A stretch of 64,000 bases of DNA from Spirochaetota bacterium (lineage in GTDB: Bacteria > Spirochaetota > UBA4802 > UBA5550): positions 44,880 to 108,879 of the forward strand of contig JAGNKX010000018.1 in NCBI GenBank assembly GCA_017999915.1, read 5' to 3'. The translations under genes were made by a program, and so were the position numbers. The notes below the pieces were generated by a model. That model worked only from the letters and a program-made list of their open reading frames with translations. It did not search any database and was not told where the DNA came from. Positions 1 through 64,000 of the stretch are shown here, one piece after another. How positions within the stretch are numbered: position 1 is the stretch's first letter; every line of letters begins with the position of its first letter.

Positions 1-32
1 CCATTCATCTTCGCAGTGGAGGCCATGACGTC

Positions 33-1355
33 ATGTCATCAATGTTTAAAGAAGAAACCGTGAAGTATCCCGAACTCAGAGCGCTGGAAAATGAGATAGC
101 CACCTGCTTTCGATGCTCCCTGTGCAAGATGGTGCCCCTGCCGGTATTTAAAAGCAAAGAATTTTCAACGATCTGCCCGATCAATACCCATTACGCCTTT
201 CACAGCTATTCCGCCTCCGGATTCGGCTACATGGCCCTTGCCCTTTCAGAAGGGCGCATAGAGGCAGACAGGACGCTGGCTGATATTGTTTTTTCCTGCC
301 GAACCTGCGGGTATTGCGACATGGCTTGCAAGTTCATCATGGAATCGGAGCGTAATGAGGTGAACATGGCCCTCCGGGAAGCTCTTGTCAGGGAGGGACT
401 GGCGCCGGCCGAATACAAGGAGATGGTTCGGCTACTGAAAGAAACGGGGAGTCCCGCCGGAGCGCCATCTGGAAGCGCCGGTGAGTGGGCATACGGCCTT
501 GATCTCAAGAAGCTGCCGGAGCAGAAGGCGCAGGTGCTCCTCTATGGCGGCTGCATGACAAGGGGCGACAAAAAGGCCATGGTATCGGCGAGAAAACTGG
601 CGAAGCTCCTGGTCAATGCCGGCGTTGACGTGGGGATCCTGGGCGCTGACGAGCTTTGCTGCGGCCTTCCGGCTCACTGGGCGGGTTTTAAAGATGATTT
701 TGTACAATGCGCCGGTAAAAACGCGAGCACCTTGGACCGGTCCGGAGTGAAGACGATCGTAACCGTCTGCGGCGCCTGCCTCGGGACGGCCCGGGCCCTG
801 TACCCACGGTATGGGATCACACCACGGACAGAGGTGGTCCATGCCACTGAGTTACTGGAGCGTCTCATACGGAAAAAGAAGATCCGCCTCCCTCGGCCCG
901 TCAACATCAAGGCCACCTATCATGATCCCTGTTACCTGGGACGGCGATCGGAGCCCTATGAGGAATGGAAGGGCGAGGAAAAGACCGTCTTCGGCCAGAT
1001 GAAATACTTCGATCCTCCCAAGAAAATACGGTATGGCACCGAGGGGGTCTTTGACGCGCCCCGGAATATTTTAAAATCGATCAAGGAGCTATCGTTCAGG
1101 GAAATGTTCCGGATCAGGGAGTATTCCCACTGTTGCGGCGGGGGCGGCGGACAGTCACCGCTCTACGACGAAATGTCTTTGCGGGCGGCCCGGGACCGCG
1201 TCGGTGAGGCCCGCGCCGTGGGCGCCGACTATTTGGTAACAGCCTGTTCCCATTGCAAGACCCACCTGGGAAAAGCGTGCGGGGATAATGATGATAAAGG
1301 CATGCGGGTGGTCGATATCATCGATATCGTGTACCAGGCAGCAGGTCTTGAATAG
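33..1355 (+). CDS. HdrD/GlcF-like (Fe-S)-binding oxidoreductase subunit
   Basis: A 440-aa soluble iron-sulfur protein of the heterodisulfide reductase D / glycolate oxidase GlcF type. The N-terminus carries ferredoxin-like cysteine clusters (CFRCSLCK near residue 25, CRTCGYCDMAC near residue 90). The C-terminal two thirds hold two CCG domains: LCCGLPA with a following CGAC, then HDPCYLGR, HCCGGGGG and CSHCK. CCG domains bind non-cubane or [4Fe-4S] clusters and usually pass electrons between a flavoprotein and a membrane or thiol partner. The start at 33 has a GGAGG upstream; the ATG at 25 is in another frame. The next gene begins 13 bases after the stop and encodes an FAD-linked oxidase, the normal partner of such subunits. 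The Fe-S family is secure; the substrate is unknown. Confidence 0.88.
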   Translation: MSSMFKEETVKYPELRALENEIATCFRCSLCKMVPLPVFKSKEFSTICPINTHYAFHSYSASGFGYMALALSEGRIEADRTLADIVFSCRTCGYCDMACKFIMESERNEVNMALREALVREGLAPAEYKEMVRLLKETGSPAGAPSGSAGEWAYGLDLKKLPEQKAQVLLYGGCMTRGDKKAMVSARKLAKLLVNAGVDVGILGADELCCGLPAHWAGFKDDFVQCAGKNASTLDRSGVKTIVTVCGACLGTARALYPRYGITPRTEVVHATELLERLIRKKKIRLPRPVNIKATYHDPCYLGRRSEPYEEWKGEEKTVFGQMKYFDPPKKIRYGTEGVFDAPRNILKSIKELSFREMFRIREYSHCCGGGGGQSPLYDEMSLRAARDRVGEARAVGADYLVTACSHCKTHLGKACGDNDDKGMRVVDIIDIVYQAAGLE

Positions 1356-1368
1356 GAGGGCCCGTTCC

Positions 1369-2841
1369 ATGATAACAGATAAAAACCTTCAACTGCTATC
1401 CGATCACAACTCGGTGGAAACCTCCCCGGAGGCCCTTCGAAGATATGAGCTTTACAATCCTCTCATCGAGGGGCACCGTGCGCCCCGGTGCGCCATAAAA
1501 CCGAAAGACGTCGGACAGCTTCAGCGCGTCATCCGCACGGCAAAGGATGAATCCTTAGGGCTGGTGCCCGTGTCCTCGGAAGGGCCCCATCTGAAAGGAG
1601 GCACAGCCTGCGGGGCCGACCATGCTGTTGTGGACCTGTCCCACTGGAAGAGCATCCCCTGGGTCAATAAAAGGAACAGAGTCTGCATTGTCGAGCCGGG
1701 CGTCACCTACGATGAGCTGAACCGGTTCCTGGAAAAAGAAGGGATGACCCTGCCGACGCCCCTGGCGCCGCGGAGCGGCAAAAGCGTCCTGGCCTCTGTC
1801 ATCGACCGGGAGCCCCACATATGGCCGAGGATGCAGTGGGACATGCAGGACCCGGTGGCGAGCACGGAATTCATCTATGGGACCGGCGAGCTCTTCCGGA
1901 GCGGCGCGGCAGGCGGCCCCGGAACGCTGGAGGAGCAGAGACGGTCGAAGGGCGCCCAGAAAATGCCGATGGGCCCCGGACAGTCCGATTTCCAGAGGAT
2001 ACTCATCGGCGCCCAAGGCTCCATGGGGATCATGACCTGGATAAGCCTTCGGACCGAGCTGCTTCCCTCCGTGGAGCGGCCCATGGTCATCGCCTCGGAC
2101 CGTCTCGACAGGATCGTGGAATACGTGTACGAGGCCCAGCGCCCCTGGCTGGGGGAACAGACCTTCATCCTTAACCGCACCGCTGCAGCGATGCTTATGA
2201 CCTGGGCCGGGCCAGAGAACTATGGCCGGGTCAGGGGTTCCATTCCGGAATATATCTGCATGCAGAACATCGCCGGGTTCGAGCGGCTTCCGAAGGAGAG
2301 ACTGCAATACCAGTTCGAGGAATTGAATGACATGGCCGGCGGCAACGGCCTCAGGTTCGCCGAATCGGCCGGGGAGGTGGACGCCGCGGAGCTGTTGAAA
2401 GCGGCCCGGACACCCTGCGGCATTTCGGACTGGCGCCACGCCATCATGGGCCACTGCCTTTCTGTCTTCTTCCTTTCCCTGCTCAATAAATCAGCAGAAT
2501 ATATCCGAATTGTCCAGGAAGCTGCCGCGGCAGCAGGCATAGACCGCGAGCGGATAGGCGCGTATCTCCAGCCCGTGGTGCAGAACCATGCCTGCCACAT
2601 GGAATTCATGATACCATTCAATCCCCAATCGGCCGGCGAGATTGAGACAATGAAAAGGCTGGAGGCCGATTTGACAGAGCGGCTCATGAAGGAAAAGGCC
2701 TTTTTCAGCAGGCCCTACGGTTCGGCCTCCCGCAGGGTCTTTGACAATAACCCGGGCAATACGGAGCTCCTGAAGATAATCAAGGAAATGTTCGATCCGG
2801 GGAACGTTCTCAATCCCGGAAAATTCGGGCTCACGGTGTAA
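1369..2841 (+). CDS. FAD-linked oxidase (GlcD/PCMH-type FAD-binding oxidoreductase)
   Basis: A 490-aa flavoprotein with a PCMH-type FAD-binding half (residues about 45-220, including VPVSSEGPHLKGG and GVTYDELNRFL) and a C-terminal FAD-oxidase domain ending in the typical MFDPGNVLNPGKFG motif. Such enzymes oxidise alpha-hydroxy acids or phenolic/alkyl substrates and pass electrons to an Fe-S partner. I chose the ATG at 1369 because GGAGGG overlaps the stop codon of the preceding Fe-S gene and lies 8 bases upstream. The longer in-frame start at 1288 would sit inside that gene. The pair looks translationally coupled and probably forms a complex. The substrate cannot be read from sequence; 4-cresol dehydrogenase or vanillyl-alcohol-oxidase-like chemistry is one possibility. 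Confidence 0.87.
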   Translation: MITDKNLQLLSDHNSVETSPEALRRYELYNPLIEGHRAPRCAIKPKDVGQLQRVIRTAKDESLGLVPVSSEGPHLKGGTACGADHAVVDLSHWKSIPWVNKRNRVCIVEPGVTYDELNRFLEKEGMTLPTPLAPRSGKSVLASVIDREPHIWPRMQWDMQDPVASTEFIYGTGELFRSGAAGGPGTLEEQRRSKGAQKMPMGPGQSDFQRILIGAQGSMGIMTWISLRTELLPSVERPMVIASDRLDRIVEYVYEAQRPWLGEQTFILNRTAAAMLMTWAGPENYGRVRGSIPEYICMQNIAGFERLPKERLQYQFEELNDMAGGNGLRFAESAGEVDAAELLKAARTPCGISDWRHAIMGHCLSVFFLSLLNKSAEYIRIVQEAAAAAGIDRERIGAYLQPVVQNHACHMEFMIPFNPQSAGEIETMKRLEADLTERLMKEKAFFSRPYGSASRRVFDNNPGNTELLKIIKEMFDPGNVLNPGKFGLTV

Positions 2842-2904
2842 GGTTAAATACCAGCGCAGAATGAGTATATTGTAATACGATACTTTCATTACCAGGATAG
2901 GGCC

Positions 2905-4635
2905 ATGTTAACATCTGATGAACTGGAAGAGCTGCGGCAGATCGTCGGTCCCCAATGGGTGAGGGATGATCCCGCCACCAGGGACGCGTACGCCATCTAT
3001 TATAACTCGTCGTCCCTGAACAGGGAGGACAAGCTCTGGACCAGCCGCCCCGCGGCGGTCATCATGCCCCGGACGGCGCAGGAGATATCGGCGCTGACGA
3101 AGTTCTGCAACAGGAAGGATTTCATGCTCAAGCCCTTTTCCACGGGCTGGATCACCTCCTCGGCGCCAGGGAGCCGCAAGACCATCATCCTCGACCTGAA
3201 GCGCATGGACAGCATAATCGACATAGATGTGAAGAACCAGATCGCCATCGTGGAGCCCTACGTGAGGGCTATAGACCTGCAGACGGAGCTCTGGAAGGTG
3301 GGACTCAACGTCCATGCCGTTTCGTGCGGCGGCAATCATTCCATCCTTGCGTCTGCGGCCGCCGCCTGGGGATACGGCATCACCGGGGCGTCCATGGGAT
3401 TCCAGGCGCGGAACATGCTCGGCGTCGAATGGGTCATGCCCTCCGGGGAGGTCGTCACCCTGGGGAGCGCCGGGGACGGCGCCGAATGGTTCAGCATAGA
3501 CGGGCCGGGCCCGGGGGTGAGGGGCCTCATCCGCGGGTTCCAGGGCACCTTCGGCGGCCTCGGCACCTTCACCAAGGCCGCCATCAAGCTCTACCGCTGG
3601 AACTCGGACGCCGAGTACGAAGTGCACGGCGGGTCTCCCAAGTACGTGCTCAACCGCGACCTGCCCAACATCGGCATCTTCCTCTGCACGTTTTCATCGA
3701 AGCAGCAGATAACGGACGCGGGGTACAAGCTGGGCGAGGCCGAGTGCAACTACGCTGATTTCAGGATGCCCGCCTTTTTCGTGGCCCTGGGGTTCACCGA
3801 CAATAATCTTGAATTGAAGAAGCTCTGGTCCACGGGGATATTCCAGAACCTGGCCCGGTACATGATCACGGTGTGCGTTCACGGTCATTCCAAAAAGGAA
3901 TTCGAATGGAAGGTGAAGGCCCTCAAGGAAATAATAAAAGAGACCGGTGGCATCACGTTCCCCATGGTGCAGATCCCCATCCCGGTCTTCTCCCTGATGA
4001 AGCCCCTGTTCAAGATGATGAAGGACCCGGTGAAGGTCATGAGGCGCATACCCTTCATGCAGAAGATAATGGATTCTATCGTGCTCAGCGAGGAGCAGCG
4101 CCTGAAGCTCCTCACCACGGCCTTCTTTATCCTGCTGCGCCACGCCAACAACACCCAGGGCGGTTTCAGGGCGTCGTCGGGCATGTTCACGTCCGTGGGC
4201 GCCTTCGATACCTGGGACATGGGCTTTGAGCAGGCCGAGTATATCGCCGGGGTCAAAAAGTCTGCCATCGAAAAGGGGCTGATCGTGGACGACGGCGGCG
4301 ATCTCGGCTGCGGCGGTACCTTCGATTCCGGTCACCTCGGCTACATTGAGGGCATCGGGGAATACTCCACCAACAATCCCGATTCGAGGAAGGCCACCAA
4401 GGAGATCGTGGCCGAGTCGCTCCGGGGGACCATCGAGAAAGCACTGGGGGTGCCCATCGCCGCCTTCGGCGGGCCCATGAACAGGATGTTCGGCCCCCAT
4501 TGCTACAATTATCATGAAATGATCATGAAGATCAAGGAAAAGCTCGATCCTAATTCATCATACGACTCGTGGACCTACAGCGGTCCGTCGGAAAAGGCTT
4601 TTCCTGATGAAAAAGAGGATTATACGTTTTTTTAA
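2905..4635 (+). CDS. Second FAD-binding oxidoreductase (PCMH-type)
   Basis: A 576-aa FAD-linked oxidase distinct from its neighbour. A PCMH domain (residues about 40-235) contains RPAAVIMPRTAQEISALTKF, VEPYVRAIDLQTELWK and the glycine-rich stretch around GFQGTFGGLGTFTKA. The C-terminal half carries GYIEGIGEYS and ends with FGPHCYNYHEM and a LDPNSSYDSW motif that stands in for the usual DPxxxxNPG. No signal peptide is seen. It follows the first oxidase by 63 bases on the same strand and probably belongs to the same operon, so two flavoproteins may share one Fe-S subunit or act successively. The fold is clear; the reaction is not. Confidence 0.84.
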   Translation: MLTSDELEELRQIVGPQWVRDDPATRDAYAIYYNSSSLNREDKLWTSRPAAVIMPRTAQEISALTKFCNRKDFMLKPFSTGWITSSAPGSRKTIILDLKRMDSIIDIDVKNQIAIVEPYVRAIDLQTELWKVGLNVHAVSCGGNHSILASAAAAWGYGITGASMGFQARNMLGVEWVMPSGEVVTLGSAGDGAEWFSIDGPGPGVRGLIRGFQGTFGGLGTFTKAAIKLYRWNSDAEYEVHGGSPKYVLNRDLPNIGIFLCTFSSKQQITDAGYKLGEAECNYADFRMPAFFVALGFTDNNLELKKLWSTGIFQNLARYMITVCVHGHSKKEFEWKVKALKEIIKETGGITFPMVQIPIPVFSLMKPLFKMMKDPVKVMRRIPFMQKIMDSIVLSEEQRLKLLTTAFFILLRHANNTQGGFRASSGMFTSVGAFDTWDMGFEQAEYIAGVKKSAIEKGLIVDDGGDLGCGGTFDSGHLGYIEGIGEYSTNNPDSRKATKEIVAESLRGTIEKALGVPIAAFGGPMNRMFGPHCYNYHEMIMKIKEKLDPNSSYDSWTYSGPSEKAFPDEKEDYTFF

Positions 4636-4717
4636 GTGAATTATGTAGGCAACCTCCGCCTTCTGATTACATTTGTAAATCAATATTTGCATATGACTTA
4701 TAACGCAGGTGAATGCT

Positions 4718-5794
4718 ATGAGCGAATATGTGAGTCCGAAAGTGAAAGAGGGTTGGACCGGCCCCGGCAGGAGCGATGGCGATATACGCCCCCTGGAACC
4801 GGCGGATGACGCCCTCCATATAGAAATCGGCAAGAGGGGCCTGTACGAGTGGTGGTACTTTGACGCCCACCTTGACGGAGGACACACCATCGTGGCGTTC
4901 TTCTACGCGGCAAATCCCAACCCGGGCATGTCAGGCAAAAGCGGAGTGGAAATCGTACTCCTCAGGCCGGACGGTAAGAAAACCCAGGTCTTCATACCAT
5001 ACGGTGCCCGTGATTTTGCCGCATCGAGGGAAAAGCCGGAAGTAACGATCGGCGCCAACTACATGAAGGTCCGCAAAGGCAAAAACGGGCTGCCGGAATA
5101 TGAGATATTCATCAAGGAGAAGGACCTCGGCTGCCATCTCATTTATAATGCAGAGGTCAACGGTTGGAAGCCGGGGAGCGGCTACTCCCATTTCGGGGAC
5201 ATGGGCTACTTCGCCTGGGTCATTCCTTTCGCGAGGGCGTCGGTGAAAGGGACCGTGACCGACGTCGATTCAGTCATGAAGGTGAGAGGGATCGGTTACC
5301 ATGACCACAACTGGCTCAACTTCCAGTTCGCGCGTATAATCAACTACTGGATGTGGGGACGTATCTATTCGAAGCGCTACACCGTTTCCTACGCCTACAT
5401 CCAGTGCAACAAAAAAATGGATAATCACACGGTTAAGGTCCTGATGGTGGCTGACGGAAAGAACGTCATCGCCAGCACCGGCGATTTTCATTTCCAACAG
5501 GACGAGCATGTTTATAACCAGAAGGCAGGGCACCGCTATCCAAAGAACGTTACCATAGCAATGACGGGTAAGCTCAAGGTAACGCTTTCCGTTGAAAAGG
5601 TGCTGGAGGCGGTGGACATGCTTGAACAATTCAACCCGCTCCTCAGGATTCTGGCGAAGATGATCGGCGGGATCAAGCCCGGGTATTTCAGGCTTCTTTC
5701 CAGTTTCACCGTCGCCGTGACCGGTAAGGGAAAGACCATACAGGAGAAGGGAACAACGCTGCACGAGATCGTGCTGTTGAAGCCGTCAGAATAA
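4718..5794 (+). CDS. AttH/CrtC-like lipocalin-fold protein
   Basis: A 358-aa protein resembling the hydroxyneurosporene synthase/AttH family: an N-terminal LYEWWYFDAHLDGGHTIVAFF block and a central GIGYHDHNWLNFQ block, both hallmarks of these double-lipocalin beta-barrels. Characterised CrtC members hydrate carotenoids, and many relatives are lipid-binding proteins of unknown function. No signal peptide is visible. The ATG at 4718 is chosen because CAGGTG sits about 6 bases upstream; the alternative GTG at 4709 lies inside that ribosome-binding site. It follows the two FAD oxidases by 82 bases, which suggests the cluster handles an isoprenoid or other hydrophobic substrate (inference). Confidence 0.8.
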   Translation: MSEYVSPKVKEGWTGPGRSDGDIRPLEPADDALHIEIGKRGLYEWWYFDAHLDGGHTIVAFFYAANPNPGMSGKSGVEIVLLRPDGKKTQVFIPYGARDFAASREKPEVTIGANYMKVRKGKNGLPEYEIFIKEKDLGCHLIYNAEVNGWKPGSGYSHFGDMGYFAWVIPFARASVKGTVTDVDSVMKVRGIGYHDHNWLNFQFARIINYWMWGRIYSKRYTVSYAYIQCNKKMDNHTVKVLMVADGKNVIASTGDFHFQQDEHVYNQKAGHRYPKNVTIAMTGKLKVTLSVEKVLEAVDMLEQFNPLLRILAKMIGGIKPGYFRLLSSFTVAVTGKGKTIQEKGTTLHEIVLLKPSE

Positions 5795-5904
5795 GCATAT
5801 CAGCGTACATGAAAGATAGAGGCAGGTGCCGGTAGGAAGAATATGAAAATTGTCTGTTAAAGCGGGATTTGATTATTTCTTTATCTATTATAGGGGGGTC
5901 TTTC

Positions 5905-7215
5905 ATGAAGAAGATACATGTTCTGTCCATGGTTTGCGCTTTTGTCGTGGCCGCTTCCGCCGCTCTCTTCGCCGGGAGCGCCGAGGAGAACACCAACCAG
6001 AGCGCCGAGTACATGAAAACGCTTAACCGCGGCGCGTCGACCGATGCCGACGCATCATTTTATAATCCCGCCGGCACGGCCCTCATGGAGGAGGGGGCAT
6101 ACATCTATCTCAGCGCCCAGTATATTTTACTGCCTATCGAAATCCGCGGACACAGCCTTTCGCGTAGCGTCTACCGCGGGGAAAAAACCTCCTACTGCAT
6201 GCCGAACATCCATGTTGTCTACAACAAGCACAACGCCGGCGGCGGATCAGGCGATCTTGCCTGGTCCTTCAGCGGGATGGCCCTCGGCGGCGGCGGGTTT
6301 GGGAAGTATAACCAGGGCCTATCCTATATCGACAATACCCTTTTTCTTCTAAAAGATGTATTTAATTCATTCTTCACATCCGCCGGCATTCCCTATTCCA
6401 TAGGGCCACTTATCACCTCGAAGTTCGAGGGCTCCTCGGTCTATTATTCGGCCATGACCAACCTTGCCTACACGGTCCTTGATGACAGGCTGGCTTTTTC
6501 CCTGGGATACCGCTTCATCCTCGGATCGGGAACCTACGACGCGAAGCTTTACAGCAACGGATTCCTCATTCCGCTGGGGGGGGATTTCCATGCGACCCAG
6601 AGCGGCCTGGCCCACGGCGTCATAGTCGGCCTGAGCGCAAAGCCGGTCGATGACCTCACCATCGGTTTCAAGTACGAATATAATTCACCGCTCAAGATGA
6701 AGACAAACGCTAGCGGTTACTACATAGTCGGCCTTGTCGATTCCAGCCTGATGGATGGCGGGGAGGCCCACCGCCAGATTCCGATGAACCTGAACCTGGG
6801 CCTTGCCTACCGGGTCAAGGGGTTACAGTTCTCCTGGACCTATTCACATTACCTGTGCCATATTGCCCAGTGGAAGGGTAAAGAGAAAAGTTACTATGAC
6901 GGATACGAGGTCGGGATGGGCCTTGATTACACCTTCTCCACGGCGCCGCTGAATATCGGCTGCGGCTATGTATTCACCAATGGCGGCGCCAGGCCGTCGG
7001 GCCAGAGCCAGATAGCTGAATTGCCCAACGGCCATACCTTTGGAGTAGGCCTTTCATACACATACGCTAAGATCGTTAAACTAACAGTAGCCCTCGGATA
7101 CATATATTTCGAAACTGTTGATATCAACAAGGGGACCATGCTGAAGTTCTTGCCTGCCCGTTTTTATAAAAAGGGTTATGATGCGGCAATCGGCGCTGAG
7201 TTCAAGGTCATTTAG
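5905..7215 (+). CDS. FadL/OmpP1-type outer-membrane transport protein
   Basis: A 436-aa exported beta-barrel. The signal peptide covers about residues 1-22 (MKKIHVLSMVCAFVVAASA, cleavage near LFAGS). The mature N-terminus has the FadL-family signature, with YMKTLNRGASTDADASFYNPAGTA at residues about 35-58, followed by alternating beta-strands and a C-terminal strand ending GAEFKVI. FadL-family proteins carry long-chain fatty acids or other hydrophobic compounds across the outer membrane. AGGGGGGT lies 6-13 bases before the ATG. It sits downstream of an AttH-like protein, and the acyl-CoA synthetase at 19036 could act on imported acids. The family is confident; the ligand is inferred. Confidence 0.88.
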   Translation: MKKIHVLSMVCAFVVAASAALFAGSAEENTNQSAEYMKTLNRGASTDADASFYNPAGTALMEEGAYIYLSAQYILLPIEIRGHSLSRSVYRGEKTSYCMPNIHVVYNKHNAGGGSGDLAWSFSGMALGGGGFGKYNQGLSYIDNTLFLLKDVFNSFFTSAGIPYSIGPLITSKFEGSSVYYSAMTNLAYTVLDDRLAFSLGYRFILGSGTYDAKLYSNGFLIPLGGDFHATQSGLAHGVIVGLSAKPVDDLTIGFKYEYNSPLKMKTNASGYYIVGLVDSSLMDGGEAHRQIPMNLNLGLAYRVKGLQFSWTYSHYLCHIAQWKGKEKSYYDGYEVGMGLDYTFSTAPLNIGCGYVFTNGGARPSGQSQIAELPNGHTFGVGLSYTYAKIVKLTVALGYIYFETVDINKGTMLKFLPARFYKKGYDAAIGAEFKVI

Positions 7216-7273
7216 CACCTCGGGACCACATCCGGGTACGGGGATCGTCTGGGATACGATTTAATTCAGGGTT

Positions 7274-7291
7274 CATCCCAATTTTGGGATG
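7274..7291. repeat. Perfect inverted repeat, 8-bp arms
   Basis: CATCCCAA and TTGGGATG flank a 2-base centre. It lies about 58 bases after the stop of the FadL-like gene. There is no following T-run, so it could be an operator-like palindrome or an mRNA 3'-end stabiliser. Confidence 0.45.
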
Positions 7292-7345
7292 CGCTCTGAA
7301 TATCACCGCGGAAGTGATGAATTATTGTATGATCTCTCCATGAAT

Positions 7346-7376
7346 GGGGATAACCGGACCATCGATGGTTATCCCC
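7346..7376 (+). terminator. Hairpin, possible terminator of the FadL-like gene
   Basis: GGGGATAACC and GGTTATCCCC form a perfect 10-bp stem around an 11-base loop that itself contains the palindrome ACCATCGATGGT. Only three T residues follow the stem, so intrinsic termination is plausible but not certain. Confidence 0.45.
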
Positions 7377-7655
7377 TTTCCGATGATGTTCACCTAACTG
7401 ACATAATAATCCTCATGAAAGCGATTCCTTATACACAATTCATCGCTCGAGCCAGTGATGACTCTTTTTTTAAGGCATAATAATTTCAGGCTTACAGCTC
7501 CGGAACATAACTCCTGAGGTTTTCGCGCAATTCAATAAAAATTACTGGCAAGTAATATTTTTAGTATTGTATTATTAATAGATAGTGCTATATTGTATAG
7601 AGAATGCCATAAGTAAGGATTGCTGACATATCTATAAAAAGCGAATGATTGTCAT

Positions 7656-10600
7656 ATGATGGCCCATTGTAATCGCCGTGCTGTTGTGTATTCCTGGCCT
7701 GCCCGCATTGGTCTTACGATTGCATTGTTGATAATGGGCGCCTGCGCTCCTTCCCGCGGCTCTGACCCCGCACATCCCCGCGCCATCCGTGGGATAATCG
7801 ACCTTCGTGGGTATGATTTTACCGGGAACGGCGCCGCCATACTCTCCGGCGAATGGGAATTTCACTGGAAGAAACTGCACACTGAAGTATCTCCCGATAC
7901 CGGGCCGTCTTTCATAAAGGTTCCTGACCGATGGAGAGACAGCATTGTCAACGGCATGGCGCTTTCCGGCCATGGCTACGGAACGTATCGCCTGAAAATT
8001 AAACTGCCGGCGTCAGTCTCAAATCTCGCGATTCGGTTTCCCGATGTTGAAACGGCCTACAGTCTCTATGCCAATGGACGAAGGATCGGCGGTGTCGGGA
8101 CAGTGACCACGGACGGACGGTCCGATGACTGGCGCTTTGAACCGCGCGTCTATTCCCTTCCTGAAGCCGGGGATACGCTGGATCTGGTCGTTGAGGTTTC
8201 CAACTATGTGTACAAGGGAGGAGGCCTGACGAGGGATATCCAGCTGGGACCCGAGCCGGCCCTTCACAAAGCCTGGGAACGCGAGGCCTTTCTTGAATAT
8301 TTTATGCTCGGCGGCATGATTCTTATCGGTTTGTACCATCTCGGTTTTTTCATGATACGGCGCCGCGACTATTCAGCCCTTTATTTCAGCCTGTTCTGCA
8401 TTATTCTCGGCGTGCGGGGGATGCTCGTCGGGGAAAGGCTGCTCAGTACGGCCTATCCTGCCGTACCTTTTGAGTATTTTTTAAAAATGGATGTTCTCAC
8501 TATCTTTCTGCCCGTGCCGCTGTTCCTCCTGTACCTGTTCGAGATATTCCCCGCTGAAAGTCCCCGGAAGCTGAGAGCTCTATTCATCTTACCGGGATTC
8601 CTGTTTTCCCTGTTCGCGCTGGTCACTCCGGCCCGGATCTTCCACCATGCCATAGACTGGTATAACGGCGTATTTGCGATCTCAGTCCTTTTAACGGTAT
8701 TGATCACCGCCAGGGCCGTGAAACAGGGCAGGGACGGCTCGGTGGTTTTCATCCTCGGCATCGCAATCCCCATCGCCGCCCTGGTAAACGATATTCTCCG
8801 CACACTGTATATCATACAGTCGCCGAACATCGTCTCCTTCGGATTCCTTGCCTTTACCATGTGCCAGGCATACATAATCGCCCTTCGTTTTTCACGTTCC
8901 CGCGATCAAATGGAAATAATGTCCCATCAGCTGGAGGCTTTCAGCAAAAGCCTTGAGATCAGGGTCGATGAGCGGACGGAAGAGCTTGCCGAGGAAAAGA
9001 CACGGCTTGCCCTTCGAAACGAGGAGATCGAGCGGAGTGAAAAGAGGTTCCGCGACCTGGTGGACCTGCTCCCCGTCGGCGTCTATGAATCCGACGGCTC
9101 GTACAAAATAACCTACGCGAATCGCGCCGCCGCCGAAATATTCGGATATGATCTGGATGAATTGAAGAGCGGCAACATCACGACCTTTGACATGCTATCT
9201 CCAGATTCTCGGGATGATGCAGTAGAAATAAGGAAGAGCATCAAGCCGGCATCACCGATCTTGCGACTTGAGCACATGGCCAGGCGCAAGGACGGCTCGA
9301 TTTTTCCGATGGTTGTCAGCGCATGCCTGATCGATCCGGCCGAACCGGCGAAGGGCACACGAGGCGTCATCATCGATGTCAGCTCTACAAAGCGCGCGGA
9401 GATGATAATGCGCGCCAGGGTCGACCTGATGGAATATGCAGTTGAACATAACCTTGATGAACTGCTGCAGAAAACGCTGGATATCGTGGAAACGCTGACC
9501 GACAGCCTTGTGAGTTTCTATCATTTCGTGGAGCCGGACCAGAAGACTCTCTCTCTCCAGGCATGGTCCACCAGAACGGTCAGGGAGTTCTGCCGGGCCG
9601 AGGGGAAGGGCCTCCATTATGGCATTGACCAGGCCGGCGTTTGGGTAGACTGCGTCCACGAGCGGCGGCCGGTGATCCATAACGATTACGCCGCTCTTGC
9701 CAACCGGAAGGGGCTGCCGGAGGGCCATGCGCCTGTGGTGCGTGAGCTGGTCGTACCCATCCTCAGGGGAAACATCATCGTGGCCATACTGGGCGTGGGC
9801 AACAAGGCCGTTGATTACACGAAAGAGGACGTGGAGGTCACGGAATACCTTGCAGATATCGCCTGGGAGATCGTCGAGCGGAAGCGCGCTGACGACAGGC
9901 TCAGGGAGAGCGAGGAAAAGTACCGCCTTATCACGGAAAATATGGACGACACCATATGGCTCATGGATATGAATCTCCAGACAACCTTCATAAGCCCGTC
10001 AGTAAGCCGCAAGCGAGGCTTTACTCTTGAAGAGCTACAGTCGTTAACCATAGATAAGCACCTGACGCCGGCATCCCTGGAAGCCGCGCTGGCTGTGATT
10101 GCCAGGGAAATGACGCCGGAGATGCTGGGGGATCCCAATTATACTATCACGGTCGCCATGGAGCTCGAATTCTACTGTAAGGACGGAAGCACGTTCTGGA
10201 GCGACAACACCATGTCCGTGATTCGTGATGAGGCGGGAAAGCCCATCGGCATCATGGGGGTCGGACGCGATATCACGGAGCGCAAGAAGGCCGAGGAAGC
10301 CCTGGCCGTATCCCAGAAGAATTTTGCCACGTTCTTCAATACCATCGAGGACCTCCTATTCATACTCGATATGGAAGGGAAGATCCTCCACGTGAACGAT
10401 ACCGTCATTAAACGGCTCGGCTATTCTCCCGAGGAGCTCCAGGGCCAGAGTGTTCTCCTGGTGCACCCGCCTGACCGCCATGAAGAGGCCATGACCATCA
10501 TAACAGCGATGCTGAACGGAAAGGCCGACCTGTGTCCCGTTCCGGTCATGACAAAAACGGGGATGCAGATACCTGTTGAAACCCGGGTGGTGGTGGGCGA

Positions 10601-13600
10601 ATGGAACGGCAGACCGGCCCTCTTCGGCGTCACCAAGGATATATCAAAGCTCAAGCTTTCCGAGGAGAAGTTTTCCCACGCCTTCCACACCAATTCGACT
10701 CTTATGGGTATTTCGCGTATCTCTGACGGAATATACCTGGATGTCAACGAGTCTTTCCTCAAAAACTTTGGATTTACCAGGGAGGAGGTGATCGGCAGGA
10801 CCTCCCAGGAGCTTGGCATCTTCGCGGATTATGAAGACCGGGAGCGGGTACGCCGGGAGTTCGAAACAAACGGTAACATCCGAAACGTGGAGATGAGGAT
10901 CCGCCGCAAGGATGGCACGCTTCGCATCGGCCTGTTATCGGCCGATCCGATCATGGTTGGCGCGGACAGGTGCTGGCTCACAACCATGGCGGATATCACT
11001 GAGCGGAAAGAGGCCGAGGAGGCGTTGAAGGAAAGCGAATCGTACAACAAGGTGCTCTTTTCCGATTCGCGTATAGCCCTGATTGTTCTGGACCCTGAAA
11101 CCGGACGGTTCCTTGACTGCAATGACGCGGCGGTTCGCATCTATCGAATGAATAGTAAGGATGAAGTGATCGGGAAAGTCCCTCTTGACATGTCTACAAC
11201 AACCCAGTATGATGGAAGCGATTCGAGACTTGCCGCTCAATGGAATGTCAAGCGGGCCCTGTCTCAAGGTTCGCACCTGTTCGAATGGCGTCACCAACGT
11301 CCCGACGGCGAGGTATGGGACGGCGAGGTGCACCTCATGACGTTCCGCCACAAGGGTAAAACGATGCTGCAGTTCAGCGTTCAGGACATAACGGCGCGGA
11401 AAGTAGCGGAGCGTGAGCTGGTCAAATCGAAAGAGGAAGCCGAGGCCGCAAACCGCGCCAAGTCGGAGTTCCTGGCGAACATGAGCCACGAGATCAGGAC
11501 CCCGATGAACGCCATAATTGGATTCACACACCTGATGGGGCGGACCGACCTCGCGCCGGTTCAGCGCGATTACTGCTCCAAAATTCAGGGCGCGGCGCGC
11601 ATGCTCATGGGCATCATCAACGATATCCTTGATTTTTCAAAAATTGAGGCAGGGAAGCTGGCGATCGAGTCCATTGATTTTGACCTGAATGACATCCTGG
11701 TGACCATCGCCAATACCCTCTCCTATGCAGCGGAGGAGAAGGGACTGGAATTGCTCTTTTACATCGCACCGGACGTGCCGTTCAGCCTGAAGGGAGATCC
11801 CCTCAGGATGCAGCAGGTGCTTTTTAATCTTATTCATAACGCGATCAAGTTCACCCAGAAGGGAACGGTAACCCTGAAAATTGAAATGCAGAACAGGATT
11901 TTCGACCCTGATATTGCAAAGTTAAAATTCCGGATCATTGATACCGGGATCGGTCTTACGGAGGATCAGCAGGCGACCATATTCAAGTCCTTTACCCAGG
12001 CCGACACCTCCATTACGCGCCGCTATGGCGGGACCGGACTCGGTCTTGCCATCTGCAAGCGCCTGGTTGAGCTTATGGGCGGGGATATCGGCTTGATAAG
12101 CAGGGCGGGCGAAGGCAGCGAATTTTACTTTAACCTGTCACTGCATGTCAGCCGCATGACGGTGCCTGACAAGGAGCCATTCACGGGTGAAAAGCCGGAA
12201 GTGGTGGTGGCGGATGATAATCTCGGCTCCCTGGAGATACTCAGGGGATATCTTAGCACAATGGGCTTCCCGGTAATAACGATGCAATCCGGAGAGGAGA
12301 CGATAAGGTATCTCAAGGAAAGGGGATCGGCGACCCCCCTTGTCCTTATCATTGACTGGAGGATGCCGGTAATGGACGGCATTGAGACCATACAGCGGAT
12401 TCGGCATGATCCCGCCATTGGCGGCATATCCTCAATTATAATGATATCCGCCTATAATCTTGATGAAGTGAAGGAACAGACGACGCTGCTGGGGGTTGAC
12501 GCGCTGCTAGCAAAGCCGGTGAGCCCTTCCACATTGCTTGACGCGCTTTCCCAAGTCATGAATTTTAGATCGAAGCCGCGAATCTCCGCCGTGCGGTCTT
12601 CCGCCGCGTTCCCTCTGCCCTCGTTCCAGGGGAGGCGCATTCTCCTGGTGGAGGACAACGCCATAAACCGCGAAGTGGCTATCAGAATGCTGGAAGATAC
12701 CGGCATGTCCGTCGACATAGCGGAGAACGGTGTCGAGGCCATCCAGAAGGTCGCATCGGAGATATACGATCTCGTCTTTATGGATGTGCAGATGCCTGAA
12801 ATGGACGGGTTTGAGGCGACACGGACCATACGTTCTGACGCTAAATATAACGATCTGCCAATTATCGCCATGACCGCTTACGCCATGAGCGGAGACCGCG
12901 AGCGGTGCATTGAAGCGGGCATGAATGACCATATGTCAAAGCCCTTTGACCCGGACCAATTCTACGCCATATGCAGGAAATGGATGCCCGAACGGACCCA
13001 CATCGACGGCACGGTTCCGGCAACACAAACGGAAAGGAGCCCTGATGACCTGAGTTTAATCATGGGGTTGCCGGGCATCGATGTCCATTACGCGATATTG
13101 CATTTTTCCGGGAGAACTGATATTCTTCCTGATATCATAAGGGAATTCTGCGATATGTACGCCGATGTCAGGGAGCGCCTTGATTCCTTCATGGCATCGA
13201 AGGACACTGACGGCCTCAGGAAGTTCGCCCACAGCATGCGCGGGGCGGCCGGCACCGTCGCGGCGATCAGGGCGATGGATACGGCGGCGGCCCTGGAGGA
13301 ATGCATCATCGATGGCAGGATCGAAGAGATCGGCGGGCATGTCGGGCGGTTCATATCGGCCATGGAGGAAGTGCTTCAGAGCGGGCCGATCCTTAAATCG
13401 CGGATGGAAGCCTATTTTAAAGAAGAGGAACAGATGCCCGGGGATGACCGGCGGGACCTGGATGCGGACATTGCAATACTTGCATCCCTTCTCGAACAGC
13501 GCAGCTTCGGGGCCGTGGACCAGATCCGGAAAATCAAGAAGCGGTTTCCAGGCGCCCGGAGCGATACGATCAGGGAGATAGAAACAATGGTCAACAGGTT

Positions 13601-13673
13601 TGATTACCGCGGGGCCCTTGAAAAACTGAGAGACGCCGGCGGGGCCATACCCGGCGGAAGTGACATGAAATGA
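7656..13673 (+). CDS. 7TMR-DISM multi-PAS/GAF hybrid histidine kinase with two REC and an HPT domain
   Basis: A 2005-aa inner-membrane sensor kinase. Order: signal or lipoprotein leader (residues 1-31, lipobox-like IMGAC); 7TMR-DISM extracellular domain (about 45-205, with [12 protein letters not shown]); seven membrane helices (about 210-415); coiled coil; PAS (about 467-580); GAF (about 585-745); four further PAS domains (about 755-1255); HisKA with phospho-accepting His1278; HATPase (about 1380-1500); REC1 with Asp1567; REC2 with Asp1710; HPT with His1859 in HSMRGAAG. This layout supports a multi-step His-Asp-His-Asp phosphorelay. The stop overlaps the start of a REC-GGDEF gene by ATGA, so that regulator is the likely final receiver. 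The ligand is probably periplasmic, possibly a carbohydrate, since the DISM domain has a jelly-roll fold. Confidence 0.9.
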
Positions 13674-14611
13674 AACACAAGATCATTATAGCTGACGATG
13701 AACCCTCCAACGTCAGGATGCTGGGCGAATTTCTGAAAAACGATTACGAGATCTACGTCGCCGCCGACGGCAATGAGACTGTGCGGCTGGCGGAAAAGAT
13801 ACTCCCCGACCTTATCCTGCTGGATATCATGATGCCCGGCCTTGACGGCTACGGCGTGTGCCGGGAGCTTAAAACCAGGAAAGAGACTGAGAGGATCCCC
13901 GTGATTTTCGTAACGGCCCGTAAAATGGCCGATGATATCGTAATGGGATTCGACGTGGGAGGACGCGATTATATCCAGAAGCCGTTCTATCCCCAGGAGC
14001 TTCATGCCCGGGTGCGTACGCACATAGAGCTGAAAAAGGCGCAGGAGCAGCTCATTGAGGACGCGGCCATGCTGGAGGAGCTTAATCGCAAGCTCGCTTC
14101 GGCCCTGGATAAGATGGAGATCATGGCCCGCATGGATCCTTTGACAGGTCTTGCCAACAGGAGGTTTCTCCTGGAGCGCCTTGAACAGGAAACGGCCCGA
14201 TCCCGGCGAACGGGACGTCCCCTGTCAATCGCCATGGTTGACGTGGACAATTTCAAGATAATCAATGACAGCCACGGGCATGAATGCGGCGATCTGATCT
14301 TGAAACAGGTCGCCCGGACCATGAAGGATAGTATAAGGAAGGAGGACATGGTGGCGCGCTGGGGCGGGGAGGAGTTTCTTCTTCTTTTCGTCGAAACGCC
14401 TCTTGGCGATGCCCGGCAGACGGCGGAACGAATTCGGCACAATATCGCATCTGTCGCGGTTGATTGCGGGGGCATCCCGGTTTCCATCACGGTCACCATA
14501 GGCGTCGCCGCCTACGATTCCGCGCAGAGCATAGACGCGAATATACGCAAGGCCGATGACGCCATGTATCGAGGAAAGCGCCTCAAGAAAAACTGCGTGG
14601 AATCGGAATGA
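13670..14611 (+). CDS. Response regulator diguanylate cyclase (REC-GGDEF)
   Basis: 313 aa. The N-terminal receiver (residues 1-120) has acidic residues at IIADDE, phospho-acceptor Asp52 in LLDIMMPG, and the TA and KPF motifs. A short coiled linker (about 120-150) leads to a GGDEF domain (about 155-313) with an intact active site GGEEF at residues 232-236, so it should make c-di-GMP. The start overlaps the stop of the upstream hybrid kinase by four bases (ATGA), a strong sign of coupled translation and a cognate pair. The kinase HPT domain is the likely phosphate donor. A PilZ protein at 50951-51310 is a candidate c-di-GMP receptor elsewhere in the window. Confidence 0.92.
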   Translation: MKHKIIIADDEPSNVRMLGEFLKNDYEIYVAADGNETVRLAEKILPDLILLDIMMPGLDGYGVCRELKTRKETERIPVIFVTARKMADDIVMGFDVGGRDYIQKPFYPQELHARVRTHIELKKAQEQLIEDAAMLEELNRKLASALDKMEIMARMDPLTGLANRRFLLERLEQETARSRRTGRPLSIAMVDVDNFKIINDSHGHECGDLILKQVARTMKDSIRKEDMVARWGGEEFLLLFVETPLGDARQTAERIRHNIASVAVDCGGIPVSITVTIGVAAYDSAQSIDANIRKADDAMYRGKRLKKNCVESE

Positions 14612-14645
14612 TGATCACCATGAAATGAAGGGAACGGCGCCCGGC

Positions 14646-16229
14646 CTAATCGGTTATTCCGCCCGTGTCCATATCGCCGGTATCGAAGGGCCCGATCCGG
14701 TCCTCGTCATAACACCGCTCCCACACGCGTATGAAGGCTTCCGACGAATTCTCCAGAGCTGTTGTATCAACCCCGAAATTTCTCAATTCTCGGATGATGT
14801 CGCCTTCAAGGCCTATGTGCCCGAATCCCTGGTAGTCGAGGGGGGATCCCAGCCGGCGTGTTTGCTTTTTCCTCTGGCTATCCACTCTGGCTGTATTGCC
14901 GGAGGCGCCGCAGGTCTCAAAGTTACCGCCGAAACGCGGGCGAAGCTGCTGGATGAAGCCGTTGAAGTCGCTGGCGAAGGCGATGTCGACCTTGAGGCCC
15001 CGTGTCCCGTACCGGTAGGCCTGCGCGAAGGACTTCGTCGAGCCGTCGCAGTCGTTGGGAACTCCCGACGCGGAATAGGTCTTTACCCGATCCGGTCCGG
15101 TCCGCAGGCCGATCATGCCGCCGGTTTCCCTGATCATGCGGATGATATGGTCCGGCGTCGTTTTCTCCTCCCTCTGCTTTTTCTTCATCATGATGGATCG
15201 CAGGTGACCGTGGGAAAGGACCAGCGGATAGTATTTCATTTCTCTGGAGATATCATGCAGGTCCTTGACTGCGCGCTCGGACATGTGGGCGATGTCGATG
15301 ATCATATGCCGCTCCATCATGGCCCGCGCCAGCAGTTTCCCCTCCTCGGTCAGGCCGAGCCTGTTCCTGCCGGCGCGGTCCAGGTCGAACCCGGGACGGC
15401 GATCGCCTTCGCCGAGGTCTTCGAGTATCTTGAAGAACTTGAATATGAAATGGTGCGGGGCGACGCCTGTGAACCTGTTGTCCATCTGGTGGGCCATCTG
15501 GATCGAGCGTACATGGTAGTGCCGGTAATAGAAATCGAGGCGATCCGCCCAGTCGTCGTTGTTGAACAGGCCGGTGACTTCTATGGCCAGGATCATGGCC
15601 AGCCTGCCGGAATTGATGATTTGCCGCGCCTCGCCGGGAGATCGCGCAATCTTCACCCAGTCTCTCCGCGCCGCAAAGTCGATAGCGGCCTGGAGCTGCA
15701 CATCGACGCTCGACATCTCATCGCATTTCAAGCCGGGCTTAATGTTCTTTTCAGGCATGCATTTGCATAATGGCGTAAAATCCACCGCGGACATGACGTA
15801 GAGGGTCAACCCGTCTTCATGGGCCTGCTTCAGGTGGCCCTCCCACACCTGCTGGTGCGCGATGGTGTTCCACCGGGGCCACCCCGTGTACGAGGGATAA
15901 CCGTTTCGCTTGTGAAAATGCCATCCCGTGTCGCCGTCGGTGCCGGGAACCATGCCGAGAAATTCGTTCAGGACACCGAACCTGGTGCGGGCGTGATCCC
16001 CGCCCAGCGCGTCCCCGCCTGAGCATTTTTTCAGGGCAATATGTTCCGGCCCCTGATGGCTCCCGTGGAACCAGGCCCCGCCGTAGGCGTATTCCGCCAT
16101 CTGGTGAAGGTGGATGTCCGCAAAGCCGTGGACCGGGCCGCTCCCCGCGTATTCGGGAGAATCAGTAAAGGCCACTGAAAAGAGCGCCACCGTGAATATC
16201 ATAACTATCGAGATCAGGTATCGTCTCAT
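14646..16229 (-). CDS. Exported membrane-dipeptidase-like protein (peptidase M19)
   Basis: 527 aa from the ATG at 16229. A signal peptide is visible (MRRYLISIVMIFTVALFSVA). The M19 zinc dipeptidase family is suggested by DIHLH near the mature N-terminus, a metal-bridging Glu in LAIEVTG, His residues in DIAHMS and LVLSHGHLRS, and Asp in FASDFNGF. The first metal motif reads DIHLH rather than the usual DxHxD, so metal coordination may differ. M19 enzymes hydrolyse dipeptides or related amides in the periplasm. An in-frame TTG at 16274 would add 15 residues, and neither start has a clear Shine-Dalgarno. The gene converges on the GGDEF gene with 34 bases between stops. Confidence 0.8.
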   Translation of the reverse strand: MRRYLISIVMIFTVALFSVAFTDSPEYAGSGPVHGFADIHLHQMAEYAYGGAWFHGSHQGPEHIALKKCSGGDALGGDHARTRFGVLNEFLGMVPGTDGDTGWHFHKRNGYPSYTGWPRWNTIAHQQVWEGHLKQAHEDGLTLYVMSAVDFTPLCKCMPEKNIKPGLKCDEMSSVDVQLQAAIDFAARRDWVKIARSPGEARQIINSGRLAMILAIEVTGLFNNDDWADRLDFYYRHYHVRSIQMAHQMDNRFTGVAPHHFIFKFFKILEDLGEGDRRPGFDLDRAGRNRLGLTEEGKLLARAMMERHMIIDIAHMSERAVKDLHDISREMKYYPLVLSHGHLRSIMMKKKQREEKTTPDHIIRMIRETGGMIGLRTGPDRVKTYSASGVPNDCDGSTKSFAQAYRYGTRGLKVDIAFASDFNGFIQQLRPRFGGNFETCGASGNTARVDSQRKKQTRRLGSPLDYQGFGHIGLEGDIIRELRNFGVDTTALENSSEAFIRVWERCYDEDRIGPFDTGDMDTGGITD

Positions 16230-16464
16230 TTGTGCTACCGCGGCTAATTGCGATTCCTTGTAAATATAAAGCAATTCTTCAATGATTATTGATAATATTG
16301 AGATACTGGTGCGAAGTCAACAATTTAACGGCAGGTTAAAGAATTGGTTCTGCTATGCACCCGTGATATGCAGGATATGAATAAATTCAGTTTTTATAAT
16401 TGCATTATTTTTGATGTATGTTATGTACTGTAAAAGATCCACCCTCTCGAAAAGGAGCAACCCT

Positions 16465-17430
16465 ATGAAATCGACATTGAATACAGCCATTCGACTGATG
16501 CTGGTCATATCGGTCTTCTTTTTATATGAGTGCAAAGGGGGCGCCCCGGCTGAAAAGAGCGGGATAGTGACGTTCAAGCAGGGCACCGTGAAAGTTGAGA
16601 CATCGGAAGGGAAGCTGTCCCCTGTTCAGGTGAAGGACGTTCTCACCGAAGGCGATACCGTTACGACCGGAGAAAAGTCGGCGGTAATCGTACAGTTCAT
16701 GGAAAATTACGTCCTCCAGGTGGACGAGAACAGCACGGTTAAGCTGTCGGCATTAAGCGCAGGCGACCGCGAGTTTTTCGTGCACAATGGCAAGGTGCTC
16801 TCCAAGGTCTTGAGGACCGGCGCCAACAACGCCACGGTCAAAACCCCGACCGCGGTCGCGAGCGTGCGCGGGACCAGGTTCAGCGTGAGCTCCATGAATG
16901 GCCGGACCCTTGTCGCGGTTAGTGAAGGAAAGGTCGCCGTCCGGTCCGGAAGATTTGTTCCTGCAGGCAAGGCGGTTCCCGTTTCGAAAGAAGAGATCCT
17001 TGCGGACGCCGGCAAGGCAGTTGAAGTGGCGGAGCTGGAAGCGAAAGCCGAGGGACGGCAGTCTCCTCTCGGGATGAAGATGCGCCCCATGAGCGCAGAG
17101 GAAGAACGGGTGCTTGAGAATATCGAGCTTGTTCCAGTCATTCCCAATGCGGGGAAGCTGACGCCGCGGGAAATTGATTCCGCAATCAAGAAGGCCCGGG
17201 AAAAAGGCCAGGGAGAGAACGATAAAATAAAGAAGCTGATGGTAAAAAAGACCCGCACCATTGAAGAGATTCTCGATGCATTTCATCGCATTGACGAGGT
17301 GACGTTGTATGACGGGCGGGTCATACAGGGAGCCATCGTTTCCCGGGGAGAATACTATACTCTGATCACGACCGACGGAACCATTACAATCCCGGAAACA
17401 CAGATAAAAGAATCAAGGGTGGTCAAGTAG
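16465..17430 (+). CDS. FecR-domain exported (lipo)protein
   Basis: 321 aa. The N-terminal hydrophobic leader ends at a cysteine (FFLYECKGG), a loose lipobox. A FecR domain follows (residues about 35-150: VTTGEKSAVIVQF, then TPTAVASVRGTRFSV), as in sigma-regulator and surface FecR proteins. The C-terminal 60 residues contain a beta-rich module (VTLYDGRVIQGAIVSRGEYY) that recurs twice in the next gene. The start at 16465 has AAGGAG upstream and precedes the hydrophobic leader; a longer ATG frame from 16411 adds 18 residues unlike a signal peptide. No FecI sigma factor is nearby, so a structural surface role is more likely than signalling. The downstream gene starts 2 bases after the stop. Confidence 0.82.
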   Translation: MKSTLNTAIRLMLVISVFFLYECKGGAPAEKSGIVTFKQGTVKVETSEGKLSPVQVKDVLTEGDTVTTGEKSAVIVQFMENYVLQVDENSTVKLSALSAGDREFFVHNGKVLSKVLRTGANNATVKTPTAVASVRGTRFSVSSMNGRTLVAVSEGKVAVRSGRFVPAGKAVPVSKEEILADAGKAVEVAELEAKAEGRQSPLGMKMRPMSAEEERVLENIELVPVIPNAGKLTPREIDSAIKKAREKGQGENDKIKKLMVKKTRTIEEILDAFHRIDEVTLYDGRVIQGAIVSRGEYYTLITTDGTITIPETQIKESRVVK

Positions 17431-17432
17431 TC

Positions 17433-18866
17433 ATGGCGGCACAAAAAAGCATGAAACATCCGGCTAAAACAATGGTCATGATCGCGGTGATCGCCTCCGT
17501 GTGCCTTGCTGCGATCGAAGGGAAGGCCCAGCATGTCTTTGTCAAGGACGGGAAGATATACGAGGGGAAGATATCGGGAGACACCAGGGCCGGCGTCACG
17601 ATGCAGTTAAAGGGGAGAGGGCAGAAATTCATTCCCCGTGGTGATATCCTCCGCGTGCTTTACTCCGACGAGTACCAGGCGAAGACCATGATCCAGCTTG
17701 CCGGCGGTGAAACATTCGAGGGATTCATCGTCAATGAGACCCGAGAAAACTATACGATCCGGATGAGGCTCAACGAACCCGTTGAGAAGGTGATCGCCAA
17801 GGTGGATATAGCCCGTACGGAAAAAAAGCGGCCGAGCAAGCTCGCCGGGCGAATAACCGATAAGGGCATTCGCCTGACCTGGGGCAGGCCCAACGGGCCA
17901 ATCAAGGTGTTCATCGTTTACAGTAAGAGGAAAGGCGAGGAATACCGCGCCGTCGATAAAACCAACAAAGCCATCGCCATGATCACCGCGTATAACCCGG
18001 ACACGGAATACTTCTTCACGGTTCGCATGGTGGACAACGATAATTATGAATCGCCCCCGAGCAACGAGATTGCCGTCAGGACTCTCAGGGCCGGCGAAAA
18101 GGCCCCTGAATTCAAGGAAGACGATATTTCCGGGAAGGCGATCGGAGGTGCGGAAACAAGGAGAAGCGACAACAATCTATTCACGCTGGGAATCGGCGTA
18201 TTCGGCACCGGCGGCGTTTCGATGCAGTACTGGAACAGGAAAAATGATACCGTGGGCAATGGCGGCGGCGGCATTGTTCTGGATACCGCCATGGCCCGCG
18301 ATTCGCTGAGAAATTACCGTTTTACCTTCAGCTGCGAGAAAGATTATGGCTTTCGCTACAGGAACATGCCGGTTTTTTATTCCATCCCCTTGTCCGTATC
18401 GGGGTCTACCATCCCGCTGGTGCTGACGCGTTTTTACAAGTCAAAGCAGCGCATTAATCCGGTATCCTTGACCATGTCCCACGCCTTCGGATTCGGGGTC
18501 GTGCGAACTAAATGGGTACGGTTCTGGCTGGGGCCGGAACTGTCATTCAGCTTTACAACGCATGGCGCTGATAAACTTATGGGGGGATATGCCGGCTTCG
18601 GACTGATCGTGGGATTGAATATTAACCTGGGAGATTACGTTTCCCTTTCTCTCACGGAAAGCGCCATGGTGGGATACGCGGTTCAGAGTAGCAGTTATAC
18701 GACGCTGAGTCTGCGATGGGCGGATACGCGGAGCGTGCCGTCGTTGCCGGTCATACCGGTCAATCCACTCAAAAAGGAAAAGAGCCTGGAAAACGGCTTT
18801 GCTGTCGGGGGCCAGTTGAATTTTGCCGTTTTATACCGGATCAACGATACGTATTCCGGAAATTGA
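17433..18866 (+). CDS. Exported Fn3-containing protein with C-terminal beta-barrel-like region
   Basis: 477 aa. The signal peptide is at residues about 1-32 (MVMIAVIASVCLAAIEGKA). Two beta-rich modules follow (VFVKDGKIYEGKISG near 35 and IQLAGGETFEGFIVNE near 85), similar to the tail of the preceding FecR protein. A fibronectin type III-like domain (about 135-215: LTWGRPNGPIKVFIVYSKR, NPDTEYFFTVRMVD) comes next. The last 230 residues are glycine- and aromatic-rich alternating strands, like an outer-membrane barrel. It is separated from the FecR gene by two bases, so the products probably work together at the cell surface. I do not recognise a named family for the whole protein. Confidence 0.75.
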   Translation: MAAQKSMKHPAKTMVMIAVIASVCLAAIEGKAQHVFVKDGKIYEGKISGDTRAGVTMQLKGRGQKFIPRGDILRVLYSDEYQAKTMIQLAGGETFEGFIVNETRENYTIRMRLNEPVEKVIAKVDIARTEKKRPSKLAGRITDKGIRLTWGRPNGPIKVFIVYSKRKGEEYRAVDKTNKAIAMITAYNPDTEYFFTVRMVDNDNYESPPSNEIAVRTLRAGEKAPEFKEDDISGKAIGGAETRRSDNNLFTLGIGVFGTGGVSMQYWNRKNDTVGNGGGGIVLDTAMARDSLRNYRFTFSCEKDYGFRYRNMPVFYSIPLSVSGSTIPLVLTRFYKSKQRINPVSLTMSHAFGFGVVRTKWVRFWLGPELSFSFTTHGADKLMGGYAGFGLIVGLNINLGDYVSLSLTESAMVGYAVQSSSYTTLSLRWADTRSVPSLPVIPVNPLKKEKSLENGFAVGGQLNFAVLYRINDTYSGN

Positions 18867-18943
18867 TATCGGTATTAATGTCGCCCATTTATTATGTAAT
18901 GATAGAATTACGAAGGTTAGTATAACAGGCTTTATCTGCTTTG

Positions 18944-18971
18944 CCGCCAAGGGTTTATTCCCGTTTGGCGG
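18944..18971 (+). terminator. Hairpin downstream of the Fn3/barrel gene
   Basis: CCGCCAA pairs with TTGGCGG, and an inner GGG/CCC stem closes a TTTATT loop. It lies about 80 bases after the stop codon, and no U-run follows directly. It could end the fecR-Fn3 transcript or protect its 3' end. Confidence 0.4.
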
Positions 18972-18981
18972 TCCCTATATG

Positions 18982-19007
18982 CCGTTTTCAAACGGTATCA
19001 TTACCGT
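18982..19007 (+). promoter_or_regulatory. Two overlapping, mutually exclusive small hairpins
   Basis: CCGTTT-TC-AAACGG (18982-18995) and ACGGTA-TCAT-TACCGT (18992-19007) share bases 18992-18995, so only one can form at a time. They sit 28 bases before the acyl-CoA synthetase start. A switch is possible but the stems are short. Confidence 0.25.
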
Positions 19008-19035
19008 AAACTAAAAAAAATTAAGGAAGATGCAC

Positions 19036-20871
19036 ATGGAACAAACAACCAAGCAGCGCTATTCATATGTCCTCGATAAGCCGGACAATCTGGTGGAGAT
19101 GTTCGAAGAGACCCTCTCGAAATTTGGCGATAAGGAATGGATGGGGACCAAGAATGGCAGCGGCGTTTATGAATGGGTCACCTACAAACAGGTCGCAAAA
19201 CGAATCGATAATCTGCGCGCCGGCCTGGCGTCGCTTGGAGTGGGCGAGGGCGACTCAGTCGGCATAATCGACAATAATAGCGTGGCCTGGGCGACAGCGT
19301 GTTTCGCGACCTACGGACTCTGCGCCAAGTTCGTGCCAATGTACAAGGTCGAGTTGCCCAAGATCTGGAAATATATAGTTGAAGACAGTAACGTTAAAGT
19401 GCTTTTTGTGTCGGGTCAGGATATATTCGATAAGGTCAAGGAGTGGCCCGGCGAGGTGAAAACCTTGCTGAAAGTGATCAGGATCGAAGGCACGGGGCCG
19501 GGGACCATGGATGAGCTGGAAAAGACGGGAGAGGGAAAGCCGGTGAAGGCTAAACATCCCGGACCCGATGACGTGGCGGGACTCATTTACACGTCCGGCA
19601 CGACCGGTGATCCCAAGGGTGTGCTTCTGACCCACGGGAATTTCACGAGCAACGCCCATGCCATCATAAAAATACTCAAAGTCCTTGATGAAAACGTACG
19701 CACGCTTTCTTTCCTTCCATGGGCCCACTCCTACGGACAGACCGGCGAGCTCAACGTGGTCATGCGCCTTGGCGGATCAACGGGTTTCGCCGAAAGCCCC
19801 CAAACCATCGTCGATGACATCGCCGTGGTTAAGCCTAATTTCCTGGTCGCGGTTCCGCGCGTGTTCAACCGCATCTATGACGGCCTGTGCGCACGCATGA
19901 ACGAAACAGGCGGACTGGCCAAGGCCCTCTTCACCATGGGCGTTGCCGCCGGGCGCCGGAGGCGGGAGCTTGCCGCCGAAGGGAAGAAGAGCGCCATCGT
20001 CAACATGAAGCTCGCTTTCGCGGATAAAATCGTCTTCTCGAAGATCAGGGCGCGCTTCGGTAACAACCTCAAGAACTGCATAAGTTCGAGTGCGGCACTG
20101 AGCCCTGTCATAGCTGAATTCTTCTTCGATATCGGAATACCCATATATGAGGCCTGGGGGATGACGGAGATCTCCCCGGGAGGCACGATGAACAGTCCCA
20201 GCGAGTACAAGATCGGCAGCTGCGGCAAGGCCCTCGACAAGGTGACCCTCTTCATCGACCGGAGCGTCATCGAGGATGATCCCAACGGCCGGGAAGGGGA
20301 GCTTGTCATATACGGCCCCAATGTCATGAAGGGATATCACAACAAGCCGGAGGAGACGAGGGCGACCATGACCGATGACGGCGGCCTTCGCACCGGCGAC
20401 CGGGCCTTTGTCGATCAAGACGGATTCATGTATATCACCGGAAGGATCAAGGAGCAGTTCAAGCTGGAAAACGGCAAATTCGTGTTTCCCGTTGCCATGC
20501 AGGAGGAGATTACGCTGCTGCCGGTCGTGGAGCAGACCATGATATACGGACTCAACAAGCCCTATACCATCTGCCTCGTGTACCCGGATTTCGCCGTGAT
20601 GAAAAAAATCGCGGAACAGAACAGGTGGCCCGCCGAGCCGCAGGAGATGGTGAAGCATCCGGATGCATGCGCCTATATTGAAAAAGAAATAACCGGCCAT
20701 CTGAAAGGGAAGTTCGGTTCCTACGAGGTGCCGAAGAAGTTCCTCATCCTCAGTGAAGGTTTCACTCTTCAGAACGGCCTGCTGACCCAGACCTTCAAGC
20801 TCAAGCGGAAAGAGGTATTGAAAAGATACGAGGCTGAAATCGAGGCGCTCTATAATGTCGGAAGATGCTGA
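19036..20871 (+). CDS. Long-chain acyl-CoA synthetase (AMP-binding)
   Basis: 611 aa, ANL superfamily, long-chain fatty-acid-CoA ligase type. The phosphate-binding loop is IYTSGTTGDPKGV (about residues 183-195). The aromatic-rich motif YEAWGMTEISPGG and the adenylate motif GGLRTGDRAFVDQDG followed by ITGRIKEQFKLENGKFV are intact, with the catalytic C-terminal lysine region near the end. It activates a fatty or other carboxylic acid to the acyl-CoA at the cytosolic face of the membrane. ATG 19036 is preferred over ATG 19030 because AGGAAG lies 6 bases upstream of it. The gene is a single transcription unit ending at the terminator at 21005-21039. The FadL-like porin at 5905 could supply substrate. 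Confidence 0.92.
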   Translation: MEQTTKQRYSYVLDKPDNLVEMFEETLSKFGDKEWMGTKNGSGVYEWVTYKQVAKRIDNLRAGLASLGVGEGDSVGIIDNNSVAWATACFATYGLCAKFVPMYKVELPKIWKYIVEDSNVKVLFVSGQDIFDKVKEWPGEVKTLLKVIRIEGTGPGTMDELEKTGEGKPVKAKHPGPDDVAGLIYTSGTTGDPKGVLLTHGNFTSNAHAIIKILKVLDENVRTLSFLPWAHSYGQTGELNVVMRLGGSTGFAESPQTIVDDIAVVKPNFLVAVPRVFNRIYDGLCARMNETGGLAKALFTMGVAAGRRRRELAAEGKKSAIVNMKLAFADKIVFSKIRARFGNNLKNCISSSAALSPVIAEFFFDIGIPIYEAWGMTEISPGGTMNSPSEYKIGSCGKALDKVTLFIDRSVIEDDPNGREGELVIYGPNVMKGYHNKPEETRATMTDDGGLRTGDRAFVDQDGFMYITGRIKEQFKLENGKFVFPVAMQEEITLLPVVEQTMIYGLNKPYTICLVYPDFAVMKKIAEQNRWPAEPQEMVKHPDACAYIEKEITGHLKGKFGSYEVPKKFLILSEGFTLQNGLLTQTFKLKRKEVLKRYEAEIEALYNVGRC

Positions 20872-20945
20872 TCAGACCCGAGGCGGTTCCTGCGCTGGTT
20901 CGTGCCGGTCTGGAGATAAAAAAGGGCACTATCAGTTAATGTTAT

Positions 20946-21010
20946 CGCTGCGCGCAAACCCCGGAGCTCCGCTCCGGGGTTTGCGCGCACAAAGCATTAT
21001 GCGAAAAAAT
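20946..21010. repeat. Dispersed hairpin repeat, intact copy
   Basis: Arms at 20950-20967 and 20971-20988 form a perfect 18-bp stem around a 3-base loop, followed by ACAAAGCATTATGCG. A diverged copy with the same order of motifs lies at 60306-60373. This looks like a REP-type intergenic repeat. Confidence 0.6.
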
Positions 21011-21039
21011 CCCCCGCAGGCCTGCTGCGGGGGATTTTT
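21005..21039. terminator. Bidirectional intrinsic terminator
   Basis: A 15-bp perfect stem (21005-21019 with 21025-21039) around a 5-base loop. A GC core is flanked by A5 on one side and T5 on the other, so it works on both strands. It lies between the converging acyl-CoA synthetase gene (+) and the gene at 21070-21717 (-). Confidence 0.85.
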
Positions 21040-21069
21040 GGGTGATCTTCCGATATTTCGCTACTATGT

Positions 21070-21717
21070 CTAATCCGTGAATTTTTTCTTCACATTGTCA
21101 TACTTGTTCGCCCGGCTGTTCCAGATGGTCTGGAGCATGTCCGGGTTGCCGCTCAACGTCTCCCTGGTGACTATCCATACCCAAATCGCCTGCAAACGGA
21201 GATGGCCCGTCGGGCCCGCGACCTGGCCGTTCATGAAGGGGCCCATGTCTCCCGCGTCCTCCCAGTGGCCGCCGTATATGACCGCGTATTTGTCTTTCAT
21301 AGACCCGGTCAGATTGATGCTGAACCGGTACATTTTCTTGCCGTCTTTCACATTGCCGGCCCAGCAGCCCTTGCGGGTATTTTCCTTGTCCTGCTGGGAC
21401 GTGCATCTGGTCATGACCTCGTTCTTTCCCTTGCCCTCGCTCACGGCACTGTATTCGAAGCCGAGCTGATCTTCGGAAAAGACGGCTGTGCCGATTTTAA
21501 AGGCCTCGACGCGCTTGGATTTCTTTTTATTGAGATGTCCGGCGCGCTGTCCCTGGAAAAAGACCGTCGTGTCCTGATCCTGCACAGAGACGACAACAGT
21601 GGGCTGCACCGGATTGGGTATGGACTCGGAGAATGAATCACGATAATACAAAACGGTCATGCCGATGAAAACGAAAAGAAAAAGCCGGATGATGATATTC
21701 TTTTTTGCTGCCTGCAT
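21070..21717 (-). CDS. Exported hypothetical protein
   Basis: 215 aa. An N-terminal hydrophobic segment (IIIRLFLFVFIGMTVLYY, residues about 7-24) acts as a signal or membrane anchor. The rest is a mixed, probably beta-rich domain with two cysteines (TRCTSQQ and KGCWAG) that could form a disulfide in the periplasm. I recognise no family. The ATG at 21717 is chosen because GAGG lies 5 bases upstream; a longer frame to 21783 lacks a ribosome-binding site. It is last in a probable three-gene minus-strand group with 21811-22125 and 22138-23364, and ends at the bidirectional terminator. Confidence 0.65.
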   Translation of the reverse strand: MQAAKKNIIIRLFLFVFIGMTVLYYRDSFSESIPNPVQPTVVVSVQDQDTTVFFQGQRAGHLNKKKSKRVEAFKIGTAVFSEDQLGFEYSAVSEGKGKNEVMTRCTSQQDKENTRKGCWAGNVKDGKKMYRFSINLTGSMKDKYAVIYGGHWEDAGDMGPFMNGQVAGPTGHLRLQAIWVWIVTRETLSGNPDMLQTIWNSRANKYDNVKKKFTD

Positions 21718-21810
21718 AGGAGCCTCTTTTATCAATGTTTTTGAGTTTGACCATTTAATAATCAGAATCAAGCCGTATGTCAAGACAGATTTAACCTGCC
21801 ATCGGTATTA

Positions 21811-22125
21811 TCATTCCAGGACGCAGCCGAAGCGCTCACCCCGATAGCTGGATGTTCCGGTCAAGCCGAGGCCCGTGGCGGTCACTCGCTTTTCCTTGTA
21901 GTCGACCTTGTATGCCGACACGGGAATGACCACACGGGACCAGTTGCGGCACTGCTCCTCGGTCCGGCCTTCCACGAAGAGACAGGAGCACATGAACTTG
22001 GAGTAGACGTTGCCCGCCATGGGGCGGAAATTTTTCAGATCCGTCCAATTCATCATCATGACAAGGCCTAATGCTACAATCAGAATTATCACTACGATGC
22101 CGATTATTTTCGCCGCTTTTTTCAT
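21811..22125 (-). CDS. Small single-pass membrane/exported protein
   Basis: 104 aa. A single N-terminal hydrophobic helix (IIGIVVIILIVALGLVMMM, residues about 7-25) is followed by a short domain with cysteines at FMCSCLF and QCRN and a final GERFGCVLE. No family is recognised. AAGGTG sits about 6 bases before the ATG. It begins 12 bases after the stop of the serine hydrolase gene, so the two are almost certainly co-transcribed. It may be a periplasmic accessory protein. Confidence 0.65.
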   Translation of the reverse strand: MKKAAKIIGIVVIILIVALGLVMMMNWTDLKNFRPMAGNVYSKFMCSCLFVEGRTEEQCRNWSRVVIPVSAYKVDYKEKRVTATGLGLTGTSSYRGERFGCVLE

Positions 22126-22137
22126 GGGATCACCTTC

Positions 22138-23364
22138 TTATTTCTTTTCGATGCTTTCAATTATGAGCTTCAGGAACGTGTTGATGTCAAAGGTTTTGTC
22201 CCTGTTGTCGCCGGTGTAAACCACGACCATGTCAAGGGAGGGAATGACGAAAATGAACTGTCCCCAGTGACCCATGGCCATGAAGGTGTCTTCCGGCGCG
22301 TCCGGGTAGGCCCGGGCAAGTTTTTTCTCAGGGACGTCCCTGTTGAGCCACCAGAGGGCGCCGTAGACCGGGTCCGTCCTATCTTCATCGGAAAGCTCTG
22401 TTTTGTATAAGGCGGGCGCGATGGTCGTGCTGTAGGAAACCCACCCCTCGGGGAGGATGCGCCTGTTCTCCCACACGCCGTCATTGAGGAAGAGATACCC
22501 GAAGCGGGCCATGTCCACCGGCCTGGCGTAGACATAGGATGAACCGACGAAGGTCCCTGCCGCGTCGCGCTCCCACACGACCTTTTTTATACCTATGACG
22601 TTGAAGAGCCGGTCCCAGGGGTACTGCTCGTATTCGGCGGCTGTCATGGTCTTTTTAAGCATGGCCATGAGAAGGTTCGGCGTGGGACTGGCATATTCCC
22701 ACTTGGCTCCCGGATCCGCCTCAAGCTCCTGGGACGCGGCATAGGCGGCCATGTCCCGGTGCCCGGTGGTGAAGAGCATGGCGTTCACCGTGGACTTTAT
22801 TGGAGACGCCTCGTAGGTCTCGTTGGAATAGAGGCCGGAGCTCATGCGCAGGAGATGGTCGATGGTGATCTTCCGGTGCCCGCCGCGGTTCAGGGATGGG
22901 TAGTATTTCCACGCGGGTTCGTCCAGTTTCAGGCGGCCTTCCTTCACGGCGATCCCGTATATGGCGTTGGTGAAGGACTTGCTGTCTGACCAGGTGATGT
23001 GAACCCTCTCTCTATCGAATCCGCCGGCGTATTTTTCATAGACCAGGTAGCCGTTCTTGATGATGACAACCGCATCGGTGCGTATCCCTTCGCGCTTATC
23101 TTCCGGTCCCGTACGCCTGAAAGCGTAGGCTTCCATCTTAGCGAGCTTATCCGGGCTCATGGCCGTTTCGCCCGGCTTTTTGACCCTCCATTCGGCGGTG
23201 GGCCAGTAGTCGCGCTGCACGGCTGGCCTTTTGAAGAGAGAGATGCCGGCTGACACCGCGGCGGTTTTTTCACCGGCCCGTACGGCGACCAGCAGCAACG
23301 GCAGGGCGGTTAAACAGCAGACCGCCACGGCAGGGGTTGATAGTTTTCCGGATAATGGTCTCAT
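22138..23364 (-). CDS. Exported serine hydrolase (class C beta-lactamase/esterase family)
   Basis: 408 aa. The signal peptide is at residues about 12-34. The penicillin-binding-like serine hydrolase fold is shown by the SxxK motif Ser126-x-x-Lys129 (SDSKSFTNAIYG), a YxS/N-type motif in WEYASPTPNLL, and GHWGQFIFV near the C-terminus replacing the KTG box. Proteins like this are usually esterases, amidases or D-alanyl hydrolases, not true beta-lactamases. GGGAG precedes the ATG. First gene of the minus-strand group 21070-23364. The divergent OPT transporter gene starts 116 bases away, which leaves room for back-to-back promoters. Confidence 0.85.
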   Translation of the reverse strand: MRPLSGKLSTPAVAVCCLTALPLLLVAVRAGEKTAAVSAGISLFKRPAVQRDYWPTAEWRVKKPGETAMSPDKLAKMEAYAFRRTGPEDKREGIRTDAVVIIKNGYLVYEKYAGGFDRERVHITWSDSKSFTNAIYGIAVKEGRLKLDEPAWKYYPSLNRGGHRKITIDHLLRMSSGLYSNETYEASPIKSTVNAMLFTTGHRDMAAYAASQELEADPGAKWEYASPTPNLLMAMLKKTMTAAEYEQYPWDRLFNVIGIKKVVWERDAAGTFVGSSYVYARPVDMARFGYLFLNDGVWENRRILPEGWVSYSTTIAPALYKTELSDEDRTDPVYGALWWLNRDVPEKKLARAYPDAPEDTFMAMGHWGQFIFVIPSLDMVVVYTGDNRDKTFDINTFLKLIIESIEKK

Positions 23365-23480
23365 ATGGTTTCTCCCTGGTTATTATAGTATCAGTATACC
23401 CTATATATGCTTTCGGTCAAATAAAATATCATTAAAAAAAGGGATTGATATTATACCGCGAAGGCAGGAACATACAAATC

Positions 23481-25385
23481 ATGAAAAAGCCGATGAACCC
23501 ATCCGCCGGATCCGGGACCGATATTAAAGAATTTACAGTGCGCGCCTTTATCCTGGGCCTGGCGCTGGCCGTTGTCATGGCGGCGGCCAATACCTACCTT
23601 GGCCTCTACGCGGGCATGACCGTTTCCGCGTCCATCCCGGCCGCGGTCATATCCATGTCCATCATGCGGGGCATCCTGAAAAAGGGCTCCATCCTGGAAA
23701 ACAACATAGTCCAGACCATGGCCAGCGCCGGTGAATCCATTGCCGGCGGCATCATCTTCACCGTGCCCGCCCTGGTAATAATCGGGGTATGGCAGGATTT
23801 TCGGTTCTGGCCCACGACCCTTATTGCCCTGTGCGGAGGCCTCCTGGGCGTCGTGTTCATGATCCCGATGCGGAGGGCTCTCATAGTCGAAGACCGGGAG
23901 CTCACCTATCCTGAAGGCGTGGCCTGCGCGGAGGTGCTGAAGGCAGGCGAAAGGGGAGGCCCCGGCTTTCGGGCCATCCTCGGTGGGCTTGCCGCCGGGG
24001 GCGCGGTGAAACTCTTTACCACCGTCATACAGCTTTTAAAGGGTACCGTCGAAAGCGCATTTTTTCTTGGTCAACGGCTGTTCTTCATCGGGTGCGATAT
24101 ATCCCCCGCCATGGTCGGAGTGGGATATATCATAAATCTGGATATAGCACTCATGGTTTTCCTGGGAAGCGCCTTCGCCTGGGTCGCGGGGGTCCCCCTC
24201 ATGGGAATTCCAGCCGATATGGCCGGTGCTCCGCCTCTGGAGGTGGCATGGCACCTCTGGAGAACACAGATAAGATATGTCGGCGTGGGCGCCATGGTGG
24301 TGGGAGGGATCTGGTCCATCATCTCCGTGAGACGGGGCATCGCCAGGGGATTGACGGGCCTGCGCAGGAGCGGCCTCGGCGTTACGCCGCCGCCCGGACC
24401 GGAAGGAGAGGGGCCCGGACGCACCGGCAGGGACATGGGCCTTGCGCCAATGACAGTCATCCTGGTCCTCTGCCTGGGGGTGCTTACGTTCCTCTACGAG
24501 ATGCTCACGGCGCAATGGGGCCTGAGCATAATAACAGCCCTTTTTATGGCCGTTGCCGCTTTTTTCTTCGTCGCCGTATCGAGCTATATCGTGGGTCTCG
24601 TGGGTAGCACCAACAATCCCATATCGGGCATGACCATAAGCGCCCTCCTGGGAGTGTCCGCGCTTTTTCTCGTTCTCGGATGGAAGGGCGACTCCGCCAT
24701 CCTGGCGACCCTGGGCGTGGCCGGAGTGGTGTGCTGCGCAGCCAGCTCAGCCGGCGACATGTCCCAGGACCTGAAAACAGGCAGCCTGGTGGGCTCGACC
24801 CCGGCGCGGCAGCAGGCGGCCCAGATGGCGGGTGTGGCCGTGGCGGCATTTTTCATCGCGCCGGTGCTTTCGCTACTCCACAGCGCCTATGGCATAGGCA
24901 CCGGCCTCAAGGCTCCCCAGGCGACGCTCTTCGCCAGCATAACACGGGGTGTTTTCGGCGGCGGTGAAATTCCCCGCGCCATGATCCTGACCGGTGCGGT
25001 CATCGGCATTGTTCTCATCGGAGCTGACCGGCTTCTCGAGAAACGGGGAGCTCCCTTTCGCGTCCACGTGATGCCTGTGGCGGTGGGAATATATCTGCCC
25101 CTATCTCTCATTGTCCCCATGGTGGCAGGCGGCATTATACGGTATCTGGCCGATAAAAGGACGGGAGCCCATGGCGTAGGGGAAACCGGGGAGAGGGGCG
25201 TGCTCCTGTCATCGGGAATGATCGCCGGCGAGGCCCTCATGGGCATCATCGCTGCGGCTTTCATCGTCATGGACCTGAAAGTCGATCCGGCGATCCCCGC
25301 GCAATTGCAAGCCATTATATCATTGGCCGTAATGGCCGCAGTGGTGGTATTTCTTTACAGGAAGGCAGCGCGGCAACAGCGATAA
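23481..25385 (+). CDS. OPT-family transporter
   Basis: 634 aa, almost entirely hydrophobic, with about 14-16 membrane helices. The N-terminus contains YLGLYAGMTVSASIPAAVISM, and later blocks VVSSYIVGLVGSTNNPISGMT-like (around residue 375) and AASSAGDMSQDLKTG (around residue 430) are typical of bacterial oligopeptide transporter (OPT) proteins. Members move oligopeptides, metal-chelates or related small molecules, usually driven by protons. The ATG at 23481 (MKKPMNPS) is chosen over an upstream TTG at 23445 that has no ribosome-binding site. Single gene, divergent from the serine hydrolase. The substrate is not predictable. Confidence 0.88.
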   Translation: MKKPMNPSAGSGTDIKEFTVRAFILGLALAVVMAAANTYLGLYAGMTVSASIPAAVISMSIMRGILKKGSILENNIVQTMASAGESIAGGIIFTVPALVIIGVWQDFRFWPTTLIALCGGLLGVVFMIPMRRALIVEDRELTYPEGVACAEVLKAGERGGPGFRAILGGLAAGGAVKLFTTVIQLLKGTVESAFFLGQRLFFIGCDISPAMVGVGYIINLDIALMVFLGSAFAWVAGVPLMGIPADMAGAPPLEVAWHLWRTQIRYVGVGAMVVGGIWSIISVRRGIARGLTGLRRSGLGVTPPPGPEGEGPGRTGRDMGLAPMTVILVLCLGVLTFLYEMLTAQWGLSIITALFMAVAAFFFVAVSSYIVGLVGSTNNPISGMTISALLGVSALFLVLGWKGDSAILATLGVAGVVCCAASSAGDMSQDLKTGSLVGSTPARQQAAQMAGVAVAAFFIAPVLSLLHSAYGIGTGLKAPQATLFASITRGVFGGGEIPRAMILTGAVIGIVLIGADRLLEKRGAPFRVHVMPVAVGIYLPLSLIVPMVAGGIIRYLADKRTGAHGVGETGERGVLLSSGMIAGEALMGIIAAAFIVMDLKVDPAIPAQLQAIISLAVMAAVVVFLYRKAARQQR

Positions 25386-25407
25386 TGCAGCGGATGTAAT
25401 GCGATTC

Positions 25408-25437
25408 CCCGCCATTCCCTGTAAGAGCAATGGCGGG
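25408..25437. terminator. Hairpin between convergent genes
   Basis: CCCGCCATT and AATGGCGGG form a 9-bp stem with a 12-base loop. It lies 22 bases after the OPT transporter stop and 39 bases before the end of the minus-strand gene. No clear T-run, so termination may be weak. Confidence 0.45.
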
Positions 25438-25476
25438 ACGGTCTCAGGCCCTGATCCGTTACCAGCGCGGGAGATG

Positions 25477-26181
25477 TCAATAGCAGCCGTTGGGAGCCAG
25501 GTCGATGTTCCAGGGCGCGTTCATATCCTTGCCCTGTTCGTTCATAACCCCGCGGAACACACTCCCCGAATTCTCTTTGGCCTTGCAGGGGGCTCCTTCG
25601 TTATCCGTTCCGGTTATATCGGCCTCGAATTCATACCACCACCGGCCCGATGAGGAGTGCTCCCTGTATTTGAGATAGCGGATGGTTACGGTATTTATTT
25701 CCTTTATGGTCGATACCTGCTTCTTGTACTGGTTCTTTATCATTTCCCTGACGTCATCATTGGAGGGAGGCTCTTTGCCCTTGCCGGCTTCCGTCGACGA
25801 TTCCCCTACGGAAAAATGATCATAGACGAAGCCGGCGGGAGTCTGCCGGTAGTGCCATCCCATGGCAAAGACGGTCTTTTTTGAACCCTGCATCACGGTC
25901 ACCTTCAGGGGCTGTAGGCAGAAACGCGCCTTGACCATGACTTCATACTCCACGCCGCCCGCTGACCGGGCTTTTTTGCCTGTGGCAACGGCCTTTTCGT
26001 ACATTGACGATGGACCGGCCTTTTCTGCCTTGAGCACCTTCTCGCCGGGGTACCTGGCGGCCCATTCCTTTTTTACGCTTGCCTCAATGGCGCCGAAGGG
26101 GACGCAGTCCGCCAGGGCCCAGCCGGACAGGACCGCGATAAACATGATGGTCATTAATGTGCTGCGCAATGGGATAGACAT
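25477..26181 (-). CDS. Exported hypothetical protein
   Basis: 234 aa. The signal peptide (MSIPLRSTLMTIMFIAVLSGWALA) is cleaved before DCVPFGA. The mature protein alternates charged helices and strands and has cysteines at DC, RFCLQ, APCKA and PNGCY, suggesting periplasmic disulfides. I do not recognise the family. The ATG at 26181 has GGAGG eight bases upstream; an ATG 5 codons further out does not. It is the last gene of a minus-strand run with the vitellogenin-like HEAT protein and the large lipoprotein, and may serve the same process. Confidence 0.68.
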   Translation of the reverse strand: MSIPLRSTLMTIMFIAVLSGWALADCVPFGAIEASVKKEWAARYPGEKVLKAEKAGPSSMYEKAVATGKKARSAGGVEYEVMVKARFCLQPLKVTVMQGSKKTVFAMGWHYRQTPAGFVYDHFSVGESSTEAGKGKEPPSNDDVREMIKNQYKKQVSTIKEINTVTIRYLKYREHSSSGRWWYEFEADITGTDNEGAPCKAKENSGSVFRGVMNEQGKDMNAPWNIDLAPNGCY

Positions 26182-26219
26182 GTATCGAACCTCCATATTA
26201 GAATTTTTTGGAACGGGAC

Positions 26220-28067
26220 TTACCTGAAACGCTTTGAATAAAGGGCCTTGTAAATCATGACCCTGTTTCCGGGGTCCGTTTCATAGGAAAGCATGTTTTT
26301 GAGATCTTTTTTAGTCTTCGGATAGTCGTCCTTGACTCTGCCCATGAATTGTATGATAGTCCCGCGGACCTTGACGTCGCTTTCGTCATCGGCCCTGGAA
26401 GTTACGGCGTTAACGATATCATCGCTGGGCTTCTGCCTGGCCAGGGCCTTGATCGCCGCGTTCCGCACCATCGCCTCATCGTCCTTGAGTGCGTGATCGA
26501 TGATCTCTTCCACCGCGTCCTCGCCCTTCAGCATCCCGAGGGACCTTGCCGCGGATTCCCGTACGTAGGGATCGTCGGATTTCAGGTAAGGAGCGACATG
26601 GCGGCTCAGGGACGGGTCTTCAGTGTTGCCTATGGAGTCGATCACCGTGGACAGCATTTGCGGGTCCTCCCTGTGCCGATCCATCAGGTCTATCAGGTTC
26701 TTCGACAGCTTGTTTATCGTATCGTCATCGGGACTGTGCGTATCGAGCTGCTTGCCGTACATCCTGCCGAGGGCAAGGACCGCTGAAGTAGCCACGTCCT
26801 TGAAATCGCTGTCAGTGGCGCTCAATTTTATGTAATCGTTGATCCTCTTGATGGTCGCATCGGTCGGCGTTGAGAGATCGCCAAGGCAGACGCTGGCCCG
26901 GATGCGGTCTATGGAATGCATCCCCTCGTCATCGATGATTCTGATCAGGGAATTCTGCGATTCCGGCGACCCGTTTACGCCGAGGGCGTAGGTAAGGGCC
27001 GCAAGGGTTTCCTCGTTCCCCTCCTGCTTCCGTATGATGCTTTCGATCTCGATGGCCCCCTTGGGGTTCAGCGACAGGTATTCCTTTGTATTCTTGACAA
27101 GGCCGTACAGGTCGGTCCGGCCGCTGGTGTATTCTCCCAGGAGGGTTTTCATCGTGTGTCCCTGATACTCGGCCTTCAGGTATTCCTGCTTTTGTTTCTC
27201 CCAGGCGGACACGGTGTTTTTGGGGCCGTCTTTGAATGTCATAAGCAGTTTTTTAAAGGTGACGTCGTCTTCCCATATGGGAAGGCCCATGTCCGGCTTG
27301 AAGGGGATCTTTACCAGGGAGATGATGCTGTCGGTGTGAAGGGAGTCCTTTTGCCTGCCGATGGAGAGGAGTTCCTCTCCCTGGTATTTCTCAAGCCAGC
27401 TCTCCTTTTTCGAAGGAACAATGGTATACCTGGACCGGATAATGCGCATGTGGGGCACCATGGCGTTATAATCCTTGTCCATGGCCATGCGGAGCATCGT
27501 GTACCTGTATTTCTTTTTAATGATGCTGTGGCCTTTTTTTTCGTAGCTTGCGAGATAGACGCCGTTGGCATCTTCCTCCTCTGTTTCAACCTCATTCATT
27601 CCGGAGATGGGGATCACAAACGAAAGGGACCTTATGAGATTGGAGAGTGATGTTTCGTCTTCTTTGGAGAGGGAATGGTCGAAATGGTATTCGCGATGGG
27701 TGCCTTCAGAGTCGAAATCAACGATGAAAAAGCTCGAAAACCGCTCCTCCAGGATGGGGCGCCTTTCGCCGTTCTCGCTTACCGTTATGGGGGAGAGCAT
27801 CATTCCCACCTTAACGAGGTCGTTTTTTTCATCAATCTCGATGATCCTGAAGTTTAGCGTCCCGGAAACGGCGATTTTTGAATGGCTGGTAAATCCGGTC
27901 AATGGATCGACGAATTCGATAATGCTGATATTTTTCAGGCTGTACATGTACTTCCCGTCTTTCTTCCAATTGAGATCGATCGGGTCTTCCATGAAGAAAT
28001 AAGATATCAGTGCGATCGCGCCTATTCCCAAGAGTATGGCGCATGTTATGATAATTTTCTTTTTCAT
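26220..28067 (-). CDS. Membrane-anchored HEAT protein resembling the vitellogenin/MTP lipid-transfer N-terminus
   Basis: 615 aa. One N-terminal membrane segment (residues about 3-25) is followed by a beta-rich region (about 30-290) with YMYSLKNISIIEF, KIAVSGTLNFRIIEI, FFIVDFDSEGTHREY and NGVYLASYEKKGHSIIKKK. A helical repeat region (about 290-615) includes ATSAVLALGRMYGKQL, STVIDSIGNTEDPSL and DPYVRESAARSLGML. This order, a barrel then alpha-helical HEAT-like repeats with an LGN-like block, is that of the large lipid transfer protein domain (Vitellogenin_N/LPD_N) of MTP and lipovitellin. The resemblance is by eye and needs a profile search; otherwise it is a HEAT-repeat protein of unknown role. 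ATG 28067 has GGAG five bases upstream. Confidence 0.7.
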   Translation of the reverse strand: MKKKIIITCAILLGIGAIALISYFFMEDPIDLNWKKDGKYMYSLKNISIIEFVDPLTGFTSHSKIAVSGTLNFRIIEIDEKNDLVKVGMMLSPITVSENGERRPILEERFSSFFIVDFDSEGTHREYHFDHSLSKEDETSLSNLIRSLSFVIPISGMNEVETEEEDANGVYLASYEKKGHSIIKKKYRYTMLRMAMDKDYNAMVPHMRIIRSRYTIVPSKKESWLEKYQGEELLSIGRQKDSLHTDSIISLVKIPFKPDMGLPIWEDDVTFKKLLMTFKDGPKNTVSAWEKQKQEYLKAEYQGHTMKTLLGEYTSGRTDLYGLVKNTKEYLSLNPKGAIEIESIIRKQEGNEETLAALTYALGVNGSPESQNSLIRIIDDEGMHSIDRIRASVCLGDLSTPTDATIKRINDYIKLSATDSDFKDVATSAVLALGRMYGKQLDTHSPDDDTINKLSKNLIDLMDRHREDPQMLSTVIDSIGNTEDPSLSRHVAPYLKSDDPYVRESAARSLGMLKGEDAVEEIIDHALKDDEAMVRNAAIKALARQKPSDDIVNAVTSRADDESDVKVRGTIIQFMGRVKDDYPKTKKDLKNMLSYETDPGNRVMIYKALYSKRFR

Positions 28068-28136
28068 ATCCACTCCGTGTTGTTATAGTGGGGATCGCAA
28101 GCCCGGGCAATGAGGTTGGTGCGGACCATCATATCA

Positions 28137-30479
28137 TCACTCCAGTGGGATTTGCAATAAATGTGCTTTATCGAGAAAAACGGGGTTCCAGAGCGGCTCC
28201 TCGCCTATCGGGAATTTGTAAACCGGCAGTTCCTTTTTCTTTTGTTCAAGGCCGCAGGGAATTATTTTATGGCAGAACTTAATGAATTTATAATACAGAA
28301 CGAGTTTTATATCGCCTTTCGGGCCCCAGAGCAGCATGTCGCAATGAATGGCGAAGTTGAAGCGCATTTTTACTTTTTTATCCGTATTATTCGGATCGTT
28401 TCTCGATTGTACGTCAAAATCACACCACGCCAGATTCCTGTTTTCAAGCTTTAGCAGCTCCAGCGTGACCGCGATGCCCCCTCCGAGGAACGTGCCGCCC
28501 ACCAGGCCTTCCACCTTGCAGCCGATTTTGGCAAATGGTATGATGCCAATGGAAATGTTATTCTTGATTCTCGCAAAGCCGCCGATCCCGAAACTGAAGA
28601 ATCCGGCGAGTCGAATTGAAATTGGCGCGACAAGGACAAAAAAAGTCGCCGTATAAGATATTTCCGAATAGAAAGCGAGATTTTTGGGATTCTTATCCTT
28701 TTTTTTCGAGTCCAATGGCGGTGATGAAAAGGGACTGGTCACATTGGCGCGCAACTTCTCCTTTGAACTTTCAAAGTAAGCCTGGCCCCTGCTGAAGTCC
28801 GGGTTCTTGGTCTTATATGTGCCGGCATCCTTAAAAATCGTGTCGACATCTTTCATGTCTTCTGTTTTCCACTCAAAATTCAATCCGGGGAGTTGATATT
28901 TAAAAACTTCTTTATCATTAAGAATGCATAGCCGTACGGAGAAACCGCAAATTTTATCTTTATTATATTTCATTTCACCGCTCCCGTCGTTCTGAACCTT
29001 GCTGTGCACGGCGCCGTCGTTTCCTTTCTTATGAAACTCATCTTCCATGGAATGCAGGCCGAGCAGGTCGGAGAGGGCGGCATGAATGTAAGCTTCGGCT
29101 GATACGATTTTAAACCCCTTGGTGAAAAGAACGAGCGGTATGTTGGCGTTGGCTTCCAGGTTGATCATGTCCCGTGAATGATCGCTTTTATCCCAGATGT
29201 TGTATCCACAGGTATCGAAATGAAATCCGATGCCGAACCATTCTTTTCCATTGCAATTATACGCGGCATGGGGATCCTTTGCCAGCGGCCCCCACCAGTC
29301 ATGGCGTGTTTTGTCTTCCGCGGGAGCCGCGTTGAGAGTTTGTGAAAAACCATTCAGGATGGTTTGGAGGGGGGAAAGGAGCCTGCTCGAAACTTTTTCC
29401 TTGGCCTCCCGCGGGTTGTCCAGTACGATCCGGACCTCATGGGTTTTAATATTGTTGCTGTTCATCATGGGGGCTTCGCTCGATCCTTCGATCTCCGCTG
29501 AAATGGTGAAGGCGGACGTCTTCTTTCCGAGACCCGCCATGTAGTTTGCGACTTTCGTCCTGAGGTCGGACGGGAAATCGAGCACAAAGCCTTGATCGAC
29601 CGGAACATACGCTTCCAGGGCGGCAAAATCAAGGCTGTACAGCGTCTGGTCGGACTGGCTCGCCACCGCAAGCGGTTCCGCGATCGTGCCGTCCGGGGAT
29701 TTCAGGAAAAACTTGATTTTCACGTTGCGGGCGGCGGCGCCGTTTGCCATGGCCTTGACGGTGCCGTGAATGGCATCCGTGTCGTTGGGCGAGTTATCAT
29801 CCAGCTTGTCGGTAAAAATAATAATGACATCGTCCTGGATTATGAGCTCGGGCATATAGAGATCGCAGGAATTCGCGTATTCGCTGGTGATGATCACATC
29901 GGTGGTAATTTTTTTTTCCAGCAGTATATCGGTATTTGTTTTTTCTCCGGCCGTTTCCTTCATTTCGACGGAAGTTTCCTGACCAAGGTCGAAATTCTTC
30001 ACATAGTCGTGAAAAACGGAAAGAAGGGTGTAGCTTCCATAATGGCCGTCCACCTGGGGGATGACTATTTCAACATCATAGGTGTTAGCGCCGGGTTTGA
30101 CCCTGTCAATTGCCGGCGAGCCTATGTATATCTGCCGGACTTCCCCGTTTTCCGATTTCAAATCGTTGTTGTTCAACAGGTAGAAGCTCACCGGAACGTC
30201 CCTCGCGGTTCGGGGTTCGGAGGATTCAATGGAGACTTTCAATTTGCACGTATGGCCGATAAGGACCTTGGGCTCGGTCACTTCAACTTTCATCAGCCTG
30301 AGATTCTCGATGTCATAGTCATAGCCCTCGTCAATCTCATGGGCCGCGATTAGCGATTCTTCAAGCAGGTTCTTTTTCCTGTCTGTGTCTTTCTTGCAGC
30401 CGGGAAGAAGCAGAAGAGATAGAATGCAAGCAAATATCAGGACGGTGACTGGGTAAGCCAAGGAGATCATTTTTTTCAT
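28137..30479 (-). CDS. Large lipoprotein with a CARDB-like N-terminal domain
   Basis: 780 aa. The lipoprotein signal peptide ends LLLLPGC (Cys about 28). Residues about 45-165 look like a CARDB/Ig-type beta-sandwich (MKVEVTEPKVLIGHTCKLKVSI, then VKPGANTYDVEIVIPQ). A second beta domain spans about 185-350. The C-terminal third has a glycine-rich stretch (FFSFGIGGFARIKNN, VGGTFLGGGIAVTLELL) and several cysteines. Outer-membrane or periplasmic location is expected. I do not recognise the full architecture. AGGTGAG lies before the ATG. It is the first gene of the minus-strand run with the vitellogenin-like protein 69 bases downstream, so they may form one lipid-handling system (inference). Confidence 0.72.
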   Translation of the reverse strand: MKKMISLAYPVTVLIFACILSLLLLPGCKKDTDRKKNLLEESLIAAHEIDEGYDYDIENLRLMKVEVTEPKVLIGHTCKLKVSIESSEPRTARDVPVSFYLLNNNDLKSENGEVRQIYIGSPAIDRVKPGANTYDVEIVIPQVDGHYGSYTLLSVFHDYVKNFDLGQETSVEMKETAGEKTNTDILLEKKITTDVIITSEYANSCDLYMPELIIQDDVIIIFTDKLDDNSPNDTDAIHGTVKAMANGAAARNVKIKFFLKSPDGTIAEPLAVASQSDQTLYSLDFAALEAYVPVDQGFVLDFPSDLRTKVANYMAGLGKKTSAFTISAEIEGSSEAPMMNSNNIKTHEVRIVLDNPREAKEKVSSRLLSPLQTILNGFSQTLNAAPAEDKTRHDWWGPLAKDPHAAYNCNGKEWFGIGFHFDTCGYNIWDKSDHSRDMINLEANANIPLVLFTKGFKIVSAEAYIHAALSDLLGLHSMEDEFHKKGNDGAVHSKVQNDGSGEMKYNKDKICGFSVRLCILNDKEVFKYQLPGLNFEWKTEDMKDVDTIFKDAGTYKTKNPDFSRGQAYFESSKEKLRANVTSPFSSPPLDSKKKDKNPKNLAFYSEISYTATFFVLVAPISIRLAGFFSFGIGGFARIKNNISIGIIPFAKIGCKVEGLVGGTFLGGGIAVTLELLKLENRNLAWCDFDVQSRNDPNNTDKKVKMRFNFAIHCDMLLWGPKGDIKLVLYYKFIKFCHKIIPCGLEQKKKELPVYKFPIGEEPLWNPVFLDKAHLLQIPLE

Positions 30480-30830
30480 TATCTCACCTGTTCCGAAGAA
30501 TGTTCTCGAATAATGACGGAGAAGCGACTGAACTTCTCAAATAATGCTGAATCCAATAATGATAAAAATCAAGCCTTTTTTATGGCAGATTTCCAATGCA
30601 ACGATCCTGTCCGTGCACGTAATGTCGGGATATGGGAAAGAGAATTTCATCGTTGTACTGTGCTACACTACATGGAATGATTTTGAATTTAAATGTTATA
30701 ACAATAATATAAAAGTTGCTTTTTAAAAATCCTTTTCAATTTATAGCAATCCGCGTTTTTCGTAAGTCCAACATCCTTTTTTTTGCTTGACTGATAACCG
30801 CTCTCTCCGGCCTGTACATAGACATAATAA

Positions 30831-30852
30831 TGATTTTGTTAAAACAAAATCA
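30831..30852. promoter_or_regulatory. 22-base palindrome, candidate operator
   Basis: TGATTTTGTT, AA, AACAAAATCA: two perfect 10-base arms around AA, 99 bases before the ferredoxin start. The AT-rich dyad resembles a dimeric repressor site. The cognate regulator is not identifiable here. Confidence 0.5.
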
Positions 30853-30917
30853 GCTGTGATGCGCGATACTTCCCATGTTCCGCATGCGGCGATGACATTA
30901 CAAGATATGAATGAATG

Positions 30918-30934
30918 CGGCACCCTCGGTGCCG
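30918..30934 (+). promoter_or_regulatory. Hairpin in the ferredoxin 5' leader
   Basis: CGGCACC-CTC-GGTGCCG makes a perfect 7-bp stem with a 3-base loop, ending 5 bases before AGGAGG at 30940-30945. It could influence translation or mark an RNA processing site. Confidence 0.4.
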
Positions 30935-30950
30935 ATTTCAGGAGGTTTCC

Positions 30951-31406
30951 ATGTCACACAAGATTACCGATCTCTGCAACGGGTGCGGAGCCTGCAAGAG
31001 GGCATGCCCCGTTGACGCCATATCAGGTGAACTGAAGAGCATGCACGCTGTCGACGCCGAAAGGTGCATTGACTGCTCGGTCTGCGGAATGGGATGCCCC
31101 AAGGGGGCGATAATCGATATGAACGGCGCGGTCGTTGCCCGCCTCAAGATATCCGAAAGGCCCAAGCCGGTGATCGACAGAGACCTCTGTTCGGGTTGCT
31201 TTCTCTGCGGCGAGTTCTGCCACGTGAAGGCCCTCAATATCTGCGAACCGTCCTTCAAGGGCGATGTCAAGGCCTTCGCGGTCTTGGTAAAGGAAAAATG
31301 CGTGGGATGCGGCGTTTGCGTCGGCAACTGTCCCATGGACGCGATCCACATGGGTCCGGCTCCCAGGATGGAGAAGCCGGAAGATCAGCCGGTCCTGGCG
31401 CACTAA
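30951..31406 (+). CDS. Polyferredoxin with four [4Fe-4S] motifs
   Basis: 151 aa, soluble. Four CxxCxxCxxxC-type motifs: CNGCGACKRACP (about residue 8), CIDCSVCGMGCP (about 38), CSGCFLCGEFCH (about 80) and CVGCGVCVGNCP (about 119). The third lacks the usual proline after its last cysteine. It should hold up to four [4Fe-4S] clusters and act as an electron-transfer wire between redox enzymes. ATG 30951 has a perfect AGGAGG five bases upstream; an upstream in-frame extension of 12 codons covers the leader hairpin and is unlikely. The gene has its own regulated-looking leader. The downstream redox cluster from 35.7 kb is a plausible customer. Confidence 0.9.
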   Translation: MSHKITDLCNGCGACKRACPVDAISGELKSMHAVDAERCIDCSVCGMGCPKGAIIDMNGAVVARLKISERPKPVIDRDLCSGCFLCGEFCHVKALNICEPSFKGDVKAFAVLVKEKCVGCGVCVGNCPMDAIHMGPAPRMEKPEDQPVLAH

Positions 31407-31453
31407 TGATACCGAAGGTGCGGGCCGGTCTAAGCGGCATTACATCCCCTGTC

Positions 31454-32947
31454 ATGAAAAAAGCGATCATCCTGCTCCTCTGGGCCGCATTGTCTATTTT
31501 AATCTCATGCGATAATGAAACGAGCAGCACAATAAAAAAACAGGGGCCTTTCATGGCCTACCTGAGTTGGCTCGACAATACGCCGGTTGGGCCGGTTCCG
31601 GCGCCATGCCCGGCGCTCCCCTATGCCGCTCCAGCCCCGGCCGACGCGCCCCTGGCGGCCGAAGGTGATTACTTCAAAGATGACCAGGGGAGGGTCGTCA
31701 TCCTCCGTGGGGTCAACGTGGCGGGGAACTCCAAGGTCCCTCCCTTCACCCCGATTACCAGCGAAATGCTCGATCCTCTGCCCGGCTGGGGCTTCAATAC
31801 AATCCGGCTCCTCTTCACCTGGGAGGCCTTCGAGCCGACGCGGTGCAGTTTCGAAAACAGCTACCTGGACTATTACGAAAAGGTCGTTCAGTGGGCCCGG
31901 GCCCAGAACATCTACGTCATGGTCGATTTTCACCAGGACGGATATTCGCGCTATTCGGTGAGCGGCTGCGGCGAGGGGTTCCCGTCGTGGGCCGTGACGC
32001 CGGCGGTGGCCCTGAAGACCCCGGACAACGGCGCCGCATGCGCCTCATGGGGCATTATGATGGTCATCGACGCCATGCACCAGAAGACCTGGAAGGATTT
32101 TCACCTGGACCTGTACGGGACCAGGACGCGCTACCTGGAAATGGTGGAGGCGGTGGCGGACAAGATGTCGCAGTATGACAACGTCATCGGCTATGAGCTC
32201 ATCAACGAGCCCTGGGGCACAGACGCGCAGCTGTCGGCGTTCTACGAGCTGGTGGCCGCGAGGATCAGGGGTCGCCATCCCAGCGCGATACTTTTCGTGC
32301 CTCCCAGCGCCATCGTATCCAGCGGCATGGTGGCGAACACCATGTCGAAGCCGGGCTTCGGCAATTTCTCCTATTCGCCCCATAATTACGACGGATTTGT
32401 CACCCTCTTTAAATCATGGCAGGGCGGGAGCCCGGCACCCGCGCTGAACGCGCTCCGCGACAAGGCAGTGGCGTGGCAGGTTCCCCTGGTGCTCAGCGAA
32501 TTCGGCGCTCCCGCGACAATCACGAACATCGCCGGATACATGGAGGCCCAGTACGACTGGCTCGATGACCACTTCGCCTCGGCGATCCAGTGGTGCTACA
32601 CGCCGGGATGGCGCAGCGACATAAAGGACGGGTGGAACATGGAGGATTTCAGCATCGTCGACGACGCCGGCCAGCTGCGGGCCAGTTGCGTGCCGCGGCC
32701 CTATCCGCAGAAGATCGCCGGCACTCCAGGGCTCTTCACCAGGACTGACAGCGGCTTCACCATGACCTGGACCCACACCCTTTCCGGCGTTGCCACGGAG
32801 ATATTCCTGCCTGAGCACTACGCAGACGACAAGACCCTGACCTATGCATTGCCTTCCGGCGCCACAGGCTCCTGCTCCATCTCCGGACAGAAACTGTCGT
32901 GCACCGTCAATGGCACGGGAAATGTCCAGGTTGAACTCGCAAGGTAG
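31454..32947 (+). CDS. GH5 endoglycoceramidase/cellulase-like lipoprotein
   Basis: 497 aa. A lipoprotein signal peptide (MKKAIILLLWAALSILISC) leads to a glycoside hydrolase family 5 barrel. GRVVILRGVNVAGN begins the fold; the acid/base is Glu252 in INEPW, and the nucleophile is Glu349 in LSEFG. A C-terminal beta domain (about 415-497) follows, as in endoglycoceramidases, which release ceramide from glycosphingolipids. It should act at the cell surface or periplasm. ATG 31454 is chosen for the signal peptide; an ATG at 31406 overlapping the ferredoxin stop would add 16 residues, and neither start has a good Shine-Dalgarno. Possible translational coupling with the ferredoxin gene would be odd functionally. 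Confidence 0.85.
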   Translation: MKKAIILLLWAALSILISCDNETSSTIKKQGPFMAYLSWLDNTPVGPVPAPCPALPYAAPAPADAPLAAEGDYFKDDQGRVVILRGVNVAGNSKVPPFTPITSEMLDPLPGWGFNTIRLLFTWEAFEPTRCSFENSYLDYYEKVVQWARAQNIYVMVDFHQDGYSRYSVSGCGEGFPSWAVTPAVALKTPDNGAACASWGIMMVIDAMHQKTWKDFHLDLYGTRTRYLEMVEAVADKMSQYDNVIGYELINEPWGTDAQLSAFYELVAARIRGRHPSAILFVPPSAIVSSGMVANTMSKPGFGNFSYSPHNYDGFVTLFKSWQGGSPAPALNALRDKAVAWQVPLVLSEFGAPATITNIAGYMEAQYDWLDDHFASAIQWCYTPGWRSDIKDGWNMEDFSIVDDAGQLRASCVPRPYPQKIAGTPGLFTRTDSGFTMTWTHTLSGVATEIFLPEHYADDKTLTYALPSGATGSCSISGQKLSCTVNGTGNVQVELAR

Positions 32948-33006
32948 GTAAGAACGGTTTCCATACGCTTCCCGGAATGAGTAATGTACGCGAGGTATAG
33001 TTGCCG

Positions 33007-33786
33007 ATGAAGAAAAGAACAACCAGGAAAACCCTCACCGCCAATCCGGAACTGTGGTCCAATCTCTTTGATGCGGCAATACTCGCGGCTGATTTTATAG
33101 TGGGATTTGTCATCTATCCGCGCTTTAATTTACTCTTTGTTAAATCGGGACCGGTATCGGAAAAACAGGTCATGATCCTCTGCGGGATCTGTCTTCTGCT
33201 TACAGCCATGTATGTGGCGGGATTGCTGATAAACAGGGTCAATTTCAGGGCGGAGGAGCCGATACGGTTCTCAACCGTCGACGCCATGGCCTTTCTTTTC
33301 AACGTGATACTGCTTTCGGCCGTATTTACGGTGGTGCTCATGGAATTGTTCCCGGCCATCATGCATCCGGCGATAATGATGCCTGTCACCTTCGGGTTCA
33401 TGGGGGGATGGACGTTCCTCCACTGGTATATCTTAAACAAGGAATCACGGAAATCTGGCGACGTCCCCTCGATAAAACGCAAAGTCATTGGTTTTATCCT
33501 TGTTTTTCCCTTCGTGACGGGCCTGTCGCTGCCCATCACTGTCCTGGCAGGGCAGATGAATCTGTACCAAAAAAATGAAGCGATCACCCTGTCAAATGCC
33601 CTGATCTATCCGCTCTTCGTCGGCTCGCTCCTGGCCGTGCTGGCCTGGTTCCTTTATTTCATCCCGAGAAAAATGCTCAAGGGGTTCTCGGGCGTGAACA
33701 TCCGGAGCCGCTACTTTTTCATCGCACTGATCCTCATTTACACGATACGGCTCACTTCTATTTCTCTCACGCAATTGTGGAAATAG
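33007..33786 (+). CDS. Integral membrane protein, unknown function
   Basis: 259 aa with about six or seven hydrophobic helices (LFDAAILAADFIVGFVIYP; ILCGICLLLTAMYVAGLLI; AFLFNVILLSAVFTVVLM; IGFILVFPFVTGLSL; LSNALIYPLFVGSLLAVLAW; YFFIALILIYTIRL). The N-terminus is basic (MKKRTTRK). No family recognised. ATG 33007 is preferred to TTG 33001; GAGG lies about 12 bases upstream. It lies between the GH5 lipoprotein and an amidohydrolase on the same strand. Confidence 0.72.
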   Translation: MKKRTTRKTLTANPELWSNLFDAAILAADFIVGFVIYPRFNLLFVKSGPVSEKQVMILCGICLLLTAMYVAGLLINRVNFRAEEPIRFSTVDAMAFLFNVILLSAVFTVVLMELFPAIMHPAIMMPVTFGFMGGWTFLHWYILNKESRKSGDVPSIKRKVIGFILVFPFVTGLSLPITVLAGQMNLYQKNEAITLSNALIYPLFVGSLLAVLAWFLYFIPRKMLKGFSGVNIRSRYFFIALILIYTIRLTSISLTQLWK

Positions 33787-33870
33787 GGCTTGACTGAAAA
33801 CGCATTGAAATATGGTGGAAAACCAAGGTGTCTCACGAATTTTGACTCTATCTAGCGAGGGAATAAGCTC

Positions 33871-35595
33871 ATGAAAAAATGGATCAAAAGGATTTCGATT
33901 TCAGCAGCGGCACTGGTGGGATTATCAATAATAGTACTGCTTGTGTTGGTATACAGGTCCTTTTTTACTTCGTTGGATTATAAGCCAAAAAGAGTACAGC
34001 CCCTGCTGTTATATAACGGGAACATTATTACTGTTGATACCGCGAATCCAAGGGCAGAGGCGGTCCTTGTAATGGGAGAAACGATCCGCTATGTCGGTTC
34101 CGCCAGGGAGGCCCTGGCGCAGGCCCCTGAAAATACGGTCAAGATCGACCTGAAGGGCAAGACCGTGATCCCCGGTTTCAACGATAACCATGTCCATTCC
34201 CTCGGGGCAGGGACATTTTTTTCAGAGCTCATGCTCTGGAACCTGAGCTGCGAGGAGATCGCGGATTTGGTGAAGAAAGAGGCCCGCGGCAAGAAGAAGG
34301 GAGAGCCGGTGTACGGGAATCTCTGGGACTATACAACCTGCAAGAACCCGGACAAGTCGATCCTGGACAGGGTGGTTCCCGATAATCCCGTATATCTTGA
34401 GCAGTACGCCAATCATGCCGCCTGGGTCAATTCGTACCAGCTCAAGTTGATGAAAATCGAAAAAAACACACCCGATCCGAAGGGGGGCCAGATAGTGCGC
34501 GACGCGAACCATGAGCCGACGGGGATCCTCCGCGATACGGCCATGGGTTCGGTCAGGGATGACAAGTTCATGAAAATAATCTTTGATTCCGCCCTGCATA
34601 GAAAGATGATCGCCAGGATCCTGGACCTGTACGCGAAGGCCGGGATCACATCGGTCCAGGACAACACCTGGGTGCCCATGACAGCGAGGCTTTACCAGGA
34701 AATGGAAGCGGCCAATGAACTGACGTGCCGGATTTCCTGCTGGCCCCTGGGAGGGACCGCCTATCTGCCGGCCTTCAATCTCCTCACATCGTTCAAAAAG
34801 GACGACCTGTGGGTGCGCTACGATATCATCAAATATATTACGGACGGCGCCTTTTCATCCCGGACGGCCTGGCTCAGCGAGCCCTACGCAGATGATCCGA
34901 AGAATTACGGCGCGCCGCGGTATACGCCCGCCGAGATGGATGAAATCGTCCTTGAGGCCGCCAGGAACAGGAAGCGCCTTGCCATACACGCCATCGGCGA
35001 CAGGGCCATTGCGATGGTCCTTGACTCCATTGAGAAAGCCCAGAAGAAATATCCCTGGACCAAGGATCTCAGGATGAGAATAGAGCACGTCCAGATCGTC
35101 GATCCGAAGGATGTTCAGCGCATGAAGAGCCTTGGCGTTGTCGCCTGCGTTCAGCCCTTTGCAATGTGCACCCCGACAAAGGAGCTCACGCTCCTGGGTC
35201 AGGAGCGGGCGCGCAGGGCCTATCCCTATAAAACATTGCTGAAGGCCGGCATTCCCGTTGCCCTGGGGTCCGACGCCCCGGCCGAGGTCGATTACGAGCC
35301 TCTCCTGGGAATATACTATGCCGTAACGCGCAAGGACAAGCAGGGGAAGCAGGGGCCCCTCAATGCCGCTGAATGCTTCACCCCCTACGAGGCCCTGTAC
35401 GGCTACACCATGGGGTCCGCCTACGCAGAAGGCATGGAACGTAAAAAAGGCTCTTTGACGGCCGGGAAGCTTTCCGATATGGTCATTCTTTCCGATGATA
35501 TTTTAACAATGCCGAAGGAGAGGATCAAGGACGCCAGGGTCCTCATGACCATTGTGGGCGGCAGGGTCGTACACGGCAAGCCCGCTGATCTGTAG
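33871..35595 (+). CDS. Membrane-anchored amidohydrolase (YtcJ-like, amidohydrolase_3)
   Basis: 574 aa. One N-terminal membrane anchor (ISISAAALVGLSIIVLLVLVY, residues about 7-27) precedes an amidohydrolase_3 fold. Metal-ligand motifs are NDNHVHSLGAG (HxH), IHAIGDRAI, RIEHVQIVD and the Asp in LGSDAPAE. The catalytic domain probably faces the periplasm. Family members hydrolyse formamides, exo-amide bonds or N-acyl groups; the substrate is not evident. GAGGG sits about 9 bases before the ATG. It is followed 168 bases later by the OYE-type flavoprotein and may be the first enzyme of that cluster or a separate unit. Confidence 0.85.
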   Translation: MKKWIKRISISAAALVGLSIIVLLVLVYRSFFTSLDYKPKRVQPLLLYNGNIITVDTANPRAEAVLVMGETIRYVGSAREALAQAPENTVKIDLKGKTVIPGFNDNHVHSLGAGTFFSELMLWNLSCEEIADLVKKEARGKKKGEPVYGNLWDYTTCKNPDKSILDRVVPDNPVYLEQYANHAAWVNSYQLKLMKIEKNTPDPKGGQIVRDANHEPTGILRDTAMGSVRDDKFMKIIFDSALHRKMIARILDLYAKAGITSVQDNTWVPMTARLYQEMEAANELTCRISCWPLGGTAYLPAFNLLTSFKKDDLWVRYDIIKYITDGAFSSRTAWLSEPYADDPKNYGAPRYTPAEMDEIVLEAARNRKRLAIHAIGDRAIAMVLDSIEKAQKKYPWTKDLRMRIEHVQIVDPKDVQRMKSLGVVACVQPFAMCTPTKELTLLGQERARRAYPYKTLLKAGIPVALGSDAPAEVDYEPLLGIYYAVTRKDKQGKQGPLNAAECFTPYEALYGYTMGSAYAEGMERKKGSLTAGKLSDMVILSDDILTMPKERIKDARVLMTIVGGRVVHGKPADL

Positions 35596-35763
35596 GTGCG
35601 CGCGAGCCATGAAAAACCCTGAACGCGTCATAATCATAAAGGTGACGGCGGCCATGGTGTTATTTGTGACATCTTATTAATAAAAACGCGGGATTTGCGT
35701 TACCCATCATTTACTATATCATAATAGGTGGCGGCTCCTTGATGACCGCGGCGGAGGCCTGTT

Positions 35764-38046
35764 ATGAATATAAAACCGAAATACCAGGAACGGGTTAAAA
35801 GTCTCATCGACAACCTGAGCGGCTGGTACAATGACCGCGAGCAGTTGCTCTGCGGGCGGATGACCGACCATCTCTATCCCTATACCAGCCTTTTTTCCCC
35901 CATACAGGTAAACCACCTCAAGATAAAAAACCGCATTGTCATGGGCCCCATGGGGAACGTGAACATGGCCGACGAAACCGGCAGGCCCAACAACAAGATG
36001 ATACAGTATTTTGTCGAGCGGGCCCGGGGCGGCGTGGGGCTCATAACCACCGGCCTGGTGCCGGTCGATTTCACCACGGACCCTTCGATTGAGGACGCGG
36101 ACAATCTCGGCATCTTCCCCAGGATCGACAGCCACAGGACCAACTACGCCGGCTGGAAGGACCTTGCGGAGCGGTGCCACGCCCATGGCGCGCGGGTGTT
36201 CATCCAGCTAACGCCGGGTCTCGGCAGGGTGGGGAGCCCTGAATGCCTGATAAAGCGCCACCGGATACCGGTTTCGGCCTCATGGAACAGGAGCTTCTAC
36301 ATGCCCCTGGTGTTCTGCCGCCCCCTCAGCGGGCGCGAGTGCGCCAGGCTCATAAAGAACGCCGGCCAGAACGCGGCTGACGCGAAGGAGATGGGCCTGG
36401 ACGGCGTCTATTTCCACGGACACGAGGGATACCTCCTCGAGCAGATGACGAACCCGGCCTTCAACAGGAGAAGCCTGGGCAGGTACCGGGACTGGCAGGC
36501 CTTCGGCATAGACCTCATCGAGGAGGTGCGGCGCCGCACCGGGGACCGCTATCCGATCATGTACCGCATCGACCTCACCCTGGCGCTGAAGGAGACCTAC
36601 GGCAACCGAATGGACAGCGAGAAGCTCCTTAAAAAGTTCAGGAACGAGCGCACCGTGGATATGACCCTCGACTACATGAAGAACCTTGTTAAGGCCGGCG
36701 TCGATATATTCGACGTCGATCTCGGGTGCTATGACAACTGGTGGCTTCTCCATCCCCCCAACGCCATGGCCCCGGGCGTATACCTTGAAGTGTCCAGCAT
36801 CGTGAAGGAATACTTCGACGCCAACAGGGTCGTTTCCAACCTGAACGTTCCGGTTCCCATCGTGGCGGTGGGTAAGCTCGGCTATCCTGACCTGGCAGAG
36901 CGGGCCCTGCGGGAAAACAAGTGCGACATGGTGATGCTGGCGAGGCCGCTCCTGGCGGACCCGCACTGGCCCCGGAAAGCCTACGCGGGAAAGCTCCGTG
37001 ACATCATCCCCTGCATCGGCGACCAGGAAGGGTGCCTCAACCAGGTCCCCACCGGCGGGCATATCAAGTGCGCGGTGAATCCCGTGACCGGTTTCGAGGA
37101 CGTGACAACGGGATACGAGCTGTTCCATGCAAGGACCAAGAAAAGGATAGCGGTCATCGGGGCTGGCCCGGCGGGGGTGTACTGCGCCTGCATCGCTTCC
37201 TCCCGCGGCCATAGCGTTACACTCTTTGACCGCCGTAACCAGGCCGGCGGCAGCCTGATCCCCGGTTCGATCCCGAACATGAAGTACGAGGTCCAGAACT
37301 ACGTCGAGTTCCTGAACAATTCCGTGCTCCGGTTCGAGAACCGCTATGACCTTTCGATCAAGTTCGGCCGCGAGGTGACGGTGGATGACTTTGTAGGCGA
37401 GGGATACGACGTCATTGTCCTGTGCACCGGGTCCTCTCCGAGGGTGCCCCTCGTGCTTGGAATAGACCTGCCCCATGTCGTGAAGGCCGTGGACCTCCTG
37501 GCCGACAGGGAGATGGCACGGGACAAGGAACGGTTCGTGATCATCGGCGGCTCCGAGGTGGGATGCGAAGTGGCCCACATGCTCGCCTACGAGATGGACA
37601 AGAAAGACATTACCGTGGTGGAGATGCTTCCGGCGTTCATGAAAAAATCATGCACCGCCAACAGGGGGTTCCTCATCCATTATCTCGAGAGGGCCGGGGT
37701 GAAACTCATGAACTGCACGCGCCTCATACGGGTAACCGGCGGGGGCGTGGAGGTGGCGCAGAACATATCGCCGACAGTCCCGAATCCCTATATCACCTGG
37801 AAACCAATCATTCCGGACAACATCATCGTGCCGCTGGTCCCCAACATCAAGGTCAAGGAGAAGGTGCGAGAACTTGGGGCCGACCTCGTAATATTCGCCA
37901 CGGGCGCGAAGCCCGATGATACGCTCTACTATAAGTGCCTTGAGGCCCGGGTGGCGCCGGAAGTGTACAACATCGGCGATTCCGTCGAGCCAGCCAGGGT
38001 CTTCGAGGCGACCAGGGCAGGCTACGAACTCGGCAGGTCGCTGTAG
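35764..38046 (+). CDS. Old Yellow Enzyme/2,4-dienoyl-CoA-reductase-like flavin oxidoreductase (FMN, Fe-S, FAD)
   Basis: 760 aa. The N-terminal OYE-like TIM barrel (about residues 35-410) binds FMN. A [4Fe-4S] motif spans residues 417-436. A C-terminal FAD/NAD(P)H module (about 455-760) has GAGPAGVYCA and GGSEVGCEVA. The layout matches FadH, BaiCD/BaiH and trimethylamine dehydrogenase, which reduce enone or dienoyl bonds. The Fe-S motif is odd: the family spacing C-x2-C-x3-C-x11-C is kept, but the second cysteine is Asp420 (CIGDQEGC, then Cys436). The cluster may be [3Fe-4S] or Asp-ligated. About 80 extra N-terminal residues precede the barrel core. GGAGG lies 7 bases before the ATG. First gene of the redox cluster. 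Confidence 0.9.
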   Translation: MNIKPKYQERVKSLIDNLSGWYNDREQLLCGRMTDHLYPYTSLFSPIQVNHLKIKNRIVMGPMGNVNMADETGRPNNKMIQYFVERARGGVGLITTGLVPVDFTTDPSIEDADNLGIFPRIDSHRTNYAGWKDLAERCHAHGARVFIQLTPGLGRVGSPECLIKRHRIPVSASWNRSFYMPLVFCRPLSGRECARLIKNAGQNAADAKEMGLDGVYFHGHEGYLLEQMTNPAFNRRSLGRYRDWQAFGIDLIEEVRRRTGDRYPIMYRIDLTLALKETYGNRMDSEKLLKKFRNERTVDMTLDYMKNLVKAGVDIFDVDLGCYDNWWLLHPPNAMAPGVYLEVSSIVKEYFDANRVVSNLNVPVPIVAVGKLGYPDLAERALRENKCDMVMLARPLLADPHWPRKAYAGKLRDIIPCIGDQEGCLNQVPTGGHIKCAVNPVTGFEDVTTGYELFHARTKKRIAVIGAGPAGVYCACIASSRGHSVTLFDRRNQAGGSLIPGSIPNMKYEVQNYVEFLNNSVLRFENRYDLSIKFGREVTVDDFVGEGYDVIVLCTGSSPRVPLVLGIDLPHVVKAVDLLADREMARDKERFVIIGGSEVGCEVAHMLAYEMDKKDITVVEMLPAFMKKSCTANRGFLIHYLERAGVKLMNCTRLIRVTGGGVEVAQNISPTVPNPYITWKPIIPDNIIVPLVPNIKVKEKVRELGADLVIFATGAKPDDTLYYKCLEARVAPEVYNIGDSVEPARVFEATRAGYELGRSL

Positions 38047-38237
38047 AGCGGTAGCATTATAATTTCGGGTGTATGGCTCCATACCCCCAATATATGACTG
38101 CGGTTGCTGCAGAACCATGGCGCTGTCCACAAAAAACAGTTTGACAACCAATGACTTTTTAGAATTATTGTTTAGTTAAGTGATTAAACATATTGATCTC
38201 CGTCGATTATCGGGATCGTCTATTCAGAGTCATTTCA

Positions 38238-39284
38238 ATGGCAAAGAAAAAACCTGTTTTCGGACCAGCCTGTCTCGTGACCGGAGGATCGGGATTCCTG
38301 GGCCGCGCCCTCACAAAAGAGCTCCTCGATCGGGGCTGTACCGTCCATTCCCTGGATATCAAGCCGGAAGAGAAACCCCTCCGCGGAGTTACCTATTTTA
38401 CCGGCGATATCCGAAACTATGATACGGTCCGCGCGGCAGCCGCTGGATGCGCCACGGTCTTCCACTGCGCGGCGATCATGAATTTCCTCGGCCTCTGCCG
38501 CTCCTCGGTGCGCCGGGACGTGTACGGCATCAACGTCCATGGCACGGAAAACGTCATACGGGCCTGCCGGGAAAGCGGCGTGAAGGCCCTGGTCTACACA
38601 AGCTCCCACTGCGTGTGCTTTGACACCAGGCCTGTTCTCGGCGGCGATGAATCCAAGCCCTACGCTGAAAGCTACCTGGACCTGTACGGAGAAACCAAAA
38701 CCGCAGCTGAAAAGCTCGTCCTGGCCGCTGACGGGGAAGGGAGCCTGCGGACAGCGTCGCTCCGGCCCGGCGGCATATGGGGTGCCTCCGACGACTGTTA
38801 CATGTTCGCCAAGTTCATAGACCAGCTCCTCAAGGGAAAGCTGGTCGCCACCATAGGCCCGGCCGACGCCATCATAGACAACACCCACGTGGACAACCTG
38901 GTCCTGGCCGAGATCCTCACCGCCGAAGGCCTTATAACGAAGCCCAAGGTCGTGGGCGGTCAGCCCTATTTCATCGTGGACGACGAGCCAATGAACCTGA
39001 TGGAATGGCTGAGGCCACTTATTGAAGGCCTCGGATACCGGATGCCAAAGCGGTCAATCCCGAAAATGCCGATGTATTTTCTCGGTTTTCTCGCGGAATG
39101 CCTCCATTACATCGGCGGTCCGCGGCCCTTCATGACGCGGCTGGAAGTCCATAACCTCACGGCGAGATTCACCTTCAGTCAGGACAAGGCGCGGAGCCAC
39201 CTCGGCTTCGAGCCTGTCATCGGCAGGGACAAGGGAATGAAGCAGTGCGTCGAGTTTTACAAGAAGCATGTCAATATAAATTAA
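38238..39284 (+). CDS. 3beta-HSD-like NAD-dependent epimerase/dehydratase (extended SDR)
   Basis: 348 aa. A Rossmann start LVTGGSGFLGRAL (about residues 12-24), a cofactor-discriminating Asp in SLDIK, and the catalytic YxxxK in LYGETKTAAEK with an upstream TSSHC. Order and motifs fit the 3beta-hydroxysteroid dehydrogenase/isomerase subfamily, which acts on steroids, hopanoid or sterol precursors and related alcohols. It is probably a cytosolic dehydrogenase. ATG 38238 begins the canonical basic leader MAKKKP; a TTG at 38193 would add 15 residues. No clear ribosome-binding site for either. It lies between the OYE-type flavoprotein and a KstD-like flavoprotein, all on one strand, consistent with a shared hydrophobic alcohol/ketone pathway. 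Confidence 0.87.
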   Translation: MAKKKPVFGPACLVTGGSGFLGRALTKELLDRGCTVHSLDIKPEEKPLRGVTYFTGDIRNYDTVRAAAAGCATVFHCAAIMNFLGLCRSSVRRDVYGINVHGTENVIRACRESGVKALVYTSSHCVCFDTRPVLGGDESKPYAESYLDLYGETKTAAEKLVLAADGEGSLRTASLRPGGIWGASDDCYMFAKFIDQLLKGKLVATIGPADAIIDNTHVDNLVLAEILTAEGLITKPKVVGGQPYFIVDDEPMNLMEWLRPLIEGLGYRMPKRSIPKMPMYFLGFLAECLHYIGGPRPFMTRLEVHNLTARFTFSQDKARSHLGFEPVIGRDKGMKQCVEFYKKHVNIN

Positions 39285-39399
39285 GAAGCTTATCTAACAC
39301 TCCCCAACCCCCCGGAGGGGGGATTGTCAAGCCTGGACCACGGGATGTCCCACACCGGGGATTCAGGGGGTGGATAAAAAACCAAGAAGGCAAATCATT

Positions 39400-41100
39400 A
39401 TGAATGTTAAGAATCCAGACAATACCACAGAACAGTGGGATGAAGAATTTGACGTGGTCGTGGTGGGCTTCGGCGGTGCAGGGGCCTGCGCCGCCATCGA
39501 AGCGGCCGACCGGGGAGTCCGGGTCCTCGCCATCGACCGTTTTACCGGCGGCGGCGCCACCAGGATGAGCGGCGGCGTCATATACTCCGGCGGCGGCACC
39601 AAGCACCAGAAGGCGGCCGGTTTCAAGGACACGCCGGAAAAGATGTACCAGTACATGATGCGTGAAATGTCCAGCAACCCGGCGACCTCTCCCCTGGACA
39701 GGATCGACCCCGCGGCCATGAAGGCCTTCTGCGACCGGAGCGCTGATAATGTATACTGGCTCGAAAGGCTCGGCCTGGAGATTCCCGAGACCTATTTCCC
39801 CGGCAAGACCAACCAGCCCCCGGGAGGGTTCGGCCTCTATTATTCCGGCAATGAAAAGCAGTATTCCCACAAGGATTCGCACATTCCCCGGGGCCATGTC
39901 CCCATGGGAAAGGGAATGTCCGGCGGCTATCTCTATGTGACACTTTTCAAGGCCGCCCGGGACAGGGGCGTTACCCTGCGTTGGCGCTGCAGGTCCGAGA
40001 AGATCATCACCGACGAGCGGGGCGCCGTGATCGGCATCGAGGTGCGTGAATTGAGCGGATCGCCACTGGTGACCGCGCTGCACGGCCTCTTATTCAATCT
40101 CGGTTTTGTCAGCAGTAAGGGCCGGAAGCTGCTGGCCGGTGTGGAACAGAGATTCGGAAAGATCGTCCGTATCCGTGCGAAAGGCGGCGTGATAATCTCT
40201 TCCGGCGGGTTCGTCTATGACAAGAAAAAATTCAATGAATACGCACCGGCCTATAAGGGGTGCCTTCCCCTGGGAACGGCCGGCGACGACGGGAGCGGTA
40301 TGGAGCTCGGCCTGAGCGCCGGCGGGACCCTGAGCTCCGTGGATGTCTGCGCGGCCTCGCGGTTTCTCTATCCGCCGGTGGCCTTTGTATCAGGCGTTCT
40401 CGCCAACATGGAGGGGAAACGCTTTTGCGACGAGAGCCTCTATGGCGCGAGCATAAGCCGGGCCGTGACACAGCAGACCCAGCGCAGGGCGTACCTTATC
40501 ATAGATTCCACGATGCACAATGACGGCCGCCTGCAGACGAAGCGTGAGGAGAAGCTGGGCAATTCTATTATAAGCATCCTCAAGGGCGAACAGAACCATA
40601 TAATATACCGCAAACTCACCACCTTCGTGAACCTTCACATGAACCGCAAAAAGGCAAACACCATTGCAGATCTGGCGAAAAAATGCGGGATCCCTGCCGC
40701 GGCCCTGGCGCGCACCGTCGCGTCATACAATGAATTATGCGATGCCGGTATTGACAGGGAATTCCAGAAACCGGCCGACTATCTCCAGAAGATAGTGAAG
40801 CCGCCATTCTATGCCATAGACTGCCGCATCGAAACCATGAAGTTCCCCAGCACCTGCCTTACCATGGGAGGGCTGAAGGTGAAGGGGCTCACGTCACAGG
40901 CTGTAAGGACCGATGGGGCTGTCATTTCCGGGCTCTACGCCGTTGGGAGAAGCGCTGCCGGCATCTGCTCCCGCTCCTACGTGAGCGGCTTTTCCCTGGC
41001 TGATTGCATCTTCTCGGGGAGAAACGCCGGGGCCCATGCGGCCGAACAGGCCGGCAAGAAGGCCAAAGCGTCGGGCGGCGCGAAAAAGGTGCGGCCATGA
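39400..41100 (+). CDS. KstD-like FAD-dependent dehydrogenase (fumarate reductase/succinate dehydrogenase flavoprotein fold)
   Basis: 566 aa. The FAD-binding start VVVVGFGGAGACAAIEAADRG (residues about 20-40) and the SGGVIYSGGGT block are typical of 3-ketosteroid delta-1-dehydrogenases and flavocytochrome c-like enzymes. The C-terminus has LYAVGRSAAGICSRSYVSG with FAD contacts. Such enzymes insert or remove C=C bonds next to a ketone. The ATG at 39400 has AAGGC about 10 bases upstream; a GTG at 39370 would add 10 residues. The stop overlaps the next gene (SDR) by ATGA, so the two are translationally coupled. No signal peptide is present, unlike periplasmic fumarate reductases. Confidence 0.87.
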   Translation: MNVKNPDNTTEQWDEEFDVVVVGFGGAGACAAIEAADRGVRVLAIDRFTGGGATRMSGGVIYSGGGTKHQKAAGFKDTPEKMYQYMMREMSSNPATSPLDRIDPAAMKAFCDRSADNVYWLERLGLEIPETYFPGKTNQPPGGFGLYYSGNEKQYSHKDSHIPRGHVPMGKGMSGGYLYVTLFKAARDRGVTLRWRCRSEKIITDERGAVIGIEVRELSGSPLVTALHGLLFNLGFVSSKGRKLLAGVEQRFGKIVRIRAKGGVIISSGGFVYDKKKFNEYAPAYKGCLPLGTAGDDGSGMELGLSAGGTLSSVDVCAASRFLYPPVAFVSGVLANMEGKRFCDESLYGASISRAVTQQTQRRAYLIIDSTMHNDGRLQTKREEKLGNSIISILKGEQNHIIYRKLTTFVNLHMNRKKANTIADLAKKCGIPAAALARTVASYNELCDAGIDREFQKPADYLQKIVKPPFYAIDCRIETMKFPSTCLTMGGLKVKGLTSQAVRTDGAVISGLYAVGRSAAGICSRSYVSGFSLADCIFSGRNAGAHAAEQAGKKAKASGGAKKVRP

Positions 41101-41927
41101 AACTGGAAGGAAAGGTGGTCCTCATCACCGGCGCCTCCACTGGCATAGGCAGGGAGGCTGCCATCGAGTTCGACAGGGCCGGGGCCCGGGTCGCCATAGC
41201 CGCCCGTCGGAAGGAGCTTCTCGACGAGCTTGCGTCATTCTTGAAGGAGCCCATGGTGCTCAAAACCGACCTGGCCGATGAAAAGCAGGCCCGTGCCATG
41301 GTGGACAAGACAGTTAAGCACTTCGGAAAGATCGATATATTGATAAACAACGCGGCCACGAGCATCGTCGAAAGCTCTGATAAGATCAAACGGGAGGACC
41401 TGCTCCGCGCATTCACGGTGAATCTCCTCGGCCCGGTCACCGCGTCGCAGCAGGCCTATATCTACATGAAGAAGCAGGGAAGCGGCCACATCATCAACGT
41501 CGGCACGCCTGGATTCATGATCGGCATACCCTTTTACACTCCCTATGCGTGCTCCAAGGGAGCCTTTTCGGCCTGGACAAGGACCATCCAGGGGGAGTGG
41601 GCTGAAGCGGGAATCATCGTAAGCGAATATTTTCCCGGCTACACGGAGACGGGCGCCGTGGCCGAATCCGCCTACGGCCCCATCCCGATGGACCTGGTTA
41701 TGAACAAGGGGAAGGGCTTCCTGGCCAGCTATTTTTCTGGAGCCAGGAACGGCAATGACGTGGCAAAGGACCTGGTGAAACTCGCGAAGAAGCCGCGGTA
41801 CCTGATGTTTTCGACCTTTATGGAGCGCCTTGCCGGCTTCGTTGCCAATATACCGGCCGTACGGATCCCGGTTGTGAAGCGCATGGCCGTAACGGCAAGA
41901 AAGAAGATGGAGGAAAAGCATGTGTGA
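41097..41927 (+). CDS. Classical short-chain dehydrogenase/reductase
   Basis: 276 aa. The NAD(P)-binding motif is TGASTGIG (residues about 12-19), followed by NNAA and the catalytic YACSK (YxxxK). The usual catalytic serine position reads NVGT, so threonine may replace serine. It begins inside the stop of the KstD-like gene (ATGA overlap) and ends 8 bases into the ferredoxin gene, so all three are coupled. Probably interconverts a hydroxyl and a ketone on the pathway substrate. A longer in-frame extension upstream runs inside the previous gene and is not real. Confidence 0.9.
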   Translation: MKLEGKVVLITGASTGIGREAAIEFDRAGARVAIAARRKELLDELASFLKEPMVLKTDLADEKQARAMVDKTVKHFGKIDILINNAATSIVESSDKIKREDLLRAFTVNLLGPVTASQQAYIYMKKQGSGHIINVGTPGFMIGIPFYTPYACSKGAFSAWTRTIQGEWAEAGIIVSEYFPGYTETGAVAESAYGPIPMDLVMNKGKGFLASYFSGARNGNDVAKDLVKLAKKPRYLMFSTFMERLAGFVANIPAVRIPVVKRMAVTARKKMEEKHV

Positions 41928-42789
41928 TCTCTGCATGAAGCACGGCGCCGGCGGCAAGTGGTACCTCAACGCCGAGCACTATTCCAACGAAATCGTCGAG
42001 AAGTACAACCTGCGCGACTTCCTCATGGAGCAGTACAAGAATTTCGAGCAGATGTCCGTACGCAAGGTCCACGGCTTCAACGCAGTGGGCATGGGTTACA
42101 AGCTGCGCATTCCCCTGATCGGCAAGATCATCAGGCACACGGCTGAGAGCCTCCTCCACAGCACCAATCCGCCGACCAATCCCTTCAAGCCCGAGGGGCA
42201 CATCGGCCAGGTGATACCCATGGAGGACGCCATCGCGATCCTCGAGACCTGCGCGGCCGAGCCAATCATTGAGAAGAACTGCATGTGCCGCTACATGTCG
42301 CGCGGTGAAAAAGAGGCCTGCTGTATCAATTTCGGCGTCATGTCCGAGATCGTGGACAAACTGCCGCGCTTCATCCCGGAAAAGGACAAGTATTTCCTCA
42401 CCCGGAAGCAGGCAGTGGATCGTTTTAAAGAGCACAACCGGAAGGGCTACATCGGCACCATCTGGTTCGGGCCCTATCCCTACATCAATAACCTCTGCTC
42501 CTGCGCGAACCCGGAGTGCGCGGGCCTTCGGCCCCGCCTCGATTACGGCATCAAGTCGATCTTCAAGGCCGAGTACATCGTCCACCACCACGAGCATGAT
42601 TGCATCGGGTGCGGCGCCTGCGTTAAGCTCTGCCAGTTCGGCGCGATCGAGCTCGATAAGACGCGGAAAAAGATCACCATCAACATGGACAAGTGCTTCG
42701 GCTGCGGACTCTGCAGAAACGCGTGCAAGCAGAACGCCATTCATCTCACGCCCCGCGACGAAGTCGCCGGCCACGAGAAGGATTATTGA
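41920..42789 (+). CDS. 4Fe-4S ferredoxin-domain protein
   Basis: 289 aa. The N-terminus MCDLCMKHGAGGKWYLNA is a recognisable family start. A middle cysteine-rich part (CMCRYMSRGEKEACC near residue 120, LCSCANPEC near 193) may bind a further cluster. The C-terminus has two classical motifs, CIGCGACVKLC and CFGCGLCRNAC (residues about 228-268), so two [4Fe-4S] clusters are near certain. GGAGGAAA upstream inside the SDR gene supplies the ribosome-binding site. It probably shuttles electrons to or from the KstD-like and OYE-like flavoenzymes. The next small ferredoxin gene starts 2 bases after the stop. Confidence 0.88.
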   Translation: MCDLCMKHGAGGKWYLNAEHYSNEIVEKYNLRDFLMEQYKNFEQMSVRKVHGFNAVGMGYKLRIPLIGKIIRHTAESLLHSTNPPTNPFKPEGHIGQVIPMEDAIAILETCAAEPIIEKNCMCRYMSRGEKEACCINFGVMSEIVDKLPRFIPEKDKYFLTRKQAVDRFKEHNRKGYIGTIWFGPYPYINNLCSCANPECAGLRPRLDYGIKSIFKAEYIVHHHEHDCIGCGACVKLCQFGAIELDKTRKKITINMDKCFGCGLCRNACKQNAIHLTPRDEVAGHEKDY

Positions 42790-42790
42790 T

Positions 42791-43063
42791 ATGGAAAACC
42801 GGGTAAAGGGAAAAACGAAGATAACCATAGATTATAAAAAGTGCGGCGACGGTGTCGGCGTCGATCCGCGGGAATGCTGCGCCTGTCTCCGGAAATGCGA
42901 GCCCGCCGTGTTTCTACTCCACCAGACCATCGGCGCAGTGGAGGAAAATCCCTATGATCCGAAACAGTGGCGCGTCACCGCCCTCTGGCTCGACCTGTGC
43001 ACCCGCTGCATGAAGTGCGTGGAGTCGTGCCCTGCCGGGGCGGTCAGTGTGACGTGGCGGTAG
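42791..43063 (+). CDS. Small ferredoxin-like protein
   Basis: 90 aa. An N-terminal cluster of cysteines (CGDGVGVDPRECCACLRKC, residues about 16-35) and a classical CTRCMKCVESCP motif (about 72-83). The first set has unusual spacing. Last gene of the redox cluster, two bases after the preceding ferredoxin. Likely a small electron carrier or an Fe-S subunit that docks on one of the flavoproteins. The start is the only ATG that excludes overlap with the preceding gene; the long frame in the same phase is a shadow. Confidence 0.85.
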   Translation: MENRVKGKTKITIDYKKCGDGVGVDPRECCACLRKCEPAVFLLHQTIGAVEENPYDPKQWRVTALWLDLCTRCMKCVESCPAGAVSVTWR

Positions 43064-43126
43064 AACGTTTAACTATCGTATTATGAACCTATGGGTGTCG
43101 CGAATTCAACCAGGTAGTACACTCCC

Positions 43127-43870
43127 TCATGTGAAAACACTGCATTCAATCCCGGCTCTCTCGCATTGTTCGGCCAGTTCCCGGCCCGTGCGGCGGAAGA
43201 ACTCATCGGTGAGTTTGTCCAACATCGTGTGCTTCCTGTAGATCCAATCCGCGTAATGATAGTTCATGCGGTCCACAAGGACATAGTCAACCTTGCCATG
43301 TAAATCTTCGATCAAATGTTCGGCCCCCGGCAGGATAGGGGCTATCATAGCGTATGTCCTGATGCCTGCCCGGTGCAGCAGGTCGAGGGCGTGCAATCGG
43401 TCCGGTATGGACGGCGCCCGGGGCTCGAAGATCTTCCTGATCGAATCATCGGAGGTTGTGACGGACAGGCCGGCTTCAATGTAATTTCCCTGCCGTAACA
43501 CATCAATATCACGCAAAACCAGGGGAGACCGTGTCTGGATCGTCAGAGGCCACTTGTTGCCGACAAGAATTTCAAGGCACTTCCGGGTTATCCCGTATTT
43601 TTCCTCCAGGGGCTGGTAAGGATCGCAGACCCCGCTGATCCATACCCTTCCGGGCTTTTTCTTTTTTATTTCCGTCTCCAACAACTCGGCGGCATTGATC
43701 TTAATATCGACGAATTCGCCCCAGGGCTCACCGTGGCCGGTGAACTTCTTCATATAGCGGGCGTAGCAGTAATGGCATCCATGGGCGCAGCCCACATAGG
43801 GATTGATGACATAGTCATAGATCTTAGAGGACGACAGGATGGTCTTTGAATGGAGTTCCCTGATTATCAT
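43127..43870 (-). CDS. Radical SAM protein (SPL/Rv2578c-like)
   Basis: 247 aa. The radical SAM cysteine motif is CAHGCHYC (C-x3-C-x2-C, residues about 28-35) followed by YARYMKKF, the arrangement of the spore photoproduct lyase-like family of small radical SAM proteins. VWISGVCDPYQPLE and LSVTTSDDSIRKIFEPRAPS are family blocks. It binds a [4Fe-4S] cluster and SAM; the target reaction of this subgroup is not established. Stop-to-stop convergent with the ferredoxin cluster (63 bases). It is monocistronic, and the start has only a weak GGGATC upstream. Confidence 0.86.
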   Translation of the reverse strand: MIIRELHSKTILSSSKIYDYVINPYVGCAHGCHYCYARYMKKFTGHGEPWGEFVDIKINAAELLETEIKKKKPGRVWISGVCDPYQPLEEKYGITRKCLEILVGNKWPLTIQTRSPLVLRDIDVLRQGNYIEAGLSVTTSDDSIRKIFEPRAPSIPDRLHALDLLHRAGIRTYAMIAPILPGAEHLIEDLHGKVDYVLVDRMNYHYADWIYRKHTMLDKLTDEFFRRTGRELAEQCERAGIECSVFT

Positions 43871-44363
43871 ATATCAGATCCCGGAATCTCACGTATCATT
43901 AGCTTAAGATGTGCCCTCAGGCTGAGTACAGTTAATCTGTGACCCGTTTGCGAATTGTTCTCAATTAATATAGTAGAAGGCATCTCAAAAATACAGATGA
44001 ACACTATCTTACCTGTCATCGCGAGTGAAACGAAACGATCTTGTCGGTGATAGTAATGAAAACATGCAAATATTCGAATTATCATGACACTATCTTCATC
44101 AATATCAAGATTGCTTCGTCGCTGCGCACCTCGCAATGACAAACATGATTATTATTGCATATTTTTAAGATAGTTTCTAATAATTTAATACTCAATTACG
44201 TTGCGATTTCACAAGTCAAGGGAGAAACCATTTCACCAATTTAAATCGTTGGATTGAAAAAATCTTAACATGTGGTAAGTTATTGAGAACCAATGATGAC
44301 AAGATTTTAACCGATTGATTTAAATAAATTGACAATTACGCAATTGAAAAACCATATCAGTAT
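43871..44363. other. AT-rich intergenic region with a MITE-like element
   Basis: 493 bases between the radical SAM gene (-) and the LytTR hybrid kinase (+). It contains the 128-base element at 44014-44141. Further on, TTGACA at 44329-44334 could be a -35 for the kinase gene, though the -10 expected near 44352 is poor. A 91-codon frame on the minus strand is a by-product of the repeat and is not a gene. Confidence 0.5.
44014..44141. repeat. MITE-like element with terminal inverted repeats
   Basis: Ends TGTCATCGCGAG (44014-44025) and CTCGCAATGACA (44130-44141) match as inverted repeats at 11 of 12 positions. The inner flanks also match: CGAAACGATCTT versus AAGATTGCTTCG. The right end matches the widespread intergenic repeat containing TGCGAGGNGCGCAGCGACGAAGCAATCTT known from many bacterial genomes. 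No transposase is encoded, so it is non-autonomous if mobile. Confidence 0.6.
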
Positions 44364-47237
44364 ATGATTTTGCGTCTTCCGTCGAAAAGAATTATTACAA
44401 TTCTGGAAATTTTTTGCTGTCTGATACTTCCGATAATAATTTCCTGCGGCAGTAATTCCCCGGAAAGGAAAAAGCCTGTTGCCGTCAAGGGGACCATTGA
44501 CCTGAAGGGCTGGGACTTCCAGCGGGACGGTTCATTGAACCTTGACGGTGAATGGGAATTTCACTGGAACCGGCTTCTGGAGCCATCTGATTTTACCGCT
44601 GCTGATAAGCAGCGCCATGGCGGGTACCTGACCGTTCCTGGTTTATGGAAAGGCGGGATCGTCAATGGCGTGACCCTGCCCGGTATGGGCCAGGGCACCT
44701 ACCGCCTCCAGATCCTGAGCGGTCCCTCCGGTAAGCAGAAAACCATTATCCTCCATCGCCTATATTCTGCGTACCGGCTCTGGATCAATAAAAAACTCGT
44801 TGATGAGAGGGGATGCGTGGATGGGAGGTCCAATGTCCCGGAGAATTATGTATTCATACACAATAAAAGATATTTATCCTTCGCCATGAAGGAGGGGGTG
44901 AACGAGGTTGTTATCCAGGTTTCTAATCGTGACTATGAATCGGGCGGCATTGACCGGCCGGTTCTCCTGGAAAATGAAGAAGCCACGATACAGAGGCAAT
45001 CAAGAACGCACACCGTCGACATGGTCGTGTTCAGACTGCTTATCTTTGCTTCCGTCTATAATATACTGTTCTATTTTTTCCGGCGCCAGGATTCGGCTTC
45101 CCTCTATTTTGGATTTTTTTGCCTGATTCTGGCGGTTAATACCCTCAATCATCAGTTCCCCATTCTCCCCGTTGGACTGGCCATTCCACAGTACCCCTAT
45201 TATGTGAATTATATAACTGTTGTCATCAGCGTCCCTTTTATCCAGATGACCATCAAATCGTTGTTCCCCGAAGAAATGTCTACTTATTTCGTCCGGTTCT
45301 ATCAGGTCCTGGCCGCTCTTTATGTTGTCGTGCTATTTTTTGTCGATTTCAAAACTGCGGAACAATTGATAAGAGTCTATTTTATCCTGGGCATCATACT
45401 TACTATATACAATGCCTATGTGTTAGTTAAAGTAATAATTAAGCGGAGGGCGGATGCCATACTGTTCGTCTTTGGCTTCACTCCAGTGTTTGCCGGGGCA
45501 GTCAATGACATCCTGTACGCCATGTGGATCGTCAACACCACGACGCTCACACAGTACGGGGTCGTCATACTCTGCGTCGTCATCACCATGGTCATTTCCC
45601 GGAGGTTTTCCAGGGCCCTCTGGAAAGTGGAAAGATTATCGGAGGACCTTGCCGACAAGAACATTTCCCTCAGGCAGCTTGACCGGATCAAGGACCAGTT
45701 CCTGGCAAACACGTCCCACGAGCTGCGTACGCCCCTTCACGGTATGATAGGACTGACCGAATCCATCCTTGAGGACCCCGAGGGAAGCCTTTCCCCGAAG
45801 GTGCGGGAAAACCTTTCCCTTGTCGCGTCGAGCGGCCACCGCCTGGCGGATATGGTCAACGACCTGCTGGATATGGCAAAAATGCAGGACGAGGGGCTCT
45901 CCCTGAACATGCGGCCCGTTGACCTCCATTCCCTGAGCGAGATGGTTGTTAAGCTTTCCCTTCCCCTGGCCGGAGGGAAGCCCCTGAAGCTTATCAATGA
46001 CATAGGTTCCGGCATTCCCGCTGCTCATGCCGACGAAGACCGAATCCGGCAGGTCCTGTGCAATCTCGTCGGCAACGCGATCAAATTCACACCCCGGGGC
46101 TCCATTGTGCTGTCCGCCCGGGTCATACACCGGCCCGGGAGCGGCGATAAGGCCGGCAATGATACTATGATCGAAGTGCGCGTGTCGGATACCGGCATCG
46201 GCATTCCGGAAGAATACAGGGAAAAGATCTTCGAGGCCTACCGGCAGGTCGATGGAGGCGATACTCGCCTGTATCCCGGAACGGGGCTCGGTCTCGCCAT
46301 CGCGAAGCAGATCGTGGCACTCCATGGCGGCGCAATCAGGGTGGAACCGGGGGAGGGCGTGGGCTCAGTTTTTATCTTCACCCTGCCGGTTTCGAAGGAA
46401 ACGGCCCATGAAACGGATGAGTCCGACATCATCACCGGCATCACCGAGGCGCCGATGACCGGCGGCGCAGCCGATAGCCAGTTGCTTATGGACGATGCGG
46501 AGTCCGACGACTTTTTCGAAAGCCCGGTCCTGTTGGTCGTCGATGACGATCCGGTATGCCTGAGGGTTATACAGAATTACTTTGAATCAAGACGATGTAT
46601 AGTAAAGACGGTCCCGGACGGGATCAGTGCCATCGAGATCATCGAACGGGGCGAAACCATCGACCTGGTGCTTCTGGACATCATGATGCCGGTCATGTCC
46701 GGGTATGACGTGTGCAAAAGAATTCGACTCAACCGCTCGCCTGAAGAGCTTCCGGTGATAATGCTGACCGCGAAGAACATGATGGCCGACATCGATGCCG
46801 CCTTTGACGCGGGGGCCAATGACTATATCGTGAAGCCCTTCCGTGTAAAGGAGCTCCTGGCCAGGGTGAACACCATGCTGAAGCTCAGGAACGTGCGGAG
46901 AACTGCGGCCGAAGGGATCACCGTCAATGACCGGAACAGGGCCTATTTCATTCCATTCAGGGATATCTACTATGTCACGGCATATTCACGAAATATCATC
47001 ATTCACACGGTTGAACAGGATATAAGGGTGCCGCTACTGATAAAAGAAATCATCAACCGCCTTCCCCCGGACATGTTCGTCCAGATACATAAAAGCCATA
47101 TCGTTAACATCCGCTATGTTCACAGCATATCCCACGTATCTTCGGGCAGGTACCGGGTTCGACTCCGCGATAATGACGATACGGAAATACCCGTCGGGCG
47201 TCTCTATCTGGACACCCTGAGGAAAAAAATTCAATGA
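44364..47237 (+). CDS. 7TMR-DISM hybrid histidine kinase with REC and C-terminal LytTR DNA-binding domain
   Basis: 957 aa. The N-terminal leader ends IIISCG (lipobox-like). A 7TMR-DISM extracellular domain (about 40-190, with LDGEWEFHWNRLL) is followed by seven membrane helices (about 215-410); HisKA with His452 in TSHELRTPLHG; HATPase (about 560-680, DTGIGIP and GTGLGLAI); REC (about 725-845) with Asp772 in LLDIMMP; and a LytTR-type domain (about 855-957: IPFRDIYYVTAYSRN, QIHKSHIVNI). LytTR domains bind DNA as response-regulator outputs, so sensor, receiver and DNA-binder are in one membrane protein. No Shine-Dalgarno precedes the ATG. The downstream small genes are possible targets. Confidence 0.88.
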   Translation: MILRLPSKRIITILEIFCCLILPIIISCGSNSPERKKPVAVKGTIDLKGWDFQRDGSLNLDGEWEFHWNRLLEPSDFTAADKQRHGGYLTVPGLWKGGIVNGVTLPGMGQGTYRLQILSGPSGKQKTIILHRLYSAYRLWINKKLVDERGCVDGRSNVPENYVFIHNKRYLSFAMKEGVNEVVIQVSNRDYESGGIDRPVLLENEEATIQRQSRTHTVDMVVFRLLIFASVYNILFYFFRRQDSASLYFGFFCLILAVNTLNHQFPILPVGLAIPQYPYYVNYITVVISVPFIQMTIKSLFPEEMSTYFVRFYQVLAALYVVVLFFVDFKTAEQLIRVYFILGIILTIYNAYVLVKVIIKRRADAILFVFGFTPVFAGAVNDILYAMWIVNTTTLTQYGVVILCVVITMVISRRFSRALWKVERLSEDLADKNISLRQLDRIKDQFLANTSHELRTPLHGMIGLTESILEDPEGSLSPKVRENLSLVASSGHRLADMVNDLLDMAKMQDEGLSLNMRPVDLHSLSEMVVKLSLPLAGGKPLKLINDIGSGIPAAHADEDRIRQVLCNLVGNAIKFTPRGSIVLSARVIHRPGSGDKAGNDTMIEVRVSDTGIGIPEEYREKIFEAYRQVDGGDTRLYPGTGLGLAIAKQIVALHGGAIRVEPGEGVGSVFIFTLPVSKETAHETDESDIITGITEAPMTGGAADSQLLMDDAESDDFFESPVLLVVDDDPVCLRVIQNYFESRRCIVKTVPDGISAIEIIERGETIDLVLLDIMMPVMSGYDVCKRIRLNRSPEELPVIMLTAKNMMADIDAAFDAGANDYIVKPFRVKELLARVNTMLKLRNVRRTAAEGITVNDRNRAYFIPFRDIYYVTAYSRNIIIHTVEQDIRVPLLIKEIINRLPPDMFVQIHKSHIVNIRYVHSISHVSSGRYRVRLRDNDDTEIPVGRLYLDTLRKKIQ

Positions 47238-47262
47238 TGACGCGCCGTTCATGCTTCGGGAA

Positions 47263-47405
47263 GCGCCGTTCATGCGCGGACTATTGACACGACTGATTTG
47301 GTAATACTATTTTATAATTAATTATATATCCTCTAGAAAAATGTATCCAGAACCTGAAAAGGCCCCCACGGGAGGGTTTTTCGGGAATATTCGGGATTCT
47401 GTAGA
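47263..47405 (+). repeat. Duplicated leader, copy A
   Basis: GCGCCGTTCATGCGCGG (47263-47279) then TTGACA (47284-47289), later a TATAAT (47313-47318, spacing 23) or TATTTT (47308-47313, spacing 18), then CCAGAA...AAAGGC-type and GGNGGTTTTTC.GGAATAT blocks (to about 47405). Copy B at 48074-48170 has the same blocks in the same order with a shorter middle. A partial third block, GCGCCGTTCATGC, lies at 47242. Confidence 0.6.
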
Positions 47406-47450
47406 AGTGTCACCGGCATGCATAATTTGGATAATACTGGGAGTACTCCT

Positions 47451-48023
47451 TTGAAAAAACTATTATCAGGACTCTGCTTCATTATCATCTGCATTTTCTC
47501 AATAATTCGTTGCGATAATAACACGGCTCAGAATAAAGATCATGCGAAGCTCCAGACATCACTCATGTTAAATATTTATTTGTTGAACCAAAACGTCTAT
47601 TTGTCGAACCTGCTTGCGCCAAAACCCTCAAAACTTCAGATATCAAGTATTACGCCAAGCAATGACAGCGCCTGCAGCTCATCCTGGAATGGAACATACC
47701 CAATAACAATCACCCTGGATGGAAGTCTGGACGGGGCGACATACGGGGAGGTCCAAATAGACCTTTCTTCCAGTAAGTATATCTTTACAAATGATGCTAT
47801 GGTTACTCCTCCCATTGGTGATCCAGGTTATATACTTTCTTTTGGAAGCGGGGCAAAACCCTATAATCAGATTATAATAAATCAATCGTATATTGATATT
47901 CCAGAACCGACTCCATATACGATTCCATACATCGGTATACGTATTAGCGGTTTCAGGGATATCACGGGCGGGATTTTAAATGTCGAAAAAACCGATTACT
48001 ATCTTTGTACACATTATAAATAG
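47451..48023 (+). CDS. Small lipoprotein-like exported protein
   Basis: 190 aa from TTG 47451, with CTGGGAG about 8 bases upstream. Leader KKLLSGLCFIIICIFSIIRCDNN ends with a lipobox-like cysteine. The mature part is beta-rich and contains SDGA-like low-complexity turns and cysteines at SACSSSW and YLCTHYK. No family recognised. An ATG at 47418 would add 11 residues but lacks a ribosome-binding site. It is preceded by leader copy A and follows the LytTR kinase by about 210 bases. It may be an envelope protein regulated with the next small gene. Confidence 0.6.
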   Translation: MKKLLSGLCFIIICIFSIIRCDNNTAQNKDHAKLQTSLMLNIYLLNQNVYLSNLLAPKPSKLQISSITPSNDSACSSSWNGTYPITITLDGSLDGATYGEVQIDLSSSKYIFTNDAMVTPPIGDPGYILSFGSGAKPYNQIIINQSYIDIPEPTPYTIPYIGIRISGFRDITGGILNVEKTDYYLCTHYK

Positions 48024-48073
48024 CCGACATTGGAAATGTTCTTTGGATCAAATCAAGTAAAAAATCCATCCTT

Positions 48074-48170
48074 GCGCCGTTCATGCGCGGCCAGTTGACA
48101 TTATCGTTTATGGCTCCAGAAAAGGCTCCAATGGGGTGGTTTTTCAGGAATATGTGGAATCCTGTATAAG
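48074..48170 (+). repeat. Duplicated leader, copy B
   Basis: GCGCCGTTCATGCGCGG (48074-48090) is an exact match to copy A, then TTGACA (48095-48100), then CCAGAAAAGGCTCC and the GGTGGTTTTTC.GGAATAT block. It ends 17 bases before the small membrane-peptide gene at 48187. It shares order and most bases with 47263-47405. Confidence 0.6.
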
Positions 48171-48186
48171 ATGAATGAGGTAAATC

Positions 48187-48297
48187 ATGAAGATGCACTA
48201 TAAACTTGCGGTGTTATTCCTCGTGGTCCTTCTTTCCTTCCTTAGGTCACTATATTTCGTTTTCGTGCTGCCAGGGCTTTTTAAAAAAGGTTTGTAG
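48187..48297 (+). CDS. 36-aa hydrophobic membrane peptide
   Basis: A short frame of 36 residues beginning MKMHYKLAVLFLVVLLSF, then LRSLYFVFVLPGLFKKGL and TAG. GAGG sits about 7 bases before the ATG. One membrane helix flanked by positive residues is the pattern of small toxic or regulatory membrane peptides. It follows leader copy B and is followed by a GC-rich hairpin at 48307-48328. It is small enough that chance is possible, but the ribosome-binding site, the shared leader and the terminator-like hairpin support it. Confidence 0.45.
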   Translation: MKMHYKLAVLFLVVLLSFLRSLYFVFVLPGLFKKGL

Positions 48298-48621
48298 ATA
48301 TTAATCAGGCGGCCGTGAACGGCCGCCTCGCTTATACGCCATTACATGAATCATCATTTTTATAATGAGTATTTCCAGTATATGAATGGTACGGTAACAA
48401 AAAATACTGGACTTTGTCCAGTACCCTCCAAATATTTGTCATGAGCAATATCATCAGCTATTGAAAAGGCGGTTCAATTTTTCAATCTTGCATCAGATCC
48501 CGATGATTAATTTTTATTGTAAAAGCTGACACCTGCCCCGTTGGTATGTATCAATCAAGCAATACAGGCTATTTACAATAGTCTCATTGCCTTATCGTTA
48601 TTGCAAAGCCGGGAGTATTCC
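48298..48621. other. Intergenic region with two hairpins
   Basis: 324 bases before the chemotaxis gene. It contains AGGCGGCC-GTGAAC-GGCCGCCT (48307-48328) and TACTGGAC-TTT-GTCCAGTA (48405-48423). Neither has a T-run; the first may end the small-peptide transcript. I see no further gene; the AT-rich part from about 48430 probably holds the promoter of the chemotaxis receptor. Confidence 0.45.
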
Positions 48622-50451
48622 ATGAAAAACAAAAAATATTCTATTACGCGGATCACCCTTTCACTGGAGATCATCGCCCATTCAATGCCGGTGGTGCTGC
48701 TGACCTATTTCATCATGATCGCGGGGGGGTATGTAAGCGACCTTGGCATCTATCTCACCGGCGTTTCCATCGGCGCAACGGCGAACCTGGCCCTGGCGGT
48801 GCTCATGCGATGGCTGAAACTGAGGTCTGTATTCGCATCGCTGAACGACGCGGCCCTTCATGACGAAGCGGTTCTCAGGTCCTGCAAGATCAAGCTGCTG
48901 CAGCAGCCCCGTTTCGAGGCCAGATCGATGCTGCTGAGATTTCCCGTGGGCGTGGGTGTTGCCACCGTCATTATCGCCCTCGCCGGCAGTATGACAGATT
49001 TGCGACTGGGTGTGGCCACCCTGGCCATGGCCATGCTCATGCCCATAACGGCGGCCTTTTTCATGTTTCAGTCAGAGCTTTCCCTGTCCGGCCTGCTGGA
49101 GGACCCCCGTCTGGCGGGGATTGTCGTCGACAGGGATTCGTACCGTCCCCTTGATATCTTCCCGAAGATTCTCTTCGCCCTGGCGGCTATACTTATACCG
49201 CCCCTTACGATCTTCATTACCTTTTTAACCATGACAAGCGCCGGGCTTCTCCGCCTCGATAACCAGGTCGTTCACTTTGCCTTCCTGACCCTAATCATGG
49301 TCGGCACCTGCGTCATGACCGCCTATTTCCTGGCGCGATCCCTGAAAAAGACCGTTGCGAACATCGAGGTATCCCTGGACAGGATGGCCCAGGGCCGCCT
49401 CGGCATCGACTTCATACCCATGATAACCACGGACGAGGTGGGCTCCATGAGCGTGTACATGAACAGGCTCCTTCTCAAGATACGGTCGGTCCTGTCGCTG
49501 ATCAAGTCCATGTCCGTGGAGCTGAACACCTCGGCCATGGAGATGGCAGGCACCGCCGATAACGTCTCCCGGCAGAGCCAGAACACGGCGGCCACGGTGG
49601 AAGAGATCTCGTCGACCCTGGAGGAGATCTCGGCCGGGTCTGATGCAATCTATGAAAGCATCGATGACCAGAACAGGCGCACCCTGGCTCTTATCGATAA
49701 TATAAAACGGCTCTATTCCATCGTCGAAGAGGAAGAGCGGGAGATGGACAAGGCGATGGGCGTCAAGAATGGCCTTGACATCAACATCGAGGACGTGAAG
49801 AAGAAGATCAGCGACACCATCCAGCTGATGAAACGGGCCACGGAGGACGCCGGGCGCATGCTGGATTACACGGGACTGATAAACGATATCTCCGATCGGA
49901 CAAACCTGCTGAGCCTCAACGCGAGCATCGAGGCCGCCCGGGCGGGTGAATACGGCAAGGGCTTCGCGGTGGTCGCCGACGAGATCGGCAAGCTGGCTGA
50001 GCAGGCCGGGGTCAACGCGAAGAGCATATCCGAGATCGTGGGGGTGACCAACACCAGCATGGAGAAGTCGTTCCTGGCCCTGAACGAGGCCATCGTGAAC
50101 ATAGAGAAGATCTTCGAAGGGCTCCGCGCCTTCGGCACCGCGGTAAAGAGAATAGGGGACCTGACGGGCAAGGACATGGAGATAAATAATATTTTAAAAG
50201 ATGATGTGGAGCATTTTCTGCAGAAAGCCGAGGGGATAAAGATCGCCATGGAGGAGCAGAAAAACGCCGTATCGGAGATAGTTAAGTCCGTTTCCATAAT
50301 CAATGACGCCACGCAGAACAACTCCGCCGCCAGCGAGGAGCTTTCCTCGTCCACAGAGAATATCGCGCAGAACGCGGAAAGGCTCAAGACCGAGATAGGC
50401 TTCTTCAAGCTGGAGAATGAATCGCGGGACTGTGCCGCCACAGGTTGTTAA
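48622..50451 (+). CDS. Methyl-accepting chemotaxis protein
   Basis: 609 aa. The N-terminal half has about six hydrophobic helices (around residues 20-75, 110-150, 180-245) instead of a periplasmic sensor domain. A HAMP-like segment (about 260-310) precedes the methylation helices and the signalling tip [22 protein letters not shown] (about 430-450), followed by the second methylation helix with [13 protein letters not shown]. The tip is close to the consensus that binds CheA/CheW. ATG 48622 has GGGAG seven bases upstream; the longer frame from 48541 covers the leader. No other che gene is in the window, so it reports to a remote chemotaxis system. Confidence 0.87.
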
Positions 50452-50491
50452 TACAGCGCCGCAGTTCCTGGGAGCTGATCGGGTTACGGTA

Positions 50492-50932
50492 TCATTGCAT
50501 GTAGAGGCTTAAAACCGATCGACGCGAATACTTGATTATCTTTTCGCAGGTGCTGGAGTGAAGGATGCGGTCAACCACCGTGTGGGGACGGTGGCCGACT
50601 ATGATCATGTCGACATTGAGCCTGTCGGCGGTTTCGAGAATTTTGTCGCAGGGATCACCCACTTCAATGACGGGCTCGATGTCCCCGGGGCTCGACTCGA
50701 CTTCTTTCAGGTATTTCATGATCTTTGAAAGGCTTTCTTTCACGGCGCTGGCCCGGAATTCCTCCCATAACTTGTATGAATCGTAATATAGCGAATAGTT
50801 GGCGTATTCCTCAATGACATGGACGATAAAGATCTTCGAGTCTTTCTCGCGGGCAAAGGAGAAAGCCTCCCGCAGAAACCGCGCGGTATTATCATAGAAC
50901 TGAAGGGCGATCAACGCTTTCTTTTCATTCAT
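50492..50932 (-). CDS. Universal stress protein
   Basis: 146 aa, single Usp domain starting KKALIALQFYDNT and ending SVLSLYM. The ATP-binding motif G-2x-G-9x-G(S/T) is degenerate (VGHRPHTVVDRILHSST), so ATP binding is doubtful. Such proteins help cells survive stress and stationary phase. It is 18 bases downstream of the PilZ gene on the same strand and probably co-transcribed. Confidence 0.86.
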   Translation of the reverse strand: MNEKKALIALQFYDNTARFLREAFSFAREKDSKIFIVHVIEEYANYSLYYDSYKLWEEFRASAVKESLSKIMKYLKEVESSPGDIEPVIEVGDPCDKILETADRLNVDMIIVGHRPHTVVDRILHSSTCEKIIKYSRRSVLSLYMQ

Positions 50933-50950
50933 GGCGCACCAGCCACTATT

Positions 50951-51310
50951 TTATTTCATGCGGCATTCCCGCATCAGTGAGAGAATAACATCCTTTGATT
51001 CAGCTTCGATATCCCAGAATTCCAGGCCGGAAATATAGTGATCTTCATCGGTTTTACTCTGCTGGACCCATTTGCATGTGGCGGTGAATTCAATGAACCG
51101 GCCCGGTTCAGCGTTTCCCCGATAGACGAATGACGAGGGGAGCACCATTTTCAGTCGGCTCTTCATGCCCTCCGTGAATGGAACATCGGAAATTATCATA
51201 ACACCGTTTTCGGTGATATCCGCGATAAAGCCGATGAACGCTTCATTTTCAAATACCCGGAGAGCATAGGTAAGATAAAGTCTTTCCTGAACCCGTGTAG
51301 TATGTTTCAT
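50951..51310 (-). CDS. PilZ-domain protein, candidate c-di-GMP receptor
   Basis: 119 aa. A PilZ domain starts with RVQER (RxxxR) and continues to DITENG, the second c-di-GMP contact (consensus D/N-x-S-x-x-G with Thr for Ser). It ends SGLEFWDI, as is usual. ATG 51310 is fixed by AGGAGG seven bases upstream; a longer frame to 51640 overlaps the promoter region and lacks a ribosome-binding site. Together with the REC-GGDEF protein at 13670 it suggests a c-di-GMP circuit. Co-transcribed with Usp (18 bases). Confidence 0.8.
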   Translation of the reverse strand: MKHTTRVQERLYLTYALRVFENEAFIGFIADITENGVMIISDVPFTEGMKSRLKMVLPSSFVYRGNAEPGRFIEFTATCKWVQQSKTDEDHYISGLEFWDIEAESKDVILSLMRECRMK

Positions 51311-51621
51311 AACCGCGCCTCCTGTATGAAACATGTAGCGATGTATCCCGGCGGAAACTATTGATAAGGTACTGACCCTAAGGGGTATAGTCAACAATAT
51401 GTATTCCTGACCAATGAAAATAACGGACGAGCGGGATTGCTCCTTACCCCCGATGTACGACTGTCGTCCGGATTTATTCATGGAGAATAATTTTATTCTT
51501 GCAATGAAATAATAACCGTGGTAAACTGTCTGGTTTGCATTTTTATGACAATGCAGCCGAAACCAAGCAATGAACACATTGTCTGAATCAAACAGGAAGC
51601 CTGACGGCGCGGAGTGATGAG
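51311..51621. other. Divergent intergenic region
   Basis: 311 bases between the PilZ gene (-) and the SpoIIE gene (+). A promoter candidate for the minus strand is given at 51366-51394. Nothing else stands out; the upstream in-frame extension of the PilZ gene here is not coding. Confidence 0.5.
51366..51394 (-). promoter_or_regulatory. Candidate sigma-70 promoter for the PilZ-Usp genes
   Basis: Read on the minus strand: TTGACT (51389-51394), 17-base spacer, TACCTT (51366-51371). The predicted start lies about 50 bases upstream of the PilZ start codon. The -10 is weak. Confidence 0.4.
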
Positions 51622-53433
51622 GTGAACGGATTTTCCACATTGCTCTTGTTGTCGTTCATGATTTATCTCTATCTGGGGATAACAACATACCAGCTCAATA
51701 AACAGTCACGCATCAATGTCCAGATGCTTGTCGTGTGCATGAATTTCGCCCTCTGGTCCTTCGCATACGCCTTCATGCACGGCAGCGACGACGTGGAAAC
51801 CGCCTTTTGCTGGTACCGGCTGTCGACCCTCGGCTGGCTCTTCTTCATAGCCTACATCGTGCACCTGGTGACGCTGCTGTCGAGGAACGAGCGCATCATC
51901 GGCAAACTTTATTTTCTCGTGGTCTACGGCACGCCTACGGTCGCCTTCGTCTGGGTCAACGGGTTCCTCATAGACCCCGCGATACTGCGACGCGTCCCCG
52001 GCGGCTGGACCACGGTCTACGATATCGGTATCGTCTGGATAACCCTCTATCTTGCCGCCTATTACGGAGTACTGGGAATCGCCTGGTTCGCCCTGTACCG
52101 CTGGGGGAAGAAAAGCCCCTTCCGGCGCGTGAAGAAGCAGGTGAGGATATTTCTTGTCACGTCGATCATCTCGCTGACCGGTGCTTCAATCTGCGACAAC
52201 ATCCTCCCCTTCGCGGGCGTTATCCGCATCCCACTGGTAGCGCCTATAATAATCCTGGTCTGGATGTTCGGTCTCTGGTACGCCATAAACAGGCACGGCA
52301 TGATGAAGATCGACACCTCCTTCGCCGCCAGCGAGATCATCAACAGCATGAACGATCTCCTGTTCCTGACGGACCGTGAAGGCTTCATCAAGGAGACAAA
52401 CCTGCACTCCTCCAGGATACTGGGGATGGAGCAGGGGGATATCGCGGGGAAGAAGATAACGTCATTCATACGGGAAAATGAGCTCATCGGGAAAGCGATG
52501 TCGGGGCTCAGGGAGTCACCCCTGGATCACGACAGCATAGAGGTCAATTTTATTCCCCGCGACGGGTATGATATACCTGTGCGGCTCTCCATGTCGGTTC
52601 TCAGGGATGGCGAAGGCGACCTCCTGGGCGTGGTGTTCGTCGGATACGATCTCAGGGAAAACCGACAGCTCATGAAGATGCAGACCATGATGCAGACGGA
52701 AATGGAGATGGCCGCGCAGATACAGGCGAGGATGTTCCACAGCGCCCCTCCGTCGGACACCGCCTGGGAGATCAGCATCGTTTTCAGGCCCTTTTCGCCG
52801 GTATCGGGGGATTTCTATGATTTTTACGAATCCGGCGGCATGCTGGAGGGGGTGTCGCTCTTCGATGTGTCGGGCCACGGGGTATCTGCAGGTCTTATCA
52901 CGATCATAGCGCGGTCACTGGTATTCAAGGGCTTTACGTCGATGAAAGAACGGCCTCTGGACGAGGTGCTCGCCGCCATCAACAATGAGCTCGTGATGGA
53001 GATAGGCCAGCTGGACGATTTCATGACCGGCATCCTCATCCGCTTCACCAACGGCACCGCGGAATACGTCAATGCCGGCCATCCGCAGCTCCTCAGGCGC
53101 GGCGCTGACGGGACCGTGACCGTGATCAACGACGCCGGCCGTGACGTCCGCGGCTCTTTTCTCGGCATCGATACCATCGTGCCGAAGTTCACGACCGTGA
53201 AATTCGATGTCAATCCGGGAGACCAGATCCTGGCCTATTCGGACGGGCTCGTGGAATGCGTCAACGGCGCCAAGAACCGCTACGGCCTGGGCCGTCTCAT
53301 GGATGCCTTCAGGCGCGCCCCCGACGGGAGCACCGACATGATCATGGCCGGCCTCGTCGCAGACATGGAGGGCTTCATCGGCGGCCGTCCCTTGAGGGAC
53401 GATCTCACCGCGATACTGCTAAAGCGCCGGTAG
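51622..53433 (+). CDS. 7TM-PAS-SpoIIE (PP2C-type) phosphatase
   Basis: 603 aa from GTG 51622, with GGAG about 8 bases upstream. N-terminal seven helices (residues about 1-230) resemble the 7TM module of histidine kinases. A PAS domain (about 235-350, MNDLLFLTDREGFIKETN) and a coiled segment follow, then a SpoIIE-type PP2C domain (about 375-603) with metal motifs SGDFYDF, FDVSGHGVSAGL and AYSDGLVE. It should dephosphorylate a Ser/Thr target, typically an anti-sigma-factor antagonist, in response to a membrane or internal signal. No anti-sigma or STAS gene is adjacent. It converges on the giant kinase gene with 25 bases between stops. Confidence 0.88.
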   Translation: MNGFSTLLLLSFMIYLYLGITTYQLNKQSRINVQMLVVCMNFALWSFAYAFMHGSDDVETAFCWYRLSTLGWLFFIAYIVHLVTLLSRNERIIGKLYFLVVYGTPTVAFVWVNGFLIDPAILRRVPGGWTTVYDIGIVWITLYLAAYYGVLGIAWFALYRWGKKSPFRRVKKQVRIFLVTSIISLTGASICDNILPFAGVIRIPLVAPIIILVWMFGLWYAINRHGMMKIDTSFAASEIINSMNDLLFLTDREGFIKETNLHSSRILGMEQGDIAGKKITSFIRENELIGKAMSGLRESPLDHDSIEVNFIPRDGYDIPVRLSMSVLRDGEGDLLGVVFVGYDLRENRQLMKMQTMMQTEMEMAAQIQARMFHSAPPSDTAWEISIVFRPFSPVSGDFYDFYESGGMLEGVSLFDVSGHGVSAGLITIIARSLVFKGFTSMKERPLDEVLAAINNELVMEIGQLDDFMTGILIRFTNGTAEYVNAGHPQLLRRGADGTVTVINDAGRDVRGSFLGIDTIVPKFTTVKFDVNPGDQILAYSDGLVECVNGAKNRYGLGRLMDAFRRAPDGSTDMIMAGLVADMEGFIGGRPLRDDLTAILLKRR

Positions 53434-53458
53434 GCGTTACAGGATGGAATGTTCAGCC

Positions 53459-56400
53459 TTATCCGGAGAGTCTTTCCAGCAGGCGCAGGGATTCGTCGAA
53501 ATCATATAGCTCGAGGGCTGCCTCGATATCATTGAGCGGACCGGTCCAGTCCGTGCCGGCGGCAAGGGCTTTCAGCTCCTCCAGCAGGCTCTGAGCCTGG
53601 GTATCATTGTCGCTCAGCAATAGTTTCAGCTGCTCGACCAGCGGCATGGCGGCTTTCAGATCCAGCGGCGTCGATGCATCTGAGGCCTTCACTTCGGCAG
53701 GGGCGCTATACATGGTCTTTATTTCGGCTACCACGGAATCCAGAATCGTTTCACAAAGCGCCGTCAATTCATCAATTGAAGGGGCGTTATCCTTGATCGC
53801 GGCTTCCAGCTGCGCCGCGGCCTGGTGCAGGCACACGGCGCCGATATTCCCTGAAACGCCTTTAAGCGTATGGGCTGAGCGCACCGCGAGCTTTGTGTCT
53901 TTCTGCTTCAGGGCCATGCGGACAGCTTCGCAGGCGCCGCCCTGGTTCTGGACGAAGCCCTTGAGAAGCTTCCGGTATGCGACAACGTTACCGCCCACTC
54001 TCTGCAGGCCTTCAACGGTATCGATATTGGACAAACGCGGCACGGGCGCAACGGCCGACGGTTTGTCCGCCCGGGGCCTGGGCGTCCGCGTGCCGGCCGG
54101 GATCCAGCGGGCAAGGGCCGCGAACACTTCCTGGGGATTGATGGGCTTGGTGACGAAATCGTTCATGCCGGCGGCCAGACAGCGTTCCGCCATGCCGCTC
54201 ATGGCGTCGGCGGTCATTGCCACGATCGGCAGCTTGTCGATCCCCAGTTCCCGGATCGCTTGAGTGGCTGCGAAACCGTCCATCTCGGGCATCTGGAGGT
54301 CCATGAGCACGAGATCGAAGGATTTCCCGCCTCCGGAGCGGAGCAGGTCCACCGCCATCCGTCCGTTCTCCACTGATGTCAACCAGAAACCCTCCTGCTC
54401 AAGGAGCTCCGTCGCTACCTGCCTGTTCAGCTCATTGTCCTCGGCCATGAGTATTGTAGCGCCCCGCACGGCGTCGAAGCCTTCCGGACGCAGGAGGGCC
54501 GCGCGGTTTCCGCCGTGGCGTTTCCTTGCCGGCGAACCGAAGGCCTCCATGATCGTGTCAAAGAGCACCGATGCTCCGACAGGCTTCATAAGAAATCCGT
54601 CAAATCCCAGCTCCTGGGAGCGCCTGAATATCTCATCGCGCCCATAAGCGCTCACCATGATGAGCTTCGGGGCGTCAGAGCCAAGGGCTTCCTTTACGCG
54701 CCGGCCCGTCTCCAGGCCGTCAATGCCCGGCATGTTCCAGTCCAGAAGGATGAGGTCGAAGCGGCGCTTCCCTGCGAAAGAAGGAGGTTTCAGGAGTTGC
54801 AGCGCTTCCTCGCCGGAACCGGCGGATGTAACGGAAAAATCGAATCGTTCCAGCATCTCGGTGAGGAAGGACCGGGCAGTTTCACTGTCATCAACGACCA
54901 GCACCTTGAGGTTATTCAAGCCGGCGGGAAGTATTCGTTCCTCCGATGGCAGAGAATCCGCGAGGCCGAGACGGGCAGTGAACCAGAAGGCGCTGCCCCG
55001 GCCGGGTACGCTGTCCACGCCTATCTCGCCGCCCATCATGTCAACGAGGCGCTGGCAGATGGCAAGGCCGAGGCCTGTGCCCCCGAACCTGCGCGTGGTG
55101 GAGCTGTCACCCTGGCTGAAGGCCAGGAAAAGCCGGGTTTTCTGATCATTCGTCAGGCCTATCCCCGTATCGCGCACTTCAAAGCGCAGGAGCGGCGCCG
55201 GGGTATCCTTCTCCGGTGTAGAGACGGTTATGACAACTTCGCCCCTGTCGGTGAATTTGACGGCGTTCGAGGATAGGTTGAGCAATATCTGCCCCAGCCG
55301 CAGCGGGTCGCCCTTGAGCCGCAGGGGCGTTTCCGGCGCGATCGAGAACAGCAGCTCCAGGCCCTTTTCAGAAGCCTTCAAGGCAAGCTGGTTGCACGTG
55401 TTCTCCACCACGTCATCCAGCTTGAAAGGGATGCTCTCGAGACTCAGCTTGCCCGCCTCGATCTTGGAGAAGTCCAGGATATCGTTGATGATACCAAGCA
55501 GGTTCTGCGACGATGCCTGGATCTTGGTTATGTAGTCCTCCTGCTTCGCGCTTAACTCTGTCTGCATGGCGAGGTGAGACAGCCCGATGATCGCGTTCAT
55601 GGGGGTCCTGATCTCATGGCTCATCCGCGCCAGGAAGTCGCTTTTAGCACGGGTGGCTTCTTCGGCAAGGTCCCGCGCCTCGGCGAGCTGCTGGTTGGTC
55701 CTTGCGAGATCCGAGGTCCGCTCGGCGACCTTCTGCTCCAGCGTGCCGTATAGCTGGGCGTTTTCGAGGGAAATAACGGCCTGCGACGCCAGCACGCGCA
55801 GCACTTCGATGCGGTCCGGTGTGAAGGCGCCGGCGGTAAGGTTGTTCACAAGGTAGAGTATGCCGCTGGGCTTGCCCTGACTCAGCAGGGGCAGGCACAG
55901 AAGCGAGCGTGTCCCGGCGGCTGTAACGTGCCTGTCGCCGCTGAAAGGGCCCTCGCGGCTTGCGTCATTGAGCACGACCGGCTCCCCGGTATGGAGTACA
56001 TAGTTGATGATGGCAAGGGAGACCCTGTCGGTATCGGCAAGGGGCCTGGCGTGATTGTGAATGCCGTTTTTGCCTGCTTGGCCTTCCACTTCGAGATGCC
56101 ATGCGTCACCGTGGGGCAGAAGAATGTACCCGGTTTCGGCCCCGGCGTTTTCAAGCACGACGTGCAGCAGCTTGACAAGGAGGCGTTCGGTGACGATCTC
56201 GCTCGACAGGGACTGCGAGGCCTTGAGAATGCTGGCGAGGTCCAGCGAGGGCGAAGCGGTCTCGCGGGAATCGCCTGTCGCTGACGATGCGGCGTCGTCC
56301 GAGGCCGTCTGCCGATAGAGCTGACCGGAATAGAGATTCTCCATCTGCGCAGCCTTGGTGTCCGCGCCCCACTTCCGGCAGGTACGGTGCGCCCGCTTGA

Positions 56401-57280
56401 GATAATGCTCCGCCAGCTCCATGCGACCGCGCTCAAGGTAGAAGCGTCCGGTCAGCTCGCAGGCCAGGACTTCATCATTGAGGAACCGGTTTTCCCTGGC
56501 CAGGGAGACGGCCCTGTCATAGCATTCCCCGGCGCGATCGTTGCGGCCTGATACGCGGCACCATTCGGCCTCGATCAATTCATATTTGTGCAAATAGTTC
56601 ATTGGAGCGTGCTTCGCCCACTTCTTAAATTTGCCTTTGTCGCGGCTGATTCTGATGCGCCACCGCCATCGTTCAACTGGAGAAGCCGTGGGATAGAGGG
56701 CCAGGCGGATCAGGGCGTCGTAAAAGTAATAGAGGGCGATAAAGTGCGAACCGAGCATGGCTTCCAGGTAGGATTCCATCTGCCGCGAATATTCCAAGGC
56801 CTTTCGATAGTCGTGAAACCAGTATCCCAGTATCGTCTTGTAAAGATAGATATCGGAAAGTCCCTCGAGATTATTCCGTTCCAGATACACGGGAACACGC
56901 TCGTTTTCGTCAAAGGCCGAACCGCATAGCGCCGATGGGTTCCCGGCGTTTTCCCGCCAGTTAAGCACCATCTGCAGGAACAGGCGCAGCGATTCCTGCT
57001 GCTGTTCCTGGCGGATCCGGGAGAGCATCTGCAGGCATTTGACCGCCTGGTCCCCGACGCGCGTCAGCGGCTCACCGCAGCAGAACATCATGACCGGGTG
57101 TGTGAGTGCGCACCATGCGGCGAATTCCAGATTGCCGCACTCCAGGCCCAGGTGATACCCTCGAAGGAGGGGCTCGATACTTTCATGGATATGCTCGTTC
57201 CAGTGCCTGACGAAAAAATTGAACATGAATATCGCGTTGGCCTTGCTTATCTGGAATTCGGCGCGCTCGATCAGGCGCAT
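53459..57280 (-). CDS. C-terminal part of split giant kinase: GAF-HisKA-HATPase-REC-REC-HPT
   Basis: 1273 aa downstream of an in-frame TAG. The N-terminal ~330 residues are helical TPR-like and continue the upstream fragment. GAF (about 350-500) is followed by HisKA with His555 in [10 protein letters not shown], HATPase (about 660-790), REC1 ([13 protein letters not shown], with DWNMPG), REC2 ([11 protein letters not shown]) and HPT ([10 protein letters not shown]). If translated alone from the ATG at 57280 it could work as a soluble hybrid kinase without its kinase/ATPase half. It follows the TAG by only 5 codons in the same frame (FGILA precedes this Met). The full gene is 53459-60196, about 2245 codons. 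Confidence 0.85.
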
Positions 57281-57295
57281 CGCCAGTATGCCGAA

Positions 57296-57298
57296 CTA
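57296..57298 (-). other. In-frame amber codon splitting the giant kinase gene
   Basis: Read on the minus strand: GGC TAT TAG TTC GGC ATA CTG GCG ATG. The phase is unchanged across it. Homologues of this family, as I recall them, read GY-[Q/R/K]-FG-x-LA here, so a CAG to TAG change is the simplest explanation. Other genes in the window end normally at TAG (for example at 1353), so TAG is not reassigned. Confidence 0.85.
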
Positions 57299-60196
57299 AT
57301 AGCCGCGATCGATCTCGCCCAGCACGCTTCCGGAAATCATCCCATAACCGGCATACAGATAGGGCGACTGGGGGGACTGTCCGTATCGCACTGCCAGGGA
57401 AACCATCGTCAGCGATGTCAAGGGAAGCAAATCAGGGGCCCTGGTATAAACGGTGGCGGAAATAAGGGACAGGAGGCGCATGGCCGCGATAGCGGCGGGA
57501 CGTGTCATCATCGGCAGCTCCAGCAATTCCTCAAAGCTCCTGTTGCGCAGGAGGAACTTCGTTTTCAACAAAGCAGCCCCGATCCGGATCTTGGACGGCT
57601 TCATTGGCAGGGAAATGCCCAGGGCGCGCAGGGTCGATAGTCCTATTTCAATGCCGCGAAGGGGGTTGTTCCGGGCGTTCTGGGCCTGGATCTGGACGTC
57701 ATAGAGCGGTACCTTATCCAGGATGGTCCTGGCTTGGATCAGGGCGGTGTCGGTAAGCTCATCGGTCTTTGCAAAATCCCCGGAGAGAAAGGCCGCTTCA
57801 GCTGCGGCCCTGTGCAGGGCCAGGGTGAGATCATACTCCCGCTCCCATCCTTCTTCGGGAAGCAATGACATTCCCGCCTGGTAATAGGCCAGGGCCGGCG
57901 CGTAGGCAGTGGAGGTTTTTGCCCTGTTTCCCGCGGTCAGGTTCAGCCGGGCCAGTATCAGACGTTCGGCGCTGTCGGTGATCAGATTCGCTCCCTTATT
58001 AAGACTGTTGACGATCTCAAAGAGCTGTTCATATGTTTCGTTGATTTCGCCGTGATGGATTTCCGCTTTGACCAGCATCAATCGGCCTATCTGCAGGTGG
58101 AGCTCCTGCTTCTCGTCCTCCGGGATGAGGGCATATGCGGCCTGCTGCACACGGTCATGGACGAACTGATATTCGAGGCCCTGGCCGGTCATGTTCTGGA
58201 AATGGATATGGTTCGGCACGAGGAGTCCTTCCATCACGGCCGGTGCAAGGGCCTGGTTGGCTTCCTCCATCTCCTGCTCGGCGATTACGGAAACATGGGC
58301 CGGCGTGAAGTGATTGCCGATGCATGCGGCGAATTGCAGTACCTTCCTGGTTTCCGGCGGCAATTTTAGCACCTGGCGGCTCAGCAGATCAACGACATTG
58401 TCGGTTAAACCTCTGGTCCGGATATGGTCCATGTCCCACTGCCATGCCAGGAGGGTGAAGTCGAAGGTGAGACATTTTTCCTCGTAAAGCGTCTTCAGGA
58501 ACTGCCCGACAAAAAAGGCATTGCCCCCGGTTTTTTCGTAGACCAGCCGGGCCAGGTCAGACAATCCGTCAGGATCCTCATCCTGGCCTTTCAAGGCATC
58601 TCCCGCAAGGGCATGCACGTCAGCCGTTGAGAGATTCTGGAGCGTGATGCGCTGGACCGGTGCGCCTTCCCTCTGGATATTCTCGATTGCGGCGGTGAGA
58701 GGATGCCCCGCGTCGACCTCGTTGTCCCGGTAGGCGGCAATTACCAAGAGGTTCCGAATATCCTTATCGGACAGGAGCGTCTCAAGCATGTTGATGGAGG
58801 GAAGATCGGCCCATTGCCAGTCGTCAATGAAGAGGACAAGAGGGTGTTCAGGGCTGGCCATGGAGCGGACAAGGTTCTTGAACGCATAGTGGAAGCGGTT
58901 TTGCGCGGCCGAGCCGTCCAGAACGGGGACATCGGGCTGTGCGCCGATGAGCAACTCCAGCGATGGCACCAGATCGGTAAGGACCTTTCCGATGTTTCCG
59001 GCGGCCTCCTGGAGCTTTTCGCGCCAGCTTCGCAGCTCGATGTCAGAATTGGTCATGAGGAGGCGGACAAATCCGTCAAAGGCCTGCACCAGCGCAACGT
59101 AGGGGACGTTGCGCTGGAACTGGTCAAACTTGCCCTGGATGAAGTGGCCGCGAGCGGCGGTGATAGGCTTGTGGGTTTCGTACACCAGGGCCGATTTGCC
59201 GACACCGGCGGACCCGGTCACCAGCAGTAATTCGGCGCCGTTCCGGCCGGCTGCGGCGCGATCGAAGGCTTCCAGCAGGGCCGCGGTTTCCCTGGCACGG
59301 CCGTATAATTTTTGCGGGAGCAGGAATCGGCCCGAGTAGTCGCGCCGGGCCAGGGCAAAATCATTCAGGCCGGCATGAACCTGTTCAAGGTCGTATTTCA
59401 ATCCAAAGGCGGACTGGTAGCGGTCTTCAGCGTTCTTGGCCAGCAGTTTGGCGATGATGCCGGCCAGCGCCGGCGGGACGCCGGGACCGAGGGCGGCCGG
59501 TGTCCGCGCCATGTGCGCGTGGACCCATTCCATCGCGTCATGGGCTTCAAAGGGCAGGTTCCCGGCAAGCATCTCGTAGAGTGTCACGCCGAGGGAGTAC
59601 AGGTCAGTCCGGTAGTCAACGGCGCGGTTCATGCGTCCGGTCTGTTCCGGAGATATGTAGGGGAGACTGCCTTCCAGGTGGTCAGGGTTGCCAAGGTTGG
59701 AAAGCCTGAGGCTTAGTCGGGAGGCGATACCGAAGTCGATCAGGTGCGCCCGCGGCGTAGATGATTCATCCACTATGATATTGTTGGGATTTATGTCGCG
59801 GTGTATGATATGGCGGTTGTGAAGCTCACCCAGGATGCCTGCAAGCTGGATCGCAATGTCAAGGAATTCGCCCAGGCCGCGACGCTGTTCCACGAAGGAC
59901 AGCCGAAGGGTCCTTCCCGGCACATATTCCAGGGCGAGGGCGTGGAGGCTTTCGAGCCTTGCTGTGCCCAGGGCCTTTCGAACGCCGGGGATATCAAGGT
60001 CGCGCGTGAATTCGGCCTCGTTGTCAAACTGGACAAGTTGCACTTGTGTCGGATCGGTTGCCTGGAGGATTTTCACTATGACAGGCAGGCGGTCGAGTTG
60101 TCTGTATCCCCTGAGTATGCGGGTATGGGAGCTTGCGTAAATCTCTTCTTCGATGTCAAAACCGGGCACCTGCGCCGGAATGGTTTGTGGATTCAT
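57296..60196 (-). CDS. N-terminal part of split giant kinase: Ser/Thr kinase-AAA ATPase-TPR
   Basis: 966 aa ending at the TAG. A Ser/Thr kinase domain (residues about 10-270) with Lys42, HRD at 132-134 and DFG at 154-156, so catalytically complete. An AAA/STAND-type ATPase follows with Walker A GSAGVGKS (about 320) and Walker B LFIDDWQWAD (about 430). TPR-like helices run to the end. The family joins this part to GAF-histidine-kinase-REC-HPT in one polypeptide. The start has GAGGG before the ATG. Premature stop at residue 967 removes the histidine-kinase half unless it is read through. Listed as CDS because each half has an intact reading frame. Confidence 0.85.
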   Translation of the reverse strand: MNPQTIPAQVPGFDIEEEIYASSHTRILRGYRQLDRLPVIVKILQATDPTQVQLVQFDNEAEFTRDLDIPGVRKALGTARLESLHALALEYVPGRTLRLSFVEQRRGLGEFLDIAIQLAGILGELHNRHIIHRDINPNNIIVDESSTPRAHLIDFGIASRLSLRLSNLGNPDHLEGSLPYISPEQTGRMNRAVDYRTDLYSLGVTLYEMLAGNLPFEAHDAMEWVHAHMARTPAALGPGVPPALAGIIAKLLAKNAEDRYQSAFGLKYDLEQVHAGLNDFALARRDYSGRFLLPQKLYGRARETAALLEAFDRAAAGRNGAELLLVTGSAGVGKSALVYETHKPITAARGHFIQGKFDQFQRNVPYVALVQAFDGFVRLLMTNSDIELRSWREKLQEAAGNIGKVLTDLVPSLELLIGAQPDVPVLDGSAAQNRFHYAFKNLVRSMASPEHPLVLFIDDWQWADLPSINMLETLLSDKDIRNLLVIAAYRDNEVDAGHPLTAAIENIQREGAPVQRITLQNLSTADVHALAGDALKGQDEDPDGLSDLARLVYEKTGGNAFFVGQFLKTLYEEKCLTFDFTLLAWQWDMDHIRTRGLTDNVVDLLSRQVLKLPPETRKVLQFAACIGNHFTPAHVSVIAEQEMEEANQALAPAVMEGLLVPNHIHFQNMTGQGLEYQFVHDRVQQAAYALIPEDEKQELHLQIGRLMLVKAEIHHGEINETYEQLFEIVNSLNKGANLITDSAERLILARLNLTAGNRAKTSTAYAPALAYYQAGMSLLPEEGWEREYDLTLALHRAAAEAAFLSGDFAKTDELTDTALIQARTILDKVPLYDVQIQAQNARNNPLRGIEIGLSTLRALGISLPMKPSKIRIGAALLKTKFLLRNRSFEELLELPMMTRPAAIAAMRLLSLISATVYTRAPDLLPLTSLTMVSLAVRYGQSPQSPYLYAGYGMISGSVLGEIDRGY

Positions 60197-60305
60197 TTAT
60201 CCCTCTGGGTAAGCATGTCGAAGAGATCATCAGAGCTCGTGAAGATTGAATCTCCCGATATTTTTCTGTCCCATGAATGAGCCGTTTTGTCAAGCATGAG
60301 TTAAT

Positions 60306-60373
60306 CGCGGCGCGCGTAAATCCCGGAGCTCTGCTCAGGGGATGAGATCGCGCAAAACATAATGCGGCAAAAT
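60306..60373. repeat. Dispersed hairpin repeat, diverged copy
   Basis: Same order of blocks as 20946-21010: CGCGCG, AAATCCCGGAGCTC, GCTC, GGGG, CGCGC and CATAATGCGGCAAAAT. Arms are diverged so the stem is imperfect. It lies between the giant kinase start and the carbonic-anhydrase-like gene. Confidence 0.5.
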
Positions 60374-60401
60374 TGACCAGGACCGCCGATTGAGAGACAT
60401 C

Positions 60402-60932
60402 TCAACTATGGCCAATAATCTCGCCATCGGTGTATTTTTTCTTCAACTTTTCATATATGTCTGTGGCGATTTTCCCCATACCCAGCTCCTCACTTCTCAA
60501 CTCACGGACAAGGCGCGCGGGCACTCCCATAATCAGGGAGCGAGGGGGAAATTTCTTGTTGTAAGGGACGAAGGTATTTGCACCCACCACGCTGTCATTC
60601 CCGATTTCGGCATTGGTCATGACGGTGGCGTTCATGCCTATCATGGTATTGTTCCCGATTGTACATCCCCGTATTATGGCCCCATGGCCGATGGTCACAC
60701 CGTCGCCGATGCGGGTGCCCACGGTCAAGTCACTGTGGAGGACTGTGTTGTCCTGGATATTGGTGTTCGATCCGACGGTAATCTTTCCCTCGTCGCCGCG
60801 TACCACGGCATTGAACCAAATGCTTGAGCCCTGACCGATTTCAACGTCTCCGTAAATACGGGCCCCCTCGGCAATAAAGACCGATTCATGGATCCGGGGC
60901 TTCAGTATCTGTCTCTTTTCATTATTTGACAT
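60402..60932 (-). CDS. Gamma-carbonic-anhydrase-like hexapeptide-repeat protein
   Basis: 176 aa. A left-handed beta-helix with repeated [LIV]-G-x4 turns (IYGDVEIGQGSSIWFNAVVRGD, residues about 26-47), and a C-terminal helix (about 145-170). Zinc ligands in gamma-CAs and YrdA/PaaY are three His. Here His66 (VLHSD) and His83 (IGHGA) are kept, but the third position is Arg88 (IIRGC). It may bind no zinc, or use another ligand, so catalysis is uncertain. Probably a cytosolic trimer. It is the first of a minus-strand row of small genes with the giant kinase downstream. Confidence 0.86.
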   Translation of the reverse strand: MSNNEKRQILKPRIHESVFIAEGARIYGDVEIGQGSSIWFNAVVRGDEGKITVGSNTNIQDNTVLHSDLTVGTRIGDGVTIGHGAIIRGCTIGNNTMIGMNATVMTNAEIGNDSVVGANTFVPYNKKFPPRSLIMGVPARLVRELRSEELGMGKIATDIYEKLKKKYTDGEIIGHS

Positions 60933-61030
60933 TGTTTAATTCTCCGTAAGTCGAATGTTTATAAGTGTAACAACGGGGAAGCGAATGAGAAAAAACATTG
61001 TTATAGCACTGATTTCCGAGGTCCATGTTC

Positions 61031-61690
61031 CTAACCGGTGAAGGGAAAGAGAAGAAACACGGCAATATCCCAAACCGTATGGCTGATTATGTTGATAACA
61101 ATTGAACCATACCTTAAATAGAGAAATCCCCAGAAGATGCCGCAAACCAGCGCGGCCAGAACCAGCATTATATTGCCGCTTGCCGCATGGATGCCCGTAT
61201 AGATGGCGGTCGCCAGTACATATCCGGTCCATCCGCCGCAGTGACTGGAAAAGCGTTTTTGGAGAAATCCGCGCCAGAACAATTCCTCGCCTGGACCGAT
61301 GATCAATGCCATAAGGATCATGATCCTGAGAGGCGCCGCGCCTCCTTTGAATCCATAAATTGCGTCAATATTCCCGCCTGCGAAGCTGAAGATATGTCGA
61401 GATAGAACATTGCCTATGAAAAAAACGGCAAAGAGAATAAAGGCCGCACCGAGACCGGCGATGATTTTTCGCGATGTATCTGTTTTCATATCCAGGGCAA
61501 AGGATGTGAAGTAATCATGATCTATCAATATGCCGGCGGAAATAAGCAGGATCAGCGCGATACTCATCCACCACCAGAAATCAAGAAATCCGATGCCGCG
61601 AAATATGAATAAGGGGATGAACAAAAGCGAAGCGGCAATTGAGAAGAGAACCGTCACTGCGGGATGTTTATCAATAGCTGCTGTTTTCAT
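61031..61690 (-). CDS. CPBP-family intramembrane metalloprotease
   Basis: 219 aa with about seven membrane helices. CAAX-protease and bacteriocin-processing (CPBP) motifs are present: EELFWRGF (EExxxR, about residue 134), GIHAASGN (about residue 168) and ISHTVWD near the end. Members cleave within the membrane and often protect against or mature peptides. Neighbours give no hint. It is followed 98 bases on by the carbonic-anhydrase-like gene. Confidence 0.85.
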   Translation of the reverse strand: MKTAAIDKHPAVTVLFSIAASLLFIPLFIFRGIGFLDFWWWMSIALILLISAGILIDHDYFTSFALDMKTDTSRKIIAGLGAAFILFAVFFIGNVLSRHIFSFAGGNIDAIYGFKGGAAPLRIMILMALIIGPGEELFWRGFLQKRFSSHCGGWTGYVLATAIYTGIHAASGNIMLVLAALVCGIFWGFLYLRYGSIVINIISHTVWDIAVFLLFPFTG

Positions 61691-61737
61691 GTTGTATCAT
61701 AGTGTGGCTAAGTGGCGGATGCGATGGGGAACGCCGT

Positions 61738-62484
61738 TCACCTTCTCATATCCCATGCTGCCTGGATCTCCCGCGACTCCATGACGCCGCCGGGGAGATG
61801 CGCAATCGCCGAATAGACCATGGCCCAGGCTACGGCCCGTGCCTGGATCGCGCGGTAGGGTCTGAGGGGGCCCGCCATGAGAGGATTGAGTATCCGGGCA
61901 AGGGCGCTGCCGATCTTTTCGGCTGCGCGGACTTCCTGACGGTCTCCCAGGAGGAGCGACGGGCGGAATATATGGACAGACTCGTAGGGAAGGGCCCGTA
62001 CCGCCGCTTCGACCTCGCCCTTCACGCGGTTGTAGAAGATCCTTGAACGGGGATTCGATCCCATAGCCGTGATGATGAAGTAACGCTTTGAGCCCCGTGA
62101 CGCGGCCTCCCGTGCAAGGGTCACGGGATAGGTGAAGTCAACTTTCCGGAATGCCTCCTGTGAGCCGGCCTTTTTAATTGTGGTGCCGAGACAGCAGAAG
62201 ATGTCATCGGCCTTTATAGCGTCGCGGATTGAGGCCGAATCATCGAAGTCGACTACATGCTGGCTAAGCTTCGGGTGCGTGATCGAAAGGGGTCTGCGCA
62301 CCAGGGCATGCACTTGATTATAGTAGGGCGTATCGAGGAGGAACTCCAGGCAATGGCCGCCGGTGAGGCCGCTTGCGCCGGCTATGAGGGCCGTTTTACC
62401 CTGCGCGGGTTTTGATTTCGCCGCGGTCTTCTGCCCGGCCTTGGGCCTAGGTGTTTTCCGAGAATCCGTCTTTTTTTTTGCCAT
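61738..62484 (-). CDS. HTATIP2-like NAD(P)-binding oxidoreductase
   Basis: 248 aa. The first 28 residues are a lysine/alanine/proline-rich extension (KKKTDSRKTPRPKAGQK). An atypical SDR follows with GASGLTGGHCLEFLL (about residues 36-50) and YFIITAMGSNPRSRIFYNRVKGEVE, where the Y/K pair lies in YNRVK. Belongs to the HTATIP2/YbjT-like group. The substrate is unknown. The lysine-rich leader could bind nucleic acid or be a mere tail. It is 47 bases from the CPBP gene. Confidence 0.83.
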   Translation of the reverse strand: MAKKKTDSRKTPRPKAGQKTAAKSKPAQGKTALIAGASGLTGGHCLEFLLDTPYYNQVHALVRRPLSITHPKLSQHVVDFDDSASIRDAIKADDIFCCLGTTIKKAGSQEAFRKVDFTYPVTLAREAASRGSKRYFIITAMGSNPRSRIFYNRVKGEVEAAVRALPYESVHIFRPSLLLGDRQEVRAAEKIGSALARILNPLMAGPLRPYRAIQARAVAWAMVYSAIAHLPGGVMESREIQAAWDMRR

Positions 62485-62561
62485 GGCGATCCTCCCCCGG
62501 AATATGCTTGCAGATCAGCAAGGGAGAGTGTTGCCGATATGCATGGGTCCGTCAAGAAGTT

Positions 62562-62684
62562 TCGAACCTGCCGGTTGATGATATGCTATTTCTTGCTGAA
62601 AAACTGCAAACTGCCGGCTGATATTTTTCATTGACAGTAGATGAAATCCTGCTGGATTTCAAGATCTGGATGGTAGAACGAAAG
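62562..62684. repeat. Short dispersed repeat, first copy (interrupted)
   Basis: TCGAACC.GCCGGTTGATGATAT (62562-62584) and GATGAAATCCTGCTGGATTTC (62640-62660 with following bases to 62684) recur in order, adjacent, at 63917-63975. The first copy holds about 55 extra bases between them. Confidence 0.45.
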
Positions 62685-62702
62685 CTATATGTTTAATTCA
62701 AA

Positions 62703-63002
62703 TCAGGCTTCACGGCAGACATTAGCCAGAGGCTTGACTCGAGGTTGATGCTGTTTGGCTTCCCATAGAGAAAGTCTATTCTGCATTTCCAGCCAGCTTT
62801 CTGGAGTGGTGCCGGTGGCTTCTCCTATCCTTACTGCCATTTCGGGCGTTAGTACGCAATGACCATGTACCAGCTCAGACAAGGTTTTTCTTGATATACC
62901 CATACACTCGGATGCTTTGGTGATGGTCAGATTGAGGGGCTTTATCACGTCTTCCAGGAGTATTATTCCCGGATGCACAGGATTTCTTTTTGTTATATTC
63001 AT
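62703..63002 (-). CDS. higA: HigA-type antitoxin, second copy (VapI/HigA family HTH)
   Basis: 99 aa. Starts NITKRNPVHPGIILLEDVIKP, the classic start of HigA-family addiction module antidotes, then an XRE helix-turn-helix (ITKASECMGISRKTLSELVHG, about residues 32-52) and a tail TPESWLEMQNRLSLWEA. It overlaps the preceding higA by ATGA. This subfamily normally pairs with a RelE/HigB-like toxin, but no toxin of its own is present. It may be a second regulator of the locus. Confidence 0.85.
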   Translation of the reverse strand: MNITKRNPVHPGIILLEDVIKPLNLTITKASECMGISRKTLSELVHGHCVLTPEMAVRIGEATGTTPESWLEMQNRLSLWEAKQHQPRVKPLANVCREA

Positions 63003-63370
63003 GATGCGTGATTGTTATTTACCTGAATCAGGACCTCGGCAGGAATTTTCAGGGTATCGTGCAGGGCGCGTATCATCCTTACAGAGAGGCTTCTTTTACC
63101 GGATAAAACCTCGGACACTTTTGATCTGCTCCCGATTACGGGCACAAGATCACTTTGCGACAAACCCATCTGTTCCATTCTGAATTTTATTGAATCAATG
63201 GGGTCGGGCGATTTGATAGGGAAGTGCTCATCTTCGTATTTTTCAACGAGTATTGAAAGCACCTCAAGTTCGTCAAAATCGGGAGAATTGCGTTTAGCAT
63301 CCATTAGTGATTCAATTTTCTTAAGTGCGCCATCATAATCTTTTTTGTTTTTAATCGGTTTTATATTCAT
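62999..63370 (-). CDS. higA: HigA antitoxin (E. coli HigA-like)
   Basis: 123 aa. An N-terminal acidic helical part binds the toxin (KDYDGALKKIESLMDAKRN), and a C-terminal XRE domain contains MGLSQSDLVPVIGSRSKVSEVLSGKRSLS, close to E. coli HigA. ATG 63370 has GAGGAG seven bases upstream, partly overlapping the higB stop; an earlier start within higB is unlikely. Cognate to the HigB toxin directly upstream, and probably represses the locus through the palindrome near the promoter. Confidence 0.9.
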   Translation of the reverse strand: MNIKPIKNKKDYDGALKKIESLMDAKRNSPDFDELEVLSILVEKYEDEHFPIKSPDPIDSIKFRMEQMGLSQSDLVPVIGSRSKVSEVLSGKRSLSVRMIRALHDTLKIPAEVLIQVNNNHAS

Positions 63371-63371
63371 A

Positions 63372-63674
63372 TTAAATCTCCTCAGCGTTGATTGAGTCAT
63401 ATTGTCTGTGAGTGCCGATGAATCGTATGAAAACGATTTGAGCGGGATAATTGACTTTCACAACCAGCCTGTATTTGTTTCCGCATATGTTAAAAACAAC
63501 ACGGTTTGATTTCAAGATGCTCGCGCTTCGATATAAGGCCTTCACATCTGACGGTTTCTTCCAGTGTGCCGCTCGTACCTCGGCGTACCAGGCTTCAAGC
63601 TGCCCCTGCGCATCAGAATATTCGGGTCTGTCTTTATAGAATTCTATAATCGTACTTTTGGCGATTATCCTCAT
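63372..63674 (-). CDS. higB: HigB-type toxin (mRNA interferase)
   Basis: 100 aa. HigB family: KALYRSASILKSNRVVFNICGNKYRLVVKVNY and IRFIGTHRQYDSI at the C-terminus are conserved blocks. HigB cuts mRNA on the ribosome. No Shine-Dalgarno is found before the ATG; the promoter at 63680-63708 would start the transcript at or within a base or two of the start codon, so the toxin may be read from a leaderless mRNA. HigA starts 2 bases downstream of its end. Confidence 0.9.
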   Translation of the reverse strand: MRIIAKSTIIEFYKDRPEYSDAQGQLEAWYAEVRAAHWKKPSDVKALYRSASILKSNRVVFNICGNKYRLVVKVNYPAQIVFIRFIGTHRQYDSINAEEI

Positions 63675-63679
63675 AAGAT

Positions 63680-63708
63680 AAGATAGTTCGCCGAGTAGTT
63701 ATTGTCAA
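63680..63708 (-). promoter_or_regulatory. Promoter of higBA, probably leaderless
   Basis: Minus strand: TTGACA (63703-63708), 17-base spacer, TATCTT (63680-63685). Transcription should begin close to 63673-63674, where the higB ATG lies. Confidence 0.6.
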
Positions 63709-63715
63709 GCTAATA

Positions 63716-63730
63716 TTCCCAAAATGGGAA
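63716..63730. promoter_or_regulatory. Palindrome upstream of higB, candidate HigA operator
   Basis: TTCCCA-AAA-TGGGAA, perfect 6-base arms, starting 8 bases upstream of the -35. Type II antitoxins of this family bind such dyads for autoregulation. Confidence 0.5.
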
Positions 63731-63799
63731 CTTTAGCTCTGGACGGGGATAATTTAATCATCAGAAATTAAAGGAGTTCGAGTCTTATCGTAATGCCGC

Positions 63800-63823
63800 G
63801 GGAAGACTATATTCGAACCGGCA
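63800..63823. repeat. Short direct repeat, first unit
   Basis: GGGAAGACTATATTCGAACC recurs at 63904-63923 as GGGAAGACAGTATTCGAACC (18 of 20 bases), about 104 bases away. Confidence 0.45.
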
Positions 63824-63865
63824 ATTTTGCCTATAATTGGTTCAATAATGGCCGGAAAATAAAAA

Positions 63866-63892
63866 GGCGCTTTCCGGAGTTCGAAAAGCGCC
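63866..63892 (-). terminator. Intrinsic terminator on the minus strand
   Basis: GGCGCTTT and AAAGCGCC pair across an 11-base loop. On the minus strand the stem is followed by a U-rich run (63856-63865). It would end a transcript coming from beyond the right edge of the window, before the higBA promoter. Confidence 0.6.
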
Positions 63893-63903
63893 CATGCTCC
63901 CAC

Positions 63904-63975
63904 GGGAAGACAGTATTCGAACCAACTGATTGATGATATCCTGCTGGATTTCATGATGTGGATGATGGAATAGCG
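63904..63975. repeat. Short dispersed repeat, second copy (contiguous)
   Basis: It combines GGGAAGACAGTATTCGAACC (as at 63800) with TGATTGATGATATCCTGCTGG and GATTTCATGATGTGGATG (as at 62562-62684). The repeats flank the higBA locus. A 79-codon frame on the minus strand here is a by-product and is not called. Confidence 0.45.
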
Positions 63976-64000
63976 ATTTTCAATTTTCAGCATGCCGTTT

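Follow-up and report, generated by a model that had tools for sequence, protein, structure and literature searches.

A predicted membrane-anchored Spirochaetota protein with likely homology to the N-terminal module of animal large lipid transfer proteins

The locus, its neighbours and its family

The window analysed here is a 64,000-nt stretch of contig JAGNKX010000018.1 from a Spirochaetota bacterium (GTDB UBA4802; UBA5550; assembly GCA_017999915.1). On its reverse strand, positions 26220..28067 encode a 615-aa protein read from an ATG, present in one copy in the genome and resembling the large lipid transfer proteins (LLTPs), the animal proteins responsible for assembling lipoproteins and egg yolk. 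Read from the first GTG, the ORF covers 26220-28073 on the same strand and gives 617 aa, with the ATG two codons later; the relative P0001 starts at this ATG (28067). Residue numbers below are counted from the GTG (617-aa frame).

The sequence opens with a single predicted membrane anchor at residues ~7-27 (27993..28055, reverse strand). The best 19-residue Kyte-Doolittle mean, 2.48, starts at residue 7, while beyond residue 40 the best value is 1.0, in agreement with the one anchor proposed by the first-pass annotation; the structure model places a helix at residues 4-26. KKK precedes the anchor, and the N-terminus is predicted to lie inside and the remainder outside the inner membrane. Next comes a beta-rich domain, residues ~34-290 (27204..27974, reverse strand), delimited by a low-confidence model, profile alignment and Foldseek. 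It contains the block EEDANGVYLASY ... IIKKK at residues 165-191 (27501..27581, reverse strand), within which NGVYLASYEKKGHSI and IIKKK fall at about residues 170-188. Helices run from about residue 290 to the C-terminal end, the helical domain (residues ~300-612; 26238..27176, reverse strand) being modelled as an alpha superhelix with block means mostly of 76-96. The succession of beta-rich region and helical repeats had been noted from the sequence, and all the stretches quoted for it, including SAVLALGRMYGKQL, STVIDSIGNTEDPSL and YVRESAARSLGML, were located in the ORF translation. Cysteines occur at positions 11 and 396 only. The chain terminates directly behind the helices, at residue 617, and lacks the C-terminal A and C sheets of the LLTP lipid cavity.

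Directly upstream, 63 bp from the 617-aa ORF, lies LP2 (28137..30479, reverse strand), a 780-aa predicted lipoprotein with a predicted LLLLPGC lipobox and no convincing Pfam match. It is the big lipoprotein of the first-pass annotation, and its linkage is conserved: the LP2 family adjoins upstream in eight of the nine clade-1 loci defined below (the window, L069-L074 and L076) and is absent at L075, as judged from an iterated HMM search of predicted ORFs; the count covers these nine loci and not the neighbourhoods of P0001, P0002 and the incomplete G220 gene. An LP2 profile matched seven of 392 phylum genomes. Every one of the seven has clade-1 members, next to which all eight LP2 genes lie; since the profile derives from these same loci, what is telling is that 385 genomes gave no match. 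No relative of LP2 was found among PDB sequences at E values up to 1. The idea that LP2 is the missing C-terminal part of an LLTP was rejected, as the profile comparison scored 15.3, within the range of 40 shuffles (<=18.8), and showed no likeness. In L073 (9104-12493) LP2 is 1129 aa long and carries kelch repeats.

Other neighbours are less constant. The downstream gene (25477..26196, reverse strand; 23 bp away) encodes 239 aa with a likely signal peptide and no Pfam family; the ORFs predicted at the 11 compared loci yielded no relative. Another predicted lipoprotein, LP1, lies further upstream in four of the nine clade-1 loci. It matches the NMT1_3 substrate-binding domain in L069 (13060-15222; 71.2 bits) and, under the cut-off, in L074 (13331-15439; 24.8 bits), which hints at small-molecule binding within the gene group. 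In three of nine loci (L069 7725-8939, L070 7792-9012 and L074 7809-9020) a 403-406-aa gene follows, with 53-57% identity to the first member, a C-terminal VSFY/VSYY and no convincing Pfam match; its sequence makes an outer-membrane beta-barrel likely.

Fatty-acid and lipid-type domain genes occur elsewhere in the window, not tied to the LLTP-like gene. Three consecutive genes at 2905-7215 encode a FAD_binding_4 protein, a protein with the C-terminal lipocalin-like domain of Svf1, a eukaryotic lipid-handling family (36.4 bits, cut-off 25), and an outer-membrane transporter of the FadL/TodX type; together they may form a second lipid path. At 7656-13673 lies a gene for a 2005-aa hybrid histidine kinase that combines 7TMR-DISM with several PAS, GAF, receiver and Hpt domains; a GGDEF response regulator comes next. 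Positions 21070-21783 encode a 237-aa protein with two stretches of ChW (clostridial hydrophobic W) repeats.

Scans of the phylum with PF01347 and family profiles, together with three protein-database searches, yielded a first clade (alignment A3) of 11 sequences: the window protein, P0001, P0002 and eight more, encoded in six further genomes. Identity to the window protein is 21-91% for the ten others, and lengths are 614-626 aa with a common layout, except in L075 (~609 aa, start set by eye). A partial twelfth sequence (L028/L053, genome G220) was excluded from A3. A more distant clade 2 (612-670 aa) comprises L077, L078, L079 and P0007-P0009, P0006 and the L078 protein having the same sequence; hhalign joins the two clades over their full length (E 5.9e-23, 521 columns). 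P0006 comes from genome G193, a member of the window's phylum, and the closely related P0007 bears the database name 'HEAT repeat domain-containing protein [Leptospirales bacterium]'. A gene resembling the C-terminal part of LP2 and secreted-looking adjoins in all three clade-2 loci, divergently in L077. Its comparison with the LP2 C-terminal part scored 55.2 in hhalign, against <=24.5 in 100 shuffles and 40.1 for an unrelated lipoprotein family, the latter over positions 11-35 only (the signal-peptide region). In L077 (7261-10732) the clade-2 gene is followed by a gene whose start resembles that of a LexA repressor.

The protein-database searches recovered P0001, P0002, the clade-2 proteins P0006-P0009 and the generic HEAT proteins P0003-P0005; each scored the 7,993 or 7,994 candidates that had most words in common with the query, so more relatives are possible. 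No relative was found in the genome-contig collection queried with the window protein and with P0002, nor among viral contigs queried with P0006, and the family-profile scans covered the window's phylum. P0001 and P0002 already carry a PF01347 tag in a database. We found no study of these two proteins, and a literature search on bacterial members of the LLTP module, judged from the search results, returned no report.

Vitellogenin_N and HEAT matches of the helical domain

The first-pass annotation likened the protein to the N-terminal module of vitellogenin, MTP and apoB, with a plain HEAT-repeat protein as the null. Under the latter, the product would be an anchored HEAT scaffold with an unrelated beta domain, holding envelope proteins, and its Vitellogenin_N match would be a HEAT cross-match, since HEAT repeats and the LLTP arch belong to one class of alpha superhelix. 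We consider this unlikely, for reasons that emerge from both halves of the protein.

The Vitellogenin_N profile (PF01347), whose search had been proposed as a check, matched the helical part in one stretch of 231 residues (343-573; 26355..27047, reverse strand; profile positions 341-585 of 590) with 38.8 bits against a curated cut-off of 24. HEAT_2 (PF13646) also exceeded its cut-off, with 72.4 bits and E = 3.9e-20, which favours the HEAT scaffold. Among the ten clade-1 proteins run through hmmscan (the eleventh, L075, was outside the scan), six were over the PF01347 cut-off: besides the window protein, P0001 (39.6 bits), P0002 (45.8), L069 (57.9), L071 (31.8) and L073 (26.7). L072 (16.4) and L076 (14.3) fell under it, and L070 and L074 were absent from the output. 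L070 reached 45 bits with PF01347 in the genome profile search and was counted as a miss; the discrepancy between the two scans is perhaps a filter effect. None of the six distinct clade-2 proteins passed the cut-off.

Against a simple cross-match, the window protein is the sole PF01347 match in its own genome, compared with 29 HEAT_2 matches in, by our count, 14 frames, one of them its own. In the named control genomes, PF01347 was found in 0 of 14 and HEAT_2 in 8 of 14. P0003 scores 396 bits with HEAT_2 and 13.3 with PF01347; the corresponding values for P0002 are 52 and 45.8. Across 296 phylum genomes, 23 had a PF01347 match at E<=1e-3 and 15 were over the cut-off. The top three matches are family members (59.1, 45.0 and 39.9 bits), and plain HEAT proteins come next, at 35.9 bits (L025) and lower. 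Because such HEAT proteins also pass the cut-off, a point in favour of the cross-match, the PF01347 score alone is no proof.

An HMM built from five animal LLTPs gave its best stretches in L069 (50.6 bits), the window protein (32.3), P0001 (28.2), P0002 (26.1) and L070 (21.7). In these best-scoring members the match is one long colinear stretch of 190-290 residues (348-586 in the window protein), which counts against a plain HEAT scaffold. The best other HEAT protein, L030, reached 19.5 bits over 102 residues, in a comparison set many of whose HEAT proteins had been collected through their PF01347 matches. Conversely, the remaining six of 11 clade-1 proteins (15.1 to 1.7 bits) and clade 2 (14.2 to 0.8) lie within the plain-HEAT range, as the rival account would have it. 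The helical part of the family profile aligned with the LLTP profile at a score of 92.95 over 255 columns, while 100 shuffles gave <=19.9. At the sequence level, the helical arch of the window protein thus appears to have an LLTP-specific order rather than a generic HEAT one. The family resembles bacterial HEAT_2 proteins in a helical part that scores 72 bits and is modelled as an alpha superhelix; it differs from them in its conserved N-terminal part and in that its best members exceed the compared HEAT proteins in one stretch.

The N-terminal domain in profiles and structure models

The N-terminal part has no convincing Pfam family. Aligned end to end by hhalign, the 11-sequence family and the five animal LLTPs scored 122.0 (E 2e-14, 559 columns), compared with 94.1 over 255 columns once the N-terminal part was removed. 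Shuffling its columns gave <=97.7 in 100 trials, reversing them 97.6, and replacing the N-terminus by three unrelated families 101.6-103.1. The true N-terminal half therefore stands ~24 score units above 100 shuffles of it, and the gain over no N-terminus stays at 17-27 when each single LLTP is left out in turn. That this half raises the score only in its true order counts against an unrelated beta domain.

Taken alone, the N-terminal part of both clades (12 sequences) scored 32.35 (E 8.6e-4, probability 23.6%, 195 columns), whereas 100 shuffles reached <=15.3 and three unrelated families 13.4-17.7. With the 11 clade-1 sequences the score was 27.6 (hhalign probability 7.4%; shuffles <=18.5). 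Without intermediate sequences, clades 1 and 2 gave N-terminal alignments that looked wrong, and clade 2 was therefore modelled alone; its N-termini by themselves gave no signal against four LLTPs (12.6). Single N-terminal sequences ranked 5, 6, 12, 33 (window) and lower among 155 and do not stand out, so the signal exists at the family level only. Family profiles searched against PDB sequences found no LLTP at E values up to 10, the top matches being designed alphaReps, as might be expected of a plain HEAT protein.

An N-terminal profile of both clades (A5; 371 positions, 12 sequences) had matches at E<=1e-5 in 9 of 392 phylum genomes and 9 of 167 genera, in a search where A5 was built from the very members that it recovers. 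This conservation argues against a HEAT scaffold with an unconserved N-terminus. Of the other members of the window's genus, the five listed gave no A5 match.

The resemblance first noticed by eye between the bacterial motif and an animal block recurs in the profile alignment, where EEDANGVYLASY pairs with EVDISGNCKVTY of MTP, within the animal E..G-x-C-x-x-x-Y block. The alignment also pairs the animal helix 'N-I-x-R-G ... Q', after the G-x-V strand, with the bacterial helix after the G strand. The four animal sequences of alignment A4 all have the barrel cysteines (G-x-C ... C). These are missing in clade 1, the first position being Y or F in ten of the 11 rows and I in one.

The AlphaFold model of the window protein, made from three sequences, shows a confident superhelix and an N-terminal barrel region mostly at pLDDT <50. 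At that low confidence, the modelled order is strands 42-51, 67-81, 86-100, 115-121 and 126-131, helix 137-149 and strands 164-190; lipovitellin has a single helix within its barrel, in the corresponding position of the series. A Foldseek search with this model (1,367 matches at E<=10) ranked MTP 1-3, lipovitellin 5, apoB 8 and bee vitellogenin 10 (8eoj, two chains of 6i7s, 1lsh, 9bd1 and 9enr; E 4.5e-9 to 9.5e-6; 654-741 columns). Four kinds of LLTP in the top ten, over the whole length, are not what a plain HEAT protein would lead one to expect. With most of the barrel at pLDDT <50, the chains superpose loosely (rmsd 15.7-21.3, TM by query 0.27-0.36), so that the ranking reflects local structure and sequence rather than a reliable fold. 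The clade-2 model is poor, its barrel again at pLDDT <50, and with it lipovitellin was the sole LLTP in the Foldseek top 50 (rank 16, E 2.7e-3, 271 columns). The best 50 VIA-align matches held no LLTP and consisted of HEAT/ARM and other alpha-solenoid chains, which favours the HEAT scaffold. For the barrel-plus-arch fold anticipated by the first-pass annotation, the four animal LLTP kinds among the top Foldseek matches thus speak in favour, whereas the barrel lacks a confident model. A barrel of strands round one helix is supported by profiles and Foldseek, modelled at low confidence by AlphaFold and not detected with single sequences. We infer that the beta-rich domain (residues ~34-290) is the equivalent of the LLTP barrel.

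A candidate envelope lipid-handling protein

The layout was judged to be above chance, since it is kept end to end in 11 sequences and accompanied by a PF01347 score over the cut-off. The Pfam match, the colinear N-terminal profile alignment and Foldseek together support the original reading over the HEAT null, and the window protein is likely a homologue of the LLTP N-terminal module and not a complete LLTP. We use the narrower term because the Pfam match and the arch agree with an LLTP, the barrel is modelled at low confidence, and the barrel cysteines and cavity sheets are absent.

Of the animal proteins, the large subunit of MTP (8eoj, 6i7s) shares with the bacterial one a beta-rich N-terminal part with one helix, the E-x-D-x-x-G-x-C/Y-x-x-x-Y block and the helical arch; it holds the first Foldseek ranks and is part of the five-LLTP profile that gave E 2e-14. 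Unlike MTP, the bacterial protein bears a predicted anchor, has none of the barrel cysteines and stops once the arch is complete (617 aa versus 894); identity in the Foldseek rows is 11-13%. With lipovitellin and vitellogenin (1lsh, 9enr; PF01347) it has in common, beyond the Pfam score and the Foldseek matches (ranks 5 and 10), two sequence blocks, G-N-x-x-x-P and, further on, E-x-N/D-x-x-V, but it has a predicted anchor and is without A/C sheets, phosvitin and von Willebrand parts. Lol, Mla and AsmA/TamB are the known lipid carriers of Gram-negative bacteria, and the job proposed for the bacterial protein, moving lipid or lipoprotein across the periplasm, is comparable; they are absent among its Pfam matches.

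The LLTP-module match combined with the usual LP2 linkage suggests lipid handling in the cell envelope, and the protein may itself carry lipid. We consider it fairly probable that this is an anchored protein with parts likely homologous to the LLTP N-terminal module, which handles lipid together with the predicted lipoprotein LP2. The anchor would sit in the inner membrane and leave the rest of the protein in the periplasm. The barrel might dock on the membrane or on LP2, the arch embracing LP2, and lipid would be handed to this predicted outer-membrane lipoprotein as MTP lipidates apoB. Where the putative outer-membrane barrel is present (3/9 loci), it and LP2 could carry the lipid on, forming a trans-envelope path. 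As the lipid-holding sheets are missing, either LP2 would supply them, of which its sequence gives no sign, or the module would only dock and chaperone.

The last option amounts to a true LLTP-module homologue that serves the folding, sorting or surface display of LP2 and carries no lipid. It would fit the nearly constant adjacency of LP2, the absent cavity sheets and the fact that LLTP N-terminal parts also make protein-protein contacts, as MTP does with PDI and apoB, but the fatty-acid and lipid-type genes in the window, though not tied to this gene, speak against it, and we regard it as quite improbable.

Lipid handling with LP2 being our preferred reading, a bolder form of it, which we hold to be rather unlikely, is a split bacterial LLTP, with barrel and arch anchored and the sheets coming from LP2; MTP-apoB lipid loading would then predate animals or have passed between bacteria and animals. 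The origin of large lipid transfer proteins is, to our knowledge, open. If the homology is true, bacteria would possess this N-terminal module together with a regular partner lipoprotein, in a minimal form open to purification, and ideas on how the MTP/apoB/vitellogenin line arose could be tested. The family would also be a candidate lipid carrier of a new kind in the spirochaete-type envelope.
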